From: a virus
IMG/VR virus record: IMGVR_UViG_3300003332_000067
Location: 1-44,074 of that record
Direction: 5' to 3' (one strand)
DNA: 44,074 nt
Numbering within the stretch: the first letter of the stretch is position 1; every line of letters begins with the position of its first letter. The notes beneath the pieces were generated by a model. It made no database searches. It was given only the letters and a program-made list of their open reading frames with translations, and was not told where the DNA came from. Shown piece by piece: positions 1 through 44,074 of this stretch. Made by a program: the position numbers and the translations under genes.

Positions 1-1115
1 CCGAGCAACTCCTGGATCTTCCTGATATCTTCACCAAGGCTCAGCAGGCCGGTGGCAAATGAATGCCTGAAGAGGTGAGGGCCTATTTTTTTTCTGTCGA
101 TTCCTGCCTCTTTGGCGGCCTTTCCAATACTCTTTCTGATGTCTGTGTATTTCTTCCCTGTCCTGGGGGATGGGAAGAGCAGCCCTTGCTTTGCCATCTC
201 ACATGATTGTTGGAGCCTGTCTGTCAATGGCCTGGGGGTTACTTTCACTGTTTTTTCATTGACGGTCAGTGTATTGCTGGCCTGATCATAGCATTCCACC
301 TTTAATGTGAGGACCATCTCCTTGCTCACACCAGTGAGCTTTCTTACCCTGCTTACATGCTGTTTTCCTGTTCTGCCAGGTGGAAAAAGAAAGCCCGCCC
401 TTCTTATCTCCAGGGCCTGCAGAATCCTGGCTACCAGCTCCGGCGATGAGACCGGCACGACTCGTTCCTTACCGCCCTTCCCTGCGACAATAAGACTATT
501 GTTTGCCTGGTTAAAGCTTTCCACGTTGAGTGTAAATACCTCATCCTTGCGTAGGCCGCATGTTGCCATGATCTCCACCATTGTCCTAATGTCACCGTGC
601 AGCTTTTGAATGATGGCAACGAATTGCTCGATGCTGAGTGGTTTTGGTAACGGGGCCTTTTCCTCTTTTTTGCTAAATCTCTTTGGTTTGGGGTAATCGT
701 GCTTATGTGTCTCATTCAGCCAGTCAATATAGGCTGACAGGCCGGAGAGCTCTATGTTTATGGTACGTTTTTTTACGCCTGTGGCCAGTCGTTTGGCCTT
801 GTACTGCTCGATAAAAGCTGGAACAAGGTGACGCATCTTGTAGGCACCGAAAAACGCTGTGAGGTGCTTCAGTGAGTTTTCCATCACCTCAAACCCGCGC
901 TTGCTTGCTCTGTTTTTGTAGGCGACATTAAACTCCGGTAACATGTCTGCAAAACCAGGATCCTGCCGATTGACTGTTCCGCGTATCTCTGCCTCGAGGA
1001 TCTTCGCGTCCTCCCTGCTCCCATCATATGGAATGTAGTCGGGTTTACCCTTCCGACCATGGCTGATTTTGATCATCTGCCAGCCTGGTTTTGTTGGGTG
1101 GTTGTATACGCTCAT
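1..1115 (-). CDS. int: Tyrosine-recombinase integrase, C-terminus beyond window
   Basis: Site-specific recombinase expected to insert and excise the prophage. The frame is open from ATG at 1115 to the left edge (371 codons), so the second histidine and the nucleophile tyrosine lie outside the window. Residues about 60-140 look like a SAM-like core-binding domain. Box I arginine is R189 (CGLRKDE), the beta-hairpin lysine is K213, and the box II motif HLFRH supplies H347 and R350. The region from R189 to about residue 258 is followed by a diverged second copy (about 259-328) in which R189 is replaced by S264. This makes the catalytic domain about 75 residues longer than usual. The start lies 9 bases after the stop of the upstream membrane-protein gene and has no strong ribosome-binding site, which suggests coupled translation. 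The family assignment is secure; whether the enzyme is active is not known. Confidence 0.95.
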   Translation of the reverse strand, partial: MSVYNHPTKPGWQMIKISHGRKGKPDYIPYDGSREDAKILEAEIRGTVNRQDPGFADMLPEFNVAYKNRASKRGFEVMENSLKHLTAFFGAYKMRHLVPAFIEQYKAKRLATGVKKRTINIELSGLSAYIDWLNETHKHDYPKPKRFSKKEEKAPLPKPLSIEQFVAIIQKLHGDIRTMVEIMATCGLRKDEVFTLNVESFNQANNSLIVAGKGGKERVVPVSSPELVARILQALEIRRAGFLFPPGRTGKQHVSRVRKLTGVSKEMVLTLKVECYDQASNTLTVNEKTVKVTPRPLTDRLQQSCEMAKQGLLFPSPRTGKKYTDIRKSIGKAAKEAGIDRKKIGPHLFRHSFATGLLSLGEDIRKIQELL

Positions 1116-1124
1116 GGGTTGGAG

Positions 1125-1430
1125 TTATGCCTGCTGTTCACGTTCTTCTTTTTTTAATTCATCCCAGGTCTTCTTCTTTTGGGCGGCTTTGGCTTTCTTT
1201 TTTGCTTCAGCAACAGCAGCTGCCTTGGTCTTCTTTTTTCTTTCCCGCCCTTCTCTCAGTAGTGCCAGTTCTTCTGCCAGGTGATCTGTTGTTTTTCTGA
1301 TTCTTTTTAATTCGTTTTTCATCTGGTAAACGAATAGCGGCAACAAAAAGGTGAGGATTGCCATGATGATTAAAAATACGGCAATAACTATTCCAACTAT
1401 CCCTGATCCAAAACCTGCTGTTTGGTCCAT
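1125..1430 (-). CDS. Small single-pass membrane protein with basic coiled coil
   Basis: A 101-residue protein of unknown function. A hydrophobic stretch at about residues 9-36 (GIVGIVIAVFLIIMAILTF) is a clear membrane segment. It is followed by a charged, heptad-rich helix (NELKRIRKTTDHLAEELALL) and a Lys/Ala-rich tail ending WDELKKEEREQQA. The likely topology is a short N-terminus outside and a long basic coiled coil in the cytoplasm. It lies between the BRCT gene and the integrase on the same strand, with gaps of 23 and 9 bases, so the three are probably co-transcribed. No family is recognised. The gene is believable from its position and composition, although its ribosome-binding site (AAGAGA) is weak. 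Confidence 0.65.
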   Translation of the reverse strand: MDQTAGFGSGIVGIVIAVFLIIMAILTFLLPLFVYQMKNELKRIRKTTDHLAEELALLREGRERKKKTKAAAVAEAKKKAKAAQKKKTWDELKKEEREQQA

Positions 1431-1453
1431 GTGTCTGTCTCTTGTTTATGTTT

Positions 1454-2092
1454 TTATTCGCCCCTGAAGGCATATTCTGCCCAGTGGTCTTCGGTTATAA
1501 TGTGTGGACCGCCATACCGGTCTCTATACTCCATTGCCTTCTCTATTTTCCTCCCATATGGAGAGTGTATCCATTCAGTGCTGCCAAAATATCCACACAC
1601 AAGGTAGTCAAGCTGGATTGTGATATTGTTTATAGCCCTGCCTTCTCTTTCATGTATTACTTCTTTACAGACCTTCCTGGGGCCATAAGCAAAGGTCCCA
1701 GTGAAACAAAACAATTTATCCTTAAATATCACTCTTGGCGCCGGGTCGGTTACTGGGAGTGCAGCTGTCAGATTTGCCGTAGCGTCGAGGGTGTTTACTT
1801 GTCCTGTAAATCCTTGCAAGAGTTCCAAGAGTTCTCTTTGCTCTTCTTGGTCGAATTCGTCATCGATGAGCATTTCATGGATGCGCCGATAGATTCGGTT
1901 AACCATTTTATCCTGTGAACATGGGACATTGACTTCCATCCAATTTCTCAGGACTATTGCTTCTTCGTGATTTACGTTTCTATCTGCAATAATGCCTTTT
2001 GATAATCCTACAAGTTCATCAATCGCCCGGTCGTCAAGACGTTTTTTGCTATAGTGGTTCATTGCTTTTCGTGCTCCTCTACCCCTTGCCAT
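1454..2092 (-). CDS. BRCT-domain protein
   Basis: A 212-residue protein with a C-terminal BRCT domain like the one at the end of NAD-dependent DNA ligase. From about residue 124 it reads KLFCFTGTFAYG, then a basic helix, and the domain closes with the tryptophan-containing helix TEDHWAEY. BRCT domains bind phosphoproteins, DNA ends or each other. The N-terminal part (about 20-95) is helical and acidic (DELVGLSKGIIADR, EEAIVLRNW), like the helical segment that accompanies BRCT in other small bacterial proteins. No ligase or exonuclease domain is present. ATG at 2092 has no clear Shine-Dalgarno sequence. The in-frame ATG at 2062 follows GAGGAG at 11 bases and could be the true start. The role is probably DNA- or recombination-related, but this is inference. 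Confidence 0.8.
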   Translation of the reverse strand: MARGRGARKAMNHYSKKRLDDRAIDELVGLSKGIIADRNVNHEEAIVLRNWMEVNVPCSQDKMVNRIYRRIHEMLIDDEFDQEEQRELLELLQGFTGQVNTLDATANLTAALPVTDPAPRVIFKDKLFCFTGTFAYGPRKVCKEVIHEREGRAINNITIQLDYLVCGYFGSTEWIHSPYGRKIEKAMEYRDRYGGPHIITEDHWAEYAFRGE

Positions 2093-2119
2093 TATGCTAT
2101 TTTGTTTTGATGGTCCGTG

Positions 2120-2149
2120 ATTATACTGGTTTAAGAACTGGTAATTATA
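2120..2149 (-). promoter_or_regulatory. Possible leftward promoter for the BRCT-membrane protein-int genes
   Basis: On the minus strand a perfect TATAAT occurs at 2125-2120 and a second at 2149-2144, 24 bases apart and 28-57 bases before the ATG at 2092. Neither has a convincing -35 box at 16-18 bases, so this is supported only by the -10 matches and the position in front of a three-gene leftward run. Confidence 0.35.
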
Positions 2150-2160
2150 CCCATTTAGTT

Positions 2161-2699
2161 TTATTCGCCGTTGGCCGATTTGATCTCCATAAATCCATCC
2201 TGACTATCTGTCCTGCCTGATTTTTTTTGCTGTTTCATCTTCCACTCGTCAAATTCAGGAAATCTCGTTTGAAATTCAAGTCGAAACCAGCTTGTGAACC
2301 CTGGCCTTAATTTTTCCATATCATTGACCCACGTCTGGATCTCTCCAAAGGTGTCAGTGTCCATCTCTGCCAGTTCTCGATAGTGTCTTACTGTTGGTGC
2401 TGCTTCTTCTTTGCTTTGAGAGGCGGTTTCTTCTGATGTGCTTTTATATGTGACTGCGACAGTTTCTGTTTCATTTTCTGGGAATGGTTCGCCTGTTCCA
2501 TCTTTAAGCCAATCAAAGTCACACCCAAAAAAATCACACATTTTATAGATAGTTTTTCTTTGTGGTCACCTTTTAACCATCCCGTTATCTTAGCGCTATG
2601 AACTGCTAATCCTCTCGCTACGGCAACTTGGGTAATTTTCTCACTATCTATAAGGCCCTGTAATCTCTTAGAAAAAGTGCCATTATTTTCCTTTCGCAT
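2161..2699 (-). pseudogene. Phage repressor (XRE-type HTH), broken by a -1 frameshift near 2560
   Basis: Two overlapping frames read as one CI-like repressor. The upstream frame (ATG 2699) gives an XRE helix-turn-helix: FSKRLQGLIDSEKI, then QVAVARGLAVHSAKITGWLKG. The downstream frame gives the continuation PQRKTIYKMCDFFGCDFDWL, which is how the end of an HTH domain reads in this family, then an acidic linker and a C-terminal region. Joining them needs one extra base at GGTGACCAC (2568-2560 on the minus strand); a third C there would restore the gene. As it stands, the upstream frame runs out of phase to 2388. A separate protein could start at ATG 2541 (126 residues), but it would lack the HTH. 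The cause may be a real mutation, a sequencing error or frameshifting; no good slippery heptamer is present. The total length of about 178 residues suits a CI-type repressor without an obvious peptidase domain. Confidence 0.75.
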
Positions 2700-2701
2700 A
2701 C

Positions 2702-2734
2702 TTTTGTTTACCTTTTTGGTTGCCTTTCGTTGCC
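2702..2734. promoter_or_regulatory. Tandem operator-like repeats between repressor and rightward gene
   Basis: Read on the minus strand, three head-to-tail units follow one another: GGCAACGAAA (2734-2725), GGCAACCAAAAA (2724-2713) and GGTAAACAAAA (2712-2702). The spacing of 10-12 bases places each on the same DNA face. They fill the gap between the repressor start (2699) and the rightward gene (ATG 2755), where operators are expected. Confidence 0.5.
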
Positions 2735-2748
2735 CTTTCCGCTACGCT
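2720..2748 (+). promoter_or_regulatory. Possible rightward promoter giving a leaderless transcript
   Basis: TTGCCT (2720-2725), a 17-base spacer and TACGCT (2743-2748) form a weak sigma70-type promoter that overlaps the tandem operator repeats. The predicted start point 7 bases after the -10 box is the A of the ATG at 2755. That ATG has no Shine-Dalgarno sequence, so the message may be leaderless. Confidence 0.35.
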
Positions 2749-2754
2749 TGTGTC

Positions 2755-3027
2755 ATGTCAAAAAACAAAAAAGAGAAAAATATAGTCCTCTCAGGAAATC
2801 TGCTTGAGGACAAATGTCTGCCTGATGATCCACGCGCTGCTCTTTTGGCGATAAAAAAACATATCGACACAATGCAAAAGGGATCTGAGTTTCATATCCC
2901 TTTTGGCGGTGACAAAAGAGCATCTTTAGGATCCTGGCAGACATGGTCTTTCCTGTATGGCCTACAGATGATTTCACACGAAGCTGGAAGAGTTGCGGGG
3001 CTTCCCCCTTCTCATTCTTCTTCGTAA
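2755..3027 (+). CDS. Hypothetical early protein opposite the repressor
   Basis: A 90-residue soluble protein of unknown function, first gene rightward from the switch region. It begins with a lysine-rich tail (MSKNKKEKN) followed by an acidic region and a C-terminal helix (SFLYGLQMISHEAGRVAGL). The ATG at 2755 is preferred over the in-frame ATG at 2677 because the longer version would cover the operator repeats and adds an implausible Cys/Phe-rich leader. No ribosome-binding site precedes 2755. The 3' end overlaps the converging gene at 3012-3215 by 16 bases. Position suggests an early or regulatory role, but no family is recognised. Confidence 0.5.
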   Translation: MSKNKKEKNIVLSGNLLEDKCLPDDPRAALLAIKKHIDTMQKGSEFHIPFGGDKRASLGSWQTWSFLYGLQMISHEAGRVAGLPPSHSSS

Positions 3028-3215
3028 AAGTTGTTTTCACCGTCTGGACATTCTTCGTTTAAGAGTGCCAAGCAGCGATTGATACTGGCGTCGGAAGTGC
3101 CGAAACTTTCTGTAGAGTGGCCGCATTTGCTACAGGTTGCGACAACACCTTCGACTTCGTGACCGTTCTCGTTTTCAAGGTAAGTTTCTTCAATGGAGCA
3201 TTCAATTTTGGCCAT
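3012..3215 (-). CDS. Small Cys-pair protein, conserved prophage type
   Basis: A 67-residue acidic protein carrying ATCSKCGH (about residues 27-33), with further Cys at NRCLALL and EECPDGEN. This is a probable zinc-ribbon-like knuckle. The ending GENNFYEEE and the segment HSTESFGTSD are, from memory, typical of a small protein of unknown function seen in many prophages. The start ATG at 3215 is preceded by AAGG at a spacing of 7. It is encoded opposite to its neighbours, between the switch gene and the Cro/Ner-like gene. Confidence 0.75.
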   Translation of the reverse strand: MAKIECSIEETYLENENGHEVEGVVATCSKCGHSTESFGTSDASINRCLALLNEECPDGENNFYEEE

Positions 3216-3258
3216 TTTGTACCTTAAATTTGTATCATTTTAAATCTGAGACTTCGCC

Positions 3259-3462
3259 ATGACTCCAATAAAAATACGCGGTGCGATAATGTTCATCACC
3301 GGTGAAAAGCCCAACGATTTCGCAGAAAGCAGGGACATAGCGAGAAGCACCCTGCACAGGGTTATAAAGAATGAACTGCAGACAGAATCTGTCAGGGAAA
3401 TAATAGCGGAGGCAGTAGGCTTCTCCGTTGACGAGCTCTGGCCCGAGGAAGAAGCTGCATAA
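3259..3462 (+). CDS. Small Cro/Ner-like HTH DNA-binding protein
   Basis: A 67-residue protein that is essentially one helix-turn-helix: helix NDFAESRD, turn, recognition helix STLHRVIKNE, then VREIIAEAVGFSVDELWPEE. The last motif (helix, GxSVDELWPE) is characteristic of Ner/Nlp and Cro-like phage regulators. It probably acts against the repressor at the shared operators to switch on early genes, as inferred from family and position. The ribosome-binding site is weak (CTGAG). A minus-strand frame fully overlaps this gene, but its protein looks like noise. Confidence 0.75.
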   Translation: MTPIKIRGAIMFITGEKPNDFAESRDIARSTLHRVIKNELQTESVREIIAEAVGFSVDELWPEEEAA

Positions 3463-3600
3463 ATGAAATTCCCATCCCTTGTGTTCATCAATAGCTTTAC
3501 GTTTGGCGACGCAACTATTGTAGCAAGGGGTGGGGTGTTTTTGCAAGGGTTTTGGCCAGTTGTCATTGTCCATGTCTATATCGTACCCATCTAGGAACTA

Positions 3601-4083
3601 ATGTCTATGTCAACAGAACAAACAAAAATGCAACCGTGGCAGGTGTTTCAGGCTGCACGTAAATATCTTGGTGCTCATGTGGTGGCCAGGATATTCGGCC
3701 GGGAGAAGCGGTCTGCATATAACTGGGCGCATGACCCAGCTCATACCGTTCACCGCTGTAAATCTCCCCTTGAGCTGCTCCACACACTGTTTGAGCGTAT
3801 GGACGCAGTTGGTCTTGGTTATGTGGTGAGGGCTGCTATCACATATCTACAAACAGCCATAGATCAGGAGGAGACACCTGGTGCTATTAAAGAGACTCTC
3901 CCCACCATAGAACTGGAGCTGCTGGCTGATTTTCAGGCTGTCGCAGACCTTAAGCAAGCCATTGACATTGGCACTGACCCTGATGCTGTGAGGCTTCAGG
4001 GCTGTTTAGCTAATGAAGAGATTGAACGCACAGTTGCCAAATATATCAAGGATTGTCCTGGTGATGGAAGCGACGCTGGTTGA
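3601..4083 (+). CDS. Probable early regulator, CII-like candidate
   Basis: A 160-residue soluble protein. The N-terminus MQPWQVFQAARKYLGAHVVA leads into GREKRSAYNWAHDP, which reads like a diverged helix-turn-helix. It continues with SPLELLHTLFERMDAVGLG and a helical acidic C-terminus. This layout resembles P2/CP76 CII-type regulators, which use a tetramerising helix after the HTH. Start: ATG 3601 with AGGA five bases upstream. The next gene overlaps its end by 20 bases, so the early genes are translationally coupled. Regulatory function is inferred; confidence in the gene itself is high. Confidence 0.7.
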   Translation: MSMSTEQTKMQPWQVFQAARKYLGAHVVARIFGREKRSAYNWAHDPAHTVHRCKSPLELLHTLFERMDAVGLGYVVRAAITYLQTAIDQEETPGAIKETLPTIELELLADFQAVADLKQAIDIGTDPDAVRLQGCLANEEIERTVAKYIKDCPGDGSDAG

Positions 4084-4282
4084 AAGCATAATCCGTCGAC
4101 TTGACGAGATGGATAGAAAGCTTGAGCTCCTGCTCGACCAGCAGTGTAGCGACAGCATACCCATGTTCCCTCCGGAGACTGTGACGCTCAAGCACGAGAT
4201 TGCTGCAGTTAAATTGGCCGGCGGCGATCTCGTCTCTCACTTTAAGAACAAAGCTAAGGCACAGATGAGGGCAAGAGCATGA
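4064..4282 (+). CDS. Small helical hypothetical protein
   Basis: A 72-residue protein starting MEATLVESIIRRLDEMDRK. It has one amphipathic helix with coiled-coil character (about residues 5-27) and a basic C-terminal helix (SHFKNKAKAQMRARA). Function unknown. The start at 4064 (or GTG 4061) follows AAGGA and lies inside the 3' end of the previous gene. An upstream in-frame ATG at 4013 would lengthen the overlap without a ribosome-binding site. The stop overlaps the next ATG (ATGA). Confidence 0.6.
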   Translation: MEATLVESIIRRLDEMDRKLELLLDQQCSDSIPMFPPETVTLKHEIAAVKLAGGDLVSHFKNKAKAQMRARA

Positions 4283-4437
4283 GTGATGCAGAAAAGGTTG
4301 TTGAGTTGAAACGCTGGATTTCCATAATATACGACGCTGCTGTTCCGCAAGGAAACGGTGAGAGCATTGTCCCGACGGAAGACATTGAGGACGCCAGAGA
4401 GGCAGCGTTTGGTGTGAGGGCTGATACCAATGAGTAA
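4279..4437 (+). CDS. Tiny early hypothetical protein
   Basis: A 52-residue acidic protein beginning MSDAEKVVELKRWISIIYDA and ending REAAFGVRADTNE. It starts in an ATGA overlap with the previous gene and overlaps the next start by 8 bases, an arrangement typical of coupled phage genes. No family is recognised. Confidence 0.55.
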   Translation: MSDAEKVVELKRWISIIYDAAVPQGNGESIVPTEDIEDAREAAFGVRADTNE

Positions 4438-4591
4438 TGACAAAACCTATACTTGTTCAAGATGTGGCAAAAAGATAGTAGCCCATAAGTCTGGGCGCAT
4501 TGGGCCAGAGATGTACTGCGGCGAGTGTACTGATGAGTATATGATTGACGCTGCGATCAGGCAGCTGGTGACAGTACCAGGTAGATCATGA
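4430..4591 (+). CDS. Tiny two-CxxC zinc-ribbon protein
   Basis: A 53-residue protein with two cysteine pairs, YTCSRCGKK (about residues 8-14) and MYCGECTDE (about 28-35), separated by 17 residues. This is a classic treble-clef or zinc-ribbon spacing. The rest is a C-terminal helix (MIDAAIRQLVTV). It probably binds zinc and then DNA or a protein partner. It overlaps the previous gene, and its TGA overlaps an ATG at 4588. Confidence 0.65.
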   Translation: MSNDKTYTCSRCGKKIVAHKSGRIGPEMYCGECTDEYMIDAAIRQLVTVPGRS

Positions 4592-4854
4592 CACAACTGC
4601 TAAGATCCTGCCTGGTACAGGTAGCACACAGTGCAAGGTTGTTCGTGTTTAGGTCGTCCCTTCCTGGATCGCAAAGGGAGCAGCAAGTTGCACCTATAGG
4701 CACGCCCCCCTCCACCCCCCTCCGCAGCAAGACCATAATTAATAAACCGTTCACAGCTTCACGGGTCCTCCTGGGGCTTCGCCTTTCACGGATACGGAAG
4801 AGCTCGAAGGATTCGCACGGAGAAAAATTAATTTTGACCGGAAAAACGGAATGA
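4588..4854 (+). CDS. Doubtful 88-residue open frame over a C-rich segment
   Basis: An open frame begins in an ATGA overlap with the zinc-ribbon gene. Its protein is Arg/Ser/Leu-rich with no recognisable domain. It crosses a C-rich, G-poor stretch (about 4703-4725) that looks more like untranslated RNA or a Rho-loading region than coding DNA. From 4746 a second frame, in phase with the next gene, is also open and reads plausibly (FTDTEELEGFARRKINF) but has no start codon. I cannot tell whether this segment holds a gene, the decayed 5' part of the next gene, or a leader. Confidence 0.25.
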   Translation: MTQLLRSCLVQVAHSARLFVFRSSLPGSQREQQVAPIGTPPSTPLRSKTIINKPFTASRVLLGLRLSRIRKSSKDSHGEKLILTGKTE

Positions 4855-4868
4855 TGCGGGAGGGTGCT

Positions 4869-5198
4869 ATGGGTAGTGCTGTTGTGAATCAGGGTGGAGC
4901 TGCCGCACAAGGTGAATCTGTTATTGCTGGCCCCGGGCTGGAGTGTCCTCGATGCGGCGGGTGTCATATAAAACGTGATGGAAAAACTTCTGCAAGAAAG
5001 CAGCGCTGGAAGTGCAAGTATTGTGGTCGTGTTTTTGTCGTTGATATAACGGGAAGGATTTCTCCCCTGGTGAAAGAGTTGGCTGACAATCTGATAAAAC
5101 AGGGTGTGGAAGTGCCGGTCCTGGTCAAGGCTTTTCAGGGTCATGCTTCAAGACGTTGGCTTTATCAGCGCAGGAGTGAAATACGTGAATGTAGTTAA
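4869..5198 (+). CDS. Zinc-ribbon DNA-binding protein, InsA-like N-terminus
   Basis: A 109-residue protein with a zinc ribbon of the kind found at the N-terminus of IS1 InsA and related transposases: CPRCGG, a basic loop with RKQRWKCKYCGRVF, then a helical C-terminal part (VKELADNLIKQGVEVPVL). No catalytic transposase domain follows, so this is a stand-alone DNA-binding protein. It is directly coupled to the replicative helicase gene, whose start lies 14 bases inside it, and may be a replication initiator or helicase-loading partner. The start at 4869 is chosen because GGGAGG lies 6 bases upstream; ATG 4851 is an alternative. Confidence 0.7.
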   Translation: MGSAVVNQGGAAAQGESVIAGPGLECPRCGGCHIKRDGKTSARKQRWKCKYCGRVFVVDITGRISPLVKELADNLIKQGVEVPVLVKAFQGHASRRWLYQRRSEIRECS

Positions 5199-6750
5199 TA
5201 TTCAAGATGCCGTGAAGAAACGGGTGGAAGAAGAAAAGAAGAAACGTCCACCCAAGGATCCCGGTGATGGAGACGGTCCTCCAATTCAATTTGTGATGGA
5301 TTGTTTTTTTGCCAATGAACTTGGCGATTCTGATCTCTATAATTATCTCAATAGTGATAAATTTGCCTATAACGTATTTGCAGCCAGGTGGCTTCAGTAT
5401 GTCGGACCTCATTGGGAGATCGATTGGAGCGGACAGTCTAAGGCTGTGATTGAATCAACAGTAGTTCAGCAGTATTTGCGCCTAGTCGATTATTTCGATG
5501 AGAAAATTAGTGGTGCCGACAAGAACGAAACCAAGAGGTTGATCAAACAAAAAAACAACGTTTTTGTCCGCATAAAAAAACTGCGTTCAGTGACAGGTCG
5601 CAACAATTGTCTGTCGTTTGCCAGGGCAAATGAAACTTCAATTACTGTTAAGCCTGACAAATTTGATACACATCCACTGCTGATGCCAGTAGAAAATGGA
5701 GTGGTGGATATGCGCACGGGTGAGCTCCGTGATGGGCGTCCTGATGACTGGTTTACAAAAGCGGCGCCCACCAAATGGATAAACCTGCAGGAGCCGTGTC
5801 CTGAGTTTAAAACTTTTCTGCGCACATCACTCGATAGTGAAGAAAAATACCAATATATGCATCGGCTACTGGGGTACTCATCCACAGCCCTCAGTAATGA
5901 GGCTGTCTTTGCAGTGCTTTTGGGAAGACGTGGTCGGAATGGTAAGGATCTGCTTATGGAGACCTTGTTAGGTGTCCTGGGTGATTTGATCGGGCCAATC
6001 CAATCTGAAATGCTCTTGGCCGGAAACAATCAGCGCAATCCGTCGGGCGTATCACCGGATATTATGTCTCTCAAGGGGAGGCGGATGGTATGGGGGTCTG
6101 AAGTTGACCAGAATACCAGATGGGCACTTGGCGAAATTAAGAGATTTTCCGGTGGCGGTACCCTGAAAGGTCGTAATCCTCATGATAAAGAGATGACCGA
6201 ATTCCCACAAACTCACACCCTTTTCCAGCTCACCAACTACAAGCCCCACGCTCCTGCGGACGACAACGCCTTTTTTGAACGAATAAAGATAATTTCCTGG
6301 CCACTCTCATTTGTTACCAGGGATCCAAAAAACCCATGGGAGCGAAAAGCTGATATCAAGCTGAAGGATAAGCTCCTGGAGGAACGCTCCGGGATCCTCG
6401 CCTGGTTGGTACGTGGATATCTCAAATATCTGGATCCTGCTTTAGGCGGGCTCAATCCTCCGGAATGTGTGCTCCAGGATACTGCTGATTATCGCAATGA
6501 AGAAGATATGATGAAGGATTTCATTGATGAATGCTGTGAAGTCGGCCCTGAGTTTGACGAACCTTTTGCAGCCCTCTACACAAAATATAAAGACTGGTGG
6601 GAAGATTCAACTGGCGGCCGTAAACCACTCACCAAGAAGAAATTTGGCATCCTGCTCAAGGATAAACATGAGTCTATCCGTAAAAGATCAGGCATCATTT
6701 ACTGTGGTTTGAAGATCAATACACTCGGAGGATGGCAGGGAAATGACTAA
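5185..6750 (+). CDS. Replicative helicase, D5/P4 alpha C-terminal type (SF3)
   Basis: A 521-residue protein starting at GTG 5185, which has AGGAG eight bases upstream; longer frames upstream run through the previous gene. The N-terminal third (to about residue 170) resembles the D5_N helper domain. The SF3 core has Walker A GRRGRNGKD (about 247-255), a Walker B-like segment RMVWGSEVD (E306), the sensor asparagine in LFQLTNYKP (N351) and an arginine-finger candidate in FFERIKI (R366). It should unwind phage DNA as a hexameric ring and act with the separately encoded primase downstream. In P4 alpha the two activities are fused; here they flank a candidate origin. A C-terminal winged-helix-like tail ends the protein. 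Confidence 0.9.
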   Translation: MNVVNIQDAVKKRVEEEKKKRPPKDPGDGDGPPIQFVMDCFFANELGDSDLYNYLNSDKFAYNVFAARWLQYVGPHWEIDWSGQSKAVIESTVVQQYLRLVDYFDEKISGADKNETKRLIKQKNNVFVRIKKLRSVTGRNNCLSFARANETSITVKPDKFDTHPLLMPVENGVVDMRTGELRDGRPDDWFTKAAPTKWINLQEPCPEFKTFLRTSLDSEEKYQYMHRLLGYSSTALSNEAVFAVLLGRRGRNGKDLLMETLLGVLGDLIGPIQSEMLLAGNNQRNPSGVSPDIMSLKGRRMVWGSEVDQNTRWALGEIKRFSGGGTLKGRNPHDKEMTEFPQTHTLFQLTNYKPHAPADDNAFFERIKIISWPLSFVTRDPKNPWERKADIKLKDKLLEERSGILAWLVRGYLKYLDPALGGLNPPECVLQDTADYRNEEDMMKDFIDECCEVGPEFDEPFAALYTKYKDWWEDSTGGRKPLTKKKFGILLKDKHESIRKRSGIIYCGLKINTLGGWQGND

Positions 6751-6775
6751 TTTCGCCCAAAAATCCACAAACCGT

Positions 6776-7029
6776 GTGCATCGTACACCGATCGTACACC
6801 GTTTTCCATACAGCTTTTACCGTTTAATACCGTCCACATACGTGACGAGTGTGTACGATGTGAACGATTGAACGGTACCTATAGAGCAATATATTTTCAC
6901 TTATAAATAGAGAAATACTTTCCTTATGCGCGCGCGATTATACTACACACCCTTCACACTACTAACCATAAATATAATAATAATAAGTAGTTATAATATA
7001 TTATTTAGTGTGAAGGGTTGGTGTACGAT
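6776..7029. other. Candidate replication origin: iterons, inverted repeat, AT-rich core
   Basis: The 332-base gap between helicase and primase genes (6751-7082) has no open frame of note. It contains ATCGTACACC at 6780-6789 and again at 6791-6800, and the same core in reverse (GTGTACGAT) at 6851-6859 and 7021-7029. A perfect 13-base inverted repeat, ACCCTTCACACTA (6949-6961) and its complement (7006-7018), flanks a 44-base segment that is nearly all A and T. GC-alternating GCGCGCGC precedes it at about 6929. Iterons plus an AT-rich unwinding element between helicase and primase genes is the standard look of a phage origin; this is inference from sequence and position. Confidence 0.55.
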
Positions 7030-7082
7030 GTGTAGGGTTTTATCTATCAGATTGTTTTTACTCATTTTTTTAGGTTGAAATC

Positions 7083-8564
7083 GTGAACATACTCAGCTTA
7101 TACGAAGAAGACGGCCATCATCCGAGAAAAGCCTCCGGAAAAGAACACCAAGGGCCCTGCCCGGGTTGTGGTGGAAATGATCGTTTCTGCATTTATCCCG
7201 AACAGGGTGAGGGCAAGGCTGCAGGTATGGGGTCGTTTCATTGTGGCCATGGATCAGGTGGTAATGGATGTGGCAAAGGTGGTGATGCTATCACCTACCT
7301 GCAGGAATTCAGAAATCTCTCTTTCCAACAGGCCTGTGGTGTGCTCGGCATTGAGGCAGGTAGACCTCCTGCATCCACCAGGGCAAGATCTCCCAGGGCG
7401 CCAAAAAAACAAAATATGGAATATCCATCCTTTGATCCTAAGCATATTTCCTGGCCGGATATCGTCAAAGATCCTGCAGTCTGGCAGCAACATGCAGAAA
7501 AATTTGTCCGTAATTGTCATGAGCACCTGCTGGCACGGCAAAAGAGCCTGGACTATTTAGCGAAACGGGGAATCAGTTTAGCCCAGGTGAAAAAATTCCA
7601 GCTCGGGATCAACCTGGGTGAGACCAGGAATGATGTGGAATGGGAGCCTACATTCAGGCCTCGCAAGTCCTGGGGGATGTTGCAGGACAAAAGATACAAC
7701 AAAAGCCGTCCACAGATGTTTGTTTTACCGGCCGGCCTGGTCATTCCCTGCGTTAATGAGCATGGAATGCGCCGGATCCGCATCCGACTGGCAAAACAGG
7801 ATCCACAAAATCCGAAGAAAAAATATCATGTGGTTATTGGTTCAGCTATGGATCTGTGGCTCACCGGTGCCGATCGCTCCTCGTTTATCGTTATCGAGAC
7901 AGAACTTGATGGAATCATGATCGATGGTTTTTGCGACAAGGTCGGTGTACTTGCCCTTGGAGCTGTGGCGCTCAAGCCTGATGTAGCTGCAGCTGATACC
8001 CTTGCACAGGCACACACTATCCTGAATGCCTTGGATTTTGATTTAAGAAAAATGCTGGATGAAGGACGCCAGAAGAAAGAGATAGAAAGATATTTAAAAA
8101 CACTGGATTGGTGGCAAGATCACTACCCCCAATGTAAGCGCTGGCCGGTACCGCTTGGTAAGGATCCCGGCGAAGCTTACGAATCTGGTGTGGATATTGA
8201 TGCCTGGATAAATGCTGGGCTGCCGGCGGCATATCAGCTGCCAAATGAAACGAACAAAACACCTGGTGAAACGATCCAGGAGGAAAGTGAAACGGATACA
8301 ACGGAAAACGAAGCAGCTCCTCGAGGAGATGAGCTCTCTCTCCTTATAAATCTGGTAAAGGAATCCGGCGGCGTCGTGCGGATCGCGGACCAGGGCTTTT
8401 CAGTCGGGTTTGGATGTAATGATGAATGGTCAGCTGCTTATCCTGAGAAAAGGGGCAAAATAACCTGGCTGCTGAATTCAGATGGTCCTGCAGGAGAGTT
8501 TGTTTCTGCCCTGCCGGATGGAAATCACAATTTTCTTGCCTTGCGGCAGGTATTTGAAGGGTGA
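7083..8564 (+). CDS. DNA primase, CHC2 zinc finger and Toprim domain
   Basis: A 493-residue primase. The N-terminal zinc finger has CPGCGGNDRF (C26, C29), then FHCGHG (C54) and a further Cys near 63, as in P4 alpha and DnaG-like primases. The Toprim centre shows the glutamate in VIETELDG (about residue 285), the DxD in NALDFDL and the basic GKDPGEA motif. It makes RNA primers for the SF3 helicase encoded just upstream. The start is GTG 7083 with AGGT nine bases upstream. The C-terminal 90 residues after an acidic Thr/Glu linker (about 395-415) are a small extra domain with unknown role. The next gene begins 4 bases after the stop. Confidence 0.9.
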   Translation: MNILSLYEEDGHHPRKASGKEHQGPCPGCGGNDRFCIYPEQGEGKAAGMGSFHCGHGSGGNGCGKGGDAITYLQEFRNLSFQQACGVLGIEAGRPPASTRARSPRAPKKQNMEYPSFDPKHISWPDIVKDPAVWQQHAEKFVRNCHEHLLARQKSLDYLAKRGISLAQVKKFQLGINLGETRNDVEWEPTFRPRKSWGMLQDKRYNKSRPQMFVLPAGLVIPCVNEHGMRRIRIRLAKQDPQNPKKKYHVVIGSAMDLWLTGADRSSFIVIETELDGIMIDGFCDKVGVLALGAVALKPDVAAADTLAQAHTILNALDFDLRKMLDEGRQKKEIERYLKTLDWWQDHYPQCKRWPVPLGKDPGEAYESGVDIDAWINAGLPAAYQLPNETNKTPGETIQEESETDTTENEAAPRGDELSLLINLVKESGGVVRIADQGFSVGFGCNDEWSAAYPEKRGKITWLLNSDGPAGEFVSALPDGNHNFLALRQVFEG

Positions 8565-8568
8565 AATA

Positions 8569-8790
8569 ATGTCATCGAATAGAGAATCTCTGGAAATTTA
8601 TCGACTGCAGCAGGTGAATGAGATGCTGCTTAACCAGGTCAATGGCTACAGGATGATGATAGATGGATTAATTCGTACAAAACATGATCTGCTGACAACC
8701 AATCACGACCTTCAATTGAGCTATACCCACGTGTGCCGGCGTAATGGTGAACTGGAGCGGCAGGTTGCCGCCCTTGGAGGTGAAATATGA
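8569..8790 (+). CDS. Small coiled-coil protein after primase
   Basis: A 73-residue, almost entirely helical protein: LEIYRLQQVNEMLLNQVNGY, then a second helix HDLLTTNHDLQLSYTH and a charged tail. Heptad-like Leu/Val spacing suggests a dimeric coiled coil. The start at 8569 has GAAGG upstream and lies directly after the primase stop, so it belongs to the replication operon. Function unknown. Confidence 0.65.
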   Translation: MSSNRESLEIYRLQQVNEMLLNQVNGYRMMIDGLIRTKHDLLTTNHDLQLSYTHVCRRNGELERQVAALGGEI

Positions 8791-8984
8791 TTCTTCGAGC
8801 AGCTGCAAAAGATTCTGAGGGTGACCTTTCCTCTCACTGCTGTCCAAAGGAAGGCTGCTGCCAACTCTCTGTTGGCAGTCCTGGTAAAAGGTCGAAACTC
8901 TCCTGTGATTTTTTTTCGGGAACAGTGGAAAACGAACGCGGCCTTCAAGTGCGCTGCGAGTTCGATATGAAAATTATTAGATAG
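8787..8984 (+). CDS. Small Cys-rich hypothetical protein
   Basis: A 65-residue protein with five cysteines, including HCCPKEGCC near residue 17 and single Cys near 40 and 57. It starts in an ATGA overlap with the previous gene and is preceded by an excellent ribosome-binding site, GGAGGTGA at a 3-base gap, which supports real translation. It may be a zinc-binding protein. Function is unknown, and nothing outside the Cys cluster is recognisable. Confidence 0.5.
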   Translation: MILRAAAKDSEGDLSSHCCPKEGCCQLSVGSPGKRSKLSCDFFSGTVENERGLQVRCEFDMKIIR

Positions 8985-9105
8985 ATTGTATGGGGCTGGC
9001 GCTCCCTGGACGCGCAAGTCTGCATGGTGCAGGCGATTATTAAGGGAAGGGGCTGTGGGTTAATTGCCGTGACCCCTGTTTTAACCAATTAAAAAGAGGT
9101 GCGAA

Positions 9106-9282
9106 ATGAAGTTTAGTCTCGGACAGAAAGTGAAAATAACAGTCAGTGATGAAGCCGGTGAAGTGGTTGGTCGTGCAGAATACAAAAATAGAACAGATCC
9201 TCAGTATCTTATTTTCTACAAGAGTGGTGATGGCCGTGCCGTGGAGTCATGGTGGGATGAAGCCAGATTGGTGGAAGCATAA
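9106..9282 (+). CDS. Small beta-rich protein, KOW/SH3-like candidate
   Basis: A 58-residue protein beginning MKFSLGQKVKITVSDEAGEV and ending SWWDEARLVEA. The pattern of a hydrophobic strand, GQKVKITV, turn, VVGRAEY, IFYKSGDGR and WWDEARLV is that of a small beta-barrel of the SH3/KOW kind, seen in small phage proteins. Its ribosome-binding site is AAAGAGGT. The 121 bases before it carry no gene I can support. Function unknown. Confidence 0.6.
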   Translation: MKFSLGQKVKITVSDEAGEVVGRAEYKNRTDPQYLIFYKSGDGRAVESWWDEARLVEA

Positions 9283-9290
9283 ATATCACC

Positions 9291-9869
9291 ATGGTTGAAA
9301 AAACTCATCAACCAGAGCTTGGTGGCGATGATCAGGGTGATCTCTTCACCACCAAGCTCGATGTGTGGCGCTTTTTAAAAGAAGACGGCTGGGATATAGG
9401 CCGTTCGCAATTTTATAGCCATTGCAAAGATGGTTTGCTCCGTCCCGATCATAAAACGGGAGAATACACTCTGGACAGTGTGGAGAAGTATGCAAAACTT
9501 CATGTCCGGAGAAAGGAAACTGGATCTAAGGTCAATGAGAAAATTGACCGAATGCAGGAAGAAAAACTCACCACTGAGCTGGCCCGTGAAAAAATACGTC
9601 TGCAAAAAGAGATACATGACCTGGGTATTAAGCAGAAAAAGTTTATTCCCAGGGATGAATTTGAACTGGCAGTAGTTGGAAGGACTGTTGCCTTGGTGGC
9701 CCATCTTCGTCATATGGTGCAGATGCGGGTTCCGGACTGGGTAGATATCGTCAATGGCGATCAGGCTCTGGCTGCTGAGCTTGTGGAAGAGGTAATTCAG
9801 GATATTGAGATGCGTCTTGCTGATTTTGCAAAAGATGTTGAGTTTGATGTTATTTTGGAGGCTGATTGA
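9291..9869 (+). CDS. Terminase small subunit, Nu1-like
   Basis: A 192-residue protein. An N-terminal winged-helix region (TTKLDVWRFLKEDGW, then SQFYSHCKDGLL) would recognise the packaging site. A long charged helix follows (about residues 75-115, KIDRMQEEKLTTELAREKI) and a conserved C-terminal helical block contains LRHMVQMRVPDWV. This layout and the position upstream of the GpA terminase fit the Nu1-like packaging protein widespread in prophages. With GpA it would cut concatemeric DNA at a cos site. The stop overlaps the next ATG. Confidence 0.75.
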   Translation: MVEKTHQPELGGDDQGDLFTTKLDVWRFLKEDGWDIGRSQFYSHCKDGLLRPDHKTGEYTLDSVEKYAKLHVRRKETGSKVNEKIDRMQEEKLTTELAREKIRLQKEIHDLGIKQKKFIPRDEFELAVVGRTVALVAHLRHMVQMRVPDWVDIVNGDQALAAELVEEVIQDIEMRLADFAKDVEFDVILEAD

Positions 9870-10039
9870 TGGCTGGGAAATACGACCCTGAGTTGCAGAA
9901 AATCTATTACGACAATAACCCTGAAGCGTATCTGAAAAGGTCAAGGGCTTATTATCGCAAGAATAGAGAGAATATTCTCAGCAAAAAGCGTGAGCAGTAT
10001 CTGGAAAAACGCTTGTTGCACGAAAATTTAAGGAGATAG
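9869..10039 (+). CDS. Tiny basic protein after small terminase
   Basis: A 56-residue strongly basic protein: MAGKYDPELQKIYYDNNPEA, then a Tyr/Arg/Lys-rich helix (RSRAYYRKNRENILSKKREQ). It starts in a TGATG overlap with the small-terminase gene. The basic helix suggests nucleic-acid binding, possibly during packaging. No family is recognised. Confidence 0.55.
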   Translation: MAGKYDPELQKIYYDNNPEAYLKRSRAYYRKNRENILSKKREQYLEKRLLHENLRR

Positions 10040-10041
10040 AG

Positions 10042-10296
10042 ATGGATCAAAGCAGCATTAACATAAAGTTGTTTGAAAAACCTAGTGATGCACCAAATTA
10101 CAATCTGCCTGATTACGAGGGGATCACACTGGATTCTGCTGTAGTGGTCGGTAAGGGGACTGTCAGTGGCAACCCGACTGTTGACCTGATCTTTACCGAT
10201 GAGCACGGGCAGAAACATGTTTCGATTGTTAAAGGATCTTTTCTTGAGGCAATAGGTGCAGCAGTTGCTGGGAAGCGTGCACAAGGGATGAATTGA
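10042..10296 (+). CDS. Hypothetical protein
   Basis: An 84-residue soluble protein with alternating strands (GITLDSAVVVGKGTVSG, TVDLIFTDEHGQ) and a C-terminal helix (SFLEAIGAAVAGKRA). An ideal AAGGAGA ribosome-binding site overlaps the end of the previous gene. Function unknown. Confidence 0.65.
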   Translation: MDQSSINIKLFEKPSDAPNYNLPDYEGITLDSAVVVGKGTVSGNPTVDLIFTDEHGQKHVSIVKGSFLEAIGAAVAGKRAQGMN

Positions 10297-10333
10297 CCGA
10301 AAACGTTTTAACCAAAATATCGAGGAGTTTATT

Positions 10334-10735
10334 ATGAAAAAATTATTAGCACCATCTCTGGCCATTTTAATCATTACCCTGCTTGCTGGGTGTAATACTG
10401 ATTCGCAAGTTGCGTCACATAATCTTTCAAAAGCTGCTGATATGTTCCAGTTGAACCGTCGAGTGGTTTTTTATAACGGAATAACTGATTCATATATGCT
10501 GACCATCGAGGGGCGATGCTCTGTTAGAGCGGACGGCATGGATAAACAGTTAGAGGTCACTTGCAAAACCGGAGATACAGCCTACAAAAAACACTTTTTA
10601 GGACTATCTGACAACGTGACATACTTTGTAGAGCAGTTGGAATCAGCGACTGTCAGCGTTTACCACTACAAAGTTATATTTAAGCCTCAGTCAATTATTC
10701 CAGATGTTGATTTGAAAGTTAATTTGGGTGGCTAA
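10334..10735 (+). CDS. Predicted lipoprotein in the early-late boundary
   Basis: A 133-residue protein with a lipoprotein signal peptide: MKKLL, a hydrophobic core and lipobox LLAGC with Cys20. The mature part is beta-rich (NRRVVFYNGI, DSYMLTIEGRCSV) and would sit in the periplasm or at the outer membrane. A strong GAGGAG ribosome-binding site precedes it. It lies among packaging genes rather than lysis genes, so it may be expressed separately in the lysogen and could alter phage adsorption or the cell surface. That role is inferred only from the lipoprotein signal and location. Confidence 0.75.
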   Translation: MKKLLAPSLAILIITLLAGCNTDSQVASHNLSKAADMFQLNRRVVFYNGITDSYMLTIEGRCSVRADGMDKQLEVTCKTGDTAYKKHFLGLSDNVTYFVEQLESATVSVYHYKVIFKPQSIIPDVDLKVNLGG

Positions 10736-10788
10736 CGTTTTAGCTCACGGGATTTTTGCAATTTAACTACTGGCAGAGGATTGAAAAT

Positions 10789-11067
10789 ATGAACGAAAAT
10801 ATAGCAGCAAACGAAGCCCAAAGCCGGACGTGCACAAATTCCGGTGCACAACCTTGTTGTGCAGTTTTTATTGGTGTTGATGCGCTGATTAAGCGTTTGA
10901 CGGTACTGGCTTTGTCGGTCACTGATATCCGTGTGAATAGTGAAATTAATAATATAGCTTCTGAATTGTTTCTCTTGGATGCTGCTCTTGGGAGGCTTCA
11001 GAATGACAGATCATGGATTGACGTGGAAGATATTGACAGGTTTATAGCCCGATTGCGGTCTGTATAA
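10789..11067 (+). CDS. Hypothetical helical protein
   Basis: A 92-residue protein with an N-terminal Cys-containing segment (SRTCTNSGAQPCCAVF) and two helices (DALIKRLTVLALSVTDI and NIASELFLLDAALGRL). ATG 10789 follows AGAGGA; ATG 10756 would add 11 unlikely residues. Function unknown. Confidence 0.55.
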   Translation: MNENIAANEAQSRTCTNSGAQPCCAVFIGVDALIKRLTVLALSVTDIRVNSEINNIASELFLLDAALGRLQNDRSWIDVEDIDRFIARLRSV

Positions 11068-11077
11068 CAGCCAAAAT

Positions 11078-11107
11078 ATGCGGAACGAGCTTTATCCGTT
11101 TCCGCAT
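11078..11107 (+). other. Stem-loop between small genes
   Basis: ATGCGGAA (11078-11085) pairs with TTCCGCAT (11100-11107), extended by a CG pair past one bulged base. It lies 37-66 bases before the next ATG and has no following T run, so a structured leader is more likely than a terminator. Confidence 0.35.
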
Positions 11108-11143
11108 GATTGACGGGTTATCTTTAAAAATTGTGAGGAAACG

Positions 11144-11383
11144 ATGAAAAACAAACTAACAGATTTGAATAACCATCTCTTTGCTCAATTAGAAAGGCTA
11201 TCAGATGAAGATATAAAGGGTGATGAGCTGGCTGAGGAAATAGCACGATCCAAGGCGGTTACCAGTGTGTCTAGGGAAATCGTCAACAATGGGAAGTTGG
11301 TTCTTGATGCTGAAAAAGCAGCTACTGCTGGACGTCTGGTCGATAGGAAAGTTCCTACAATGCTCCAAGTTGAAGTGAGATGA
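11144..11383 (+). CDS. Conserved small phage protein upstream of HNH gene
   Basis: A 79-residue helical protein: LTDLNNHLFAQLERLSDED, then EEIARSKAVTSVSREIVNNG and KLVLDAEKAA. From memory, proteins with this reading often sit directly before a HNH endonuclease gene in siphovirus packaging clusters. Its function is not established. GAGGAAACG precedes the start, and its stop overlaps the HNH start (ATGA). Confidence 0.7.
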   Translation: MKNKLTDLNNHLFAQLERLSDEDIKGDELAEEIARSKAVTSVSREIVNNGKLVLDAEKAATAGRLVDRKVPTMLQVEVR

Positions 11384-12180
11384 GTTTCCGGAATACTGCA
11401 GAACATCTCGAATTTCTCCGTTCTGGATACCTGGAGATGCGGATCCCGGAGCTCACCAAGGCTTTTAATCTCCATTTTGATCTGAAAAAGACAAATGGGC
11501 AGATTAAATCCACTTTAAAAAACCATAAAATCACCTGCGGCCGTAAGGGCGGTCACCTGAAAGGAGTGTGTCTTATCTTCACTCAGGAACAGGCTGAGTT
11601 TATTAAGGCAAAATACAGAGATATGCCTCTCTCGGATTTGACCAATATATTTAACGAGCGTTTTGATACGGAGAAGACCTTCTCCCAGTTGCGATCCTTT
11701 ACAAGGAATCATAAAGTCAAGAGTGGCAGGACAGGTCGTTTTGAAAAAGGGAATAAGCCGCATAACACTGGGACCAAAGGTTTGATGCCCGGCAGTAGCA
11801 CAAGTTTTAAAAAAGGAAATATACCCAAAAATCTAAAACCACTTGGATCTGAGAGGGTGTGCTCCAAAGACGGCTATATCCTGATCAAAGTTGCTGAAAA
11901 GAATCCCTACAACGGTCAGCCAACCAGGTACCGGGCAAAACATATTGTTGTTTATGAAAAAGAACATGGGCCGGTACCGGATGGCTATATGGTCAGGTTT
12001 GCTGATGGTGATAAGTTGAATTGTTCGCCTGATAATCTTGAGCTCGTCTCAAAAAGAGAAAATTTATATTTAAACAACAATGGCTATTCCGATTTGCCGG
12101 AAGAATTAAAACCAACCATGAAAGCCCTGGCAAAAGTCGAAATCAAAGTTTCTTCTCTGCTGAAAGAAGCAGCTGCGTAG
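11380..12180 (+). CDS. HNH endonuclease with duplicated DNA-binding module
   Basis: A 266-residue protein. The N-terminus holds two copies of one helical module: HLEFLRSGYLEMRIPELTKA (about residues 9-57) and QAEFIKAKYRDMPLSDLTNI (about 70-117). Each is followed by a basic loop. A linker rich in PxNxGTKG and FKKGN patterns follows. The HNH-like domain (about 175-245) has AKHIVVYEKEHGPVPDGY and then FADGDKLNCSPDNLELVS. In this family the second histidine position reads F-x-DG, as here. HNH proteins next to terminase genes are known in several phages to stimulate cos cleavage, so a role in packaging is likely. The gene is coupled by ATGA overlap to its upstream partner. Confidence 0.85.
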   Translation: MSFRNTAEHLEFLRSGYLEMRIPELTKAFNLHFDLKKTNGQIKSTLKNHKITCGRKGGHLKGVCLIFTQEQAEFIKAKYRDMPLSDLTNIFNERFDTEKTFSQLRSFTRNHKVKSGRTGRFEKGNKPHNTGTKGLMPGSSTSFKKGNIPKNLKPLGSERVCSKDGYILIKVAEKNPYNGQPTRYRAKHIVVYEKEHGPVPDGYMVRFADGDKLNCSPDNLELVSKRENLYLNNNGYSDLPEELKPTMKALAKVEIKVSSLLKEAAA

Positions 12181-12183
12181 CTC

Positions 12184-14181
12184 ATGACCTGCCCAGCAAT
12201 AGACATATCAAAAAACAAAACCATCCGCCTCAGAACAGATCCGTCCTGGCTCCCTGAAAAATACCGCAACCGCTCCAAGCGAATCCGGATCAAGTTTAAG
12301 ACACTCCCTGGGGAACGTCGCCTCCTCCGCAAGCGTAAAAAAATAGAGCCATCAAAATGGGCGCCTAAAAATCGTCGCATCACCTATGGTCCGCTCAAGG
12401 GATCCTATTACGATCCGGACTTCATGCCCCATATGAATGGGATCATCGATACCTTTGTTCTGCCTTTTGTCCAAGAGGTGGGAAACTGCAAAGCTCCACA
12501 GACTGGCAGCTCTGCAGGCGCAGAAACCGCCCTGGCTTATCTGGCTGATATGAGCCCTGGGGATACCCTTATCGTTTATCCGGATCGGGAGACTTCCGGT
12601 AAGCGTGGTAAGGATTACCTCAAGCCCATGTTTGAGGAGTCTCCACGGCTGCGCAAGCTTATGACCGGGATCGCGGATGATGTTGCCGCATTTCGGGTGA
12701 AGCTTCAGACCATGCTTGTGTATATGGGCTGGGCGCACTCTGTAACAAGCCTTGGAAACGTGTCGGTTAAGTATCTGTTTCTGGATGAGGTGGATAAGTA
12801 TCCAAAGCAAGCCTCTAAAAAAGAGGCTGCTACTATCTATTTGGCGAAGGAGCGTGTTCGTGCTTACCTCAAGTATGGTGGCAAGATCTGGTATAACTCC
12901 ACTCCGACAGAATCGGCGGGGCCCATAACCGAGTTTCTTGAATCTGCTCACGCTGTATTTGACTTTTTTCCAAAATGTCCGGACTGTGGCCAGTACGAAT
13001 ATATGGTCCATGAGAATGTTCGCTTCCCTGAAGATCAGCGGGATCCTGAAAAGATCGAGGAACAAAAACTGGCCTATTATGTCTGTTCCCATTGCGGTGT
13101 GCAATGGGATGATCGCCAACGGGATAGGGGCCTCATTGTTGGGGAATGGTTTGCCCGTCTCCGGAACTGGAAAGAAGAACGGGACAAAGGCAACCAGTGG
13201 GGCCATGATCCCAGGCCGCGAAAAGAATATCTATTCGCCGAACGGCCTAAAAAAGTCGGTTTCCAATCCCCTGGTCTGATCTCTCCCCTGGTCTCTATCT
13301 CTGAATATGCGGCCTGGTTCCTTCGTGGCCGGCGCTCCAAGCTCGATATGCGCTTTTTTATGAATCAGATCAAAGCCGATGCCTTTCTCGATTACGAAGT
13401 GCAGCGCAAAGAAGATGTGATCCTGGCCCTCAGGGATGATCGTCCGGAGGGGCTGGTACCTTCAGGTAATGTTGTTTCCGGCCTGATTGCCGGTGGTGAT
13501 ACTCAGGACAACCGCTTTTACTATCATATTCACGCCTTCGGTTGGGGGTTGGAGCAGGAATCCTGGCAGATAAAATCCGGAATGGTGGATACCTTTGCCG
13601 CCTTACGGGAAGTCGTTTTCGAAAATGAATATAAAGATCTGGAAGGTAATATCTATCCGGTTCAGCTTCTGGTACAGGATGCCATGGGACATCGGACTAG
13701 TGCCGTATATGATTTTGTCCGTTCCCTCCCCGGCCGAGCTGTCCCTTATAAGGGTGCCACCGGCCGTCGCCCGAATCCCTATACAAAAACTAAAATTGAT
13801 AAATACCCGGGTACTGAAAAACCTATCCCCGGTGGAGTTGTTTTGTATACCTGCGACTCCCACCATTACAAAGACCAGGTGGCATCAAAATTGGCCATTA
13901 ATCCTGCAGATCCTGGCGCCATGCATTTACATGCAGATGTCACGGAGGAGTTTGCCCGCCATATGTGTGTGGAGTATGTGGATGAACGTGGTCTCTGGCA
14001 GCAGCCCAAGGGGAAACGTCAGGATTATTGGGATACCGTCAACTATGCATTTATTGGTGCTGACCTGGTGCAGCTCAAGTTTAGGAAGAAAATAGACCTG
14101 CAGCCACAAAAAATTGAAGAAAAAACGGCCTTGGTAAATCCTTATACCGGTGGCCGGCAACTGTTTGGAGGCTCTCGATGA
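12184..14181 (+). CDS. Terminase large subunit, lambda GpA family
   Basis: A 665-residue packaging ATPase-nuclease, close to the usual 640-700 of the family. The N-terminal ATPase has a degenerate Walker A region at KAPQTGSS (about residue 103) and Walker B KYLFLDEVD (D201, E202). A zinc knuckle typical of GpA follows: CPDCG (C265, C268) and CSHCG (C301, C304). The C-terminal nuclease contains GGDTQDNR, VQDAMGH and the final KRQDYWDTVNYA motif. It cuts DNA concatemers and drives DNA into the prohead through the portal. The Walker A lysine-serine element is not canonical, which is common in this family. The ribosome-binding site is weak, so translation may be coupled to the HNH gene ending 4 bases upstream. 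Confidence 0.93.
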   Translation: MTCPAIDISKNKTIRLRTDPSWLPEKYRNRSKRIRIKFKTLPGERRLLRKRKKIEPSKWAPKNRRITYGPLKGSYYDPDFMPHMNGIIDTFVLPFVQEVGNCKAPQTGSSAGAETALAYLADMSPGDTLIVYPDRETSGKRGKDYLKPMFEESPRLRKLMTGIADDVAAFRVKLQTMLVYMGWAHSVTSLGNVSVKYLFLDEVDKYPKQASKKEAATIYLAKERVRAYLKYGGKIWYNSTPTESAGPITEFLESAHAVFDFFPKCPDCGQYEYMVHENVRFPEDQRDPEKIEEQKLAYYVCSHCGVQWDDRQRDRGLIVGEWFARLRNWKEERDKGNQWGHDPRPRKEYLFAERPKKVGFQSPGLISPLVSISEYAAWFLRGRRSKLDMRFFMNQIKADAFLDYEVQRKEDVILALRDDRPEGLVPSGNVVSGLIAGGDTQDNRFYYHIHAFGWGLEQESWQIKSGMVDTFAALREVVFENEYKDLEGNIYPVQLLVQDAMGHRTSAVYDFVRSLPGRAVPYKGATGRRPNPYTKTKIDKYPGTEKPIPGGVVLYTCDSHHYKDQVASKLAINPADPGAMHLHADVTEEFARHMCVEYVDERGLWQQPKGKRQDYWDTVNYAFIGADLVQLKFRKKIDLQPQKIEEKTALVNPYTGGRQLFGGSR

Positions 14182-14414
14182 GTCAAATTGCAACCGTTTA
14201 TCTGATAGATGTTACGAGTGCGGCTGAGTCCGGAGTGGATTACTCTTCCCGGTATGGCGCCAAGTGCCCGGCTTGTGGAAAGCGGGCGAAAGTTGTTACT
14301 ACAAGACCCTGGGAAGATACCGTCAGGGTGCGGTATCATCAGTGCCAGACGGTTGGGTGTGTTCTGGCTTCCCAGGGGAAGATGATTAAGAGTGTTGAGG
14401 CGGATTCGAGGTAA
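14178..14414 (+). CDS. Ogr/Delta-like zinc-finger protein
   Basis: A 78-residue protein with a single zinc finger: KCPACGKRAKVVTTR, a variable loop, then RYHQCQTVGCV. The CPxCG, aromatic-x-C and C spacing matches the Ogr/Delta type known from P2-like phages, where such proteins activate late promoters. Here it is coupled by ATGA overlap to the terminase and sits at the end of the early block, just before the opposing cassette and the head genes. It could activate the head-tail operon. Function is inferred. Confidence 0.65.
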   Translation: MSQIATVYLIDVTSAAESGVDYSSRYGAKCPACGKRAKVVTTRPWEDTVRVRYHQCQTVGCVLASQGKMIKSVEADSR

Positions 14415-14419
14415 GGTGC

Positions 14420-14440
14420 TTTTAATATCTTATATTAAAA
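14420..14440. terminator. Weak AT-only hairpin at a convergent gene junction
   Basis: TTTTAATAT (14420-14428) and ATATTAAAA (14432-14440) form a 9-base inverted repeat with a 3-base loop. It lies between the Ogr-like gene and the converging membrane-protein gene, overlapping the latter's stop codon. All pairs are A-T, so termination would be poor; only its position supports this call. Confidence 0.25.
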
Positions 14441-15092
14441 AATATTCGGGATAGAAGATCGAAATAAGGAGTTTTATTTTGATTAAAACAATACCAGCTG
14501 TAATCCAAACAAGGCCTACCAGGGACCATGCCAAGCCACCTATATGAAATTCTTTCCGGTCATCTTGTGTTTTGGCTACCACTTTCTTTAATTCTGCAGC
14601 ACTCTTGTTTTCGGCTTCGTTTTGTCGTTTTTGTAAAGAGTATATTTTGGTTCTTTGTTTTTTTTGATCACCATGTAGAATATCAAGATTGTTTGCCAGA
14701 ACTTGAATCTGCTCTTTAATGTCACTGTTGGGATCTCGGTTTTTCCAGGTACTGATATGCGCGTCCAACGTGCCAAAACCTTTTAAGACAACAGCACCTT
14801 TGCCTCCAGCATGGCCGTGTTGTCTAGGTCTGCTTTTCCACCATTCCTGAAAAATATCAATCGGTGATTTAGTTTTAAGTTTTTTTGGTACATCCAACAA
14901 TCCACTTATCGCTAAAAACATCCCTAAACACTGCAGGCCAGTCCCGCTTAATTCAAAACATTTTTCAGTTTTACACCAAAGAGCTACTGCAAATGCCAGA
15001 AAAATCATTCCTGCAGCAGCACCAATGATTTTCATTTTCCAGAGCCAATTGATCCACGCTTGTAATAGGTTAATTTTTTGTTTAATTTTCAC
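14430..15092 (-). CDS. Cassette gene 4: multi-pass membrane protein with cytoplasmic coiled coil
   Basis: A 220-residue protein of unknown function. Membrane segments are likely at about residues 22-40 (IIGAAAGMIFLAFAVALW), 48-66 (ELSG then LQCLGMFLAISGLL) and 184-215 (GLAWSLVGLVWITAGIVLI and beyond). The middle, residues about 67-182, is soluble. It contains a Gly/His-rich patch (RQHGHAGGKGAVVLKGFGTL) and a long helix (KKQRTKIYSLQKRQNEAENK), and would be cytoplasmic if the N-terminus is inside. It is last in the four-gene leftward cassette, 42 bases after the repeat protein, with GGTGA before its ATG. The pairing with an SH3b membrane protein suggests a membrane complex. Confidence 0.7.
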   Translation of the reverse strand: MKIKQKINLLQAWINWLWKMKIIGAAAGMIFLAFAVALWCKTEKCFELSGTGLQCLGMFLAISGLLDVPKKLKTKSPIDIFQEWWKSRPRQHGHAGGKGAVVLKGFGTLDAHISTWKNRDPNSDIKEQIQVLANNLDILHGDQKKQRTKIYSLQKRQNEAENKSAAELKKVVAKTQDDRKEFHIGGLAWSLVGLVWITAGIVLIKIKLLISIFYPEYFLI

Positions 15093-15134
15093 CGATCTTC
15101 TGTGTGTGTTTTTTTTTTGAGCAGCATTAATCTG

Positions 15135-16286
15135 CTATTTAAACATTTTCAGGTAGCGAGTAAAAGTCCATCCTTCAATGGTTATTCCACGATTATCGTC
15201 TGTCCATCTGACCATAGTCCAGTTTTTCTTTTTCTCGACTATTTCTACTGCTTGGCCAAAGTATAGGTAACCTAGTATTTCTCCACTTTTACTCGGCTGT
15301 TTTCTTACGTGAAGCTTGTCGGCATCTACCTGTCTAAACGAGTTAAGTACTGATCTATCTATAGGGAGACTGTTTGCATTTTTATTATTCTGTTTGCTGA
15401 TTTGTTTCTTTTCACTTTTGTTTAGATAGTTTTCAACCTGATGAGCAGCAATTGGATTGAAGTAGGCAAAGAAAAACCCGCAGACCAAAACGATTATTAG
15501 TTGTGTTATTAGAGGGTTTTTGAGTGACTCTGCCTTATCGAACAGAATGCTAACGCTGTGTGATATATTATCTATTTGCTCCTGTATGCCAATGGCTACA
15601 GGAGTGTGTGTTCCAGCCATCTCACCTGTTACCATGGAAAGAGACACTGAAAGCCCCAGACTGACATTCGCTTCTATGGTGCTTGTTTGGTTGGGAGCTG
15701 CAGATTGTTGTAAGTCCTTAACTTGATGTTGTAGAGTTGAATATTCTTTCCATATATCAGCTTTTTCGAAAATGCTCTGCAGGGAGGATCCACCTTGTGG
15801 TATAAATCTCTCAAAGATCCCTTGGTCTTTTATTGCTGCTTGAATGGTTTTGGCTGAAGATATTTGATCTTGCACCGTTGCCAAGATAGATTTCCAATGC
15901 CCCTGATCTTTCATGGCAGCTTGAATGGCTTTGGTAGAAGACATTTGGTCTTCCGCCGCTGCCATGGTAGCTTTCCAATGACCCTGGTCTTTCATGGCAG
16001 CTTGAATGGCTTTGGTAGAAGGAATTTGGTCTTTCGCCGCTGCCATGATAGCTTTCCAATGCTCCTGGTCTTTCATGGCAGCTTGAATGGCTTTGGTAGA
16101 AGGAATTTGGTCTTTCGCCGCTGCCACAACAGCTTTCCAATGCCCCTGATCTTTCATAGCAGCTTGAATGGCTTTGGCTGAAGACATTTGGTCTTCAGCC
16201 GCTGCTAAGACAGAATTCCAACGATCCTGGTCTTTCATGGCAATTTGAGCAGCTTCGAGATAGCTAGGCGTTTTTATCTTTTTCAC
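15135..16286 (-). CDS. Cassette gene 3: 27-residue repeat, membrane segment, SH3b domain
   Basis: A 383-residue protein. Residues about 12-158 are five to six copies of a 27-residue helical repeat of the form AIQAAMKDQGHWKAVVAAAK plus DQIPSTK. A linker to about 257 follows, then one membrane segment (258-277, PLITQLIIVLVCGFFFAYF). The C-terminal SH3b domain (321-381) has DKLHVRKQPSKSGEILGYLY and EGWTFTRYLK. With no signal peptide, the repeats should be cytoplasmic and the SH3b domain periplasmic, where SH3b domains usually bind cell wall. The start is GTG 16286 with GGAG five bases upstream, in a GTGA overlap with the previous gene. No known family combines these parts to my knowledge. A sensor or exclusion role is speculation. 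Confidence 0.8.
   Translation of the reverse strand: MKKIKTPSYLEAAQIAMKDQDRWNSVLAAAEDQMSSAKAIQAAMKDQGHWKAVVAAAKDQIPSTKAIQAAMKDQEHWKAIMAAAKDQIPSTKAIQAAMKDQGHWKATMAAAEDQMSSTKAIQAAMKDQGHWKSILATVQDQISSAKTIQAAIKDQGIFERFIPQGGSSLQSIFEKADIWKEYSTLQHQVKDLQQSAAPNQTSTIEANVSLGLSVSLSMVTGEMAGTHTPVAIGIQEQIDNISHSVSILFDKAESLKNPLITQLIIVLVCGFFFAYFNPIAAHQVENYLNKSEKKQISKQNNKNANSLPIDRSVLNSFRQVDADKLHVRKQPSKSGEILGYLYFGQAVEIVEKKKNWTMVRWTDDNRGITIEGWTFTRYLKMFK
15820..16250. repeat. 81-base tandem repeats, about 5.3 copies, coding
   Basis: Copies begin near 15820, 15901, 15982, 16063, 16144 and 16225, exactly 81 bases apart, so the reading frame is kept. The inner copies are very similar and the outer two more diverged, as expected when copy number changes by unequal exchange. 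They encode the 27-residue repeats of the membrane protein. No spacers are present, so this is not a CRISPR array. Confidence 0.9.
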
Positions 16287-16648
16287 TCGTCTCCGTACAA
16301 GTCGATCGGTAAGTTGTTAATTGTAAAATCGCTAATGACTACATCGCTTCCACCAGGTGTGAAATCAAATTTCCCTGATCCGGAGACAGTTTTTGTGAAA
16401 TTTTCATCCATCCCTTCTTTGTCAGAGGACGCCATGAGTCGTAGATTTAAAGAGAGGCTGGTATTTTTGAACTCAAAAGTTCTATTCGGAACATCCACCC
16501 AAATATCTTTCATTTCGGCATAAACATCTGTGTCATTTATGCCATAATGACCTGGACTTGTTTCCTCTAGGATTTCATTCCATTCAGCACATGCCTCTGG
16601 GGAACAAAGTGCATCAGCTATCTTTTCTCTTATAGTGTCTATTTCCAT
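16283..16648 (-). CDS. Cassette gene 2: acidic soluble hypothetical protein
   Basis: A 121-residue acidic protein. The N-terminal helix is EIDTIREKIADALCSPEACA. The rest looks like a beta-sandwich (DIWVDVPNRTFEFKNTSLSL, LRLMAS, GSGKFDFTPGGSDVVISDF). Function unknown. Its stop overlaps the GTG start of the repeat protein, which indicates coupled, stoichiometric production. It starts 19 bases after cassette gene 1. Confidence 0.65.
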   Translation of the reverse strand: MEIDTIREKIADALCSPEACAEWNEILEETSPGHYGINDTDVYAEMKDIWVDVPNRTFEFKNTSLSLNLRLMASSDKEGMDENFTKTVSGSGKFDFTPGGSDVVISDFTINNLPIDLYGDE

Positions 16649-16667
16649 TAAGTTTTTCCTTTTTTTA

Positions 16668-17153
16668 TTATTTGTTAAAGCACTCTGTTATTAACTTTAT
16701 GATTTCTTTTTCAATGGCTTCGGTTGTTATTCCACTAAGTTTATATTCATTTGTTGCACCTGCGTGTCCGCCCCGGCCGTCCATTATTGTGTTCTCGTGG
16801 CCTCTTATTTTATTGTGAACTCCATCTGTGGTGAAAGCTATGTGTGGGACTTCTCTCGCATTTTTTCCGTTTGGGAGAATAATCATTTTTATGGAGACAT
16901 TTATAGAGTGTGTATCTCTCCCGTTAGTGGTGTCGTCCTGTAGGATTATGTCATAGCCATGGCCCCGCTTTTTGATCGCCTCACCCATTTTTGTCATGGT
17001 GGGTCTAATAATTTCTTCGCATTTTTGTTTAAAGTTTTCTAGAAAGATTGCTCGCTTCTTTTCTCTATCATCCTCCGCTTTTATTATTTCGTCTTGCTTG
17101 TGGTCATAGTTGTCAAAAACTGCATTCAACTTGTCGATTGCTTCGTCGCTCAT
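16668..17153 (-). CDS. Cassette gene 1: hypothetical protein, first of the opposing operon
   Basis: A 161-residue soluble protein. Residues 1-65 form a long charged helix region (KLNAVFDNYDHKQDEIIKAE, KRAIFLENFKQKCEEIIRP). Residues 66-145 look beta-rich (GYDIILQDD, THSINVSIKMIILPNG, VPHIAFTTDG), and a final helix is EAIEKEIIKLITECF. ATG 17153 has the excellent ribosome-binding site GAGGAGA; an upstream in-frame ATG at 17243 does not. No family is recognised with confidence. Its promoter is at 17202-17230. Confidence 0.7.
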   Translation of the reverse strand: MSDEAIDKLNAVFDNYDHKQDEIIKAEDDREKKRAIFLENFKQKCEEIIRPTMTKMGEAIKKRGHGYDIILQDDTTNGRDTHSINVSIKMIILPNGKNAREVPHIAFTTDGVHNKIRGHENTIMDGRGGHAGATNEYKLSGITTEAIEKEIIKLITECFNK

Positions 17154-17201
17154 TACTTTCTCCTCTTGGTTTTGTTGGTGTTTTCTCGTTTGATTTAGAA
17201 C

Positions 17202-17230
17202 ACGATAGGCACTGCCACATAACGAGTCAA
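17202..17230 (-). promoter_or_regulatory. Sigma70-type promoter of the four-gene cassette
   Basis: On the minus strand TTGACT (17230-17225), a 17-base spacer and TATCGT (17207-17202) match the -35 and -10 consensus well. They lie about 50 bases before the ribosome-binding site of cassette gene 1. This would allow expression from the prophage while the late genes are silent. Confidence 0.6.
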
Positions 17231-17333
17231 GACCAGCAGCCACTCAATTTGCACAAACCACACGGCCACACTCTGTTTTTCACACCCCACCCTACCTATA
17301 AATAGCATTTTCCATGCCAGTGCACTACATGTT

Positions 17334-17368
17334 GGTACTAGAAATAGTAGTGTACTAGATCTAGTACC
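17334..17368. promoter_or_regulatory. Palindromic operator-like element between cassette and late operon
   Basis: GTACTAGATCTAGTAC (17352-17367) is a perfect 16-base palindrome. A third half site GTACTAGA lies at 17335-17342, so GGTACTAGA (17334) and TCTAGTACC (17360-17368) also form a 9-base inverted repeat. The element sits between the divergent cassette promoter and the gpW gene, about 80 bases before ATG 17448. It is likely a binding site for a dimeric regulator; which one is unknown. No T run follows, so it is not a simple terminator. Confidence 0.5.
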
Positions 17369-17447
17369 GACCCTCTTTATTTTCTGATTTTTTTCCCCTA
17401 CCCTTACCTTAAATCAAGTTGCAAAAACGGAAACGATTTGAGGTCCT

Positions 17448-17672
17448 ATGCCAACGCTCACAGAACTCCAGGAAAGATATACCAGAATTGATAAGGCAAT
17501 TGGTGTTGTTGAGGATACTGGCCAAAGCTATAGCATTGGCAATCAGACTTATGCCAAAGGTGATCTGCGCACCATGTATGCCGAGAGGTCTAGGGTTGAA
17601 CAGCAGATTACTGTCCTTACCCAACGTGGCCGTCTCTCTCATGCCACCACAGTGTTTGGGGGGCGTCGATGA
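17448..17672 (+). CDS. Head-tail joining protein, gpW-like
   Basis: A 74-residue protein whose length, helix-strand-helix layout and position between terminase and portal match lambda gpW. It has LTELQERYTRIDKAIGVVED, the hairpin QSYSIGNQTYAKGD and helix RTMYAERSRVEQQITVL. It completes the filled head and is needed for tail attachment. GAGGT lies five bases before the ATG, and the stop overlaps the portal start. It is the first gene of the head operon after the opposing cassette. Confidence 0.85.
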   Translation: MPTLTELQERYTRIDKAIGVVEDTGQSYSIGNQTYAKGDLRTMYAERSRVEQQITVLTQRGRLSHATTVFGGRR

Positions 17673-19300
17673 AAGATACTCTTAGAACCCACCGTGCTCT
17701 TTGGAGACCAACTGCGAAAGAAAAAGGAATCAAAAAAACCGGTTTCCGAACAAAAGTTTACGACGCAGTAACCGCCCTGGTGTCCCTGCCTATTTCTATT
17801 TTTTCCCCTGGTCGATCTGCCATGTATCGGCACTACCGGCAAATGTACCGAACTTTTATCGCCGGCGAGCTCACAGGCCCTAATCAAAACTTTCGACCAG
17901 GTTCCAGATCAGCAGATGCCGAAATCAAGCGCGGCCTGAAAACCATTCTCGGCCGTTGCCGGGACCAGGCACAGAACAATCCTTCCATTGCCGGAAATAT
18001 TCGTCGTATCGCCAACAACGTCATCCGTAGCGGTATCCGGCCGCAATTTCAATTCCGCGATAGTGAAGATAAACTCGATACCAATATAAATCGTGCCTGG
18101 GAAAAACTCTTTATGCGCTGGGCTCGTTATTCCGATGTAGCCGGCCATGATTCCTTCTGGGCTCAGCAGCGTCTTGCCCTTTCCCATATGTGGATTGACG
18201 GTGAATATTTTATCCATCGTGTCTGGGATACTTCCATCCCGGGTGTGGTTCCGCTGCGTCTGGAATTATTGGAACGAGATCATCTCAATACTTCCATCGA
18301 TGGTGAGCTGGATAACGGAAACATTGCCCGTCAAGGTGTCGAGCAGGATCCTGTTTCAGGAAAACCCATTGCCTATCACCTTTTTCCAAACCACCCAGGC
18401 GATTATCAGTATGGATCCCTTGTCCAGGATTCCCGTCGGATTTTAGCGGAAGATATCATCCACGTTTTTGAGCGGCAGCGTATCAGTCAGTCCCTGGGAG
18501 TACCCTGGATTGTCTCCATCGTTATGGAAGCCTTTGATCTTGAGGATTACCGATCGTTTGAACGAATTGGTGCCAAGCTGGCTGCAGCCTTCGGCATCTT
18601 TGTCAAAACAAACTATCCGGATCTCGGTGGCCCTGGCCTTGGTGTACAACCAGGTGCCGAAAACAGTGAATGGCCGACCTCCTGGAAAGATATGCCGGAT
18701 TATATCGAGCCCGGCAGGATCCAGACCCTGCCCTACGGTACCGATATTGCCATTGCCAGCCACAACCGCCCGGGGAACCAGTACGAACCCTATGTTAAAG
18801 AATCCCGCCGTACCCAGTCTGTAGGGCTGGGCATGAGTTACGAAGCTTCAGCAAATGATTATAGCGATGCGTCCTATTCCTCTACCCGTTCAGGTGCCCT
18901 GGAGGAAAGACTCTCTTACCAGGGACAGCAATTCTTCATCGATGAAAAAATGAATGACAAGGTTGCCGCCTGGTTTATCGAAGCCGCATGGATGGCTGGG
19001 CTTAACCCCATGCCCATGCCTGGTTTTCGTTTCGACCCATATCCCTATCTCGAGGCAGTGCAGCATCAGGATCCGGGCTGGTCTTGGGTCGATCCTTACA
19101 AGGATGGCCAGGGTTCAAAACTCAAGATTGATAATTTTCTTTCCACATATCGCCGGGAAGCCGCTGCACAAGGGGTGGATTTTGATGAGATGTTGGTGGA
19201 TGCCATAGATCTGGAGGAGAAACTTACACCACTCTATGAGGCACGGGCGAAAAACAAAAAAATCCTGGAGGCAATCAGTGCCAAAGAGACAGTTCACTAG
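17669..19300 (+). CDS. Portal protein, lambda gpB family
   Basis: A 543-residue dodecameric portal through which DNA enters and leaves the capsid. Family-typical segments include the N-terminal YRTFIAGELTGPNQNF region, RARDLxRNN-like helices (here RIANNVIRSGIRPQF), the stem region HVFERQRISQSLGVPWI, and GMSYEASANDYSDASYSSTR near residue 395. The last motif is highly typical of lambda-type portals. The length agrees with the family (about 530). It is coupled to gpW by ATGA overlap, and its 3' end overlaps the protease start by 23 bases. Confidence 0.93.
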   Translation: MKDTLRTHRALWRPTAKEKGIKKTGFRTKVYDAVTALVSLPISIFSPGRSAMYRHYRQMYRTFIAGELTGPNQNFRPGSRSADAEIKRGLKTILGRCRDQAQNNPSIAGNIRRIANNVIRSGIRPQFQFRDSEDKLDTNINRAWEKLFMRWARYSDVAGHDSFWAQQRLALSHMWIDGEYFIHRVWDTSIPGVVPLRLELLERDHLNTSIDGELDNGNIARQGVEQDPVSGKPIAYHLFPNHPGDYQYGSLVQDSRRILAEDIIHVFERQRISQSLGVPWIVSIVMEAFDLEDYRSFERIGAKLAAAFGIFVKTNYPDLGGPGLGVQPGAENSEWPTSWKDMPDYIEPGRIQTLPYGTDIAIASHNRPGNQYEPYVKESRRTQSVGLGMSYEASANDYSDASYSSTRSGALEERLSYQGQQFFIDEKMNDKVAAWFIEAAWMAGLNPMPMPGFRFDPYPYLEAVQHQDPGWSWVDPYKDGQGSKLKIDNFLSTYRREAAAQGVDFDEMLVDAIDLEEKLTPLYEARAKNKKILEAISAKETVH

Positions 19301-19907
19301 AGATCAGAAACAAGCCATACGGCAAGAGCTTGAATCTGCAGGGATGTATCGTGGCCTGCAGGTAAGAAATTTGGGGCCCGTAACTGCAGTCCGCGAAGAA
19401 GATGGCGAGGAATCCATGCGCTGGGTCCTCACAACGGAAAAAGCGGCAACGGTTTTCGACTGGCAACGCTGGGATTTTGTAGACGAGATCCTGCTTATGG
19501 ATGGTGTCGTGCTGCCGGAAAATAAGCAGATCCCCTTCCTCGACAGTCACCGCCGTGGCTCCGTTGATGATGTTCTTGGGTCTGTCACGGATTTTCAGGA
19601 GCTTGCAGTTTCTGGTTTTGGCGGCCTTGACGGCAAGGTCCGCTTTGCCGCGGATGAAAAATCACAACGAACAAAGCAAAAGGCCCTCGATGGTCATCTA
19701 ACAGATGGCTCCGTTGGCTATGAAGTTCTGAAATCCATATGGATTCCAGAGGGCGAGTCGGCAAAAATTGCCGGCAGAACCTTTGAGGGGCCTGTGAAGG
19801 TTTCTTACAAATGGGCATTAAAAGAATTTTCAGGAACGCCGATCGGTGCGGACAGTCTTGCTAAAGTGCGCAGTTTTTGCGCCGGCGATGTCTGCCGACT
19901 GGTTTAA
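19278..19907 (+). CDS. Prohead protease, HK97/U35-like serine protease
   Basis: A 209-residue capsid-maturation protease. The conserved histidine is in PFLDSHRRGSVDDVLGS (H91) and the nucleophile serine in LTDGSVGYEV (S145), followed by KWALKEFSGTPIGAD. It would trim the N-terminal scaffold part of the capsid protein encoded next. GTG 19278 is chosen because GGAGG lies six bases upstream; longer starts fall deep inside the portal gene. Lambda itself uses a different, ClpP-like protease, so this is a mosaic head module. Confidence 0.85.
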   Translation: MPKRQFTRDQKQAIRQELESAGMYRGLQVRNLGPVTAVREEDGEESMRWVLTTEKAATVFDWQRWDFVDEILLMDGVVLPENKQIPFLDSHRRGSVDDVLGSVTDFQELAVSGFGGLDGKVRFAADEKSQRTKQKALDGHLTDGSVGYEVLKSIWIPEGESAKIAGRTFEGPVKVSYKWALKEFSGTPIGADSLAKVRSFCAGDVCRLV

Positions 19908-19932
19908 TAAAAAAGGATCATAGGAGAACAGT

Positions 19933-21465
19933 ATGCATCCAAAGTTAAGAGCATTTTTAGAGGCCAATGGGCTTCGCGCCGATGCGAGCGAAAAAGAGGC
20001 GTGGAAGCATCACAAAAAACTTCAGGGCGAAGGTGTCGAGTTCAATGGTCCTGAGCGTACCGAAGGTTCGGGCGAAGGCGAAGGCCAGCGTTCTGTCGGT
20101 GACGGTACCACTGCACCTGTAGCTGGTGCTGAAGGTGGTGAGGGAGCAGCTCCACCTCCCGTGGATATTAGTCGTCAGATTCAGACAGGTATCCAGGACG
20201 GAATTGCCGCCGATCGTCTGCGCTGCCGTGATATTGAGGATGTTGTTGCAATAGCAGGACTTGAGGCGGATACCTCCCGCTCCATGATCGATCGTGGACT
20301 CACGGTAGATCAGGCAAGAGCTGAAGTCTTTGAGACCATGCGTACCCAGAATCCTCCAATGGGACCGGGATCAACGCAACGTACCCAGGTTGGTACCGAA
20401 TCACGGGACAAGTTCCGTTCAGCTGTTGGTGATGGCCTGGCCCTGCGCTCTGGTATCACTGTTGCGACTCCTGCAGATGGGCATCGTGAATTCCGTGGCC
20501 GGACACTTCGTGATATTGCCCGTCAATGTATGGAAGCTGCTGGAGAGAATGTTCGTGGTCTCACTGACAACGAGATTGTCATGCGCGCCATTGCTCCTGG
20601 TTCCACTTCTGATTTTCCATTGCTCATGTCCAACCTGGTTGGAATGCATCTTCTTCAGGCGTATAACGAGTGGCCTTCTACCTGGCGTCCATTTGTAGCC
20701 ATGGGTGATGCTAATGATTTTAAGGCGCTCTATGCTCTCAAGATGTCTGAGGCTCCGGATCTCAAGGGTATGAATGAGAACGGTGAATACCAGACCGCTA
20801 AATTCTCAGAGTCCGGAGAGAACTACCGGGTAATCCGCAAAGGTATCAAGGTGGCTCTCACCCGTGAGATGATCATCGACGATAACCTGCGGGCTTTCAC
20901 CCTCATTCCAAAGTTATTCGGTTCGTCAGCCAAACGCATGGAAGGTGATGCGGTGTACGCGCTGATCACGGCCAATGCTGCTATGAGTGACGGCAAAGCG
21001 TTGTTCCACGCTGATCACAACAACCTGCTCGGCGCAAACCTCATCGATTCCGACGGATTATCCGCCGGCCGCGCTGCCATGCGTAAGCAAAAAGGCATGT
21101 CCGGTGCTGATATCGATGTAACTCCAGCATTCCTGCTGACATCGGTTGATGATGAAACAAACGCAGAAATCCTGCTCCGTTCCGCTGCGTTGCCAGAAGA
21201 TAATAAGTCAGCAGCTGTCCACAATCCTTGGGCAGGCAAGTTGACTCCAATAGCAGATCCCCGTCTGGCTAATACCGACTGGTATCTCTTCGCCCATCCA
21301 AATCAGTTCCCCGTTATTGAGGCATCATACCTGATGGGCCAAGAGCAGCCTTATGTTGAGGAAATGATCGACTTTAATTCCGATGCCTTGGTCACCAAGG
21401 TGCGCCACGAGTTTGGCGCCGGCGTTGTTGATCATGTCGGTGCTTCCAAGACGCCGAAGGCATAA
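19933..21465 (+). CDS. Major capsid protein, Mu gpT-like, with N-terminal scaffold region
   Basis: A 510-residue protein. Residues 1-75 include a Gly/Glu/Ala-rich low-complexity stretch, and to about 150 the protein is helical; this looks like a built-in scaffold (delta) domain removed by the protease. From about residue 180 it reads as a HK97-fold subunit of the Mu gpT type: SDFPLLMSNLVGMHLLQAYN, KVALTREMIIDDNLRAFT and the characteristic ALFHADHNNLL near residue 357. It forms the icosahedral shell. GGAG precedes the ATG. The strongest structural gene candidate for abundant expression, it is followed by a stem-loop. Confidence 0.9.
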   Translation: MHPKLRAFLEANGLRADASEKEAWKHHKKLQGEGVEFNGPERTEGSGEGEGQRSVGDGTTAPVAGAEGGEGAAPPPVDISRQIQTGIQDGIAADRLRCRDIEDVVAIAGLEADTSRSMIDRGLTVDQARAEVFETMRTQNPPMGPGSTQRTQVGTESRDKFRSAVGDGLALRSGITVATPADGHREFRGRTLRDIARQCMEAAGENVRGLTDNEIVMRAIAPGSTSDFPLLMSNLVGMHLLQAYNEWPSTWRPFVAMGDANDFKALYALKMSEAPDLKGMNENGEYQTAKFSESGENYRVIRKGIKVALTREMIIDDNLRAFTLIPKLFGSSAKRMEGDAVYALITANAAMSDGKALFHADHNNLLGANLIDSDGLSAGRAAMRKQKGMSGADIDVTPAFLLTSVDDETNAEILLRSAALPEDNKSAAVHNPWAGKLTPIADPRLANTDWYLFAHPNQFPVIEASYLMGQEQPYVEEMIDFNSDALVTKVRHEFGAGVVDHVGASKTPKA

Positions 21466-21475
21466 CAGAAAGTGC

Positions 21476-21507
21476 TCAGTTGTCGGCTCTCAGGGGCTGA
21501 CAGCTGA
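21476..21507 (+). other. Stem-loop after the capsid gene
   Basis: A 12-pair stem (21476-21487 with 21496-21507, two G-T wobbles) with an 8-base loop lies just after the capsid stop codon. No T run follows and the operon continues, so it is more likely an RNA-stability or processing element than a terminator. Confidence 0.45.
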
Positions 21508-21538
21508 ATACTGATAACTATTTTTTAGGAGTTTTACC

Positions 21539-21868
21539 ATGGCACAAAATCATATTCAAAAAGGGGCGGCAATGCCCTGGACCAACGACACCGGAGCAGA
21601 TGTGGTTTCGGAAGAAGTAGTAGCTTTGCCAGACATGATTGGCGTTGCTGCCCACGATATTGCAGATACTGAGGACGGTGAGCTCCTCGTCGAAGAAGTA
21701 TTCGAAATTGCCAAAGAGGCACCACTGGTGATTGACCAGGGCGATGATGTCTACTGGGACGATGCTGCTGATCAAATCAATAAGACCAATACCAATGTCC
21801 CTGCAGGTAAGGCTTTTGCTCCTGCTGGGTCAGCCGACACCACCGTCCTGGTCAAACTGAACGCGTAG
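21539..21868 (+). CDS. DUF2190-type capsid decoration protein
   Basis: A 109-residue acidic, beta-rich protein. The pattern (HIQKGAAMPWTNDTGADVVS, VALPDMIGVAAHDIADTEDG, AGKAFAPAGSADTTVLVKLN) matches DUF2190, a small family found directly after capsid genes. In several phages such proteins decorate or stabilise the shell. It has a GGAG ribosome-binding site about 12 bases upstream. Confidence 0.8.
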   Translation: MAQNHIQKGAAMPWTNDTGADVVSEEVVALPDMIGVAAHDIADTEDGELLVEEVFEIAKEAPLVIDQGDDVYWDDAADQINKTNTNVPAGKAFAPAGSADTTVLVKLNA

Positions 21869-21871
21869 TTT

Positions 21872-22183
21872 ATGAGCGCTACCGGGAAACAAATGGCTGC
21901 AGATCTTGCAGCAGTTCTGGCTGATCCTAATGGTCCGGCTGATCTCGTCAATATCGCCGGCGTTGATTTGCTAGCCATCCGTCAACCTGCATCCTGGATC
22001 CCTGCTGGTGAGATCGAGGGTGCCCAGGTTGAGCGGGAAGTGTTTTTTCTCCTGCAGGAGAGGCTTGGGTTTGTCCCTGTCCCCTGGTCGGAATTGCTTG
22101 TTGATGGCCGGCGCTGGTCTGTAGAGGCTGTTCCTGAAAAGGGGCTTGTGCTTGAGTTGGTTCTGGTGAGGTATGGATCGTGA
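21872..22183 (+). CDS. Head-tail connector / head-closure protein
   Basis: A 103-residue protein with an N-terminal helix (GKQMAADLAAVLADPNGPAD) and a beta-barrel C-terminus (GRRWSVEAVPEKGLVLELVL). The layout and place after the decoration gene fit a lambda gpFII-like or HK97 head-tail connector. The assignment rests mainly on order, size and the VDGRRWxVE turn. It starts 3 bases after the previous stop, and the next gene begins in a GTGA overlap. Confidence 0.65.
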   Translation: MSATGKQMAADLAAVLADPNGPADLVNIAGVDLLAIRQPASWIPAGEIEGAQVEREVFFLLQERLGFVPVPWSELLVDGRRWSVEAVPEKGLVLELVLVRYGS

Positions 22184-22806
22184 TTGAGATTAACACAGAT
22201 GATCTGGACGAGCTGCGTGACATGGTGAAGGGGATTCCAGTGGCTGAAAAAGCACTGCTCAAGGCTATACTTTCAGCCATTAACAGCACCATGACGAAAA
22301 CGAGAACCAAGGCCATACAGCTTGTGCGCCGTGACTATGCGGCAAAGGCCCAGTATCTGCGTGTGACATTGCCGATTTCAAGGGCAACTACACACACAAT
22401 GGAAGCCAGGATGCTTGGTGAGGCAAGGAGTATCCCTCTTGCTCATTTTGATCTGTGGGAAAAAGGGGTGCCTTCTACCATTCGTTTCGGTACTCAATAT
22501 TCGCCAAAGATGGGGGTCTCATTACGGGTTATGAAAGGCTCGTATAAGAAAATCAGAACCGCATTCGTTGCCAAAATGTCATCCGGACATGTTGGTGTTT
22601 TCAGTCGGTTTGATAAGTCCGGATCCACAATGGGTACCGCCAAAAGCGGTAAGGAAAGAATCCAGGAACGCTTTGGACCCTCCCCGGGAGCCATCCTTGC
22701 CAGTACCAGGTACGACGAGGAGCTCGATGATTTTGTTTATGACACCCTGGAAACGGTGATGGCTGAAAAGGCTGAACAATTTATTGGAAAAATGGGGTTA
22801 CGCTAA
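22180..22806 (+). CDS. Minor tail protein, gpZ-like
   Basis: A 208-residue protein starting at GTG 22180. The N-terminal helices (KALLKAILSAINSTMTKTRT, KAIQLVRRDYAAKAQYLR), then LAHFDLWEKGV and SGHVGVFSRFDKSG, follow the pattern of the prophage minor tail Z family (lambda gpZ). Those proteins take part in completing the tail end that joins the head. It is coupled to neighbours on both sides by GTGA and TAATG overlaps. Confidence 0.8.
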   Translation: MIEINTDDLDELRDMVKGIPVAEKALLKAILSAINSTMTKTRTKAIQLVRRDYAAKAQYLRVTLPISRATTHTMEARMLGEARSIPLAHFDLWEKGVPSTIRFGTQYSPKMGVSLRVMKGSYKKIRTAFVAKMSSGHVGVFSRFDKSGSTMGTAKSGKERIQERFGPSPGAILASTRYDEELDDFVYDTLETVMAEKAEQFIGKMGLR

Positions 22807-23264
22807 TGCTTGATCTCCTCGATGCCGTCCTGGCAAGGGCAACCGAATTAACAAAAGATGAGTTGTGGGATGATCCTGCAACAACAAGCGGTAAAAGAAC
22901 CCTGCGAACTTATCGTGGCAGCCTGCCGCCGAAACGTTCCACGAATGATCAAGGACACGATCACCCTTTCCTTGTCGCCAGGATTTTAAATGGTGGTGAA
23001 AACACAATGCAAGGCAGAATTACAGTACGCCTGGTTGGTGGCCTTCACACCCATGACACTGTGGATGATGGTCTGGTGGATATTGACAGGCTGCTGACTT
23101 TCCTCCTGCAAATCCCTTTGGTGCGGGATTACCTGCTCTACACCATGGAAGAAGACGTAAGCTGGTTCTTTGGAGATCCCAAGGACGGTGGCCAGCCACA
23201 CCCGAAATATTACGTAACGGTTGATCTGGTGTTCACAAGATCTCCGGTAGTTAACAATTATTAA
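22806..23264 (+). CDS. Probable tail terminator / tail completion protein
   Basis: A 152-residue protein between the gpZ-like and tail-tube genes, where the tail terminator (gpU-like) is expected. It starts LLDAVLARATELTKDELW, has a basic loop (PPKRSTNDQGHDHPF), then alternating strands (ARILNGGENTMQGRITVRLV, KYYVTVDLVFTR) typical of the terminator ring subunit. The assignment is from order, size and secondary-structure pattern. Confidence 0.6.
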   Translation: MLDLLDAVLARATELTKDELWDDPATTSGKRTLRTYRGSLPPKRSTNDQGHDHPFLVARILNGGENTMQGRITVRLVGGLHTHDTVDDGLVDIDRLLTFLLQIPLVRDYLLYTMEEDVSWFFGDPKDGGQPHPKYYVTVDLVFTRSPVVNNY

Positions 23265-23285
23265 TCAAAAAATACGGAGCACAAA

Positions 23286-24038
23286 ATGCACGGATTTAGA
23301 GGCGCAGGCCGACCGAAGTTCGCACTATACGATGAAAGTACCGGATTACTTATTAACAAGTTTTACCCCATGGGCAACCTTGTAACACTGGTACTGACTG
23401 AGGAGGCAGAGACCATCCAGGTGCTCTCCACCGATCACGAAAACAATGGCAGCACCCTGGACTCCATGGAAGATCCAAAGCCGGTAGCCGGCAAGCTCTC
23501 TTCCAATACCTTCAATCACCGCATGCTGGCCATTGCTTTTATGGGCGAATCTGCGGCCAAGGCAATCTCAGAAAGCACAGTCACTGATGAGGATGTTGTT
23601 GCGGTACTTGGCGGATCTGCTCGTCTTGCTTTGGGATCAGCGTCTGGTGTGGATGTTCAGGATGAAACGGACACCACCACCTATGTGGAAGGAACAGACT
23701 ACACCGTTGAGACCGGACCGGGATTCACCCTCCTGACTTTCCCAACCACTTCCAGTATCACAGATGGCGTAACCTTGCATGTGGATTACACCGCAGGAGC
23801 AGATACCGGCTACAAGATCACCGGTGGCACCAAACCATCGAAGAAGATTGCCATTCTCTTTGACGGCCGCAATCAGTTCACCAAGGAAGAAGTTCTGCTC
23901 GATATCTTTGAGTGCACCATCAAGCCTGCAGGCGGTTTTGATGTGATGTCCAAGGATCCTGCTGTCCAGGAGTACGATATTTCTCCAATCAAGCGGGCTG
24001 ATAAGGACTCAACCTATCACGTTCATGTGAAGAGCTAG
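23286..24038 (+). CDS. Major tail tube protein
   Basis: A 250-residue beta-rich protein. It opens MHGFRGAGRPKFALYDES and contains many acidic strands (VTLVLTEEAETIQVLSTD, VEGTDYTVETGPGFTLL), with a final KPAGGFDVMSKDPAVQEYDI. Its size and position between tail terminator and tail chaperones identify it as the tube protein that polymerises around the tape measure. ACGGAG precedes the start. A strong stem-loop follows the gene, as after the capsid gene. Confidence 0.8.
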   Translation: MHGFRGAGRPKFALYDESTGLLINKFYPMGNLVTLVLTEEAETIQVLSTDHENNGSTLDSMEDPKPVAGKLSSNTFNHRMLAIAFMGESAAKAISESTVTDEDVVAVLGGSARLALGSASGVDVQDETDTTTYVEGTDYTVETGPGFTLLTFPTTSSITDGVTLHVDYTAGADTGYKITGGTKPSKKIAILFDGRNQFTKEEVLLDIFECTIKPAGGFDVMSKDPAVQEYDISPIKRADKDSTYHVHVKS

Positions 24039-24051
24039 GAAATACTGATCT

Positions 24052-24094
24052 CTGAAAACTGAAAGGTTTCTCCTCCCTCCTTTTCAGTTTTCAG
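24052..24094 (+). other. Strong stem-loop after the tail-tube gene
   Basis: CTGAAAACTGAAA (24052-24064) pairs perfectly with TTTCAGTTTTCAG (24082-24094), extended inward by a G-T and a G-C pair. The loop is pyrimidine-rich. It is not followed by a T run; an A-rich tract follows about 15 bases on. It may protect or cleave the tube message. Confidence 0.5.
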
Positions 24095-24133
24095 CTGAAG
24101 TCTGCCAATAAAAAAAAACAAAGGAACAAAATC

Positions 24134-24283
24134 ATGCAGGAAACTAAAAAACCAGCACTCCGGAAAGAATACACTGTCAAGGTTGACACCCATGTCCACA
24201 AGGGAAAAGCCGTTGCCAAGAACGATAAAATCAGCCTCACCGAAAAACAGGCTGAACGCCTGAAAGGCATGGAAGTGATCTGA
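24134..24283 (+). CDS. Small DUF7210-like protein
   Basis: A 49-residue protein: an N-terminal basic tail, then YTVKVDTHVHKGKAVAKND and LTEKQAERLKGMEVI. Tiny proteins of this form with a KVxHxGKxVxxGD-LTExQAxRL pattern sit near tail or head genes in many prophages; the exact role is unknown. AAAGGA precedes the ATG, and the next gene starts one base after the stop. Confidence 0.65.
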   Translation: MQETKKPALRKEYTVKVDTHVHKGKAVAKNDKISLTEKQAERLKGMEVI

Positions 24284-24284
24284 T

Positions 24285-24626
24285 ATGGCCGCTTCAGAAA
24301 CTGTAACTATTGGCGAGACGAAATTTACTGCCATAGAGCTCACGGTCAAGCAGATCAAGGAAATGATGGAGGGTGTTGTTGATAGCGCTGCTATCAACAA
24401 TATCATTGACACCGATATTCCTGCTGAAGGGGTGGCCCTTGCCTGTGGTGTCACTATTGGGGCCCTTGAGGAGCATCTTCCATCAGATCTCAAAAAGATT
24501 TGGGGGGCAGTTGAAAAAATAAACCCTTCTTTGGCGGGCATGGCGAGGAACACCACGGCAGTGCTGGAACAGTTGGAGCAGCTGTCGAAATCCTTACCCG
24601 CTGTGTCTGCCGACTCATCCAGTTAG
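24285..24626 (+). CDS. Tail assembly chaperone, gpG-like
   Basis: A 113-residue soluble protein: ETVTIGETKFTAIELTVKQI, helical middle, and a C-terminal coiled region (TAVLEQLEQLSKSL). Placed between tail-tube and tape-measure genes, it corresponds to lambda gpG, which coats the tape measure during tail assembly. A second frame at -1 continues past its stop, giving a probable gpGT-like fusion. Confidence 0.75.
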   Translation: MAASETVTIGETKFTAIELTVKQIKEMMEGVVDSAAINNIIDTDIPAEGVALACGVTIGALEEHLPSDLKKIWGAVEKINPSLAGMARNTTAVLEQLEQLSKSLPAVSADSSS

Positions 24627-24697
24627 GGCACCACGATGCCTGGAATTACCCCTGGTCAACTTTTGAGATAGCCCTGGAAGAAGCAAGCAAAAAATAA
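24515..24697 (+). CDS. -1 frame extension of the tail chaperone (gpT-like part)
   Basis: The -1 frame is open from after a TGA at 24512 to TAA at 24697 and has no start of its own. Its last part reads RLIQLGHHDAWNYPWSTFEI then ALEEASKK. The GHxDAWxYPW pattern is typical of the second chaperone segment in siphoviruses. Ribosomes would shift back one base, most likely in 24585-24605, where the gpG frame reads AAA TCC TTA CCC. No canonical X-XXY-YYZ heptamer is present, so the slip site is uncertain. Confidence 0.6.
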   Translation, partial: KNKPFFGGHGEEHHGSAGTVGAAVEILTRCVCRLIQLGHHDAWNYPWSTFEIALEEASKK

Positions 24698-24748
24698 CGA
24701 GTGTGAGGCCCGCCCTCACCTCGTTTCCTGTAAACCGAGATTTTTTAT

Positions 24749-27619
24749 ATGTCATCAGCATCCAAAAAATTTGTCTACACTATCCAGGCTCAATACAAGG
24801 GTGACGGTGAGCTCAATAAGCTCAAAACCGGTTTGCAGGCAATTGGTAATATCAAGTCCTTTGAACGGCTGAATAAAAATATCAGCGGCACGGCAAAGGA
24901 GCTTGATAAGGCAGAAGCTGAGGCCAAGAAACTGAATGCAGCACTGGACGGAAGCCATACGGCAAAAATGGCTAATGAAGCCCAGAAAGCGGATCGTGCC
25001 GTTGCTGGTCTCACAAAAAGGCTTGATAGAGAGCAGGAAAAACTATCCGGGCTGTCTGACAGTTTGCGACAATCTGGTATCAACACCGCCCAGCTCGCTA
25101 CCGAACAAAAAAAGTTACAGAAATCCATGCAATCACGGGGCGGTGTTGTTGCCGCCCGTAATGCATTGGATATCCGCTCCACCCGTGAAATAAAATCAGA
25201 AATAATTGCTCTCTCCCGAGCATACAAAACCCTTGAGAATTCCGGCAAAGCCTCCATGGCAGAGCTGGCCGTTGCCAAGGAGCGCTTGCGGGCCAAGACC
25301 AAAAAACTCCATAAGGAACTTGGACGTGGCCCCGGCCTTTTCTCCAAATCAGCCAAGGGGATGCGTAGCCTGCACGGTGTCGCTCTCTCCCTCTCCACCC
25401 TTTTTGCAGGCTTTAGTGCCACCATGTTTGCCAAAGCAATTTTTGATGCCGGGGTTTCCTCCCAGTCCCTGGTAATGGCTTTTGAGGCAATTTATGGCAG
25501 TGGTGAGAGGGCACGGGAGGAGCTTGAGTTTGTAAAAGCTGCATCCGAAGAACTGGGGCTGGTTTTTGAATCCACCGCGAAGTCATACAAGGGGATTTCT
25601 GCCGCATCCAAAGGCACCATTCTGGAAGGCAATAAGACCCGCAAGATCTTTCTGGCTGTTTCTTCTGCTGCTACTGCCCTGGGACTTTCATCTGATGACA
25701 CGTCAGGTGCTCTGAATGCTATTTCCCAGATGATGTCCAAGGGCAAGGTGCAGGCTGAAGAACTTCGCCAGCAGTTAGGTGAGCGTTTGCCTGGCGCCTT
25801 TAACCTTATGGCTGAAGCTATTGGTGTTTCGACTGAAGAACTCAACGATATGCTGGAAGCCGGTGAAGTCGGTATCGATGTCCTTGAGAAGTTTGCCGAT
25901 GTCCTCCAGGACAAGTACGGCAAAAGCGCCCTGGAGATGGAGACCGCTCAGAAGGCTGTCAATCGCATGGCAAACGCCTGGTTCGATCTCCGTGTGGAAA
26001 TTGCCAACTCAGGTTTCCTCGACAAAGCAACAGAAGGCATGGAGGCCCTGACCACAGCCCTCAAAGATCCACAGGTACAGCAGGCAGCGAAAGATCTCGC
26101 CAATACCATCTTTGCCCTGGGTGAAGGTGTGTTCAAATTTGGTTTTTTTGCCAAAGCCACCTTTGAGGTAGTTGCTTCCGGTATCCTCAGCCTTGTGCAG
26201 TATGGCGCTGGCATGATTTCCATGTTTGCCCTGCTCACAGACACCCTCGGCATCACCAAAGGCGCTTTTGAAGAGCTACAGGCGATCAGCGAAGCAGCAG
26301 AGGGAGCAGCCATTGAGCTTGCCGACAAATCCATGCAATCATGGGACATCATGAAAAAGGGCGTCTCCGGCTACGCCAAAGAGACCAAAAAAACCGGCTC
26401 AGTGGTGGAAGATACATTCAAGAATATCGAGAAATCTGCTGAAGACGCAGCGGCTGTCCAGACGCAGGTAACAAAAGAATCCCTCAAGGAAATGAAACGG
26501 GAATACAAAGGCCTCTTGAAGGAGGTCTCTGCTATTCAGAAAAAAATCAGGGATCTGAATGGAGGCATAGAAAAAGGTGCCGGTGGCTCTGCTATTGGCT
26601 CTCTTGCTGCTGAGTTGCGTGAGATGTCACGGTCCAATATGACCGATCTTCAGGTGTGGAAGGATAAGCGCAAAGAGGCTGATGAATATTTCGTTGCAGC
26701 TCAGAAGGCAAGAAAAGAAGCAAACCGCCTCTCGGCTGCCGGGGACTACAGCGGGGCCAAGATCTTATTTGAGCAGGCCGCTGAATATGCAGACTCTGCC
26801 AAAGATCTTTACAAAGACCTCAACGAAGAGGTGAAGAAAAACGACAAGGTTGTGATCTCCTCTGCAAGGGCACAGAAGATCGCCATGGCAGAGACAGCAG
26901 CTACCGGAAAATTACAGATTGAAGTGCTGCGTGATCAGGAAAAAGCAGCCCAGGCAGCTGCAGACGCCCTCGACCAAAAAGCAAGCGGAAAACTCTCAGG
27001 TAAAGAAATCATTGAGGGTGAGATAACAGCAACCAAAAACTTGCAGGACGAAGTGGGCAAGGTAGGCACTAAGTGGCAGAAGGTCTGGAAAGAGAACAAA
27101 ACTCAGGGTGATGGGGTGCTTGATGGCTATGAGGCCAAAATCAAGCAGCTGGACGGCACTGTCATAACTCTCTACATGCAGGAAGTTACCAAAAAACGTT
27201 GGGGCGGAATGGTTGGAAATCTTGCCATGGTCAATGCCCTGCGTATGGCCACAGGTGGAAAGCTTGCCGGTTATGGTGGCGGCGATCGCATCCGTGCCCT
27301 GCTCGAAGCGGGTGAGTTTGTGGTTCGAAAGGAAGCTGTTGCCAAATATGGCCCCGGATTTCTCCATGCCCTCAATTCCATGCAGCTTGATATGGGTGCC
27401 CAGGTACAAGCTAGAATCGGTGGCTATATCAGTAGTGTTGCTGCTCCTGTTCTTATGCAGTCAGGAGGGCAAGTCGCTGCCCCCCAATCAATGGGCCATT
27501 ACACCGTAGACATAACCAACCGAAACACAGGAACAACCATCCCGGTAATGACCAGCAGCAGGCAGAATGCTGAAGCTCTTATCAGAGAGTTGCAAAACAT
27601 GGGGGCCAGCGCAGCATGA
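24749..27619 (+). CDS. Tape measure protein
   Basis: A 956-residue, mostly helical protein. Residues 1-210 are a charged coiled coil. A conserved tape-measure region follows (ASEELGLVFESTAKSYKGIS, SQMMSKGKVQAEELRQQLGE, RLPGAFNLMAEAIGVSTEEL). There are hydrophobic segments near residues 210-235 and 470-500. A second coiled coil precedes a Gly-rich C-terminus (GGKLAGYGGGDRI, ALLEAGEFVVRKEAVAKYG). That C-terminal motif is widespread in tape measure proteins. At about 1.5 angstroms per residue it predicts a tail of roughly 140 nm. It is the largest gene, as expected in a siphovirus. Confidence 0.93.
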   Translation: MSSASKKFVYTIQAQYKGDGELNKLKTGLQAIGNIKSFERLNKNISGTAKELDKAEAEAKKLNAALDGSHTAKMANEAQKADRAVAGLTKRLDREQEKLSGLSDSLRQSGINTAQLATEQKKLQKSMQSRGGVVAARNALDIRSTREIKSEIIALSRAYKTLENSGKASMAELAVAKERLRAKTKKLHKELGRGPGLFSKSAKGMRSLHGVALSLSTLFAGFSATMFAKAIFDAGVSSQSLVMAFEAIYGSGERAREELEFVKAASEELGLVFESTAKSYKGISAASKGTILEGNKTRKIFLAVSSAATALGLSSDDTSGALNAISQMMSKGKVQAEELRQQLGERLPGAFNLMAEAIGVSTEELNDMLEAGEVGIDVLEKFADVLQDKYGKSALEMETAQKAVNRMANAWFDLRVEIANSGFLDKATEGMEALTTALKDPQVQQAAKDLANTIFALGEGVFKFGFFAKATFEVVASGILSLVQYGAGMISMFALLTDTLGITKGAFEELQAISEAAEGAAIELADKSMQSWDIMKKGVSGYAKETKKTGSVVEDTFKNIEKSAEDAAAVQTQVTKESLKEMKREYKGLLKEVSAIQKKIRDLNGGIEKGAGGSAIGSLAAELREMSRSNMTDLQVWKDKRKEADEYFVAAQKARKEANRLSAAGDYSGAKILFEQAAEYADSAKDLYKDLNEEVKKNDKVVISSARAQKIAMAETAATGKLQIEVLRDQEKAAQAAADALDQKASGKLSGKEIIEGEITATKNLQDEVGKVGTKWQKVWKENKTQGDGVLDGYEAKIKQLDGTVITLYMQEVTKKRWGGMVGNLAMVNALRMATGGKLAGYGGGDRIRALLEAGEFVVRKEAVAKYGPGFLHALNSMQLDMGAQVQARIGGYISSVAAPVLMQSGGQVAAPQSMGHYTVDITNRNTGTTIPVMTSSRQNAEALIRELQNMGASAA

Positions 27620-27996
27620 CCATTTCTCTTGGCGGCATAGTTCTTGACGATCATCTTCTCCTGGATGGCCTGGAAATCTCAAAAGACGTTGCTATTTCCA
27701 CTGTCGTTACCCTGGGCGGTTTGGCTGTTTCGCAAACCATGCCACTGACTGGCGGCAGGCTATTGTCTCTGGTAGCCCTCCGGGAAGGCAATAGCCTTAA
27801 AGGAAAGTTCCTTCGTCACCAGTTGATGGCAATCAAAGCACTTGCCACGTTGGGACAGGAAGAAACGCTTGTTCACCATATGGGCACATTTTCTGTACTC
27901 ATTGTGTCCACAGCAGAAATTACTCCGGTTAAAAAATATCGAAATCCCCAGGATGACGATTGGCTCCATGGCCCCATACAACTCATAGAGGTTTAA
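27616..27996 (+). CDS. Tail protein, unrecognised
   Basis: A 126-residue protein coupled to the tape measure by ATGA overlap. It reads as a compact beta-rich fold (TISLGGIVLDDHLLLDGLEI, VAISTVVTLGGLAVSQTMPL), with a helical middle and a C-terminal strand. Position immediately after the tape measure suggests a tail-tip component; the VDGL-x-L opening recalls distal tail proteins. Function is inferred from order only. Confidence 0.65.
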   Translation: MTISLGGIVLDDHLLLDGLEISKDVAISTVVTLGGLAVSQTMPLTGGRLLSLVALREGNSLKGKFLRHQLMAIKALATLGQEETLVHHMGTFSVLIVSTAEITPVKKYRNPQDDDWLHGPIQLIEV

Positions 27997-28005
27997 AAAA
28001 AGACC

Positions 28006-29019
28006 ATGCTAGACACAGACATAAAAACATATCACGCAGCAGAAGTCTCAAGCGCATCCACCAACGGCGGGCGCATGTCTGCAAATGAAATCATCTCAGG
28101 CGTGGTCAATAACGTATGGCCACATGTACCAAAGGCAGAGCGTATCGCCGGATCAACCCTGCACCGAAAAATATTAATTAAAGTAGCAGATGATTCAGAC
28201 GGGACTCTTATTGCGACTCAGAAATACATAGACAAACCGACACCAGGCGATGATTGGATTGTTGCCTTTCTTGGAACCATGACAGACACCCAGGCTGACA
28301 TCACCGGAAGTGAAAGAAAACACGGACCATCAGTCCTCCAGGCAAATATTACCGGAAACCCCTCCACATTCACAGTTACCGTTGAAGATGCAAGCCTTGC
28401 CACCGGAACGGATGCAATTTTTCAGGATGGAGACGATATCCTCCTGACCGACAAAGTGACACCAGACTCAGGTACTGGAACAGAAGAATTTTTGACAATT
28501 TCAGGTGTTCCATCGGTAACAGGAAACGACATCACGATAACTGTGGAAGAAGCAATTGCCAATGATTACACCGCAGGGGCGGCCTGGGCCGCAACGTTGA
28601 TATCAAAGGGCGATGTGAAGTGCAGTACTGACACCTTTGTCGATACAACTGCAGGGGATGGTGCATATGATGACGCATCATATCCCGTAATCTGCGACAA
28701 TATCGGCACCGTTGAGGACGAAATAACCATACAGTTTACTGATCCAACCCACTTCAATTGCACAGGCTCAAGCGGTATCGACTACGGATCAGGGGAAACC
28801 GGAATAGATTTCAGCCCCGAAAATTCAGATTTCACAAAACCCTATTTCACCCTTGAGCAAGCTGGATTTTCAGGAACCTGGGCAGCCAGTGACACGATAA
28901 CTTTTAATATTCACCCTGCTGCTTTTGCAATATGGCTCAGGCGTACCGTTCCTGCTGCCAGTACATCGCTTGCAAACAACAAAGTGACCACGGTAACCAT
29001 TGGCGAATCAGACGCTTAA
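28006..29019 (+). CDS. Tail-tip structural protein, unrecognised
   Basis: A 337-residue acidic, Thr/Asp-rich protein. The N-terminal part (NEIISGVVNNVWPHVPKAER, STLHRKILIKVADDSDGTL) is followed by long beta-rich stretches with repeated GTGTE, SGxxxVTGNDITITVEE turns. It has few charged basic residues, as is usual in exposed virion proteins. It is the second gene after the tape measure. No enzymatic motif is visible. The next gene overlaps its end by 20 bases in another frame. Confidence 0.65.
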   Translation: MLDTDIKTYHAAEVSSASTNGGRMSANEIISGVVNNVWPHVPKAERIAGSTLHRKILIKVADDSDGTLIATQKYIDKPTPGDDWIVAFLGTMTDTQADITGSERKHGPSVLQANITGNPSTFTVTVEDASLATGTDAIFQDGDDILLTDKVTPDSGTGTEEFLTISGVPSVTGNDITITVEEAIANDYTAGAAWAATLISKGDVKCSTDTFVDTTAGDGAYDDASYPVICDNIGTVEDEITIQFTDPTHFNCTGSSGIDYGSGETGIDFSPENSDFTKPYFTLEQAGFSGTWAASDTITFNIHPAAFAIWLRRTVPAASTSLANNKVTTVTIGESDA

Positions 29020-29854
29020 CATATCCCTTTCCACTCCTGCATTCGATACAGCAGATTATGTGCTGATCGAGCAGGAGCCATGGGGAAAAGACGTAGGCCG
29101 CACCTCCATGCTACAGGGTATTCAGGGTATTCAGGCGTCCATTTATGGCGGCCTGTTTCCTGATCCCAACTGTGGCGGGCTAAACGGTTTTGACACACCA
29201 ATCTATGTTTTCCCTTCACGCCCCGAACTGAACGTAAAATTTGCACTGAGCCATGGCAGCTTTATGCCGTGCAAGGTGGAAAACGTTATCCGGGAAGAGG
29301 TTGTGCAATGCGGATTGCAGGACAGTGCAGAGATTGACTATCCACCGGTTGGCATCGTCACCTTATCATGGATTGGCAAATGCTACGACGAATCGGGCAA
29401 CGAACTCCCCAAACCTGCCGTGGTGGTTATTGGCAGGCGGTTATCGTTCAGCCAGAAGGTTTTTGGCTCTATCCGGGCAAGGTATTCTGTATATCGAAAA
29501 ACCTATGCCTGCCGGATTGAGGAGCGTGACGATTCAATAGAAAACAATTTCGATGCTGTTGCCTACGCCAGATGGAATGGCGGTGTCGTGTGGCTGGAGA
29601 TAAACCCGCCATCCGGTTACGACGCAACCAGGGGCAATTGCGGAAACGGTGTATATGGCCAGGACGGTGGCGGCAATAGTGATATCTGCTCACCGCAGGG
29701 CAGTAAATATCCTGTGGCGGCACGGGCCAATCGTCACACGAAAGTAGTGTACTGCCTGCAGGAAATTATGTCCGACGAAACAACCGAAATTATAGATTAC
29801 GACAACGACAAGCAACCGTGCCATGAACCAGACGATACCACTACAACTAACTGA
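29000..29854 (+). CDS. Cys-rich tail-tip protein, paralogue 1 of 3
   Basis: A 284-residue protein starting at TTG 29000 (MANQTLNISLSTPAFDTADY). It carries about ten cysteines. A core reads VTLSWIGKCYDESGNELPKP, then QKVFGSIRARYSVYRKTY. The same arrangement recurs in the next two genes, so the three look like diverged paralogues. Cysteines in virion proteins often form structural disulphides or metal sites. Position in the tail-tip region suggests a minor tail or adhesion protein. The TTG start has no strong ribosome-binding site; coupled translation from the overlapping upstream gene is likely. Confidence 0.65.
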   Translation: MANQTLNISLSTPAFDTADYVLIEQEPWGKDVGRTSMLQGIQGIQASIYGGLFPDPNCGGLNGFDTPIYVFPSRPELNVKFALSHGSFMPCKVENVIREEVVQCGLQDSAEIDYPPVGIVTLSWIGKCYDESGNELPKPAVVVIGRRLSFSQKVFGSIRARYSVYRKTYACRIEERDDSIENNFDAVAYARWNGGVVWLEINPPSGYDATRGNCGNGVYGQDGGGNSDICSPQGSKYPVAARANRHTKVVYCLQEIMSDETTEIIDYDNDKQPCHEPDDTTTTN

Positions 29855-30707
29855 TCCCCGTGCAACAGCTGCCTGCAATGCGGGTGGCAGTGTATTTGTG
29901 CATCTGGAGCAGATAGGGCAGACCGCAACGGACAAGACTGCATCCATGTTTGATCTCAATCAAATGGTGGCCAAAGCAAGATCCGGCGTTTCTGCACTCA
30001 CCTATATGCGAAGCGACTGCACGGCGCATGTGGCTGGTGATAATCTTGTTGTCAATTTTTCTTTTTATGTCTGGCCTTCCAGCCGGGACATGCGCTACCG
30101 ATTAGACAGCACCATTGGTGTCCTGTCTGATCCGCAAATCGTTGAGGATTACACCGAGTTTTCTCTGTTATTTGGTCTTAGCAATGCTGTGGGGCTTGAT
30201 TTTATCCTCACAGAAATAAACTCCATCCGTTGGGAAACGCCTTGTTATGACAGTAACGGGCAGCAGATCCCGGACGTACCGCTCACCATAAAGAACGATA
30301 ATACTATCTGTGCAGAACGTGAAGTGTTTGGCGTGGCACGGATCAGGGGCAGAAAATGGGGCAAAAAGCATACGCTTACTGTCACCCTGCCCAAAGAGGA
30401 TCTTTCAATTTCAAACCTGCAGGCATCGGTTACGGCTGATTGGGGTGATCCAACAACCACCCTTGACGATTCCAGTTCCACGGACACCCTGCAGCTTGAG
30501 GTTCCGCAATGTGTCAAAGACATACTGGCCTGGTGTGATGGCGATCAGGCATCCATTGAGAATATTCTTTTTAATATTATGGGCGGCATAAGCAATATAT
30601 GCGGAGCACAGTCGCAGACCGAAAAGCCACGCATTGCCTACTTTTCAACATGCACAGGCAGTCTGATTGAGGTTGTTGTGGGCGATACCGAGGGGTGGTG
30701 CAGCTGA
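29823..30707 (+). CDS. Cys-containing tail-tip protein, paralogue 2 of 3
   Basis: A 294-residue protein starting MNQTIPLQLTDPRATAACNA. The core INSIRWETPCYDSNGQQIPD followed by EVFGVARIRGRKWGKKH aligns with the WIGKCYDESGNELP / VFGSIRAR core of the preceding gene. The C-terminal part has several Cys (PQCVKDILAWC, NICGAQS, STCTG). It overlaps the previous gene by 32 bases and the next by one base. Structural role in the tail tip is inferred from neighbours. Confidence 0.65.
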   Translation: MNQTIPLQLTDPRATAACNAGGSVFVHLEQIGQTATDKTASMFDLNQMVAKARSGVSALTYMRSDCTAHVAGDNLVVNFSFYVWPSSRDMRYRLDSTIGVLSDPQIVEDYTEFSLLFGLSNAVGLDFILTEINSIRWETPCYDSNGQQIPDVPLTIKNDNTICAEREVFGVARIRGRKWGKKHTLTVTLPKEDLSISNLQASVTADWGDPTTTLDDSSSTDTLQLEVPQCVKDILAWCDGDQASIENILFNIMGGISNICGAQSQTEKPRIAYFSTCTGSLIEVVVGDTEGWCS

Positions 30708-32704
30708 TGAATAATCAGGCACTCTCCATATCCCTGTCTAACAGGGAAACAATCACCGATCCCTACTGGCTCAATATGGAGATTGTGGAGGATGAGCACG
30801 TAGACGGCATGACCATTGGCGCTGCTGCTGAAATAATTGACAGCCTTTACGATATAGAAATTTGTGGCAAAGACAACCCCGATCTGTGGAACATGGGCGG
30901 CACCAGGGAGCCAGCAGAAGAAAAATTTAATGATGTTATCGGTTCCATTGCCCCAGGCCTTGCCGATTGCAGAAACATATCCAGCATAACAGATGACCCT
31001 GGTTCCTATGATGTGCAGGTAAAGGTGTATCGCAGCCATGAGTATGAGAAATACAAATTCATAGTATCAAACGGCACCGCCAGCGGCCCACAGCGCATTG
31101 ACAGCGAACAAGTAACCGAAACTGTGCATGTGGAGAACGCCACCCATGTGACCATGGATAAGCCAGTGGGTGGAACCATAAACCTTGCGTGGATTGGTGC
31201 CAGTGCAACACCTGAAATAAAGATACTTGGTAACACATTCTACTGGGAAGGCAACGTCACAGGCACCCTGCGTGCTGAATTTGGCACCTACCACGATCTT
31301 ATAAATGTGCATGTCCATGGCCAGGCTGGGGAATCGTCTGTAATTACTGGCAGTATGCCGCCTGAGATGTTTGGCGAGGGCTGGTATTCGGGCAGTGAGA
31401 ATAACGCAGAACTTGAGAATATACAAAATATCCAGTGCAGCGTGCTTGCTTTCTACCATTACCAGTATGAAGAGTTGCAACTCAACCGTCCGGAAGATGA
31501 TGGCTCTGTAAGCGACGATGTGCGCTACGGCATATGCGCAACCGATGTCACCCCCTACGAAGGCGAAGAAATTGCAGGGGATGAGGACGGAGAAAAGAAC
31601 TGTTTTCAACTGACTAATCAGACAAATATCTGCATCTGTTCTGGCGATACTTCGCAGGATAGAAGCAGGAAAGCTGTTGCCTGCCCTGCAGGGGTGCTTG
31701 CCGGAACCGAGCTTGCAGGCGAGAAAGAAACCACAAATTACACAGATTGTGGTGAACGCGAAGAACCTTATCTACCGGAAGTGTACGAGGAGAAGTGCTG
31801 CTATCCTCCTGCCGATGATTTGCAGGCGCTGTTTTACCCTCAAGATGAAAGGTTGCCATGGTGCAAGACACGCACAACTGCCTTTGCTGGCGGTAAAGAA
31901 ATGGACCAGGCCACAAAAGACGAACTGAAGGCGCAGTATCAGAACATATCCTTTATTGGTGTTGCCCCACCATCAACAGGCTGCGGGGAATGGACACTGG
32001 AGCAGGTTATCAAGCAGCATAGTTGCTGTGAGGAAGTTTCCCCCATTGCCTGGGACGAGGAAAACTCTGTTGAAGTGATCGCCGATGGTTCTTCTGGCAC
32101 CGTTTTTGTCACAGGGGGTAAAGCCCCTTATACATGGACAGTCAGGGGACAGGGTGCCTACACAAATGCCAGTTATACAGAACGTGAGGCGGTAACAGAC
32201 AGCCCATCCCTTGATATGTTTATGGAGAATGGCTGTGGTTTGGTCAATATCAGCGTCACCGATGGCTGCTCTGTCGCTACCGGTTTCGTCAGGTCTGCCA
32301 CAGGAGAGTGGGTGAAAATACGGGACTCAGGCTACAACGTTCCTTACTACGTAGGTTCTGGTGGCTGTGATTCAGGAACTGTCCCATGCCGATATAACGA
32401 TGAACGCAGTAACACAACTACTTCAGGGAAGTATATGTCAAGAGTCACATCTTTTATCATAGGTAGGCATGGGTCGATAACTGGAGCATTCCTGCGTTCT
32501 GAGTGTGGCACCCCTGCTGCCTCTTGTGAGTCCTATCTAACTGGGGACTGTGACTGGGTAATAGATGTACCTGATGACGGAGTATACGGAGGTGAACCAA
32601 CACCGCCATGGCGTGACTGTTCTGAGGGTGTGTGTAGAGGCTCATGCTTCTTTGATTATTATTTTCCAGTAGCAAGAATAGAGACATGGGAGTGGATATG
32701 TTGA
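30707..32704 (+). CDS. Large Cys-rich tail protein, paralogue 3 with C-terminal extension
   Basis: A 665-residue protein starting at ATG 30707 in a TGATG overlap, with GAGGGGTGG upstream. Its N-terminal 220 residues share the opening (ALSISLSNRE) and the WIGxxxxP / GTLRAEFG core with the two preceding proteins. The long C-terminal part is unusually rich in Cys (about 30 in total, including EEKCCYPP and QHSCCEEV). It contains an Ig-like segment near residue 465 (VTGGKAPYTWTVRGQGAY) of the kind seen in adhesins. It may form a disulphide- or metal-stabilised receptor-binding structure. Function is inferred. Confidence 0.7.
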   Translation: MNNQALSISLSNRETITDPYWLNMEIVEDEHVDGMTIGAAAEIIDSLYDIEICGKDNPDLWNMGGTREPAEEKFNDVIGSIAPGLADCRNISSITDDPGSYDVQVKVYRSHEYEKYKFIVSNGTASGPQRIDSEQVTETVHVENATHVTMDKPVGGTINLAWIGASATPEIKILGNTFYWEGNVTGTLRAEFGTYHDLINVHVHGQAGESSVITGSMPPEMFGEGWYSGSENNAELENIQNIQCSVLAFYHYQYEELQLNRPEDDGSVSDDVRYGICATDVTPYEGEEIAGDEDGEKNCFQLTNQTNICICSGDTSQDRSRKAVACPAGVLAGTELAGEKETTNYTDCGEREEPYLPEVYEEKCCYPPADDLQALFYPQDERLPWCKTRTTAFAGGKEMDQATKDELKAQYQNISFIGVAPPSTGCGEWTLEQVIKQHSCCEEVSPIAWDEENSVEVIADGSSGTVFVTGGKAPYTWTVRGQGAYTNASYTEREAVTDSPSLDMFMENGCGLVNISVTDGCSVATGFVRSATGEWVKIRDSGYNVPYYVGSGGCDSGTVPCRYNDERSNTTTSGKYMSRVTSFIIGRHGSITGAFLRSECGTPAASCESYLTGDCDWVIDVPDDGVYGGEPTPPWRDCSEGVCRGSCFFDYYFPVARIETWEWIC

Positions 32705-33000
32705 GTCTTGAGGCCTATAGCGTAGCAACTTTACAGTCGTTTAAGCAACTTTTGCACGCAATCGGGCAAGAGGGTATGTCCGTGGATCTTGCCAAAGCTA
32801 ATGTGGAAAATGCAATAAAGACAAGGGCTGGCGTTACCAGACTTGCCAGTCAGCGCACCACCAGGAAGATAAACAAGAACAAGCCACAGGCTGCTATCTG
32901 TCCGTCGTGCGGCAGGCTCTCTTATGAGCCATACGGGAATGTTGAGGGTTTGGATATTGTTATGTGTAACCCGTGCGGCTATAGCGAGGTGGTTAAATGA
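32698..33000 (+). CDS. Small zinc-ribbon protein within tail genes
   Basis: A 100-residue protein with an N-terminal helical half (ATLQSFKQLLHAIGQEGMSV) and a C-terminal zinc ribbon, AICPSCGRLSYEP and VMCNPCGYSEV. A basic linker with RTTRKINKNKPQ joins them. ATG 32698 overlaps the upstream stop and has GGGAG nearby. The ATG at 32686 is an alternative. A zinc ribbon in a tail-tip operon is unexpected; it could be a chaperone or structural clip. No function known. Confidence 0.65.
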   Translation: MLSLEAYSVATLQSFKQLLHAIGQEGMSVDLAKANVENAIKTRAGVTRLASQRTTRKINKNKPQAAICPSCGRLSYEPYGNVEGLDIVMCNPCGYSEVVK

Positions 33001-35249
33001 CCACTTTAATAGATGAAAATGACGTTGTTATCTTGCATTCAGATCATGATAATGGGTCGCAGGATATAGTTGATTCGTCGTTAAGCCATTTCCCGATAAC
33101 GGTGCATGGCAATGTGACGCATTCGACCCTGTGTTCAAAGTTTGGCGGAAGTTCACTGAGGGCTGCGACATACGACGATTACATAGAGATAGATACGTCA
33201 GGAGCAGGAGTTGCGGGAACTGAAGATTTTACACTTGATTTTTGGGGTGCAAGGGGAGATGCAAGTAATGTAGGGCGTATGTTAGCGCTAGCATCCTTTC
33301 CCTCTATGCTCGAAAACGCCACACCGCCCTATGCAGGCGCGTGGCAGATGTATATGGAAACGTGGAGCACGACAGTTAATCTACTTGTCCAAAAGTATAA
33401 GCCCACCTCTTCATCTTCAAGCACGATAAGCTCTTCGTTAGCGCCACCAAACAGCGCAAGGGTCTTTGACCATTACGCCTATGTGCGTGAGTCTGGAGCA
33501 TTCAGAGCCTATAAAAACGGAATACTGAAGAAGACGCAAACAGTAGCAATAAACATGACAGATGGGTCAACTCTTTATATTGGCCATGGTACAGACTCAA
33601 GCAAACCATACAACGATGCCAGAGAATATTTCATTGATGAGCTGCGTTTTTCGGTAGGTGTCGCCAGATGGACTGCAAATTTTACGCCTCCAACTGAACC
33701 ATACGCAGCCCCTCCAAAGTACAACAAATCAATAGTTAATGCCCTCTACACCATAGCCGAGGAACCAAAATCAAGGGCAGTTGATCAAAACTATACGCTT
33801 TCCGGTGAGCATCTTATAACAGCGCTTGACCACATCTATGGGATAAAACTTGGATTGGCAATGGCCATGTATTATGGCGATGCTCCTGCGTTAATGCAGA
33901 TAAGCAATCAGTATTACGGTGATGCTCCAGCGCTGATCAGATCAATGCAGATGAAATATGGAAACCTGCTTGCTATGCAAAAGCATGTGGCGATGCCATA
34001 CCATATCCTGAAACCACTGCAGGCAATTATGGAGGCCCGCTATGGAATCAACGGGGAAGCGCTGCAGGCCATCATGGAGCAGAATTACTCGCTCAGCGAA
34101 TATAATCTGCTCCTGAAAAAACTGGAGATGCCATATCTCCTGCAATCGGATTCCATGGTGCAAGAGGTTTCAACATCCCTCACCATCGCAGGTAATGCGG
34201 TTGCCTTTACCCACCTTAACATCGAGCGCAGCCACGCAAGTTTTGTGATTACAGGTGAAGCGCACCTGGCAGAACTTTCAGAATACATGCAGATAGAGCT
34301 TGGCGATGAAGTTGCCGCCACCTGCAACGCCACCACCTACAATTTGATTGTGGTAAGTAGAAAACGATCCCGCCCAGGTGGGCCAGCCACAACCTTTATT
34401 ATCAATTTTGAATCCCCTGCCATCACCCTTACCGCTCCCTGGTCAAGACCGCTTTTGCAGGAGTTTGCCCAGGCAACAGCAGAATCAATCATCAATGATC
34501 TGCTGGGCAGCCTGGGGCCTGTTGACTATCTGGCAGAAACATTCCCGGTGCTGGCCGACACCCTCTATGCAAATGATGAAGACGCCCGCACGATTATCAG
34601 GAAACTGACGCAATCAGTTGGCGCAGTCATGCAGTCCAATCCTGATGGCTCCATCCGCATTGAGCCTGAATATCCGGTAAGTGTTCCCGCATGGGAGGCA
34701 GCCACGCCAGATTATTACCTCACCGATGAAAAGAACTTTGTCAGCCAGGACGAAACCCCGGTACGCAACAGTGGCCAGAACAAATATCTGGTTGGCAATC
34801 AGCTATCCAGTGATGAACGGATCTGGACTGAGCAGAACGAAATCAGTGCAAATCTGGTTGAGGTGCTTGGTTTTCAGGTGCCATGGGCAAGCAGGGAGGT
34901 CGTGGAGCTTACCCACTCAGGCGGATCAGCAGTACAGACTCCTGAGTATATGGGAGTGGTTGAGGAAACATCCCCGCCCCTGGATGAGCCAGCGGAACAG
35001 GTTGAATTTGTGGCAGGCTTTTCCAGTGCCAAACGCCCAATATATGGCGATTTGCAGATAACATGGATGCGTGAGCAGTTAGGCTCAATCGCCTATGCAG
35101 AAGATGGAAAACTTGAGGCGGAATTAAAAACAGGAACCACAGACGGATATTCTCTGGCTGAGATCCGCTACACCACCAAATATCACAAATGGCTGGTGCG
35201 GGATAACGTGGCAGAAGATGTGCAATTTATACTGTGGGTGGCGCAATGA
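32997..35249 (+). CDS. LamG-tail hub fusion with tyrosine-led repeats
   Basis: A 750-residue protein in three parts. Residues 1-236 are a LamG/concanavalin-like lectin fold, ending with the typical phage form YFIDELRFSVGVARWTANF. Residues about 265-382 are a periodic segment in which Tyr recurs every 14-15 residues (for example YYGDAPALMQISNQ). Residues 390-750 look like a tail hub or baseplate protein (AWSRP, LAETFPVLADTLYANDEDAR, GSIRIEPEYPVSVP, YLTDEKNFVSQDETPVRNSG). The fusion would place a sugar-binding head on the tail tip. It is coupled to genes on both sides by ATGA overlaps. Confidence 0.75.
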   Translation: MTTLIDENDVVILHSDHDNGSQDIVDSSLSHFPITVHGNVTHSTLCSKFGGSSLRAATYDDYIEIDTSGAGVAGTEDFTLDFWGARGDASNVGRMLALASFPSMLENATPPYAGAWQMYMETWSTTVNLLVQKYKPTSSSSSTISSSLAPPNSARVFDHYAYVRESGAFRAYKNGILKKTQTVAINMTDGSTLYIGHGTDSSKPYNDAREYFIDELRFSVGVARWTANFTPPTEPYAAPPKYNKSIVNALYTIAEEPKSRAVDQNYTLSGEHLITALDHIYGIKLGLAMAMYYGDAPALMQISNQYYGDAPALIRSMQMKYGNLLAMQKHVAMPYHILKPLQAIMEARYGINGEALQAIMEQNYSLSEYNLLLKKLEMPYLLQSDSMVQEVSTSLTIAGNAVAFTHLNIERSHASFVITGEAHLAELSEYMQIELGDEVAATCNATTYNLIVVSRKRSRPGGPATTFIINFESPAITLTAPWSRPLLQEFAQATAESIINDLLGSLGPVDYLAETFPVLADTLYANDEDARTIIRKLTQSVGAVMQSNPDGSIRIEPEYPVSVPAWEAATPDYYLTDEKNFVSQDETPVRNSGQNKYLVGNQLSSDERIWTEQNEISANLVEVLGFQVPWASREVVELTHSGGSAVQTPEYMGVVEETSPPLDEPAEQVEFVAGFSSAKRPIYGDLQITWMREQLGSIAYAEDGKLEAELKTGTTDGYSLAEIRYTTKYHKWLVRDNVAEDVQFILWVAQ
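33792..34136 (+). repeat. Tyrosine-led ~14-15-residue protein repeats, about 8 units
   Basis: In the encoded protein Tyr occurs at 266, 281, 292/293, 306/307, 321, 335, 349, 364 and 380. The first two YYGDAPAL units are nearly identical in protein; the others keep a Tyr, a Leu near position 8 and a hydrophobic residue near 11. The spacing suggests a regular fibrous or solenoid linker. Confidence 0.6.
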
Positions 35250-35746
35250 TAGAAGTTGCAGCAAGTACCGTTGTCAGCTTTGGCAGTGCAGGGGCCTCCG
35301 GTGCTCTGGTTGTTTTTGAGCTTGATGAGGCCATGAACGATGGCAAAACATCCTTTGCCCCGGAGGACGAAGTGTTCCTGCGTCTGCATCACGAGACATC
35401 GGTGCAACTTGAACGCATTGCAGCCACCCATGGACAGATTGATTTCCAGGGCGCAGGCTACAGAAGTATTGAACAGCAGCTGCTGTGGGAAGATGCGGAG
35501 ACAGAACACGAACTTTCCTATGTTCCCAACGGAGGGCTGGCTGCCATCTATTACGGTAACGAGGCCAGCAGCTTGAAAAAGTCAGGAGACAGAATGGCGG
35601 TTATTTCTGGCGGTGTTTTTCCCGCTCTTTCGCTTGTCAGCTATTCATCTGGATTTTCACTGTTCAGGCTTATAACCCCTAAAATTGTCCTGGCAGAAAA
35701 CGAAATATACCCCATTTCGGTGGTTGCCTATATGGAGGAAGTATGA
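35246..35746 (+). CDS. Tail-tip protein after hub, unrecognised
   Basis: A 166-residue beta-rich protein: MIEVAASTVVSFGSAGASGA, DEVFLRLHHETSVQLERIAA, FSLFRLITPKIVLAENEIYP. It starts in an ATGA overlap with the LamG-hub gene. It is probably a structural partner of the hub. An RLHH motif is present but no enzyme family is recognised. Confidence 0.65.
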   Translation: MIEVAASTVVSFGSAGASGALVVFELDEAMNDGKTSFAPEDEVFLRLHHETSVQLERIAATHGQIDFQGAGYRSIEQQLLWEDAETEHELSYVPNGGLAAIYYGNEASSLKKSGDRMAVISGGVFPALSLVSYSSGFSLFRLITPKIVLAENEIYPISVVAYMEEV

Positions 35747-36060
35747 CCGTTTCAGTTTTAGTGCAGCGCCGGCCAGCAGATTATCAGGGGCCTGATATTT
35801 CCGATACACTCATTGCAACCGACGCCCAGGCCATGGCCAGGGGCAGAAAAGAGATAGATAAAAACTTTTCAGACCGGGTGCTGGTGTCGGGCAGCTGCCC
35901 CATGCAGCCTGATATGCAGCCGGGGAAAATCATTGCCATGACAGATTTGCAGACCGGACAGTACCGGGCCATGCTCAAAAACTTTGCACTCACCATCACC
36001 AGGCAGCAGGACGGATCGTTTACCGCTGCTACCAATATCACCATGGAGCGTGAGGCGTGA
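35743..36060 (+). CDS. Tail-tip protein, unrecognised
   Basis: A 105-residue protein: MTVSVLVQRRPADYQGPDIS, TDAQAMARGRKEIDKNFSDR, VLVSGSCPMQPDMQPGKIIA, and a C-terminal hairpin. The segment QAxARGxxEIDKNFxxR followed by PDMQPGKII recalls the C-terminal part of tail hub proteins (domain with an OB-like barrel). It may be a split-off hub domain. ATGA overlap upstream, GTGA overlap downstream. Confidence 0.65.
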   Translation: MTVSVLVQRRPADYQGPDISDTLIATDAQAMARGRKEIDKNFSDRVLVSGSCPMQPDMQPGKIIAMTDLQTGQYRAMLKNFALTITRQQDGSFTAATNITMEREA

Positions 36061-36287
36061 GTGTAATACTTGAAAACCTGCTCAGAAAACCGGAGCCGAT
36101 AAAGCAGTTTGCCACGGTGGTAAAACCCCTTGGCGGCAACAGATATCAGGTGCAGGATTCATCTGGCCGGCTGATGCCTGTTGATGCAAGTGTGAGCTGG
36201 CGAGTTGGTGATGGGGTGACAATTAGTCAGGGGCGTATTGTTGGTAAAGCTACGAAGTTTATTAATCCTAAAACATATGAGGTTTGA
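36057..36287 (+). CDS. Small beta-barrel tail protein
   Basis: A 76-residue protein starting at GTG 36057. Strands (FATVVKPLGGNRYQVQDSSG, RLMPVDASVSWRVGDGVTIS, GRIVGKAT) form what looks like a small OB-like barrel of the kind found at tail spikes. It overlaps the previous gene and ends one base before the lipoprotein start. Function unknown. Confidence 0.65.
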   Translation: MSVILENLLRKPEPIKQFATVVKPLGGNRYQVQDSSGRLMPVDASVSWRVGDGVTISQGRIVGKATKFINPKTYEV

Positions 36288-36288
36288 A

Positions 36289-36960
36289 ATGAAAGATTTA
36301 TTGAGTTTTTGCTGTTGGCTGACGTTGTTGGTGATGATGGTTTTTTTGGGTGGGTGTGCAGCACCTGAATCTGCTATCACCAAGACCTATGAGATCGAGC
36401 AGGAAACGGATGATGGGCACAATATTCTGGTGTTAATTTTTGATGCCGATGTGGATAGCAAATCAACGGTTAAACAGGATGCAAAAACGGATGCCAGGAC
36501 AAAACTTGATGCTGCGCTGGCACAGACTGGGTCTACCCAGCAGAATGCAAGGGAAAATGCCGGGGCTGTTATGGAGGGGATTAAGAGTGTTCTGGGAGCT
36601 GCCGGCAGCGAAAAGAAAGAAGCTGCGGCGGTGGTGTCTCCGGACGTGGTTGCTCCGCCGATCGTTACCCAACCAGCAGGAGAAACCACCGAAAACGGCC
36701 TCTATTGGGGGCGTCATAACGGTGACAGGGCCACATGGTATTTTACTAAAAGCATGACTGCATATCCTGACATTATTTACCTGACCGTTGATGGCTGTGT
36801 CTCAGGCGTGAAAGTAAAAACGACTGAAGTCGACCATGAAGGAAATCCGAGATTTGTAATAGATGGCTACATCGTCAAGCAGTCTGATGTTTCGGGGCGT
36901 GGTATGGCGGTTGTGGCTCCCAGCTCATGCCTGAGTGAAAAGGCAAGCATAGCATACTGA
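36289..36960 (+). CDS. Predicted lipoprotein, late operon
   Basis: A 223-residue lipoprotein. The signal peptide runs MKDLLSFCCWLTLLVMMV with lipobox FLGGC (Cys about 23). The mature part has an Asp/Lys/Ala-rich helical stretch (DVDSKSTVKQDAKTDARTKL), a Pro/Val linker and a compact C-terminal domain (GLYWGRHNGDRATWYFTKSM). GAGG precedes ATG 36289, which supports this start over one at 36238. In the late operon near lysis genes it might be a spanin-like or envelope protein, but the length exceeds known o-spanins. Confidence 0.7.
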   Translation: MKDLLSFCCWLTLLVMMVFLGGCAAPESAITKTYEIEQETDDGHNILVLIFDADVDSKSTVKQDAKTDARTKLDAALAQTGSTQQNARENAGAVMEGIKSVLGAAGSEKKEAAAVVSPDVVAPPIVTQPAGETTENGLYWGRHNGDRATWYFTKSMTAYPDIIYLTVDGCVSGVKVKTTEVDHEGNPRFVIDGYIVKQSDVSGRGMAVVAPSSCLSEKASIAY

Positions 36961-36964
36961 AGCC

Positions 36965-37345
36965 ATGACAAAGCTCTACGCTCCTCAAGCATACTGGCGG
37001 CTAAGCCCTGCAGCGCATAAAGAAATCTGTAACGGTTGCGGGACTGCTGGCTGGAAAGGGAAGCTTGTCCCTGGGCACCTGCTCTTCCTTTCCATCAAAG
37101 AGGCCTGTGATATCCACGATTATATGTATCACGTTGGTACCTGCCTTGGGGACAAGGAGGAGGCAGACCGGGTATTCCTCAACAATATGATCAGGATTGT
37201 GGAGTCTGAGTCTGTATGGTTCCTCAAGCGCTGGCGCAGACATATGGCTGTTGATTATTACGGGGCAGTTAAGGATTTTGGGGGGCTTGCGTTTTGGGCT
37301 GATAAAAATGAAAGTGGATGTATGGGAGTGGCCTATGCAAGTTAA
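36965..37345 (+). CDS. Phospholipase A2-like (or DUF1353-like) protein
   Basis: A 126-residue protein with the motif EACDIHDYMYHVG (C48, H51, D52, Y55), which matches the CxxHDxxY catalytic helix of prokaryotic secreted phospholipase A2. A second conserved acid is in DKEEADRVFLNNM (D68), and the loop ICNGCGTAGW supplies C22 and C25. DUF1353 phage proteins share a similar HDYxY plus DRxF pattern, so that is an alternative. There is no signal peptide. A lipolytic activity could help membrane passage of DNA or lysis; this is inferred. The start lies 4 bases after the lipoprotein stop. Confidence 0.6.
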   Translation: MTKLYAPQAYWRLSPAAHKEICNGCGTAGWKGKLVPGHLLFLSIKEACDIHDYMYHVGTCLGDKEEADRVFLNNMIRIVESESVWFLKRWRRHMAVDYYGAVKDFGGLAFWADKNESGCMGVAYAS

Positions 37346-37365
37346 ACAAAAAGGACTGGAGCGCC

Positions 37366-37707
37366 ATGGAAAGCAGACTTGAAAAACTTGAGGATAAGCT
37401 GGGAGACATACGGGCCGATCAGTCATCGATAAAAAAACATATCGAACTGATGGGCAAGACCCTTGGCACCTTGGCCGACGTTCGCTCTGAAACGCTGCAC
37501 ATTATGAAGCAGCAGGCTCAGGACAGAAAGGAACATGAGGAAATTTTTATTAGGCTGCGCAAGGTCGAGGCCGGGCGGGTTGCCTGTGATGAAAGGCATA
37601 AGACATCGGAAGCCAGTACCGGAGAACTGAAATCAGACCAGCGATGGGTCGTGGGGCTTATCTTTGCCAGTATTTGCGGTTACGTTTTTAAAAAACTTTT
37701 TATGTGA
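37366..37707 (+). CDS. XhlA-like lysis accessory protein: coiled coil plus C-terminal membrane anchor
   Basis: A 113-residue protein. The N-terminal coiled coil (SRLEKLEDKLGDIRADQSSI, KHIELMGKTLGTLADV) is followed by a charged region and a single C-terminal membrane segment (RWVVGLIFASICGYVFKKLF). This layout is that of XhlA-type hemolysin or holin-associated proteins. It would help the endolysin reach the cell wall or act with a holin. ATG 37366 has GGAG five bases upstream. No separate classical holin is visible in the window. Confidence 0.65.
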   Translation: MESRLEKLEDKLGDIRADQSSIKKHIELMGKTLGTLADVRSETLHIMKQQAQDRKEHEEIFIRLRKVEAGRVACDERHKTSEASTGELKSDQRWVVGLIFASICGYVFKKLFM

Positions 37708-37714
37708 GAACTAA

Positions 37715-39304
37715 ATGGCTGCTCCTTCATATACAACAGACCTGACAACACTTGCCATTGGATCAATATCAGTTGATGCCGGGACGTGGGATGAATCGTC
37801 AGATGCTGCCTGGGATGATGAAGGTTCCATGGTGGATGACGGCAACCTCTTTTATAACGGCAGCAAGTGTGTTTCTGCCCAGTTTACCAAGGATGGTGTT
37901 GGTACGATTATGTATGAGCATACATCGTCGATCACCGTTCCCACGGATGGTGCTGTGCTTATTCATCACCTGTGGGCTGCACCTCCTGCCCTTGCCACTC
38001 TGGCAAATGGCGGTGTGCGGGTCATGGTTGGTAATGGATTCGGGGATTTTTATGCCTGGAACGCATCCGGCAATGATGCTCCTCCTGCTCCCCGTGGTGG
38101 CTGGGCAAATTATGCAATCAATCCGGCCATTGCTTCTCCTGGTTATACGGTGGGATCTCCTGCCACGCCATACGATACTTTCGGGATTGCGGTATCTGCA
38201 ACTGCTCAGGCCCGTGGTAATCCAAACGCTTGTAATGCTATCAGGTATGGGCGCTGTACTTCAATCTATGAATTTGGTGATGGTGGCGGCTATGCCACAT
38301 TTGCCGGATATGCGGCCATTGATAATGCCTCGAGTAACAGATGGAATCTGCTCGATCCGGTAAAAGGTGGCTATGAGCACCAGGGCCTTATGTCCCTTGG
38401 CACTGCCACTAATGCTGTTGATTTCAGGGATGCGAATGTAAGTATTTCCATTGCTGACACCATTAATGTGACGGCCCCTTTCAATAAAATTGAGGTGCAT
38501 AACGCTTCATCGAATATTGAACTGGCTGCCATATCAATTTCGGCCCTGGGTACAACATCGAAGGGCAGTTTTGCGGCTGTGGATAATGCGACCATTGCCA
38601 AGAATTCATGCACATTTACTGATATGGACACATTCACCTATCAGTCAAATTCAACAATCATCTCCACGATCCATCGCCGTTGCGGATTAATCACCCAGGG
38701 CGGGGCCACCATGACATCCGGTACCGTTGATAAACCGAGCGGATCAGTGGGATTACTGGCCAGCAACCTGAATGCTGTTACGAAATACTCTTTTGTCTCT
38801 GACGGCTCTGGTCATGCTGTTGATCTTGGCACTGTATCGTCCAATACCTCTGTTACCTGGGATAACAGCGACAATGGATACACAGCTGCATCATCAGGAA
38901 ACGAAACGATTGTGGTCAGTGTTGATAATGGAATCACGCTTACCATAAATGTTGCTGACGGGGCTTCTACTCCATCGGTTTATAACACAGGAACTGGCAC
39001 GGTTAATGTTGTTTCCGGTCTGGTTAATTTCTCTTTTTCTGTGGTGGACGAAAACGGTACCGCCATGACCGGATATGAATGGCGGCTTTACGATGATCAG
39101 AGTGTATCTGGCGAGTATGGGGTGGAGCTTGATGGTGAAGAAGTGGCCACATCGAGCGGCCAGACATACAGCTACACCTATGCCTCCGATGACAGTTACT
39201 TTTTGCAGGTGATGAAGGATGGTTATGTGGAAAATAAAACCAAAGGATTTCTGACCGCTAATGATCAGGATCTGACAATAATTATGAAAACGGAGAACAA
39301 TTAA
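37715..39304 (+). CDS. Virion appendage / tail fibre-like protein
   Basis: A 529-residue beta-rich protein poor in Lys and Arg and rich in Gly, Ser, Thr, Asn. Parallel-beta-like segments include IEVHNASSNIELAAISISAL, VDNATIAKNSCTFTDMDTFT and TQGGATMTSGTVDKPSG. A C-terminal domain (FSFSVVDENGTAMTGYEWRL, DSYFLQVMKDGYVENKTKGF) resembles a carbohydrate-binding or Ig-like fold of the carboxypeptidase-regulatory type. Probably an adsorption fibre. No ribosome-binding site stronger than GTGAGAAC is seen. Confidence 0.65.
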   Translation: MAAPSYTTDLTTLAIGSISVDAGTWDESSDAAWDDEGSMVDDGNLFYNGSKCVSAQFTKDGVGTIMYEHTSSITVPTDGAVLIHHLWAAPPALATLANGGVRVMVGNGFGDFYAWNASGNDAPPAPRGGWANYAINPAIASPGYTVGSPATPYDTFGIAVSATAQARGNPNACNAIRYGRCTSIYEFGDGGGYATFAGYAAIDNASSNRWNLLDPVKGGYEHQGLMSLGTATNAVDFRDANVSISIADTINVTAPFNKIEVHNASSNIELAAISISALGTTSKGSFAAVDNATIAKNSCTFTDMDTFTYQSNSTIISTIHRRCGLITQGGATMTSGTVDKPSGSVGLLASNLNAVTKYSFVSDGSGHAVDLGTVSSNTSVTWDNSDNGYTAASSGNETIVVSVDNGITLTINVADGASTPSVYNTGTGTVNVVSGLVNFSFSVVDENGTAMTGYEWRLYDDQSVSGEYGVELDGEEVATSSGQTYSYTYASDDSYFLQVMKDGYVENKTKGFLTANDQDLTIIMKTENN

Positions 39305-39636
39305 TGGATCATATCGACCTGCAGCATTCGCACGTAACCCAGCATACAAAAAATGGTCACGAAAGAACACCGTGGCGGGTGTGTGCAAATATTACCAACA
39401 GGCGGCTGGCAGAGCTGCCGAAACAACTCACAGAGGCCGAGGTTTTTGACATTATGGCCTTTGCCAAAAAGTATGAATTGATCGCCTGGAACGAAGGGAT
39501 CACCTTTGGCAAAAATAAGACCGTTAAGGTGTACGACGAACAATTAGAAGTACTTAAACGTAGGCTGAATCTGGCAACAGAGGAGAACGAACGCCTCGCC
39601 ACAGTCTTAGATAAATTAACCAGAAAAGAGGTGTAA
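39304..39636 (+). CDS. Helical hypothetical protein between fibre genes
   Basis: A 110-residue soluble protein. The C-terminal 40 residues form a coiled coil (YDEQLEVLKRRLNLATEENE); the N-terminus is His-rich (MDHIDLQHSHVTQHTKNGHE). It may be a fibre chaperone or scaffold. The start overlaps the previous stop by one base, and the next gene follows after 2 bases. Confidence 0.6.
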   Translation: MDHIDLQHSHVTQHTKNGHERTPWRVCANITNRRLAELPKQLTEAEVFDIMAFAKKYELIAWNEGITFGKNKTVKVYDEQLEVLKRRLNLATEENERLATVLDKLTRKEV

Positions 39637-39638
39637 TT

Positions 39639-41183
39639 ATGTCTGGCGAAGGACAATTTTTGATCGATCTCAGTAACTATGACTCGTTGCTCATTCAATC
39701 AACACAGGGGAGAGCAGGTACTCCTGACGGGAATGTGTTTTTTAACACTGCCACTGGAGAGATTGAGTTTGTCAGGGCCGACGAACTGGCCACCATTGAT
39801 CTGACATCTATTGGTGGTGCGGTTGATGCTGACAATCCGCTTGGCGTTGATCTTGGTGTTAAATTCGAGGCGATTTATGCCTTTGAAAATCAGGAACGTG
39901 TTGCCGATGAAAATCTGCGAAAGTATTACCGCTGGACATCAGGTACGTTCAAGTTTGGTGGAGCGTACAGCTTTATAAACTCACGTAAGCCTGCCACTGC
40001 TGGTGATCGTGCTATTGTTCGTGGCTCTGGCTGGAACGAGTACGCATCAGATGGTGGTATTGATCGTATTTATTTTGGTAACAAGGGACTTTCCAACATC
40101 GAGGCGCTTTCCCAGCCGTACTACATGCTGGCTGGATCTGCCACTCCTGATGTAAACACACTGACACCAACTGACTACGCAAAAGATGGTCAGATTGATG
40201 AGGCGGTGCAGGTTTTTGGTGACACAGGGAATATACCATCTGATGCCGGCGCTGGAGACTTTGATACTCGCCTGTATGAGGCGGTTTCGATCAGGTCGTT
40301 TGGTAATAACTATGACCGCAAAACAACCGTTGGCGATCTTGGTATCGCAGAGCTTGGTGGATATTCAACTGGTTTTGCAGTCAATGAGTCTGAGCATCTT
40401 ACCACTAAGAACTATGCCCTGGCAGATGTTTACACAGCAGCCATCGCCCCATTCGATACGTTGTCACTTGAAAAACTAGCGGCCCCTGTGACACGGGATG
40501 AGTTTTCCAATCAGGATGGCACCTATACTTTTACATGGGTACTCAACAACCCTGGAACCGGATCAAATGCCGTACCGGTTGCTGCTGCTAATCTTGATCA
40601 GATGGTGGCTTTTCTGGATGCTCTTTCCCAGGATGATGTCGATATTGATTCGGGATCAGAAACGGAAACTTACGGAAAGCGGGTAAACACTTGGTACTAC
40701 TATAACGCATCCGGCCAGATTGTTACCAGATCAGGCGCTGATTCGCTCGGCCTGTACCTGTATAACATCCCAACTGCTGATCAGCAGCGTGGGGTAATGA
40801 CTGATGATGGTGGCACAGTTAAGGCGTACTCTTTCTCTGTTTCCGTTGAGGCAGAAGTAGGGGCCACTGCCAAGGGCGATGCCAATGCGTGGTATCACTC
40901 CTATTTCGCGGCAGCATATAATACGTCCGGTGCTATTACGGTGCAGGATTCTGGAGCGTCTGAGGTTAAGGGCAACGCTTCCGCTGCTGATGCTGATAAT
41001 AAGATCATATTTCCGTTTGATTACACGGGTGATACCGTTGGCGGATCTGCTGATACTGACAAGGATTGTATTTTCCTCTGCGAAGGTGACGGTGGCGCGA
41101 CACAGGCAAAAACCCTGTATACAATCACCAAGCAGACCACGGTTGCTTTCTCTTGCGCGCCAGGCATCGAGAATAACGCCTGA
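39639..41183 (+). CDS. Virion structural protein, unrecognised
   Basis: A 514-residue acidic protein with no membrane segment. It begins MSGEGQFLIDLSNYDSLLIQ and contains the segments YRWTSGTFKFGGAYSFINSR, VRGSGWNEYASDGGIDRIYF and ENLTTKNYALADVYTAA-like stretches. Regular Asp/Ala/Gly-rich strands and even codon use suggest an exposed structural protein. Proteins of this size and place often form tail-associated appendages in marine-type siphoviruses. The stop overlaps the next start (TGATG). Confidence 0.6.
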   Translation: MSGEGQFLIDLSNYDSLLIQSTQGRAGTPDGNVFFNTATGEIEFVRADELATIDLTSIGGAVDADNPLGVDLGVKFEAIYAFENQERVADENLRKYYRWTSGTFKFGGAYSFINSRKPATAGDRAIVRGSGWNEYASDGGIDRIYFGNKGLSNIEALSQPYYMLAGSATPDVNTLTPTDYAKDGQIDEAVQVFGDTGNIPSDAGAGDFDTRLYEAVSIRSFGNNYDRKTTVGDLGIAELGGYSTGFAVNESEHLTTKNYALADVYTAAIAPFDTLSLEKLAAPVTRDEFSNQDGTYTFTWVLNNPGTGSNAVPVAAANLDQMVAFLDALSQDDVDIDSGSETETYGKRVNTWYYYNASGQIVTRSGADSLGLYLYNIPTADQQRGVMTDDGGTVKAYSFSVSVEAEVGATAKGDANAWYHSYFAAAYNTSGAITVQDSGASEVKGNASAADADNKIIFPFDYTGDTVGGSADTDKDCIFLCEGDGGATQAKTLYTITKQTTVAFSCAPGIENNA

Positions 41184-42526
41184 TGAGTGTTTCAACCCCC
41201 GTAATAGATCATCTTGATCTGGCAACGAAGCACATATATCTCCTGGCAGGGTGCCGTGAATATCACCCTGTCGAGGATATATACTGCGAGATCAGGAATC
41301 TCAGGCGCACCGATGAGTCGAAGCGGGTTTTTGATATTCCCGTGACAGCTGCTGGGGCGGTGCCGAAGGGTGGTGGCAAGTTTACGCCACGCTATGCCAT
41401 TTTTAATTATGGATGGAAGGTGGTGCCTGAGAATGTTGATCACTCACTCTATATAACGGGTGAGCAGATCACCGATGATGGACAGTCTGGTCCTGCATGT
41501 ATTGACACCGCTGTTTTGACGTCGAGCGTTATTATTCAGTATGAGCCTCCTGCGGCGGAAATTATTCGTGATGAGCAGTCGCTGGCTGCCATCGAGGCTA
41601 TGTCGTTTAATCGCTGTGTCACCATTGATGTTAATCACGGCCTGGGCGGCACGGCATACCCTGCTGGGAATACTGAATATTTTTCAAACAATATGGCTGA
41701 TGGCCTGCAGATCGCTATCAACAGGCGGCTTCACAAGTTCTGTGTCCAGCAGGATCTTGAGCTTGGTGCTGAGTCGCAGGTTCCGGCCTATAAGTTTGAG
41801 GGTCTTGATGCCCTGAACACTTCCATAAATGTGCTTGATGCAGCCGATGTTACTGGCTGCCAGTTTGATATGGTTACATTGAGTGGTTCCATGGATGGGC
41901 TGGCCCTGGTGCAGAACTCCAGGCTTGTCGGGGTGTCGAGTATTAACGGGATTGCCCATAATTGTCAGCTTGAGCCTGGTACCATTACGTTGGCCCCTGG
42001 TGTTTTTCATCTACTTGATAGTAATTCAGGATTGCCTGGACTCGATGCGCCGCACATTGATTTTAATGGGAGCGGGGCAAGTTTTGGAGCAAGGAGTTTT
42101 GATGGCGGGCTTATTCTTGAAAATAAAGATGGGCCAGAGGCCGTGAGTATTGATCTAGCTGCCGGTCAGGTGAAAATTGATATGGCCACCGTCACAAACG
42201 GCACAATCGTTATCCGTGGTGATGGTAAGTGCATCGACCTGGCAACGGGGGAACATATCTGGACAGGAGTGTATGGGGATCTGATCATTGTTAATGAAAC
42301 AAACTCCCCTGATTCAATGTCCCGGGCTGTCTGGTCAACTGAAATCGAGACAGGATATATGGCTGCTGAGATATTGCGGCTTATGTCATCTGTTCTGGCT
42401 GGTCAGTTGTCTGGTGCTGCTGGTGATACGCTTACCTTCAGGGATATTAATGATGTTGTTGATCGGGTTGTGGCCACCAGGGACTCCCTGGGGAACCGTT
42501 CAAACGTTGCTCTGGATCTTACCTGA
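41183..42526 (+). CDS. Virion appendage protein, possible beta-helix
   Basis: A 447-residue protein. The N-terminal 130 residues form a distinct domain (KHIYLLAGCREYHPVEDIYC, DDGQSGPACIDTAVLTSSVI). The middle reads like a parallel beta-helix (DVTGCQFDMVTLSGSMDGLA, NSRLVGVSSINGIAHNCQLE, ATVTNGTIVIRGDGKCIDLA). The C-terminus is helical (RAVWSTEIETGYMAAEILRL). A tail-fibre or tailspike-like role is likely. No catalytic motif is evident. Confidence 0.6.
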   Translation: MSVSTPVIDHLDLATKHIYLLAGCREYHPVEDIYCEIRNLRRTDESKRVFDIPVTAAGAVPKGGGKFTPRYAIFNYGWKVVPENVDHSLYITGEQITDDGQSGPACIDTAVLTSSVIIQYEPPAAEIIRDEQSLAAIEAMSFNRCVTIDVNHGLGGTAYPAGNTEYFSNNMADGLQIAINRRLHKFCVQQDLELGAESQVPAYKFEGLDALNTSINVLDAADVTGCQFDMVTLSGSMDGLALVQNSRLVGVSSINGIAHNCQLEPGTITLAPGVFHLLDSNSGLPGLDAPHIDFNGSGASFGARSFDGGLILENKDGPEAVSIDLAAGQVKIDMATVTNGTIVIRGDGKCIDLATGEHIWTGVYGDLIIVNETNSPDSMSRAVWSTEIETGYMAAEILRLMSSVLAGQLSGAAGDTLTFRDINDVVDRVVATRDSLGNRSNVALDLT

Positions 42527-42756
42527 TGTTTCCTTGTAACTATTTCGGGGCAGCCTGTGAAGGTGGTGGGGGTGGCGAAACAATAATTATTTCTGGAGCA
42601 GTAGAGGCAACAGTGGAAGAAATAAAAATTGCTGTAAATGTAATAAGCAGTGCTGATGCCTCAGTGGAGATCAGCGACCCGGTAACGGCCAATGTTGAAA
42701 ATGTTGTGGCCGTATCTGTATCAGATGAAAACATTGAAGCAGGAGTTTGCGAATAA
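42526..42756 (+). CDS. Small acidic repetitive protein
   Basis: A 76-residue protein with a Gly-rich N-terminus (GAACEGGGGGET) and repeating Val/Ala/Glu strands (VEATVEEIKIAVNVI, ASVEISDPVTANVENVVAVS). It is almost free of basic residues. It looks like a small beta-structured fibre segment or cap. It is overlapped by one base at each end. Confidence 0.55.
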   Translation: MFPCNYFGAACEGGGGGETIIISGAVEATVEEIKIAVNVISSADASVEISDPVTANVENVVAVSVSDENIEAGVCE

Positions 42757-43091
42757 TGACTACACCAAAAATAATCACCGGTACTGATCGCCAGCTGACT
42801 GCCACCTGGAAGATCGGGGACACTGTGACACCGATTTCGTCTTCTGGAGTGGTGCGGTTCAGGCTTGTATCACGGGATAAGGCAACAACCTATACAGCAA
42901 TCCTGACAGCCAATAAAGACCATCCGGACGCTGATTGGGCAAATGGAAAGATCATCCTCATATTTCTTGCTGCTGAGACTGTTGATATTACTGTGCAAGG
43001 CCTGGCTGAAGTTGAACTGCAAGTTGATGATGGCGGGGAAAAGCTTGGCACGTTCTTTTCGGTGAATATCGTCAAGGGCAATATAGGATGA
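42756..43091 (+). CDS. Baseplate/upper-fibre-like small protein
   Basis: A 111-residue beta-sandwich-like protein: TGTDRQLTATWKIGDTVTPI, GVVRFRLVSRDKATTYTAIL, NGKIILIFLAAETVDITVQG, LAEVELQVDDGGEKLGTFFS. This series of strands resembles the N-terminal domain of receptor-binding or baseplate upper proteins (BppU-like). The start at 42756 overlaps the preceding stop and has AGGAG upstream. Function inferred. Confidence 0.6.
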   Translation: MTTPKIITGTDRQLTATWKIGDTVTPISSSGVVRFRLVSRDKATTYTAILTANKDHPDADWANGKIILIFLAAETVDITVQGLAEVELQVDDGGEKLGTFFSVNIVKGNIG

Positions 43092-43228
43092 TTATGAAAA
43101 TATTAAGATCACTCAGACGGCTTTTGCCGCAACGGGGTGCAAAAGTAATCCCTGTAGCCGAGATGAAAAAACACCTCAAAGAAATGAAAGAGCGGGTGGC
43201 GATGAGCAAAAATAAAAAAGGTAAATAG
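43088..43228 (+). CDS. Tiny basic protein
   Basis: A 46-residue strongly basic helical protein: MIMKILRSLRRLLPQRGAKV, then EMKKHLKEMKERVAMSKNKK. It starts in an ATGA overlap with the previous gene. An amphipathic basic N-terminus could associate with membranes; in a lysis-proximal position a role in lysis is possible but unproven. Confidence 0.5.
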   Translation: MIMKILRSLRRLLPQRGAKVIPVAEMKKHLKEMKERVAMSKNKKGK

Positions 43229-43229
43229 T

Positions 43230-43313
43230 ATGAAATGTCCAGAATGTGATAATTACCTGCCACCAGGACAGGAGTGGTGCAACCTGTGCGGATGGGAAAG
43301 TGATGAATGTTGA
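43230..43313 (+). CDS. 27-residue zinc-ribbon microprotein
   Basis: A very small protein made almost only of two cysteine pairs: KCPECDNYLPPGQ and EWCNLCGWE, plus a final Cys. This is a minimal zinc ribbon. It starts one base after the previous stop and overlaps the lysozyme start by 11 bases, so it is translated in the same run. It could also be only a leader peptide that couples lysozyme translation. Confidence 0.5.
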   Translation: MKCPECDNYLPPGQEWCNLCGWESDEC

Positions 43314-43761
43314 TAGTAATGCAGAGGTGGCCGGGAGCTACGAGCAGCTGAAAGATGTGGTGTATCAATTAAAGTTGGATGAAGGTTTCAGGGAAAAGCC
43401 ATACAAGGACATCCGGGGGATCTGGACTATCGGGTATGGCTTTGCTCTTACTGGAGGGATAACAGAACGCGAAGCATCGATGATCCTTGAGGAACGGGTA
43501 CGCAAACTCAGATGGAGATTGCAGCACGTATTTTCATTTTGGAAAGAACTTTCATTCGCCAGGCAGGATGTGCTGATCAATATGGCCTATAATCTTGGGA
43601 TAAGAGGGCTGAAAGCATTTGTTGGAATGAGGAAAGCGCTTGAAAATAAAGATTACAACCTGGCTGCTGATGAGATGCTTGATTCTGTCTGGGCCATACA
43701 GGTTGGAGATGAACCTGGGCAGCGTGCCTATAAGCTTGCGCAAATGATGCGTGAAGGGTGA
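43303..43761 (+). CDS. Endolysin, T4-type lysozyme (GH24)
   Basis: A 152-residue muramidase. The catalytic Glu is in QLKLDEGFREKPY (E27), with the Asp of YKDIRG (D36) and Thr of IWTIGYG (T42), the E-D-T triad of T4 lysozyme. A later helix RQDVLINMAYNLGIRGLKAF is also typical. It cleaves peptidoglycan to release phage. There is no signal peptide or SAR segment, so a holin-like partner is needed. ATG 43303 follows GGGAAAG; an earlier in-frame ATG (43246) would overlap the microprotein fully. Confidence 0.9.
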   Translation: MNVDSNAEVAGSYEQLKDVVYQLKLDEGFREKPYKDIRGIWTIGYGFALTGGITEREASMILEERVRKLRWRLQHVFSFWKELSFARQDVLINMAYNLGIRGLKAFVGMRKALENKDYNLAADEMLDSVWAIQVGDEPGQRAYKLAQMMREG

Positions 43762-43777
43762 AAATCTCGAAAAAAAA

Positions 43778-43817
43778 GCCACGCACCAGGACGTTTAGAG
43801 ATGAGCCGGCGCGTGGC
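43778..43817. other. GC-rich stem-loop after the endolysin gene
   Basis: GCCACGCACC (43778-43787) and GGCGCGTGGC (43808-43817) pair with one mismatch across a 20-base loop, 16 bases after the endolysin stop. No T run follows on the plus strand. On the minus strand it is followed by TTTTTTT-like sequence (43771-43777 are A), so it could terminate leftward transcription. Confidence 0.45.
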
Positions 43818-43913
43818 GTAAAACACCATTCAATAACACACAGCCCCCTGATACACTCTGAATGTTGCTAAAAGTTGCTAATAACAAAGGTCTGTAGAGT
43901 GGAAAACAAAAAA

Positions 43914-43944
43914 GCCAAACACTGTGTAAGTGTTTGGCTTTTTT
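43914..43944. terminator. Bidirectional intrinsic terminator
   Basis: GCCAAACAC (43914-43922) and GTGTTTGGC (43930-43938) form a perfect 9-pair stem with a 7-base loop. T6 follows on the plus strand and A6 precedes it, so it works both ways. It ends the late operon and also the tRNA transcript from the right. Confidence 0.9.
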
Positions 43945-43953
43945 ACTGAAAAA

Positions 43954-43985
43954 TGGTCGGGACAGGAGGATTCGAACCTCCGGCT
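43954..43985. other. Predicted right attachment site in the tRNA-Pro 3' end
   Basis: Inferred, not seen. A tyrosine integrase lies at the far left reading outwards, and the tRNA 3' half forms the boundary on the right. The core should therefore lie in the T arm and acceptor 3' strand and recur just left of this window. The second copy is outside the sequence, so the exact core cannot be defined. Confidence 0.4.
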
Positions 43986-44030
43986 TCCTGCTCCCAAGGC
44001 AGGCGCGCTACCAGGCTGCGCTATGCCCCG
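43954..44030 (-). tRNA. tRNA-Pro (anticodon TGG), CCA encoded
   Basis: A complete cloverleaf on the minus strand. The acceptor stem CGGGGCA pairs with TGTCCCG, the D arm is GCGCAGCCTGGTAGCGC, and the anticodon stem is CCTGC/GCAGG with loop CTTGGGA (anticodon at 43996-43994). The T arm is GGAGGTTCGAATCCTCC, and discriminator A then CCA are genomic. Its 3' end points into the prophage, which is the usual arrangement at a tRNA attachment site. Confidence 0.97.
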
Positions 44031-44074
44031 ACTATAACAAAATGGGGAAAAAGCCCGATCTAATTAATGAAAAA

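Follow-up and report, generated by a model that had tools for sequence, protein, structure and literature searches.

Four leftward genes, g1 to g4, lie within 14430-17153 of the window, by which we mean the whole stretch analyzed, a linear IMG/VR virus record of 44,074 bp, and they are very probably accessory (moron) cargo of a phage that carries an integrase. They occupy the junction between an Ogr/Delta-type zinc-finger ORF and a gpW-like ORF with the portal gene, a junction which appears from comparison with two related phages to be a site of variable cargo. The most likely role, to which we give a probability of roughly 0.4, is that of a moron cassette encoding a membrane-linked complex which would protect the lysogen by exclusion or defense. 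Moron cargo is a kind already known; the proteins of this cassette are new. Many new anti-phage systems have come from prophage cargo slots, and here the proteins are absent from the family libraries.

The cassette and the junction that holds it

The initial annotation had described two soluble proteins, a repeat protein with one membrane segment and an SH3b domain, and a multi-pass membrane protein, all encoded leftward and with genes 2 and 3 overlapping at GTGA; our analysis agrees with each of these points (Table 1). ORF calls and codon usage mark g1 to g4 as real and coding, the annotated frame of each outscoring the other five frames when judged by the codon usage of the phage core genes. 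No TM segment is predicted in g1 or g2, and neither protein rose above the Pfam or NCBIfam cut-off. The start of g1 is the ATG at 17153, preceded by an AGGAG Shine-Dalgarno sequence; a start at the upstream GTG (17243) is less likely. The intergenic gaps in the cassette measure 19 and 42 nt. The cassette is AT-richer (GC 38-42%, GC3 33-42%) than the core genes (GC3 48%), and no terminal repeats of a mobile element were found flanking it.

Table 1. Features of the cassette and its borders (positions in the window).
Feature	Position	Strand	Details
Ogr/Delta-type zinc-finger ORF	14178..14414	+	left border of slot; Pfam E 3.5e-9
g4	14430..15092	-	220 aa; three TM segments (22-40, 48-66, 192-210); coiled-coil-like middle
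g3	15135..16286	-	383 aa; 27-aa repeats at the N-terminus, then one TM, a polar linker and SH3b at the C-terminus
g3 SH3_3 (bacterial SH3) domain	15147..15314	-	Pfam E 2.3e-8
g3 membrane segment (predicted)	15444..15500	-	residues 263-281
81-bp tandem repeat array in g3	15819..16242	-	5.2 copies, unit AIQAAMKDQGHWKAVVAAAKDQIPSTK
g2	16283..16648	-	121 aa, soluble; GTGA overlap with g3 (16286-16283)
g1	16668..17153	-	161 aa, soluble
Candidate sigma-70 promoter	17202..17230	-	TTGACT-N17-TATCGT; 9 of 12 match; 49 nt from g1 ATG
Hairpin / tandem dyad	17331..17371	.	GTACTA-N4-TAGTAC-N-GTACTA-N4-TAGTAC; right edge of slot, outside cassette
gpW-like ORF	17448..17672	+	74 aa; right border of slot; identity by position

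The flanks had been read as terminase, gpW and portal. Pfam identifies terminase gpA (E 3e-43) and a lambda-type portal (E 3e-90); the 74-aa ORF at 17448 has no credible Pfam match, and its assignment as gpW follows from position. Two viral contigs encode a terminase 56% identical over its full length, and in all three phages the genes for TerL, the Ogr-like, gpW-like, portal and protease-like proteins and MCP stand in the same order, at 41-67% identity. The content between TerL and gpW is unrelated among them and amounts to three different cargo sets: one relative (L002) has an 86-aa protein and a 228-aa HTH protein, both rightward, and the other (L003) has several rightward ORFs, including one for a radical-SAM-like protein, with the Ogr-like gene flanked by cargo on either side. 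The likeness of this last protein (L003 10952-11758) to radical-SAM / DUF5131 proteins is weak. No g1 homologue was found in either whole relative record (G001 and G002), and no homologue of any of g1 to g4 in the 18-kb stretches L002 and L003. As in a moron locus, then, the cassette is absent from close relatives in which the flanking core genes are retained in order, and as in a cargo hotspot, related phages carry different cargo at one site.

The cassette had been thought to interrupt an otherwise unbroken path to the portal gene. This view could not be kept: the junction is filled in both relatives as well, and it is therefore a cargo slot of the clade, to which the interruption as such belongs. 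In VP882, FP_Epona and Mica little or nothing separates terminase from portal. As defined by three phages, the TerL-gpW junction is, on sequence comparison, a variable cargo site, with about 14415-17245 as the putative phage-specific cargo. The right edge is sharp, DNA common to the relatives resuming at about 17246. Unrelated cargo at the same junction, conserved flanks and the integrase together uphold the proposal of accessory cargo in an integrase-carrying phage. The integrase gene (Phage_integrase, E 3e-19) is found at 3-1115 on the minus strand and runs off the left end of the record, and its presence leads us to regard the phage as temperate.

Several other features of the record were noted. 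An HTH-like ORF of repressor size, recognized by eye and without a Pfam match, lies near the integrase. The 212-aa product of 1454-2092 (minus strand) resembles, by eye, a BRCT domain in its C-terminal part (FTGTFAYGPRKVCKEVIHEREG), with no Pfam match at E 0.01. An HNH endonuclease gene (11380-12180, plus strand; HNH_3, E 2.5e-18) immediately precedes the terminase large subunit gene and has no homologue in the L002 and L003 stretches. A tRNA-Pro (tgg) at 43954-44030 (minus strand), at the right end of the record, may mark an attachment site or the cut point of a circular genome.

At the right edge of the slot a 41-nt hairpin has been kept in the window and both relatives although their cargo differs; the copies in the relatives (L002 11404-11436, L003 12450-12482) likewise lie upstream of the gpW-like gene, and the element is single-copy in each of the three records. 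The hairpin belongs to an element made up, in order, of TATAAA(A)TAGCA, GCCAGTGCA, two tandem 16-bp dyads and a C/T tract. The two dyads together fold as one long hairpin, with z-scores against shuffles of -5.8, -7.2 and -6.6 in the three phages, and random 202-bp sequences of the same composition would contain at least one perfect 16-bp palindrome in 0.3% of cases. Among 19 aligned pairs, 12 are invariant and two show two-sided changes between window and relatives that keep the pairing; the outermost three fail in some of the three phages. A search of Rfam gave nothing credible; possible functions of the element are those of terminator, operator or packaging site (cos). Together with the terminase and portal genes, the hairpin offers anchors by which cargo could be collected from further members of this uncultured phage clade.

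Relatives of the cassette proteins

The protein g1 is the founder here of what appears from sequence to be an undescribed phage family, held together by the motif T[MI]xxG[RK]GG. Relatives were sought by motif scans with a g1 pattern and by an alignment scan; the 100 and 25 pattern matches reduced to only four distinct real proviruses, and the alignment scan added a fifth. The relatives in these five other proviruses are 23-33% identical to g1 and occupy at least two kinds of place in the phage genome, the names of their neighbors being read from the sequences without profile matches. In G003, G005, G006 and G007, which look like one lineage, the relative is encoded in the direction of the late genes between an antiterminator-like and a holin-like ORF (L109 8826-9404, L110 7998-8492, L132 1268-1759 and L141 7778-8269); in G004 it is flanked by KilA-N-like and nuclease-like ORFs. 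No relatives of g2, g3 or g4 were present in the fetched loci of the five proviruses.

The fixed position beside the holin gene in four proviruses raises the possibility that the cassette, or at least g1, serves the lytic cycle of the phage itself, for example in the timing of lysis or the control of late genes. We regard this as improbable: in the window the cassette is antisense to the late operon, both close relatives do without its genes, and the G004 relative stands alone between its KilA-N-like and nuclease-like neighbors.

Other searches with g1 were negative. Neither g1 in tblastn nor the family consensus detected anything among cultured phages and plasmids; exact-peptide scans of viral contigs with g1 to g4 revealed no relatives of the cassette, and such scans of 84,980 genomes with g1 and the terminase, by which only close relatives are detectable, gave nothing. 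In the structure model of g1 (pLDDT 84.7) a long helix is followed by a five-strand sheet and another helix; the model had no Foldseek match at E <= 0.001. In VIA-align 2 CapZ chains ranked first (Z 9.7), frataxin and an Rhs immunity protein scoring near 8, where models without a clear match typically reach a best of 7-8; the arrangement of helix, sheet and helix is a common one, and we dropped these matches as a clue to function. The g2 model was unusable (pLDDT 38). No relatives of g2 or g4 were detectable in the collections searched, tblastn of g2 against cultured phages and plasmids and of g4 against plasmids included.

The C-terminal part of g3 recurs. Its end of TM, linker and SH3b was found by tblastn on plasmids of Advenella and Variovorax (E 5e-6 and 2e-3; WP_014752749.1 and WP_146039713.1) and also in the phage protein family phrog_23259; all three share with g3 a TM segment, a polar linker, a C-terminal SH3b domain and a GWxxxRYL-type terminus, whereas their N-terminal parts bear no sequence relation to its helical (predicted) repeats. 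The plasmid genes lie at L150 7473-8375 and L151 7194-8336. Neither gene has g1, g2 or g4 nearby. The remaining tblastn matches of g3 were weak ones, to an SH3 in one faecal phage and, for the repeats, to tape-measure proteins. A designed repeat binder (phmmer E 1.4e-4) and Pfam Reovirus_M2 were rejected as relatives of the repeats, both matching repeat composition. New handles for finding related cargo are thus at hand in the g1 family, with its relatives in five other proviruses, and in the TM-SH3b end that g3 shares with other proteins.

Such separate travel of g1 relatives and g3-like proteins would suit a chance assembly of four unrelated cargo genes that arrived singly and have only site and direction in common, and the 19- and 42-nt gaps and intact frames are compatible with several histories. 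The GTGA overlap of g2 and g3 and the operon-like arrangement of all four genes, codirectional and preceded by a single candidate promoter, make this origin quite unlikely. The distribution also bears on the earlier idea of a fixed system connecting an intracellular sensor to an envelope effector, against which it counts: g1 relatives occur without g2 to g4 in five proviruses, and the plasmid proteins with the g3 end occur without g1, g2 and g4. The four genes were found together nowhere else in the collections searched, which covered few cellular genomes, and absence of co-occurrence had been named at the outset as a result that would refute the cassette idea. This absence is weak evidence, since exact-peptide scans detect only close relatives.

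Expression, topology and proposed role

A promoter of their own had been assigned to the four genes. The string TTGACT-N17-TATCGT is indeed present; the region holds 10 promoter-like sites against 6.7 +/- 2.7 in shuffles, so that such matches are within chance. The fold of the strand ahead of g1 is unremarkable (z +1.2). A recognized sign of a moron locus is the presence, next to lytic genes, of antisense genes that have a promoter of their own (PMC7067206), and in P2-like phages the hotspots, which adjoin the portal gene, abound in anti-phage systems (PMC9122126); both points count in favor of a moron with an anti-phage role.

Lysogen expression, topology, complex formation and the protective role we infer as follows. 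Lying against the late genes of a temperate phage, the cassette could be expressed in the lysogen; g3 and g4 would be inner-membrane proteins, with the g3 repeats and the coiled-coil part of g4 on the cytoplasmic side and the SH3b domain of g3 facing the wall, and g1 and g2 would be soluble partners of this membrane complex. The set might then protect the lysogen from other phages, either by excluding superinfecting phages or by an abortive response acting at the membrane, which is our first choice for a set of two membrane proteins and two soluble partners.

The orientation of g3 is the part of this scheme on which the observations diverge. By the positive-inside rule, the lysines that follow directly on its TM segment favor an SH3b domain in the cytoplasm rather than the periplasm, and thus argue against the periplasmic placement in the initial annotation. 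The end of g3 also resembles TagH (NCBIfam PRK13545; E 1.6e-4, weak and below cut-off), the ATPase part of which must be cytoplasmic, and this resemblance would favor an SH3b domain outside.

The expectation that none of the four proteins belongs to a described defense system was borne out. The PADLOC-DB 2.0.0 profiles gave no credible family match for g1 to g4, the sole match (g4, E 0.02) being noise; Pfam and NCBIfam gave nothing above cut-off except the SH3 domain in g3; and no nuclease, NTPase, nucleotidyltransferase or other usual effector domain was found in the four proteins. This lack of defense-family matches and effector domains weighs against a protective role, as do the gene set found together nowhere else, the promoter at chance level and the holin-side position of g1 relatives in four proviruses, with which a lytic role would agree no less well. 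Many morons have non-defense roles. Lysogenic conversion is accordingly a possible, if rather doubtful, reading, by which the complex would alter the host envelope, stress response or surface and help the lysogen in ways other than defense; the two membrane proteins, the wall-type SH3b domain and the missing defense-family match fit it, the soluble g1 and g2, which have no known envelope relatives, less so. Changes in host physiology are a frequent effect of morons (PMC7067206).

Protection of the lysogen by exclusion or defense remains the role we favor. A specific form of it, an undescribed envelope-linked anti-phage system in which g1 and g2 would sense, the g3 repeats relay to a wall-binding SH3b domain and g4 act as membrane effector, seems unlikely.

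Comparison with known systems

The hotspots of P2 and P4 are small, about 1-5 kb, lie between two conserved genes and show high turnover, and P4 cargo is found in either orientation (PMC9122126). The slot described here is similar as a small, high-turnover locus between conserved phage genes. It differs in its borders, with a lambda-type terminase/zinc-finger unit on one side and the gpW-like and portal genes on the other, and in its content, which includes no known defense gene; the hairpin at its edge is only a candidate cos. Like rexAB, old/tin and the antisense ST64B locus STMMW_20121 (PMC7067206, PMC9122126), the cassette would belong to the extras of temperate phages that are read apart from the lytic genes. 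Unlike these, it comprises four genes, two of them for membrane proteins, and its sequence showed no relation to any PADLOC family.
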